A DNA stretch of 14,478 bases, taken from assembly GCA_900539645.1 (NCBI GenBank), contig UQCY01000038.1, positions 1 through 14,478 on the forward strand. The letters are read 5' to 3'. The notes beneath the pieces were generated by a model that was not told where the DNA came from, did not search any database, and saw only the letters and a program-made list of their open reading frames with translations. This document shows positions 1 to 14,478 of the stretch, piece by piece (the first letter of the stretch is position 1; each line of letters begins with the position of its first letter). A program made the position numbers and the translations under genes. Source of the DNA: an uncultured Clostridium sp. (GTDB lineage Bacteria > Bacillota > Clostridia > Peptostreptococcales > Peptostreptococcaceae).

Positions 1-29
1 TTATACAATTATAATTTCTTATTTTCAAT

Positions 30-59
30 AAAAAAAAGCCATTGTCATTCACAATAGCT
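30..59 (-). terminator. Second intrinsic terminator beyond gpmI
   Basis: Read on the minus strand, AGCTATTGT and ACAATGGCT form a 9-bp stem (one G-U pair) with a 5-base loop, followed by a run of about eight T. No intact gene ends here. It may back up the gpmI terminator or serve the decayed frame just upstream of it. Its sequence resembles the first terminator at 258-292. Confidence 0.75.
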
Positions 60-70
60 CTCTTTGTATT

Positions 71-205
71 TTATTCATTATCTAGCAACTCTTTTATTAA
101 TTCATTTTCTTCTTTTTATACTTCAAATATACATTTACAGCAATGTTTATTATTATGTATATATTTGATACCTTTATTCCAAATAAGATATCTGTAATTA
201 TATTG
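71..205 (-). pseudogene. Possible decayed 3' end of an unidentified gene
   Basis: A minus-strand frame reads about 30 codons, a stop at 116-118, then about 14 more codons to a stop at 71-73, just ahead of the terminator at 30-59. The upstream part contains a Cys/His-rich stretch (NNKHCCKC) and the last part is an acidic helix-like segment (KEENELIKELLDNE). There is no start codon with a ribosome binding site, and stops block the frame at 206-211. In DNA this AT-rich a short frame can arise by chance, so this is only a suspected relic. I do not recognise the family. Confidence 0.2.
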
Positions 206-257
206 TCACTAACTTAATCCGAACTTATTTTCCTATTTTTTTACAAATTTTTTAACA

Positions 258-292
258 AAAGAAAAAGAGCCACTGCAAATTGCAATGACTCT
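258..292 (-). terminator. Intrinsic terminator of the gap-pgk-tpi-gpmI operon
   Basis: On the minus strand AGAGTCATTGCA and TGCAGTGGCTCT pair over 12 bp (G-U pairs included) around a 3-base loop and run into TTTTCTTTTG. It lies about 150 bases past the gpmI stop, with no gene between, so it is the likely end of the glycolytic transcript. Confidence 0.85.
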
Positions 293-439
293 ATCCGTAT
301 ATATTAACCTTATTCTGTGTATAGACAAATTTATTTGATGGATAAATTTTAAAGTTTTATTATTTTATTATATTTTTTATGTAATCCATACTCAGAAAAG
401 ATATCAATATCTATTATTTTTAATTAACCAGTACTAAAA

Positions 440-1972
440 CTATCTAACTATTAGAGAGTGACCAGTCATTTCTTTTGGCTGTTCCATTCCCATCATGTCA
501 AGTACTGTTGGAGCTATGTCTGATAGTCTTCCGTCGTCAAGAAGTTTTGCTCCTTTGAATTCTTCTCCAGCTACTATAAATGGAACTGGATTTGTTGAGT
601 GAGCTGTTACAGTTTTTCCTGTTTCAGGATCTGTCATAAGTTCAGCGTTACCGTGGTCAGCAGTTATTATTAAGCTTCCACCTTTTGCTATTATCTTATC
701 AGCTAATTCTCCAACACATTTGTCAACAGTTTCAACAGCTTTTACTGCTGCTTCCATGCTTCCTGTGTGTCCAACCATGTCTGGGTTTGCGAAGTTTACA
801 ACTATGAAGTCGTATTTATCTTCATTTAATTTTTCTTCTACGTTTGCAAGTAGTTCGTTTGCAGACATTTCTGGCTGTAAATCGTAAGTTGCTACTTTTG
901 GAGAAGGTATTAATAGTCTGTCTTCTCCTTCGTTTGGTTCTTCTACACCACCGTTGAAGAAGAATGTAACGTGAGCGTATTTTTCTGTTTCTGCTGCTCT
1001 TAACTGAAGTTTTCCGTTTTTAGCTAGGTATTCACCTAGTGTATTTACAAGAGTTTCAGGTTTGTATGCAACATTAACATCGTCGTTTATAGCTGCATCG
1101 TATTCAGTTAAGCATACGAAATATGTCTTGAAGAATTCTCTAGAGAATCCATCAAAATCTTTAACAGCTATTGCTTTTGTTATCTGTCTTGCTCTATCTG
1201 GTCTGAAGTTGAAGAATATTACAGAATCATTTTCTTTTATTGTAGCTACAGGTTCACCGTCTTTTTCGATTACTGTAGGTACTATAAATTCGTCGTTTAT
1301 ATCATCTGCATAAGATTTTTCTATAGCATCTAATATACATTCTGATTTATTTCCTTCACCTTTAACCATTGCATTGTATGCAAGTTCTACTCTTTCCCAT
1401 CTGTTATCTCTGTCCATTGCATAGTATCTTCCTGATACTGTTGCAAATTCACCGACACCAGCTTCTTTCATAGCTTCAAGAGTTTCTTTAGCATATACTA
1501 TTGCACTTCTTGGATCAGTATCTCTACCATCTGTAAATGCATGAACATATACTTTTTCTACTCCTTTTTTAGCTGCCATGTCTAAAAGACCTTTTAAATG
1601 TTCTATGTGAGAATGTACTCCACCATCAGATAATAATCCCATTATGTGTAGTGCATTTTCTTTTGCATTTTCCATTGCCTGACAAAGAACTTCATTAGTG
1701 AAGAAATCTCCGTCCTGTATTGATTTTGTTATTCTTGTAAGTGGCTGGTATACTATTCTTCCTGCACCTATGTTTGTATGACCAACTTCTGAGTTACCCA
1801 TCTGTCCATCAGGAAGACCTACATCTAGTCCACTTGCTCTCATTAAAGTGCATGGATAATCAGTAGATAATCTATCTAAGTTTGGAGTTTTTGCTGTGTA
1901 TATAGCATTTCCGTCGTGTTCTTTAGAATATCCATATCCATCCATTATTACTAATGCTACTGGTTTTTTCAT
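440..1972 (-). CDS. gpmI: 2,3-bisphosphoglycerate-independent phosphoglycerate mutase
   Basis: Interconverts 3- and 2-phosphoglycerate in the cytoplasm without a bisphosphoglycerate cofactor, using two metal ions (usually Mn2+) and a phosphoserine intermediate. The 510 residues match the family length. The alkaline-phosphatase-like fold is shown by metal ligand D11 in VIMDGYG, the catalytic serine S61 in MGNSEVGH, H120 in DGGVHSH, GRDT at 149-152, RYYAMDRD at 182-189, FNFRPDRAR near 254-262, D398 and H402 in NPDMVGHTG, and D439/H440 in ADHGN. All expected active-site residues are present. The start has AAGGAG 8 bases upstream. It is the last gene of the glycolytic run, 66 bases after tpiA with no terminator between, and probably shares its transcript. 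Enolase, which often follows in clostridia, is absent; non-coding DNA and terminators come next. Confidence 0.98.
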
Positions 1973-2038
1973 ATTTATATCTCCTTAAAACTATACTCTT
2001 AAATCTATCACTTATCGCAATTAATCTAATAGTATTAA

Positions 2039-2782
2039 TTAGAAGTTAAGTAATGCAAGGAAGTCTTCAGCTTTTAAGCTTGCTCCACCAACTAATGCAC
2101 CATCTATGTCACTCTGTGCCATTATTTCAGCTACATTTGCAGGTTTAACAGATCCACCGTACTGTATTCTAACTTCTTCAGCTAATTCTCCATATAATCC
2201 TTTAACAACTTCTCTTATGTAAGCTATTACGTCGTTTGCCTGTTCTGAAGTTGCAGTTTTTCCAGTTCCTATAGCCCATATTGGTTCATAAGCTATTACA
2301 ACTTTAGCTAAATCTTCTTTAGCTACATCTTTAAAAGCAGCTTCAACCTGAACTTTAACTACATCTTTAGTTTTATCAGCTTCTCTTTCTTCTAATGTTT
2401 CACCACAGCAAACTATTGGATCTATACCAACTTCTAAAGCTTTTAATACTTTTTTGTTTACTGTTTCATCAGTTTCGTTGAAGTACTGTCTTCTTTCAGA
2501 ATGTCCTATTATAACATAGTCCATACCTATTTCTTTAAGCATTGCTGGTGCAACTTCTCCAGTGAAAGCTCCGTTATCTTCAAAGTGCATGTTCTGAGCA
2601 CCTATTTTTATATCAGTACCTGCTACTGCTTCTTTAAGGTCTTTTAATAATGTGAAAGGTGCACATATAACTGCTTCAGCTTTATCTGGGCAAGTTTTTC
2701 CTTTAACTGCTTCAGCGAATTCTAAAGCTTCTTTTATAGTTTTATTCATTTTCCAGTTTCCTGCTATTATAGGTTTTCTCAT
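2039..2782 (-). CDS. tpiA: Triosephosphate isomerase
   Basis: Interconverts dihydroxyacetone phosphate and glyceraldehyde-3-phosphate. The 247-residue TIM barrel is complete: N9 and catalytic K11 in GNWKMN, electrophile H94 in IIGHSERR, catalytic base E166 in [12 protein letters not shown], and the phosphate-binding loops GGSVKP (209-214) and GALVGGASL (228-236). The flexible loop 6 (PIWAIGTGK) is standard. It lies between pgk (45-base gap) and gpmI (66-base gap), without terminators on either side, so all three are likely co-transcribed. A GGAGG-type ribosome binding site precedes the ATG. Nothing is unusual in the protein. Confidence 0.98.
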
Positions 2783-2827
2783 GTTTTTATTCCTCCAAAA
2801 TTTTATCTATTTTATAGTATATTCTTC

Positions 2828-4027
2828 TTATTTTTCGTCTAAAGAAGCTATACCTGGTAATTCTTTTCCTTCTAAGAATTCAAGAGATGCTCCACCACCT
2901 GTAGATATGTGAGTCATTTTATCTCCGAATCCCATCTGGTTAACAGCTGCTGCAGAGTCTCCACCACCTATTATAGTAGTTGCATCTGTTTCTGCCATAG
3001 CTTTTGCTACTGCTTCAGTACCTTTTGCGAAGTTTTTGAATTCAAATACACCCATTGGTCCATTCCATACAACTGTTTTAGCTGCTTTTACTTCATTAGC
3101 AAATAATTCAGCAGTTTTTGGTCCTATATCAAGACCTTCACAGTCAGCTGGTATATCTCTTCCTTCAGATATCATTGGAGTTTCATTTTCTCCAAATTTA
3201 GCAGCGTAAGTTACGTCTATTGGTAATAATAATTTAACACCTTTAGCTTCAGCTTTAGCCATCATTTCTTTTACGTAATCTATTTTATCTTCTTCACAAA
3301 GTGAGTTTCCTATTTCATGTCCCATAGCTTTAAGGAATGTATATCCCATTCCTCCACCTATTATAAGTGTGTCTACTTTGTCTAATAAGTTGTTTATAAC
3401 ACCTAATTTATCAGAAACTTTTGCTCCACCTAATATTGCAACGAATGGTCTTTCTGGAGTTTCAACAGCTTCTCCTAAGAATTTTAATTCTTTCTGTATT
3501 AAGTATCCGCAAGCTCTTTCTTCTAAGAATTCACCAGCACCTACTGTTGAGCAGTGAGCTCTATGAGCAGTACCGAAAGCATCGTTTACGAATATTTCTG
3601 CAAGTGATGCTAATTCTTTTGAGAAGTTTTCTTCGTTTTTAGTTTCTTCTTTTCTGTATCTAGTGTTCTGAAGTAATATTACTTCTCCGTCTTTCATTTC
3701 TGCAGCTGCTTTTTTAGCATTTTCGCCAACTACACAGTCATCTGCAGCGAATTTTACTTCCTGTCCTAACATTTCAGATAATCTTTTTGCTACTGGTGCT
3801 AAAGATAATTCTGGTTTAGCTTCTCCTTTTGGTTTACCTAAGTGAGAGCAAAGTATTACTCTAGCGTTGTGATCTATAAGATATTTTATTGTTGGTAATG
3901 CACCGTTTAATCTGTTTTCATCAGTTATTACACCGTCTTTTAGTGGCACATTGAAGTCGCATCTTACTAGAACTTTTTTTCCTGCAACCTGTATATCTTC
4001 GATTGTTTTTTTGTTAAGCATTGACAT
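2828..4027 (-). CDS. pgk: Phosphoglycerate kinase
   Basis: Transfers the acyl phosphate of 1,3-bisphosphoglycerate to ADP, the first ATP-forming step of lower glycolysis. The 399 residues are full length for a bacterial monofunctional enzyme. The N-terminal substrate domain carries [11 protein letters not shown] (22-32) and SHLGKPKG (61-68). The C-terminal nucleotide domain carries [11 protein letters not shown] (200-210), WNGPMGVFE (321-329) and the glycine-rich [10 protein letters not shown] (352-361). Two in-frame ATGs lie 6 bases apart. AAGGAG stands 9 bases before the first and 15 before the second, which favours the first (MSMLNKK). It is followed closely by tpiA but separated from gap by 292 bases with hairpins, so its level may be set apart from that of gap. 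Confidence 0.98.
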
Positions 4028-4064
4028 AAGTAATTTCTCCTTTTATTTGAAGTATTTTTTAAAA

Positions 4065-4081
4065 GTATGACTTAATCATAC
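4065..4081. promoter_or_regulatory. Palindrome in the pgk leader
   Basis: GTATGA-cttaa-TCATAC is a perfect 6-bp inverted repeat with a 5-base centre, 38 bases before pgk. On the minus strand a TATAAT-like element lies 10-15 bases upstream of it, inside TTTATAATAGGGAGG, though without a good -35 box. An operator just downstream of a pgk promoter would look like this, but a chance palindrome is possible. Confidence 0.3.
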
Positions 4082-4148
4082 CTCCCTATTATAAATATAC
4101 CATATTATTTATATTTTATGTATATCGTTTATCTTTTCCATATTTACA

Positions 4149-4196
4149 AAAAAAGCCCGAGTCCGCAGTAACAAAACTACAAACTAGGACTTTTTT
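4149..4196 (-). terminator. Terminator-like hairpin between gap and pgk
   Basis: On the minus strand AGTCC-TAGT and ACTG-C-GGACT form a 9-bp stem with one bulge and a 13-base loop. CGGGC and seven T follow. The plus strand also gives a shorter stem followed by six T, so the signal may work both ways. It lies 125-170 bases past the gap stop and could make only part of the cggR-gap transcript continue into pgk. The five bases between stem and T-run make it weaker than the other terminators here. Confidence 0.5.
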
Positions 4197-4219
4197 CGTC
4201 TGAAGTACATTAATAACTC

Positions 4220-4241
4220 TGTATGTATGGGGGTACATACA
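4220..4241. repeat. Short perfect inverted repeat 3' of gap
   Basis: TGTATGTA-tggggg-TACATACA is an 8-bp perfect inverted repeat with a 6-base loop, about 80 bases past the gap stop. No T-run follows, so it is not a terminator. It could stabilise the 3' end of gap mRNA or be a protein-binding site. This is inference from position only. Confidence 0.35.
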
Positions 4242-4319
4242 TCATATTAAGGTTTAAATGTATTCAAGTTTTATATTATAAAGTGTATATAGGTTAACAA
4301 TTTTAAATTATTTGTTTAA

Positions 4320-5348
<1,029 letters not shown>

Positions 5349-5389
5349 TTAAAATTTTTTATTTTTGCGGTTTTACCGTAATTATATAC

Positions 5390-6412
5390 TTATTTATATT
5401 CAAGTATTTTCTGAGCACTAAGCTCATCAGTTATAAGAACTAAGTTCTTGTTTATTTCAGATATTGCCATGAAAGCCTCTACTTTTTCGACTCCGGCGAA
5501 TATCAAAATATTCTCTTTAACTTTTGAGTAGGTATCAAGATCTATACCTACTGTGCTAAGTCTGTGCACCACATTTCCATCTTTATCGAAGTAATAACCA
5601 AAAGCTTCACCGACTGCATTGCTATCAAGAATCTCTTTTTTAAGATTTTCATCAAGATGTCTTCTCTCTGCCATCACATCAGCTCTTCCTACACTAAAAA
5701 CTAATATATCAGTTTCTGTTATATGCTTTAATGTTCTTCTTATGTCTGGAATCTGTGCCAAAGTTCTCATAGCATCTTCTCCAAGCTCATCTGGGATATG
5801 AAGTAATTCATAATCTGAATGGATGTTTTTTCCTAATCTAGCTGTTATGCTATTTGACTGAGTTTCAACCTCTGTACCAACACTTCCTCTAGCAGGAACT
5901 ACTAATGAATCTTCGAATTTCTTTTCTGTTTTCACAGAATCGGCAAATTCTAACATCGTTGTTCCACCAGTTATCGCTACCTTATCTCCATCTTTTAATA
6001 CACTTAAGAAGTACTCTGAACCTTCCTTAGCTACATCTTTTAAAACTGTTTCATCATCTTCACAGTTTCTTGGGACAACTACAACTTTCTTAATTCCAAG
6101 CTTTTCTCTAACCTGTTCCTGAAGGTTTGTTATACCCATTATGTCGACCATAACATCTTTTAATTTTTTAAGAAGTTCTTCTCCCTCTTCAGTTACAGTC
6201 ATTCCAGATACAGCTACATTTATCAGACCTTGCTCTTTTAAAAACTCTGTTTCTGTTCTAGCAACCCTCTCACTTATTCCTAAGCGATTTGAAAGAGTTC
6301 TTCTTCCAATTGGCTGACTAACAGATATTTGTCTGAGTATTATATATCTTCTTTCCATAAGCTCTATCGCATGTGGGATGAGCTTTTTCTGTATCTCTAT
6401 TAACTTTCTCAT
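5390..6412 (-). CDS. cggR: Central glycolytic genes regulator (SorC/DeoR-type repressor)
   Basis: Transcriptional repressor of the glycolytic operon; in Bacillus subtilis its ligand is fructose-1,6-bisphosphate, which weakens DNA binding. The 340 residues show an N-terminal winged helix (about 20-80, with RRTLSNRLGISERVARTETEFLKEQGLI as the helix-turn-helix) and a C-terminal sugar-phosphate-binding domain. The phosphate-binding loop is GGTT (149-152), with ARGSVGTEVETQSNSI (174-189) in the place of the family's ARGG loop and VGRAD at 241-245. AAGGAG is 5 bases before the ATG. It is first in the glycolytic run. A good promoter and GGGAC direct repeats lie just upstream, so self-repression together with gap is expected. 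The name rests on the family, on gap next door and on these sites. Confidence 0.95.
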   Translation of the reverse strand: MRKLIEIQKKLIPHAIELMERRYIILRQISVSQPIGRRTLSNRLGISERVARTETEFLKEQGLINVAVSGMTVTEEGEELLKKLKDVMVDIMGITNLQEQVREKLGIKKVVVVPRNCEDDETVLKDVAKEGSEYFLSVLKDGDKVAITGGTTMLEFADSVKTEKKFEDSLVVPARGSVGTEVETQSNSITARLGKNIHSDYELLHIPDELGEDAMRTLAQIPDIRRTLKHITETDILVFSVGRADVMAERRHLDENLKKEILDSNAVGEAFGYYFDKDGNVVHRLSTVGIDLDTYSKVKENILIFAGVEKVEAFMAISEINKNLVLITDELSAQKILEYK

Positions 6413-6437
6413 AATTACTCCTTCTTGCTTTTCTGAC

Positions 6438-6475
6438 TGGGACTTTTTTTGTCCCCTATGTTTATTTCAGTCCCA
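6438..6475 (-). promoter_or_regulatory. Candidate CggR operator
   Basis: On the minus strand TGGGAC and GGGGAC lie as direct repeats 19 bases apart, and the second is followed after seven A by GTCCC. The known Bacillus subtilis CggR site is two CGGGAC half-sites about 20 bases apart. Spacing, core sequence and place (just downstream of the cggR promoter, before the cggR start) all agree. No binding has been shown. Confidence 0.65.
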
Positions 6476-6487
6476 CAAGTTAATTTT

Positions 6488-6516
6488 ATTGTATAAGATT
6501 TGTTCAAATTTTTCAA
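6488..6516 (-). promoter_or_regulatory. Promoter of cggR and the glycolytic operon
   Basis: On the minus strand TTGAAA (6511-6516) and TACAAT (6488-6493) are separated by exactly 17 bases, close to the sigma-A consensus. Transcription would start near 6481, immediately upstream of the operator-like repeats, so a bound repressor would block elongation or clearance. Confidence 0.75.
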
Positions 6517-6636
6517 TACCTTTTTTGAAAATTATTAAAAGTTTTTTGTTTTTTTTGCAAAAGAAAACGATATATCAAAAATATTAGAATTTTAACGTTT
6601 GTTCAAACCGTTTTCCCAAAACTTTCTTAAACTTTT

Positions 6637-6671
6637 CCCAATTTTTTCCCCAATTTTTTCCCCAATTTTTT
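6637..6671. repeat. 12-base tandem A/T-tract repeat upstream of cggR promoter
   Basis: Nearly three copies of CCCCAATTTTTT follow one another (first copy short by one C), with degenerate TTTTCCCAA copies before them from about 6611. Six-base A/T tracts at roughly helical spacing are a known cause of bent DNA. The array is about 120 bases upstream of the cggR -35 box. The rest of the 494-base gap between rpoN and cggR holds the promoter, operator, rpoN terminator and no gene I can support. Confidence 0.8.
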
Positions 6672-6729
6672 CCTCAAATTGATTCAAATTTTTTAACCGA
6701 AATTTAATAGTATTTTTTCTCTAATTTAT

Positions 6730-6756
6730 ACAATATTGTGGGAGCAAATTTGACCC
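6730..6756. promoter_or_regulatory. Adjacent palindromes in the rpoN-cggR gap
   Basis: ACAATATTGT (6730-6739) is a perfect 10-bp palindrome. It is followed directly by GGGAG-CAAATTTG-ACCC (6740-6756), a palindrome with one extra base. They lie between the rpoN terminator and the T-tract repeats. Such symmetry suits a protein-binding site, but no known operator is recognised. Confidence 0.3.
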
Positions 6757-6818
6757 TCTATGAAAATTTTATCCATTTTGTTCTTCCCTTTCAATACAAA
6801 TAAATTTATTTAATTTAC

Positions 6819-6872
6819 AAAAAATAAAACCTCGTACATTGATTTTTTTATCTAATCAACATACGAGGTTTT
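6819..6872 (-). terminator. Strong intrinsic terminator of rpoN
   Basis: On the minus strand AAAACCTCGTATGTTGATT pairs with AATCAATGTACGAGGTTTT over 19 bp (two G-U pairs) with a 9-base loop, followed by ATTTTTTG. It is 35 bases past the rpoN stop and separates rpoN from the cggR operon. Confidence 0.93.
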
Positions 6873-6906
6873 AATCTCTCTATTTTTAAATTTTATATTT
6901 CTAATA

Positions 6907-8262
6907 TTAGAATTCTTTTCTTCTACTTGAAGACGGTATTCCCATCTCTTCTCTGTATTTTGCAACAGTTCTTCTAGCCACACTCACGCCTTTTTCTTTT
7001 AACATCTTAGAAATAGCATCGTCGCTAAGAGGTTTTTTCTTGTTTTCTCCATCTATTATATCTTTAATATCCCTCTTAATTCCCGCACTAGATGCTCCTT
7101 CTGATGAATTATCAGTTTCCAGAGCTGCATTAAAGAAGAATTTAAACTCATAAAGCCCAAATGGAGTAAGCATATACTTTCCATTCACCCCTCTACTGAC
7201 AGTAGATTCGTGAATCTCAAGCTTATCTGCAATATCCTTCATCTTCATAGGTTTGATATATTTTTCACCTTTTTGGATAAACTCCTGCTGCTCTTCTATA
7301 ATAGCCTCTGCAATTCTAAGAATTGTACTCTTTCTGCTCTCTATATTTTTAATAAGAGTTGCTGCAGAATTTAATCTCTCTTTTATAAATTCCTTAGCTT
7401 CTTTATCTGACTCCTTATCAGTCATCATATTCCGATAAAAATCATTTATCTTTATATTGTATACATCCTTTTCATTAGTATGCACAATATACTTTCCGTC
7501 AATCTTATCTACAATAACATCAGGCTGTACATAAACGCACTTATCATTTGAACAAGCTCTTCCTGGCTTAGGATCTAAGTGTCTTATAACTTCAATAGCT
7601 TCCTTACATTTCTCTATACTTATTTTATACTTCTTAGCTATATCTTTTAGCTTATTTCTTCCGATAAGCTCCAAGTCATTCATAATTATATTTTCAACTA
7701 TATTATTTGAAATCCCCCTTCTCTCAAGCTGAAGTATTAAACACTCAGAAATATTTCTCGCTCCTATTCCCGGTGGATCTAACTGTTGAACTATATCCAA
7801 GCATCTTCTAAAAAGACTAGCATCTACTCTCAACGCGTCGTAAATTTCCTTATCGTTTATTCTAAGGTATCCGTCCTCATCCAAACTATCTATTATATAT
7901 TTACAAATTCTTTTTTCCTCAAATGTAAGCTTAAAGTATTTTAACTCATCTATTAAATAATCATATAGATTACTGGTACTTCTTATCATATTTTCAAAAT
8001 CGACAGCATTCTCAGAACTGTACGGTGCATCATTTTTGTCCTGTCTAATATTAACAGACTCCATATGCTTTATATATTTTTCCCAATCAATTCCCTCATC
8101 ATTTCTCTCAGCTTCTAAAAGCGGATTACTCTCAGACTCCTTTCTAATTTCTTCCTCTACTTCTAGTCTACTCATATTAAGGATTGCGAGAGATTGCTTT
8201 AGCTGTGTAGTTAAAATCAGCTTTTGAGACTGATTTAACTCCAAAGTATTTTTGAAATTCAT
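6907..8262 (-). CDS. rpoN: RNA polymerase sigma-54 factor
   Basis: Directs RNA polymerase to -24/-12 promoters, which need an AAA+ activator to open. The 451 residues show the three sigma-54 regions. The Q/L-rich activator-contact region I is at 1-45 (NQSQKLILTTQLKQSLAIL). The core-binding domain is at about 90-270 (LDPPGIGARN, LDPKPGR). The DNA-binding domain has a helix-turn-helix (MKDIADKLEIHESTVSRGV, about 340-358) and the RpoN box ARRTVAKYRE (429-438), intact. I chose the ATG at 8262 because region I normally begins about here; a GTG four codons upstream (8274) is possible but overlaps its own ribosome binding site. It stands alone, with its own terminator, directly before cggR as in related genomes. 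No sigma-54 activator is in the window, so its targets are elsewhere. Confidence 0.96.
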   Translation of the reverse strand: MNFKNTLELNQSQKLILTTQLKQSLAILNMSRLEVEEEIRKESESNPLLEAERNDEGIDWEKYIKHMESVNIRQDKNDAPYSSENAVDFENMIRSTSNLYDYLIDELKYFKLTFEEKRICKYIIDSLDEDGYLRINDKEIYDALRVDASLFRRCLDIVQQLDPPGIGARNISECLILQLERRGISNNIVENIIMNDLELIGRNKLKDIAKKYKISIEKCKEAIEVIRHLDPKPGRACSNDKCVYVQPDVIVDKIDGKYIVHTNEKDVYNIKINDFYRNMMTDKESDKEAKEFIKERLNSAATLIKNIESRKSTILRIAEAIIEEQQEFIQKGEKYIKPMKMKDIADKLEIHESTVSRGVNGKYMLTPFGLYEFKFFFNAALETDNSSEGASSAGIKRDIKDIIDGENKKKPLSDDAISKMLKEKGVSVARRTVAKYREEMGIPSSSRRKEF

Positions 8263-8315
8263 AATATAGCCCACTCTTTCTTAAAATATTCTATATATCC
8301 ATTATTTTATTAATA

Positions 8316-8332
8316 CCCAATATTTTCCCAAT
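8316..8332 (-). repeat. ATTGGG direct repeat in the rpoN leader
   Basis: On the minus strand ATTGGGAAAATATTGGG carries two ATTGGG copies 11 bases apart, about 55-70 bases upstream of rpoN. It resembles the AATTGGGG array upstream of cggR. TATAAT-like sequences for rpoN lie further upstream at 8348-8358, without a clear -35. Otherwise the 8275-8581 gap holds only AT-rich leader sequence and the speD promoter. Confidence 0.4.
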
Positions 8333-8523
8333 TATTTAACATTCATAATTATATTATATAGCAAAAGGTTGAATTTCTGTATAAAATTTGATGAATTTTG
8401 TAATGAGTTTTTATTCAATTTTTTTATATATACATAAATCTGTTCTATAATTGATTGTTATTAATCTAGTCAAATCTATTAAACTATAAATTTGATATTT
8501 CAATTAACCTAGTATAATTTCTA

Positions 8524-8532
8524 TGTTATAAT
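8524..8532 (+). promoter_or_regulatory. Extended -10 promoter of the speD cluster
   Basis: TGTTATAAT is an extended -10 element (TGn plus TATAAT) about 50 bases before the speD start, giving a leader of roughly 40 bases. A second TATAAT at 8513-8518 has TTGATA 15 bases upstream, a short spacer. Either could drive the cluster. Confidence 0.5.
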
Positions 8533-8581
8533 ATTTATAATATTTAAAATTTTTAAATTTAATTTTTGAAAGGAAAGATAA

Positions 8582-8926
8582 ATGGCATATCAATTATTTT
8601 TAGATTTATACGATTGTAATAAAAATAAAATAGATGATTTAGAGCTTGTAAAAGAAATTGCACACAAGGCTATTTCTGATATAGATGCTTATATAGTAGA
8701 AGAATGTAGTCACAAATTTTCTCCAATAGGAATAACATACATCGCGGTTATTTCTACATCACATTTTTCAATTCACACTTGGCCAGAGTACGGATATGTA
8801 GCTGTAGATATTTTTTCTTGTGATAAAAAAGTTCCAGAATCTATTGGAGGGTTTTTAAAAGATGCTTTTGATGCGAAATCAATTAAACAAAATAGATTTA
8901 ATAGAGATATTAAAGGAGGTGCATAG
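8582..8926 (+). CDS. speD: S-adenosylmethionine decarboxylase proenzyme
   Basis: Makes decarboxylated SAM, the aminopropyl donor for spermidine-type polyamines. The 114-residue chain is the short prokaryotic (class 1b) form, which cleaves itself to create a pyruvoyl cofactor. The family block HFSIHTWPEYGYVAVDIFSC (61-80) is present. By comparison with the Thermotoga enzyme, S60 is the pyruvoyl serine, H65 the processing base and C80 the catalytic cysteine. The residue before the cleaved serine is T59, where the Thermotoga protein has Glu. The start has AAAGGA about 7 bases upstream. It is the first gene of a four-gene cluster ending in an aminopropyltransferase, which would use its product. 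Its stop codon nearly touches the next start, and the ribosome binding site of that gene lies inside speD, so translation is probably coupled. Confidence 0.93.
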   Translation: MAYQLFLDLYDCNKNKIDDLELVKEIAHKAISDIDAYIVEECSHKFSPIGITYIAVISTSHFSIHTWPEYGYVAVDIFSCDKKVPESIGGFLKDAFDAKSIKQNRFNRDIKGGA

Positions 8927-8927
8927 T

Positions 8928-10022
8928 GTGGAATATAATGTCGGTCAATTTTTAAAAGTTGATGAAGTAATCTATGAGATTGTTGGAAAAATCCAGTTTA
9001 GAAATTATTCAGACAACTGTACTTGGTTTGAGTATAGGCTTCTTGAAAGATTTGGACCTGGTGAGCGGTGGCTGAGTATCGACGATAAGTATAGAGAATA
9101 CTCTATTTCTTGGACTACTGGTGAACTTTCTCTAGACGGATACCATCAAGTAGATAAAGGAATACGGGAAGTTGTAAGTGTTTCTGGAGATGTAGATGTC
9201 GACGTTGGTGATAGCGCATCATTTTGTGAATACGAGGATAGAACAGAAGAAAAGATTATATCTGTTGAACAATGGAACGATATAAAAGAATTTTCTAGAG
9301 GTTATTACCTAGATAAAAATGAAATCTGTTTTGCAAATACCTCAGATGTAAGTAACTTTTCAACAAATTCCTCTAAATCCTCTGCTTCTTCTAGAAATGG
9401 TAAAAAGAGAATCAATCCTTTCTTTGTAATAGGAATAGCTATGTTGCTTGTATTTGCTATAGGTTTTATAGGAAATATGATTGGAGGAAAGTCTATTGCA
9501 AAGTTCTTAAAAAAATCTAACCAATTCACTTATGTTACCTCAATTACAGGAAATGATGGAGAAAAGGCAGATGTGTACGAATCATCACTTTCTAAGGAAG
9601 ATACAGTAATGACTATTATAGAAGCTGTTGATGGCAATGTTTTAAATGTAGAAGAAGACAAAACTCAAGGAAGTGAAAGCATTGCAATCCTAACTGAAGA
9701 CGAATACTGCATGGTATATATATCTGTATCAAATGAGGTTCTTGTGCAGATTTCAAATAGAAAATATGCCTATACTTCAGATAAAGAACCTTATCACTCA
9801 TCTGCGCATACCCATAGTTATTACAGAAGATATTACTACTCTGCTGCATATTTAGGAGATGCTAGAAGGTACAGAAGACATCATTCTCCTTATGAAAACT
9901 ACAATGGAGAAAGATTAGATACAGACATGTTTGATCAATACGATTCATACTCAGATAGTATAAAAAGAAACAGTGTAAACTCAAGAACATCTTCTGGTGG
10001 TGGCTTGAGTAGTGGAAAATAA
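8928..10022 (+). CDS. DUF4178-type protein with one membrane span
   Basis: Function unknown. The start is GTG at 8928, with AGGAGG 8 bases upstream inside the end of speD; an in-frame ATG at 8862 would overlap speD by 65 bases and has no comparable site. The 364 residues begin with a DUF4178-like beta-rich domain (about 1-135: YNVGQFLKV, YEIVGKI, WFEYRLLE, GERWLSID). A Ser-rich linker (145-158) and one strong hydrophobic segment (about 164-186) follow, then a second soluble domain (200-285). The tail (287-364) is rich in Tyr, Arg and His and ends in SSGGGLSSGK. There is no signal peptide, so the DUF4178 part should be cytoplasmic and the C-terminal part outside if the single span is real. It stands between speD and DUF350, an arrangement that suggests a structural or regulatory partner for the membrane aminopropyltransferase. 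Confidence 0.82.
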   Translation: MEYNVGQFLKVDEVIYEIVGKIQFRNYSDNCTWFEYRLLERFGPGERWLSIDDKYREYSISWTTGELSLDGYHQVDKGIREVVSVSGDVDVDVGDSASFCEYEDRTEEKIISVEQWNDIKEFSRGYYLDKNEICFANTSDVSNFSTNSSKSSASSRNGKKRINPFFVIGIAMLLVFAIGFIGNMIGGKSIAKFLKKSNQFTYVTSITGNDGEKADVYESSLSKEDTVMTIIEAVDGNVLNVEEDKTQGSESIAILTEDEYCMVYISVSNEVLVQISNRKYAYTSDKEPYHSSAHTHSYYRRYYYSAAYLGDARRYRRHHSPYENYNGERLDTDMFDQYDSYSDSIKRNSVNSRTSSGGGLSSGK

Positions 10023-10046
10023 TTTTTTAAAAAGGAGATTAAAAAT

Positions 10047-10478
10047 ATGGCTTTTTTAACAGAAATCACTAATATTGCAATATATTCGATACTTGGAATA
10101 GTATTTATGATGCTTGGAAACTTCCTTTTAGATTTAGTAGTTCCTTGTCATTTTCCTACAGAAATAAAAAAGGGAAATCAAGCTGTTGGCTGGCTTAGCG
10201 CTGGTTCATTTATAGCTATAGGTCTTATTCTTCGCACAGCAATTATGTCACCATCTGCAGAAGCTGTCAGCGAAAGTTTAGCATCTGGCATATTAAACAC
10301 TTCTCTTTACTTTGTTTTAGGTATGGTATTTTTAATACTTGGATATGTAGTTGTTAGTCTATTTAATAAACGCTACAACCTAAACGAAGAAATTGGAAAC
10401 GGAAATGTAGCTGCAGGTCTTATGGTGTTTGGTATATTTATCGGACTTGCACTAGTAATCAGCGGCGTTATCAGTTAA
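10047..10478 (+). CDS. DUF350 family four-span membrane protein
   Basis: Integral membrane protein of unknown function, 143 residues. There are four hydrophobic segments (about 9-31, 49-66, 85-106, 121-142) arranged as an internal duplication. Each half has two spans joined by a short loop with the family signature: EIKKGNQAVG (39-48) in the first half and EEIGNGNVAAG (114-124) in the second. AAGGAG lies 9 bases before the ATG, which is 25 bases past the DUF4178 gene. In Escherichia coli the DUF350 protein YjfL lies next to a PspA-like protein (YjfJ) and a glutathionylspermidine-synthase-like protein (YjfC), so a polyamine link recurs. Here the partners are SpeD and an aminopropyltransferase. 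The DUF350 call is firm; its role is not known. Confidence 0.88.
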   Translation: MAFLTEITNIAIYSILGIVFMMLGNFLLDLVVPCHFPTEIKKGNQAVGWLSAGSFIAIGLILRTAIMSPSAEAVSESLASGILNTSLYFVLGMVFLILGYVVVSLFNKRYNLNEEIGNGNVAAGLMVFGIFIGLALVISGVIS

Positions 10479-10492
10479 TAGGAGATTAATTG

Positions 10493-11995
10493 ATGAAAAA
10501 ATATAGACTTTTAATGCTTACGACACTTATTATTTCAGGTTGCTCAATATGCTATGAGCTTATAATAAGTGCCGTAAGCTCTTATTTAATAGGTGACACA
10601 ACTCTTCAATACTCTATAACAATTGGATTGTATATGTGCGCAATGGGACTTGGCTCATATATTTCTAAGTATATGAAAAATAATCTTTTTAATTGGTTTG
10701 TATTTATAGAAATCGGTGTGGCAATAGTCGGTGGTACTTCTGCTTTAATCCTATTCTACGCAAATTTATATTTAGAAACATATCAGATTGTTATGTATAT
10801 AGAGATAATAGTGATAGGTACATTTGTCGGTGCAGAAATTCCAATACTTACTAGAATTATTGAGGACGATAATGAAAATCTTAGAGTTACTCTTTCATCT
10901 ATATTTAGTTTTGACTATATAGGCGGACTTGTTGGATCAATAGCTTTTCCAATTATATTGCTTCCACATCTTGGATATTTCGCAACATCATTTTTGATAG
11001 GTTGTATGAACACATTGGCTGCAACTCTAATTATTTTTAAGTATTCAGATAGGCTAATAAATCCAAAGGTATATAGAATATCTGTCGTAATTTTATTTGT
11101 TGTTATGCTTCTTGGAATGTTGTTTTCAGATAATATCTCTAGTCGTGTCGAGGATGGACTATATAGAGATAGGGTTATTTTTTCCAAACATACAAAGTAT
11201 CAGCATATCGTAATGACTAAACACAAAGATGATTTAAGACTGTTTATAGACGGAAATATACAGTTTAGTTCAGCAGATGAGTATAGATATCACGAGGTCC
11301 TTGTCCATGTTCCAATGTCTAAGGCAAAGAATAAGGATAATGTTCTTATCTTGGGCGGTGGCGATGGCCTTGCTGTTAGAGAAATTTTGAAATATGAAGA
11401 ACCAAACATTACCCTTGTTGATTTAGATAAAGATATGGTAAATCTTTGTAGGGAAAATAAGCAAATAAAGGAGCTTAATAAAAATTCGTTAAACAGCGAT
11501 AGACTAACTATCGTTAATCAAGATGCTTATCAGTTTCTAAAAAATACAGATAAGAAATTTGACGTTATTATCGTCGATTTGCCAGATCCAAATAATGAGT
11601 CTTTAAATAAACTTTATACTAATGTTTTTTATAGACTTTGTAGCAATTCTCTTACAGATGATGGTATTATGACAGTTCAATCTACTAGTCCATATTATGC
11701 TGCTAATGCTTTTTGGTGTATTAATGATACTCTGGAAAGCGAAGGGTTTTATGTTAAGCCATATCATCTTCAAGTTCCCTCTTTTGGAGATTGGGGATTT
11801 AACTTAGCTTCTAAGAAAAAGTTAGATGATAGGTTTGAGATAGATGTCGATACTAGGTTTTTGGATGAGAGTAATTTAGATTCGCTGTTTGAGTTTGGCA
11901 AGGATGAGATGCCTAAGGGTGAAGTTGAGATTAATTCGTTGTCTAAACCTCGGTTGATAACATACTACTCTAAGGCAGTACGCAACTGGGAGTAG
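10493..11995 (+). CDS. Aminopropyltransferase (spermidine synthase-like) fused to 7 membrane spans
   Basis: Likely transfers an aminopropyl group from decarboxylated SAM to an amine at the membrane. The first 213 residues hold seven hydrophobic spans (about 6-32, 40-58, 68-90, 99-120, 134-158, 162-182, 194-213). The rest is a spermidine-synthase fold: KYQHIV (235-240), FIDGNIQFSSADEYRYHEVLVHVPM (251-275), the donor-binding loop LGGGDG (287-292), D310, D344-A345 and DLPDPN (362-367) with the catalytic aspartate, then LYTNVFYRL. These residues suit polyamine synthesis better than methylation. The start is ATG 10493, with AGGAG 8 bases upstream; a TTG one codon earlier is worse placed. It follows DUF350 by 14 bases and closes the cluster. 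Acceptor amine and product are unknown; membrane-fused members are common in bacteria. Confidence 0.9.
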   Translation: MKKYRLLMLTTLIISGCSICYELIISAVSSYLIGDTTLQYSITIGLYMCAMGLGSYISKYMKNNLFNWFVFIEIGVAIVGGTSALILFYANLYLETYQIVMYIEIIVIGTFVGAEIPILTRIIEDDNENLRVTLSSIFSFDYIGGLVGSIAFPIILLPHLGYFATSFLIGCMNTLAATLIIFKYSDRLINPKVYRISVVILFVVMLLGMLFSDNISSRVEDGLYRDRVIFSKHTKYQHIVMTKHKDDLRLFIDGNIQFSSADEYRYHEVLVHVPMSKAKNKDNVLILGGGDGLAVREILKYEEPNITLVDLDKDMVNLCRENKQIKELNKNSLNSDRLTIVNQDAYQFLKNTDKKFDVIIVDLPDPNNESLNKLYTNVFYRLCSNSLTDDGIMTVQSTSPYYAANAFWCINDTLESEGFYVKPYHLQVPSFGDWGFNLASKKKLDDRFEIDVDTRFLDESNLDSLFEFGKDEMPKGEVEINSLSKPRLITYYSKAVRNWE

Positions 11996-12000
11996 GTTGG

Positions 12001-12091
12001 TAAGGAGGATGTGAATAATATCCTCGCTCCAGGCTCAGCCGCGTAGCGTCTTCAATTGTCGCTGAGTATATTATTTCACATCCTTCCTTTA
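12001..12091. repeat. Long GC-rich nested inverted repeat after the aminopropyltransferase
   Basis: Arms at 12001-12021 and 12068-12091 match in inverted orientation over about 20 bases (GGATGTGAA-TAATAT core; small gaps). Inside, CTCAGC (12034-12039) pairs with GCTGAG (12061-12066), around a GC-rich centre that stands out from the AT-rich surroundings. It starts 5 bases past the stop codon. It could be a transcript-end structure, a small structured RNA or a short mobile repeat. No T-run follows, so a plain terminator is unlikely. Confidence 0.6.
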
Positions 12092-12123
12092 CTGAGGAGT
12101 AATATTATAATTTATACAATGTT

Positions 12124-12152
12124 GGAAGTGGTAAGCCACTTCCTCTTTTTTT
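12124..12152 (+). terminator. GGAAGTGG-family terminator, copy 1
   Basis: GGAAGTGG-taag-CCACTTCC is a perfect 8-bp stem with a 4-base loop, followed by TC and seven T. It is likely the transcription end of the speD cluster. The same stem recurs at 12242 and 13612. Confidence 0.88.
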
Positions 12153-12241
12153 ATTCAAATGCGAAGCATCTTTTATTGTACTTGAATTGCACTAGGTCAT
12201 ATCGTTCTCTATTCGGCAATATTTAGTAAATGAAATTATGT

Positions 12242-12268
12242 AGGAAGTGGTGAGCCACTTCCTTTTTT
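12242..12268 (+). terminator. GGAAGTGG-family terminator, copy 2
   Basis: AGGAAGTGG-tgag-CCACTTCCT gives a 9-bp stem with a 4-base loop and a T6 run. No gene lies between it and copy 1, so it is a second barrier ahead of the Fic gene or a duplicate of copy 1. Confidence 0.88.
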
Positions 12269-12329
12269 GTATAGCTATATAGTGTCTTAATTTATCGCTT
12301 GGTATTTTATTTTGCATCTATTTTTCTCG

Positions 12330-12335
12330 TATAAT
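12330..12335 (+). promoter_or_regulatory. Candidate -10 box for the Fic gene
   Basis: TATAAT lies 60 bases before the Fic start and just past the second hairpin terminator, so a new transcript must begin in this stretch. No convincing -35 box is found at 16-18 bases. Confidence 0.35.
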
Positions 12336-12395
12336 ATGTGTAATTATGTAGTATTATTATATTAGATACAATTATTTTAAGAAGAGGTAGTTATT

Positions 12396-13598
12396 ATGAA
12401 GACAGATCCATTTAAAGAATATATAAAAGCATCCGAGCCTTCTAAAGCTATCAAAGGTTATGCATGGAGCACCGCCATTGGTCTTCAAGCTGTGGATGGA
12501 CTTAAAACATCAAAATATTTAATAGATAAAGCTATAGATAATATTGAGGGGAAAATTTCCATAAAAGAAGCTCAAAATTTAATAGACGCATATTATGAGG
12601 AAAAGACTGAGCACTCAGTTGATGAAGAACGTACAGAAGAAGCTGATAAAGTATCTGCTCGCATAGCAGAATTACTTTCTGAAACAGCATTTTCTTTCTC
12701 GCCTGCAGAGTATATATCAATCCACAAAAAACTGTTTAATGGTTTATATAAATATGCTGGAAAGATAAGAGATTACAATATTACAAAAAAAGAGTGGGTA
12801 TTGGACGGGGCTAGCGTGACATATGGTACTGCATCAGAATTAAAAGCTACCTTAGAGTATGATTTTGAGCAAGAAAGAAACTTCAGCTATAAAGGGCTTT
12901 CTATGGATGAAACTATTCATCATCTTGCTATTTTTGTTTCTAGGTTATGGCAAATTCACATATTTGGAGAGGGAAATACTAGAACAACTGCTGTATTTTT
13001 CATTAAGTATTTGAGGACTCTTGGTTTTTCTGTGACAAATGATATATTTGCCGATAATTCATGGTATTTTAGAAATTCTCTTGTTCGTGCAAATTATACA
13101 AATATACAGAATAATGTTCATGAAACAACTAAATACTTGGAGATATTTTTGAGAAATCTTCTTTTAAATGAAAAAAATGAACTACATAATAGAAGTATGC
13201 ATATTAGTGGACTTTGGGATGATAATTTGAATTTTAAAGATGAAAATTCGTATATTAAAGAAGCAGAATCGAACAATCAATCTATAAATTCGTATATTGA
13301 AAGTAAAGAAATGGATATTAAAAACAAAAAAACTTATATTGATAACATAGAAAATAATATCAAATATGTCTTTAGTAGAGAAATAGATAGCTTTTCTACT
13401 AAAACATTAAATCATATTCAATTATTATTTGATAGATTTGGATATGATGAAATATTTGGAAGATCTATGGTTATGGATTTACTAGGTCTTAAACCATCAG
13501 CTAGCTCTAGATTACTTTCAAATTTATTAGATGTTGGTATTATTAAATCTGTTTCCGGTCATGGAAAAGGTAAATACAAATTTAAGAATAATATATAA
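12396..13598 (+). CDS. Fic-domain protein with C-terminal winged helix
   Basis: Probable nucleotidyl (AMP) transferase acting on a protein target; target unknown. The 400 residues have an N-terminal helical part (1-95, including AIDNIEGKISIKEAQ), the Fic fold (about 100-255) with motif HIFGEGNTRTT at 188-198, and a linker. A winged-helix domain follows (about 335-398: RSMVMDLLGLKPSASSRLLSNLLDVGIIKS). The catalytic H188, E192, G193, N194 and R196 are kept. The second Arg of the usual HxFxxGNxRxxR motif is A199. The N-terminal E51-G52 resembles the inhibitory (S/T)xxxE(G/N) motif, but the -4 residue is I47. AGAGG is 8 bases before the ATG. No antitoxin gene is adjacent. Terminators of one family flank it on both sides, so it is a one-gene unit, perhaps acquired. 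Confidence 0.9.
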   Translation: MKTDPFKEYIKASEPSKAIKGYAWSTAIGLQAVDGLKTSKYLIDKAIDNIEGKISIKEAQNLIDAYYEEKTEHSVDEERTEEADKVSARIAELLSETAFSFSPAEYISIHKKLFNGLYKYAGKIRDYNITKKEWVLDGASVTYGTASELKATLEYDFEQERNFSYKGLSMDETIHHLAIFVSRLWQIHIFGEGNTRTTAVFFIKYLRTLGFSVTNDIFADNSWYFRNSLVRANYTNIQNNVHETTKYLEIFLRNLLLNEKNELHNRSMHISGLWDDNLNFKDENSYIKEAESNNQSINSYIESKEMDIKNKKTYIDNIENNIKYVFSREIDSFSTKTLNHIQLLFDRFGYDEIFGRSMVMDLLGLKPSASSRLLSNLLDVGIIKSVSGHGKGKYKFKNNI

Positions 13599-13611
13599 AA
13601 ATTATAATTGT

Positions 13612-13638
13612 AGGAAGTGGATAACCACTTCCTTTCTT
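13612..13638 (+). terminator. GGAAGTGG-family terminator, copy 3 (after Fic)
   Basis: AGGAAGTGG-ataa-CCACTTCCT forms a 9-bp stem with a 4-base loop, followed by TTTCTT. It lies 14 bases past the Fic stop. The stem is identical to copies 1 and 2; the T-run is weaker. Confidence 0.82.
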
Positions 13639-13639
13639 A

Positions 13640-13648
13640 TGATATAAT
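13640..13648 (+). promoter_or_regulatory. Extended -10 promoter of the acetyltransferase gene
   Basis: TGATATAAT (TGn plus TATAAT) stands 36 bases before the GNAT start and directly after the terminator hairpin. The -35 region would fall in the hairpin and shows no clear box, which an extended -10 can tolerate. Confidence 0.5.
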
Positions 13649-13683
13649 TTTAGTTAATTTAATTTTTAAATAGAGGTGATTGT

Positions 13684-14226
13684 ATGATAGTTAAACCAAA
13701 AGAATTTGATTTAAACGGACGCAAGTTGGTTCTTAGAAATGCAGAGGAAGATGAAGCTGAAATGCTTTTAAAATATTTAAAGCAAGTCTACGCAGAAACA
13801 CCTTTTTTAATTCAAGAGCCAGACGAAATCACTTTTACAATAGCTGATGAAAAGAAATATATAAAAGAAAATAACGACTCGGATTCGGATTTGCTGCTTA
13901 TCGGTATGCTAGACGGAAAACATGTTGGAAACTGCTCCCTTATGGGTAATCATGCGAGAAGACTAGAGCACAGAACAAGTCTTGGAATTGTTTTATACCT
14001 TGAATATACAGGACTTGGAATTGGAAGGATTATGATTGAAGAAGTTTGTAAAATAGCTAAAGATAACGGAATTGAACAGGTTGAACTTGAGGTTGCTGCA
14101 AATAATAGAAATGCTATTTCTCTTTATAATAAGTTAGGATTTGAAAAGGTTGCAACTTTGCCAAATAATATGAAATACTCTGATGGAACGTATACTGATG
14201 TACATTTCATGGTGAAATATTTATAA
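13684..14226 (+). CDS. GNAT family N-acetyltransferase
   Basis: Transfers an acetyl group from acetyl-CoA to an amine; the substrate cannot be read from the sequence. The 180 residues cover one GNAT domain. The N-terminal strand-helix part (13-62) is followed by the central sheet (LLLIGMLDGKHVGNCSL, 70-86). The acetyl-CoA-binding motif A is LGIVLYLEYTGLGIGRIMIEEV (100-121), with GLGIG as pyrophosphate loop, and motif B is LEVAANNRNAISLYNKLGFEKVA (135-157). Such proteins include ribosomal-protein, antibiotic and polyamine acetyltransferases; nothing here decides among them. AGAGGTGA precedes the ATG by about 6 bases. It has its own promoter and stands as a single gene. The nearby polyamine cluster is separated by several terminators, so a shared role is not implied. 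Confidence 0.92.
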   Translation: MIVKPKEFDLNGRKLVLRNAEEDEAEMLLKYLKQVYAETPFLIQEPDEITFTIADEKKYIKENNDSDSDLLLIGMLDGKHVGNCSLMGNHARRLEHRTSLGIVLYLEYTGLGIGRIMIEEVCKIAKDNGIEQVELEVAANNRNAISLYNKLGFEKVATLPNNMKYSDGTYTDVHFMVKYL

Positions 14227-14269
14227 AAAATATAAAATCATACTTAACAAATATTAAATATATTTATAC

Positions 14270-14298
14270 TATACAACTGGCTTTTCTTTTAGTATAAT
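14270..14298 (+). promoter_or_regulatory. Promoter ahead of the last frame
   Basis: TATACA (14270-14275) and TATAAT (14293-14298) are 17 bases apart, a good match to the sigma-A consensus. Transcription would begin near 14305 and give a leader of about 80 bases to the ATG at 14388. Confidence 0.55.
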
Positions 14299-14387
14299 AC
14301 TTGCCATACCTTTTAGAAATGAGATGATAGTTTGATTGTGTAGAATTTTTGATGAAATGAAGTAATATAAATTCAAAGAGGTGTACA

Positions 14388-14478
14388 ATGATAACTGAAA
14401 AAAAAGAAAAACAGATTTTAATGCAATGTCATTAAGTTAGTAGAAAAACATAAAGACCTCAATATTAGAAATAATATG
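14388..14478 (+). pseudogene. Start of an unidentified gene, frameshifted and cut by the window end
   Basis: An ATG with AGAGGTG upstream opens a frame MITEKKEKQILMQCH that stops at 14433-14435. The reading continues well in the next frame as IKLVEKHKDLNIRNNM, open to the window end. Removing one base (for example C14430) would join them into a single helical, charged N-terminus. This suggests a real gene with a one-base insertion or a sequencing error. Alternatively the short frame is chance and the gene begins later. The family is not recognised. Confidence 0.4.

Follow-up and report, generated by a model that had tools for sequence, protein, structure and literature searches.

An AdoMet decarboxylase (AdoMetDC) encoded together with an MFS-spermidine synthase (SpdSyn) fusion and DUF350 was reportedly described by Li and colleagues in 2019, who are said to have raised a non-polyamine role for such AdoMetDC/SpdSyn clusters and to have proposed a non-polyamine acceptor, naming none and not discussing a tail protein. 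The stretch of DNA analysed here (14,478 nt, hereafter the window) resembles that system in having SpeD, a membrane SpdSyn fusion and DUF350. It also resembles E. coli yjfIJKLMC, which has DUF350, a partner protein (there DUF1190) and a polyamine-attaching enzyme; the E. coli cluster additionally has a PspA homologue. However, yjfIJKLMC uses an ATP-grasp ligase, YjfC (annotated peptide-spermidine ligase), rather than an aminopropyltransferase, and the E. coli partner YjfM ends in ARGHWGG, not in lysine as the window's tail does. The main text of Ravi et al. (2024; PMC11237479) presents an operon of a 7TM-fused synthase, DUF350, DUF4178 and PspA, mentions a DUF4247 variant and, with reference to Li et al. 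2019, raises the possibility of 'aminopropylation of other substrates'. Since both the operon and this suggestion are found in PMC11237479, the aminopropylation idea that a preliminary description of this DNA had put forward is not new, and both the cluster type and the notion that the acceptor is not a polyamine have been published before.

The window has the fusion, DUF350 and DUF4178 together, as in the PSP-linked operon of PMC11237479, but differs from it in that DUF4178 and DUF4247 are fused and PspA is absent: none was seen among the window's recognised ORFs, and the nearest genome (G001) has no PF04012 match. The account of the operon in PMC11237479 mentions neither a lysine tail nor an outside catalytic domain (the word 'lysine' occurs 0 times in the main text), and the listings and passages from our literature search contained nothing on either. 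New here are the domain make-up of the second gene, its lysine tail, the Lys-ended proteins near nearly all fusion loci, the contrast between tails with and without the enzyme, and the reading that places the catalytic domain outside. We propose, with a probability of about 0.42, that the cluster may be a dedicated envelope aminopropylation module whose acceptor is the C-terminal lysine of its own tail protein.

An ORF check recovered all four genes at the coordinates given earlier, closely packed on the plus strand as previously described. Among 199 Bacillota genomes the fusion was over cut-off in 8 and DUF4178 in 11, with both in 7 (Fisher p 1.2e-9), while DUF350, over cut-off in 22 of the 199, accompanied the fusion in 7 of its 8 genomes, adjoining it each time. 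The four-gene cluster and the joint travel of its families, a check that the preliminary description had suggested, are therefore confirmed.

The first gene (8582..8926, plus strand, 114 aa) encodes SpeD, S-adenosylmethionine decarboxylase class 1b (PF02675, 114.3 bits; TIGR03330, 104.2 bits against a cut-off of 75.65). Alignment to T. maritima AdoMetDC indicated that the pyruvoyl Ser, His and Cys are kept and that Thr replaces the Glu before the pyruvoyl Ser. SpeD would, by its sequence, supply decarboxylated AdoMet (dcAdoMet). Neofunctionalised AdoMetDC homologues do exist, and PMC10407285 distinguishes decarboxylation of AdoMet from that of ornithine or arginine. The earlier claim that the first and last genes make and use decarboxylated SAM would fit the family membership of both by HMM and the retained active-site residues. 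speD lies within the cluster in 27 of 36 genome-contig loci. Against our reading, it is in-cluster in 0 of 19 other Bacillota clusters (L107-L115, L212-L221), and a 99%-complete genome (G100) has fusion and tail without a SpeD match. That no putrescine- or agmatine-making gene is linked holds for the window, but G001 has one OKR_DC_1 match elsewhere in its genome. PF02784 (ornithine/arginine/DAP decarboxylases) is present in 19 of 20 fusion genomes; since it does not tell DAP decarboxylase apart, we left these counts unused as evidence.

The second gene (8928..10022, plus strand, 364 aa) likely starts at the GTG at 8928, one base past the SpeD stop and behind AAAGGAGG in speD, in agreement with the ribosome binding site previously placed within the preceding gene. 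Its product combines a predicted cytoplasmic DUF4178 domain (residues 5-129, 8940..9314; PF13785, 52.7 bits against a cut-off of 25), a sole predicted TM segment recognised by eye (9417..9482) and a DUF4247-like domain, predicted extracytoplasmic (9483..10019). Residues 186-364, tail included, matched a DUF4247 profile in hhalign with probability 98.8 and E 4.6e-17. Neither the whole protein nor its C-terminal part gave a Pfam match to PF14042 (DUF4247, cut-off 27); kinship is visible by profile comparison only, and we therefore call the domain DUF4247-like rather than a Pfam member. The preliminary description, which listed the middle pair as membrane proteins of unknown function, missed the DUF4247 part, the lysine tail and the likely outside position of the catalytic domain. 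The tail, RTSSGGGLSSGK-COOH (9984..10019, plus strand), reads SSGGGLSSGK at its end; among the matches listed, 120 of 120 homologues end in GK, keeping the terminal lysine that we propose as the aminopropyl acceptor. After a gap of 24 nt follows DUF350 (10047..10478, plus strand; PF03994, 105.6 bits against a cut-off of 26), a membrane protein of 143 aa with two 2-TM units, the halves of which are separate ORFs in L018-L032, L034 and L036.

The last gene (10493..11995, plus strand; ATG at 10493, with TTG at 10490 possible) encodes the membrane-fused aminopropyltransferase, with 617.8 bits to NF002956 (curated NF002956/PRK03612 cut-off 472) and 149.6 bits to PF01564. Consistent with the seven membrane spans described earlier, an AF2 model (pLDDT 87.7) and the hydropathy of 45 sequences agree on seven TM helices followed by the catalytic domain. 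The TM domain (10493..11122; pLDDT 91.8 when modelled alone) consists of TM1-6, with the six-TM half-domain fold of the MFS, and TM7; the MFS match comes from the second aligner alone, Foldseek against the PDB giving none at E <= 0.001. With 7 TM helices per chain rather than the 12 of the MFS, a dimer of the fusion could complete an MFS-like arrangement. Polar residues E22, E115, R121, E124 and D141 of this domain are invariant in 30 window-like sequences. The spermidine-synthase-like domain (11156..11992, plus strand) shares its fold and catalytic residues with spermidine, thermospermine and agmatine aminopropyltransferases (PDB 1uir, 3anx, 6bq2, 1inl), whereas these soluble enzymes have no TM domain and differ at R265, F258, K373, Y375 and G435 (64 soluble enzymes). 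The catalytic Asp pair is kept in 55 of 55 sequences and the amine-site residues largely so; aminopropyl transfer to a polyamine is a putative activity of the enzyme. The charge pattern and the half-MFS fold, together with the loss of catalytic-domain cysteines outside the clostridial clade, favour a catalytic domain that lies beyond the membrane, facing the same side as the tail. In the window's own clade 2-9 cysteines remain in this domain, so for the window's enzyme the cysteine test is silent or adverse. To our knowledge there is no precedent for an AdoMet-type substrate being used outside the membrane.

What computation shows is the gene content, the joint occurrence of the families, the conserved tail and its link with the enzyme, the retained catalytic residues and the half-MFS fold; the outside location, dcAdoMet export, the lysine acceptor and a function for the product are inferred. 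Cytoplasmic SpeD would decarboxylate AdoMet, and the resulting dcAdoMet would cross the membrane via the half-MFS domain, probably as a dimer forming a complete MFS-like pore, and/or via DUF350. On the outer face the spermidine-synthase-like domain would aminopropylate the tail's C-terminal lysine at its side-chain amine, the acceptor here being the membrane-anchored DUF4178-TM-DUF4247 protein. The product, a protein tipped with a short polyamine and strongly cationic, could bind anionic lipid or a wall polymer, and DUF4178 (with PspA in other lineages) may, acting as a stress sensor, link the tail to the membrane's inner side. More tentatively, the enzyme would be an extracytoplasmic dcAdoMet-dependent one that makes C-terminal N-(3-aminopropyl)lysine on a dedicated membrane-anchored protein. 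An aminopropylated GK would then be one of three interchangeable polycationic ends of such proteins in bacteria, the others being a terminal Gly to which spermidine is ligated and an RRR cluster written into the gene; dcAdoMet export by a half-MFS dimer or DUF350 would be implied. Hypusine on eIF5A is likewise a polyamine-derived group on lysine, but there an unrelated cytoplasmic enzyme uses the aminobutyl group of spermidine and an internal lysine, whereas our proposal involves an aminopropyl group and a C-terminal lysine.

Tails of this kind accompany the fusion widely. A Lys-ending protein is nearby in 67 of the 69 fusion loci having context, GGGxxxGK is frequent, and the carriers include apparently unrelated membrane-anchored proteins. 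Against our reading, some tails (GPSHK, GSHK, SNRVK, RHGK) are without the GGGxxxGK pattern, and a C-terminal Lys by itself is common (115/724). Among Bacilli, a GK end of DUF4247 is seen in 12 of 12 rows that have the enzyme versus 0 of 50 without it, 47 of these 50 ending instead in an encoded basic cluster. In the Bacillus cluster L109, composed of PspA, DUF4178, DUF4247, DUF350 and the fusion, the DUF4247 protein shares 100% identity with a Bacillus sp. REN10 record. A tree built with 26 of 47 intact rows that lack GK (the other 21, mostly near copies, were omitted) traced the tail-enzyme correlation to one change with support 80; repeated independent changes were not found in it, and the correlation counts as one evolutionary contrast. 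Four of the 45 'without' genomes, all of one family (G277, G295, G311, G326), have a TM-plus-SpdSyn-like protein of 521-567 aa, encoded at a distance of 8-11 kb and scoring 32-38 bits against the fusion profile built here. Its GGGDG is replaced by GAAGGT or GAAAGT and the second Asp by Ser, and the enzyme was therefore counted as absent. An M. tuberculosis DUF4247 protein (Rv2599), read from a printed primer, is not Lys-ended, which also tells against our reading; we take a fused SpeE to lie near it. A scan of a viral collection gave 28 loci, one of which (L226) spans the whole fusion; its contig ends just after, and the listed part of the 6 kb upstream holds no tail protein. Neither does L137, a plasmid remnant with the catalytic half only; both loci count against our reading. 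A protein search with the 78-aa Ensifer tail protein found only 6 homologues.

The preliminary description left the acceptor as a lipid, an envelope polymer or a protein; of these the protein option gains from the tail, whose conserved C-terminal lysine makes it a concrete candidate acceptor. The main rival, which we regard as possible but doubtful, is that the enzyme aminopropylates a membrane lipid, a polymer of the wall or a small amine of unknown identity, and that the lysine tail, instead of being the substrate, serves for docking or regulation by bringing the partner protein to the 7TM domain or DUF350. The invariant polar TM residues are as expected of a membrane-embedded substrate site, a docking peptide equally predicts tail conservation, and G100, with tail and enzyme but no SpeD, also speaks for this rival. 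However, encoded Arg/Lys clusters replace the GK end when the enzyme is absent, a pattern more in keeping with a role for charge than with docking, and the terminal lysine is kept in seemingly unrelated carriers. It is improbable that the catalytic domain is instead cytoplasmic and the tail modified before its C-terminus, the last part across, is exported. Both the charge pattern and the half-MFS fold put the C-terminus of the fusion outside, and the cysteine loss beyond the clostridial clade argues the same way, although dcAdoMet is produced inside and the sister system has a cytoplasmic ATP-grasp ligase, with E. coli YjfC (RefSeq: peptide-spermidine ligase) adjoining DUF350 and PspA genes.

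Bulk synthesis of spermidine or a related polyamine by an ordinary membrane-tethered synthase appears less probable still. The fusion is said by Li and colleagues (2019) to have failed to replace SpdSyn in E. coli, spermidine being absent, and the linkage with the tail protein, DUF350 and DUF4178 also tells against such a role. Because 17 of 20 fusion genomes have one or more other SpdSyn-family matches, bulk synthesis is disfavoured as a general role, and the preliminary description's preference for a membrane-sited system over bulk spermidine production stands in general. It does not extend to G001, where the fusion is the sole SpdSyn-family match and SpeD a single copy, so that paralogy gives no argument there; the largely kept amine-site residues would also suit a bulk synthase. 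Last, the SpdSyn-like domain might be a non-catalytic extracellular sensor of polyamine or dcAdoMet that signals via the 7TM domain to DUF4178/PspA. The PspA and envelope-stress context would fit, but the universally kept Asp pair and the frequent presence of speD in the cluster make this very improbable. If aminopropylation of the tail's terminal lysine is correct, it would amount to a new protein modification and to the first case, as far as we know, in which a donor of the AdoMet type is used outside the membrane. It would also give a function to DUF350, DUF4178 and DUF4247 and tie polyamine chemistry to PspA-type envelope stress.

Upstream of speD, a candidate sigma-70-type promoter (TTAACC-17-TATAAT with TG before the -10; 8504..8532, plus strand) makes the promoter region noted earlier plausible, but the scan of the region gave 25 sites versus 27.0 +/- 5.0 by chance and the candidate thus carries no statistical weight. 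An Rfam scan of the whole window gave no match. The terminators previously placed after the cluster were recovered as two intrinsic-terminator-like hairpins on the plus strand, at 12124..12143 and 12242..12263, the second lying inside an 81% repeat of the first hairpin's region.

The four plus-strand genes of the cluster are speD (8582-8926; PF02675/TIGR03330), gene 2, a DUF4178 gene with a GTG start (8928-10022; PF13785), a DUF350 gene (10047-10478; PF03994) and the membrane-fused aminopropyltransferase (10493-11995; PF01564/NF002956, 617.8 bits), separated in order by 1, 24 and 11-14 nt. Both this kind of cluster and the general idea behind it are already known, since PMC11237479 describes PspA operons that encode DUF350, DUF4178, a lipoprotein and a spermidine synthase (SpdSyn) carrying a 7TM domain, as well as a variant with DUF4247; with reference to Li et al., it suggests that polyamines are sensed or that other substrates are aminopropylated. 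Consistent with the grouping proposed in the preliminary description, the families co-occur across genomes. Among 199 Bacillota genomes the fusion is found over the cut-off in 8 and DUF4178 in 11, and the seven genomes with both (p 1.2e-9) always carry them at most about 4 kb apart. DUF4247 is present in 9 of the 199, seven of these being fusion genomes, and DUF350 over the cut-off in 22, including seven of the eight fusion genomes, in each of which it adjoins the fusion; the exception is G100.

Residues 186-364 of gene 2 matched a DUF4247 profile (probability 98.8, E 4.6e-17), while the Pfam DUF4247 model gave no match to gene 2; judged by the profile match, gene 2 is a DUF4178/DUF4247-like fusion. 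Its C-terminal end is ..RTSSGGGLSSGK. Among the matches listed (120 of 224 homologues), all 120 have the GK end, and R-12, G-7, G-6, G-2 and K-1 are invariant. The end (R/S)GGGxxxGK, or one close to this pattern, is found on the DUF4247 lipoprotein or anchored protein of the extended Bacillota loci, and beyond Bacillota the tail carriers differ: 78 aa with a single TM in Ensifer (..LGGGPESGK), 48 aa in Novosphingobium (..GPSHK), 64 aa in Tritonibacter (..SNRVK), an inferred 62 aa in Gemmatirosa (..RHGK), 510 aa in Alteromonas (..GPSSGK) and, in Burkholderia, a protein whose gene runs opposite to that of the fusion (..GSHK). We collected 70 fusion loci (36 from genome_contigs, 10 Bacillota including G001, 10 Bacilli, 13 plasmid records H1-H13, several of them near copies of one another, and L226) and left out L035, a contig end without context. 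A C-terminal Lys was found on a nearby protein in 67 of the 69 loci scored: 58 by pattern search, four by eye (L009, L014, L133, L135) and five (L258-L262) that fit the tail pattern among the last loci added, of which L137 does not. No nearby Lys-ended protein was seen in L226, a viral-collection contig stopping after the fusion, or in L137, a Rhodovulum plasmid remnant (5895-6711) with the catalytic half only, beside which lies a zinc-ribbon/DUF4178-like frame. Because the pattern was drawn up after some tails had been seen and a C-terminal Lys alone is common (115/724 background ORFs, with GK in 5/724), the GGGxxxGK-type cases carry the weight. Genome G339 has two DUF4247 copies (L221, L222), both ending GGGISAGK, with one aminopropyltransferase-family match and no PspA match in the genome.

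The tail also follows the enzyme within DUF4247. Of 249 Bacilli-class genomes, 56 have DUF4247; the GK end is found in 12/12 DUF4247 proteins of the 11 fusion-bearing genomes and in 0/50 rows from the 45 without a fusion over the cut-off. Apart from one row cut at the locus end, one 96-aa fragment and one odd frame tail, the remaining 47 terminate in, or immediately before, an encoded basic cluster (for example GGGRIMRRR, GGSGRITKRR). In four of the 45, all of one family (loci L254-L257 of G311, G295, G277 and G326), a PspA-DUF350-DUF4178-DUF4247(RRR) cluster has a diverged membrane protein of the TM-plus-SpdSyn-like type, 521-567 aa long, at a distance of 8-11 kb. This protein was not counted as the enzyme because it lacks the donor motif, which is degenerate, and the second Asp motif. 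In a tree of 44 DUF4247 proteins with tails removed (18 GK and 26 of the 47 others) the switch falls on one branch (support 80), so the correlation is a single contrast, not many. These ends suggest a common need for a positively charged terminus, with encoded Arg/Lys residues serving it in some proteins and GK together with the enzyme in others. In the sister cluster of E. coli, YjfC, annotated as a peptide-spermidine ligase, lies beside DUF350 and PspA homologues, and the partner YjfM ends in Gly rather than Lys; spermidine ligation to YjfM would likewise yield a cationic end.

We compared 55 fused with 64 soluble aminopropyltransferases. The GGGDG donor motif, D344, the Asp pair D362/D365, Q396 and Y266 are each kept in at least 53 of the 55 fused enzymes, while R265, F258, P364, K373, Y375, F431 and G435 are specific to that family. 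Soluble enzymes have Ile or Val at the R265 position (61/64) and are variable at that of K373, Gly being commonest (31/64). Together, R265 and K373 could bind a C-terminal Lys through its carboxylate. Our tentative reading is that this Lys is the acceptor and that the catalytic domain lies outside, to which together we give a probability of about 0.4. SpeD would produce decarboxylated AdoMet, to be exported by a dimer of the half-MFS fold (TM1-6 of the fusion) and/or by DUF350; the outer catalytic domain would aminopropylate the tail Lys, and the polycationic tip would bind or report on the envelope surface, with DUF4178 (elsewhere PspA too) coupling it inward. Weak points of this computational proposal are G100, which lacks SpeD, the actinobacterial DUF4247 protein Rv2599, without a terminal Lys as read from a primer, and L226.

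A role in bulk synthesis is argued against by a further aminopropyltransferase-family match in 17 of 20 fusion genomes, the exceptions being G001, G100 and G339. This argument fails for G001, the genome nearest to the window, where the fusion is the only family match and SpeD the only copy. The fusion studied by Li et al. reportedly failed to complement a SpdSyn mutant, and spermidine was reportedly absent. As to donor supply, speD lies inside the cluster in 27/36 genome_contigs loci and in G001, and in 0/19 of L107-L115 and L212-L221; SpeD occurs somewhere in 19 of the 20 fusion genomes and not in G100. The G100 cluster (L108) has DUF2617 and no DUF350 over the cut-off; DUF2617 may stand in for SpeD there, or another donor may be used. 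The residue preceding the pyruvoyl Ser is Thr, not Glu, in the window's SpeD (8582-8926) and those of L002-L017 and L033 (TSHFSIHTWPE or similar); canonical and L019-type SpeD have Glu.

Gene order varies among the loci. Among the other Bacillota clusters, L107-L111, L113 and L114 encode DUF4178 and DUF4247 in two genes, with PspA either between these or next to them; no PspA match was found in the G001 genome. DUF350 is split into two 2-TM ORFs of 65-87 aa in L018-L032, L034 and L036, often preceded by two DUF4178 ORFs, and most of these loci, though not L018 and L027, show a short divergent SpeD 3' of the fusion. A single DUF350 half unit occurs in L107, L110, L131, L132, L134 and L136, and a 283-aa long form in Ensifer L130. 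By annotation, the Novosphingobium cluster (L132) has an extra SPFH protein, an FAD-dependent oxidoreductase and a rhodanese-related protein, and the Alteromonas cluster (L135) a toxic anion resistance protein.

Of the flanking signals in the preliminary description, the terminator array corresponds to two terminator-like hairpins 3' of the cluster; for its one promoter region, promoter-like sites are present, but their number is at chance level. The stretch 12006-12268 has a long inverted repeat (about 12008-12085, by eye) followed by the hairpins, which sit in an 81% direct repeat (copies 12108-12149 and 12227-12268). Family matches place a sigma-54 factor and cggR on the minus strand 5' of the cluster; the genes beyond cggR on that strand we take, from their translations, to be gapA, pgk, tpiA and gpmI. 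On the 3' side, family matches identify a Fic-domain protein and a GNAT (12396-13598), and the Fic protein also adjoins the fusion in G001 (L039).
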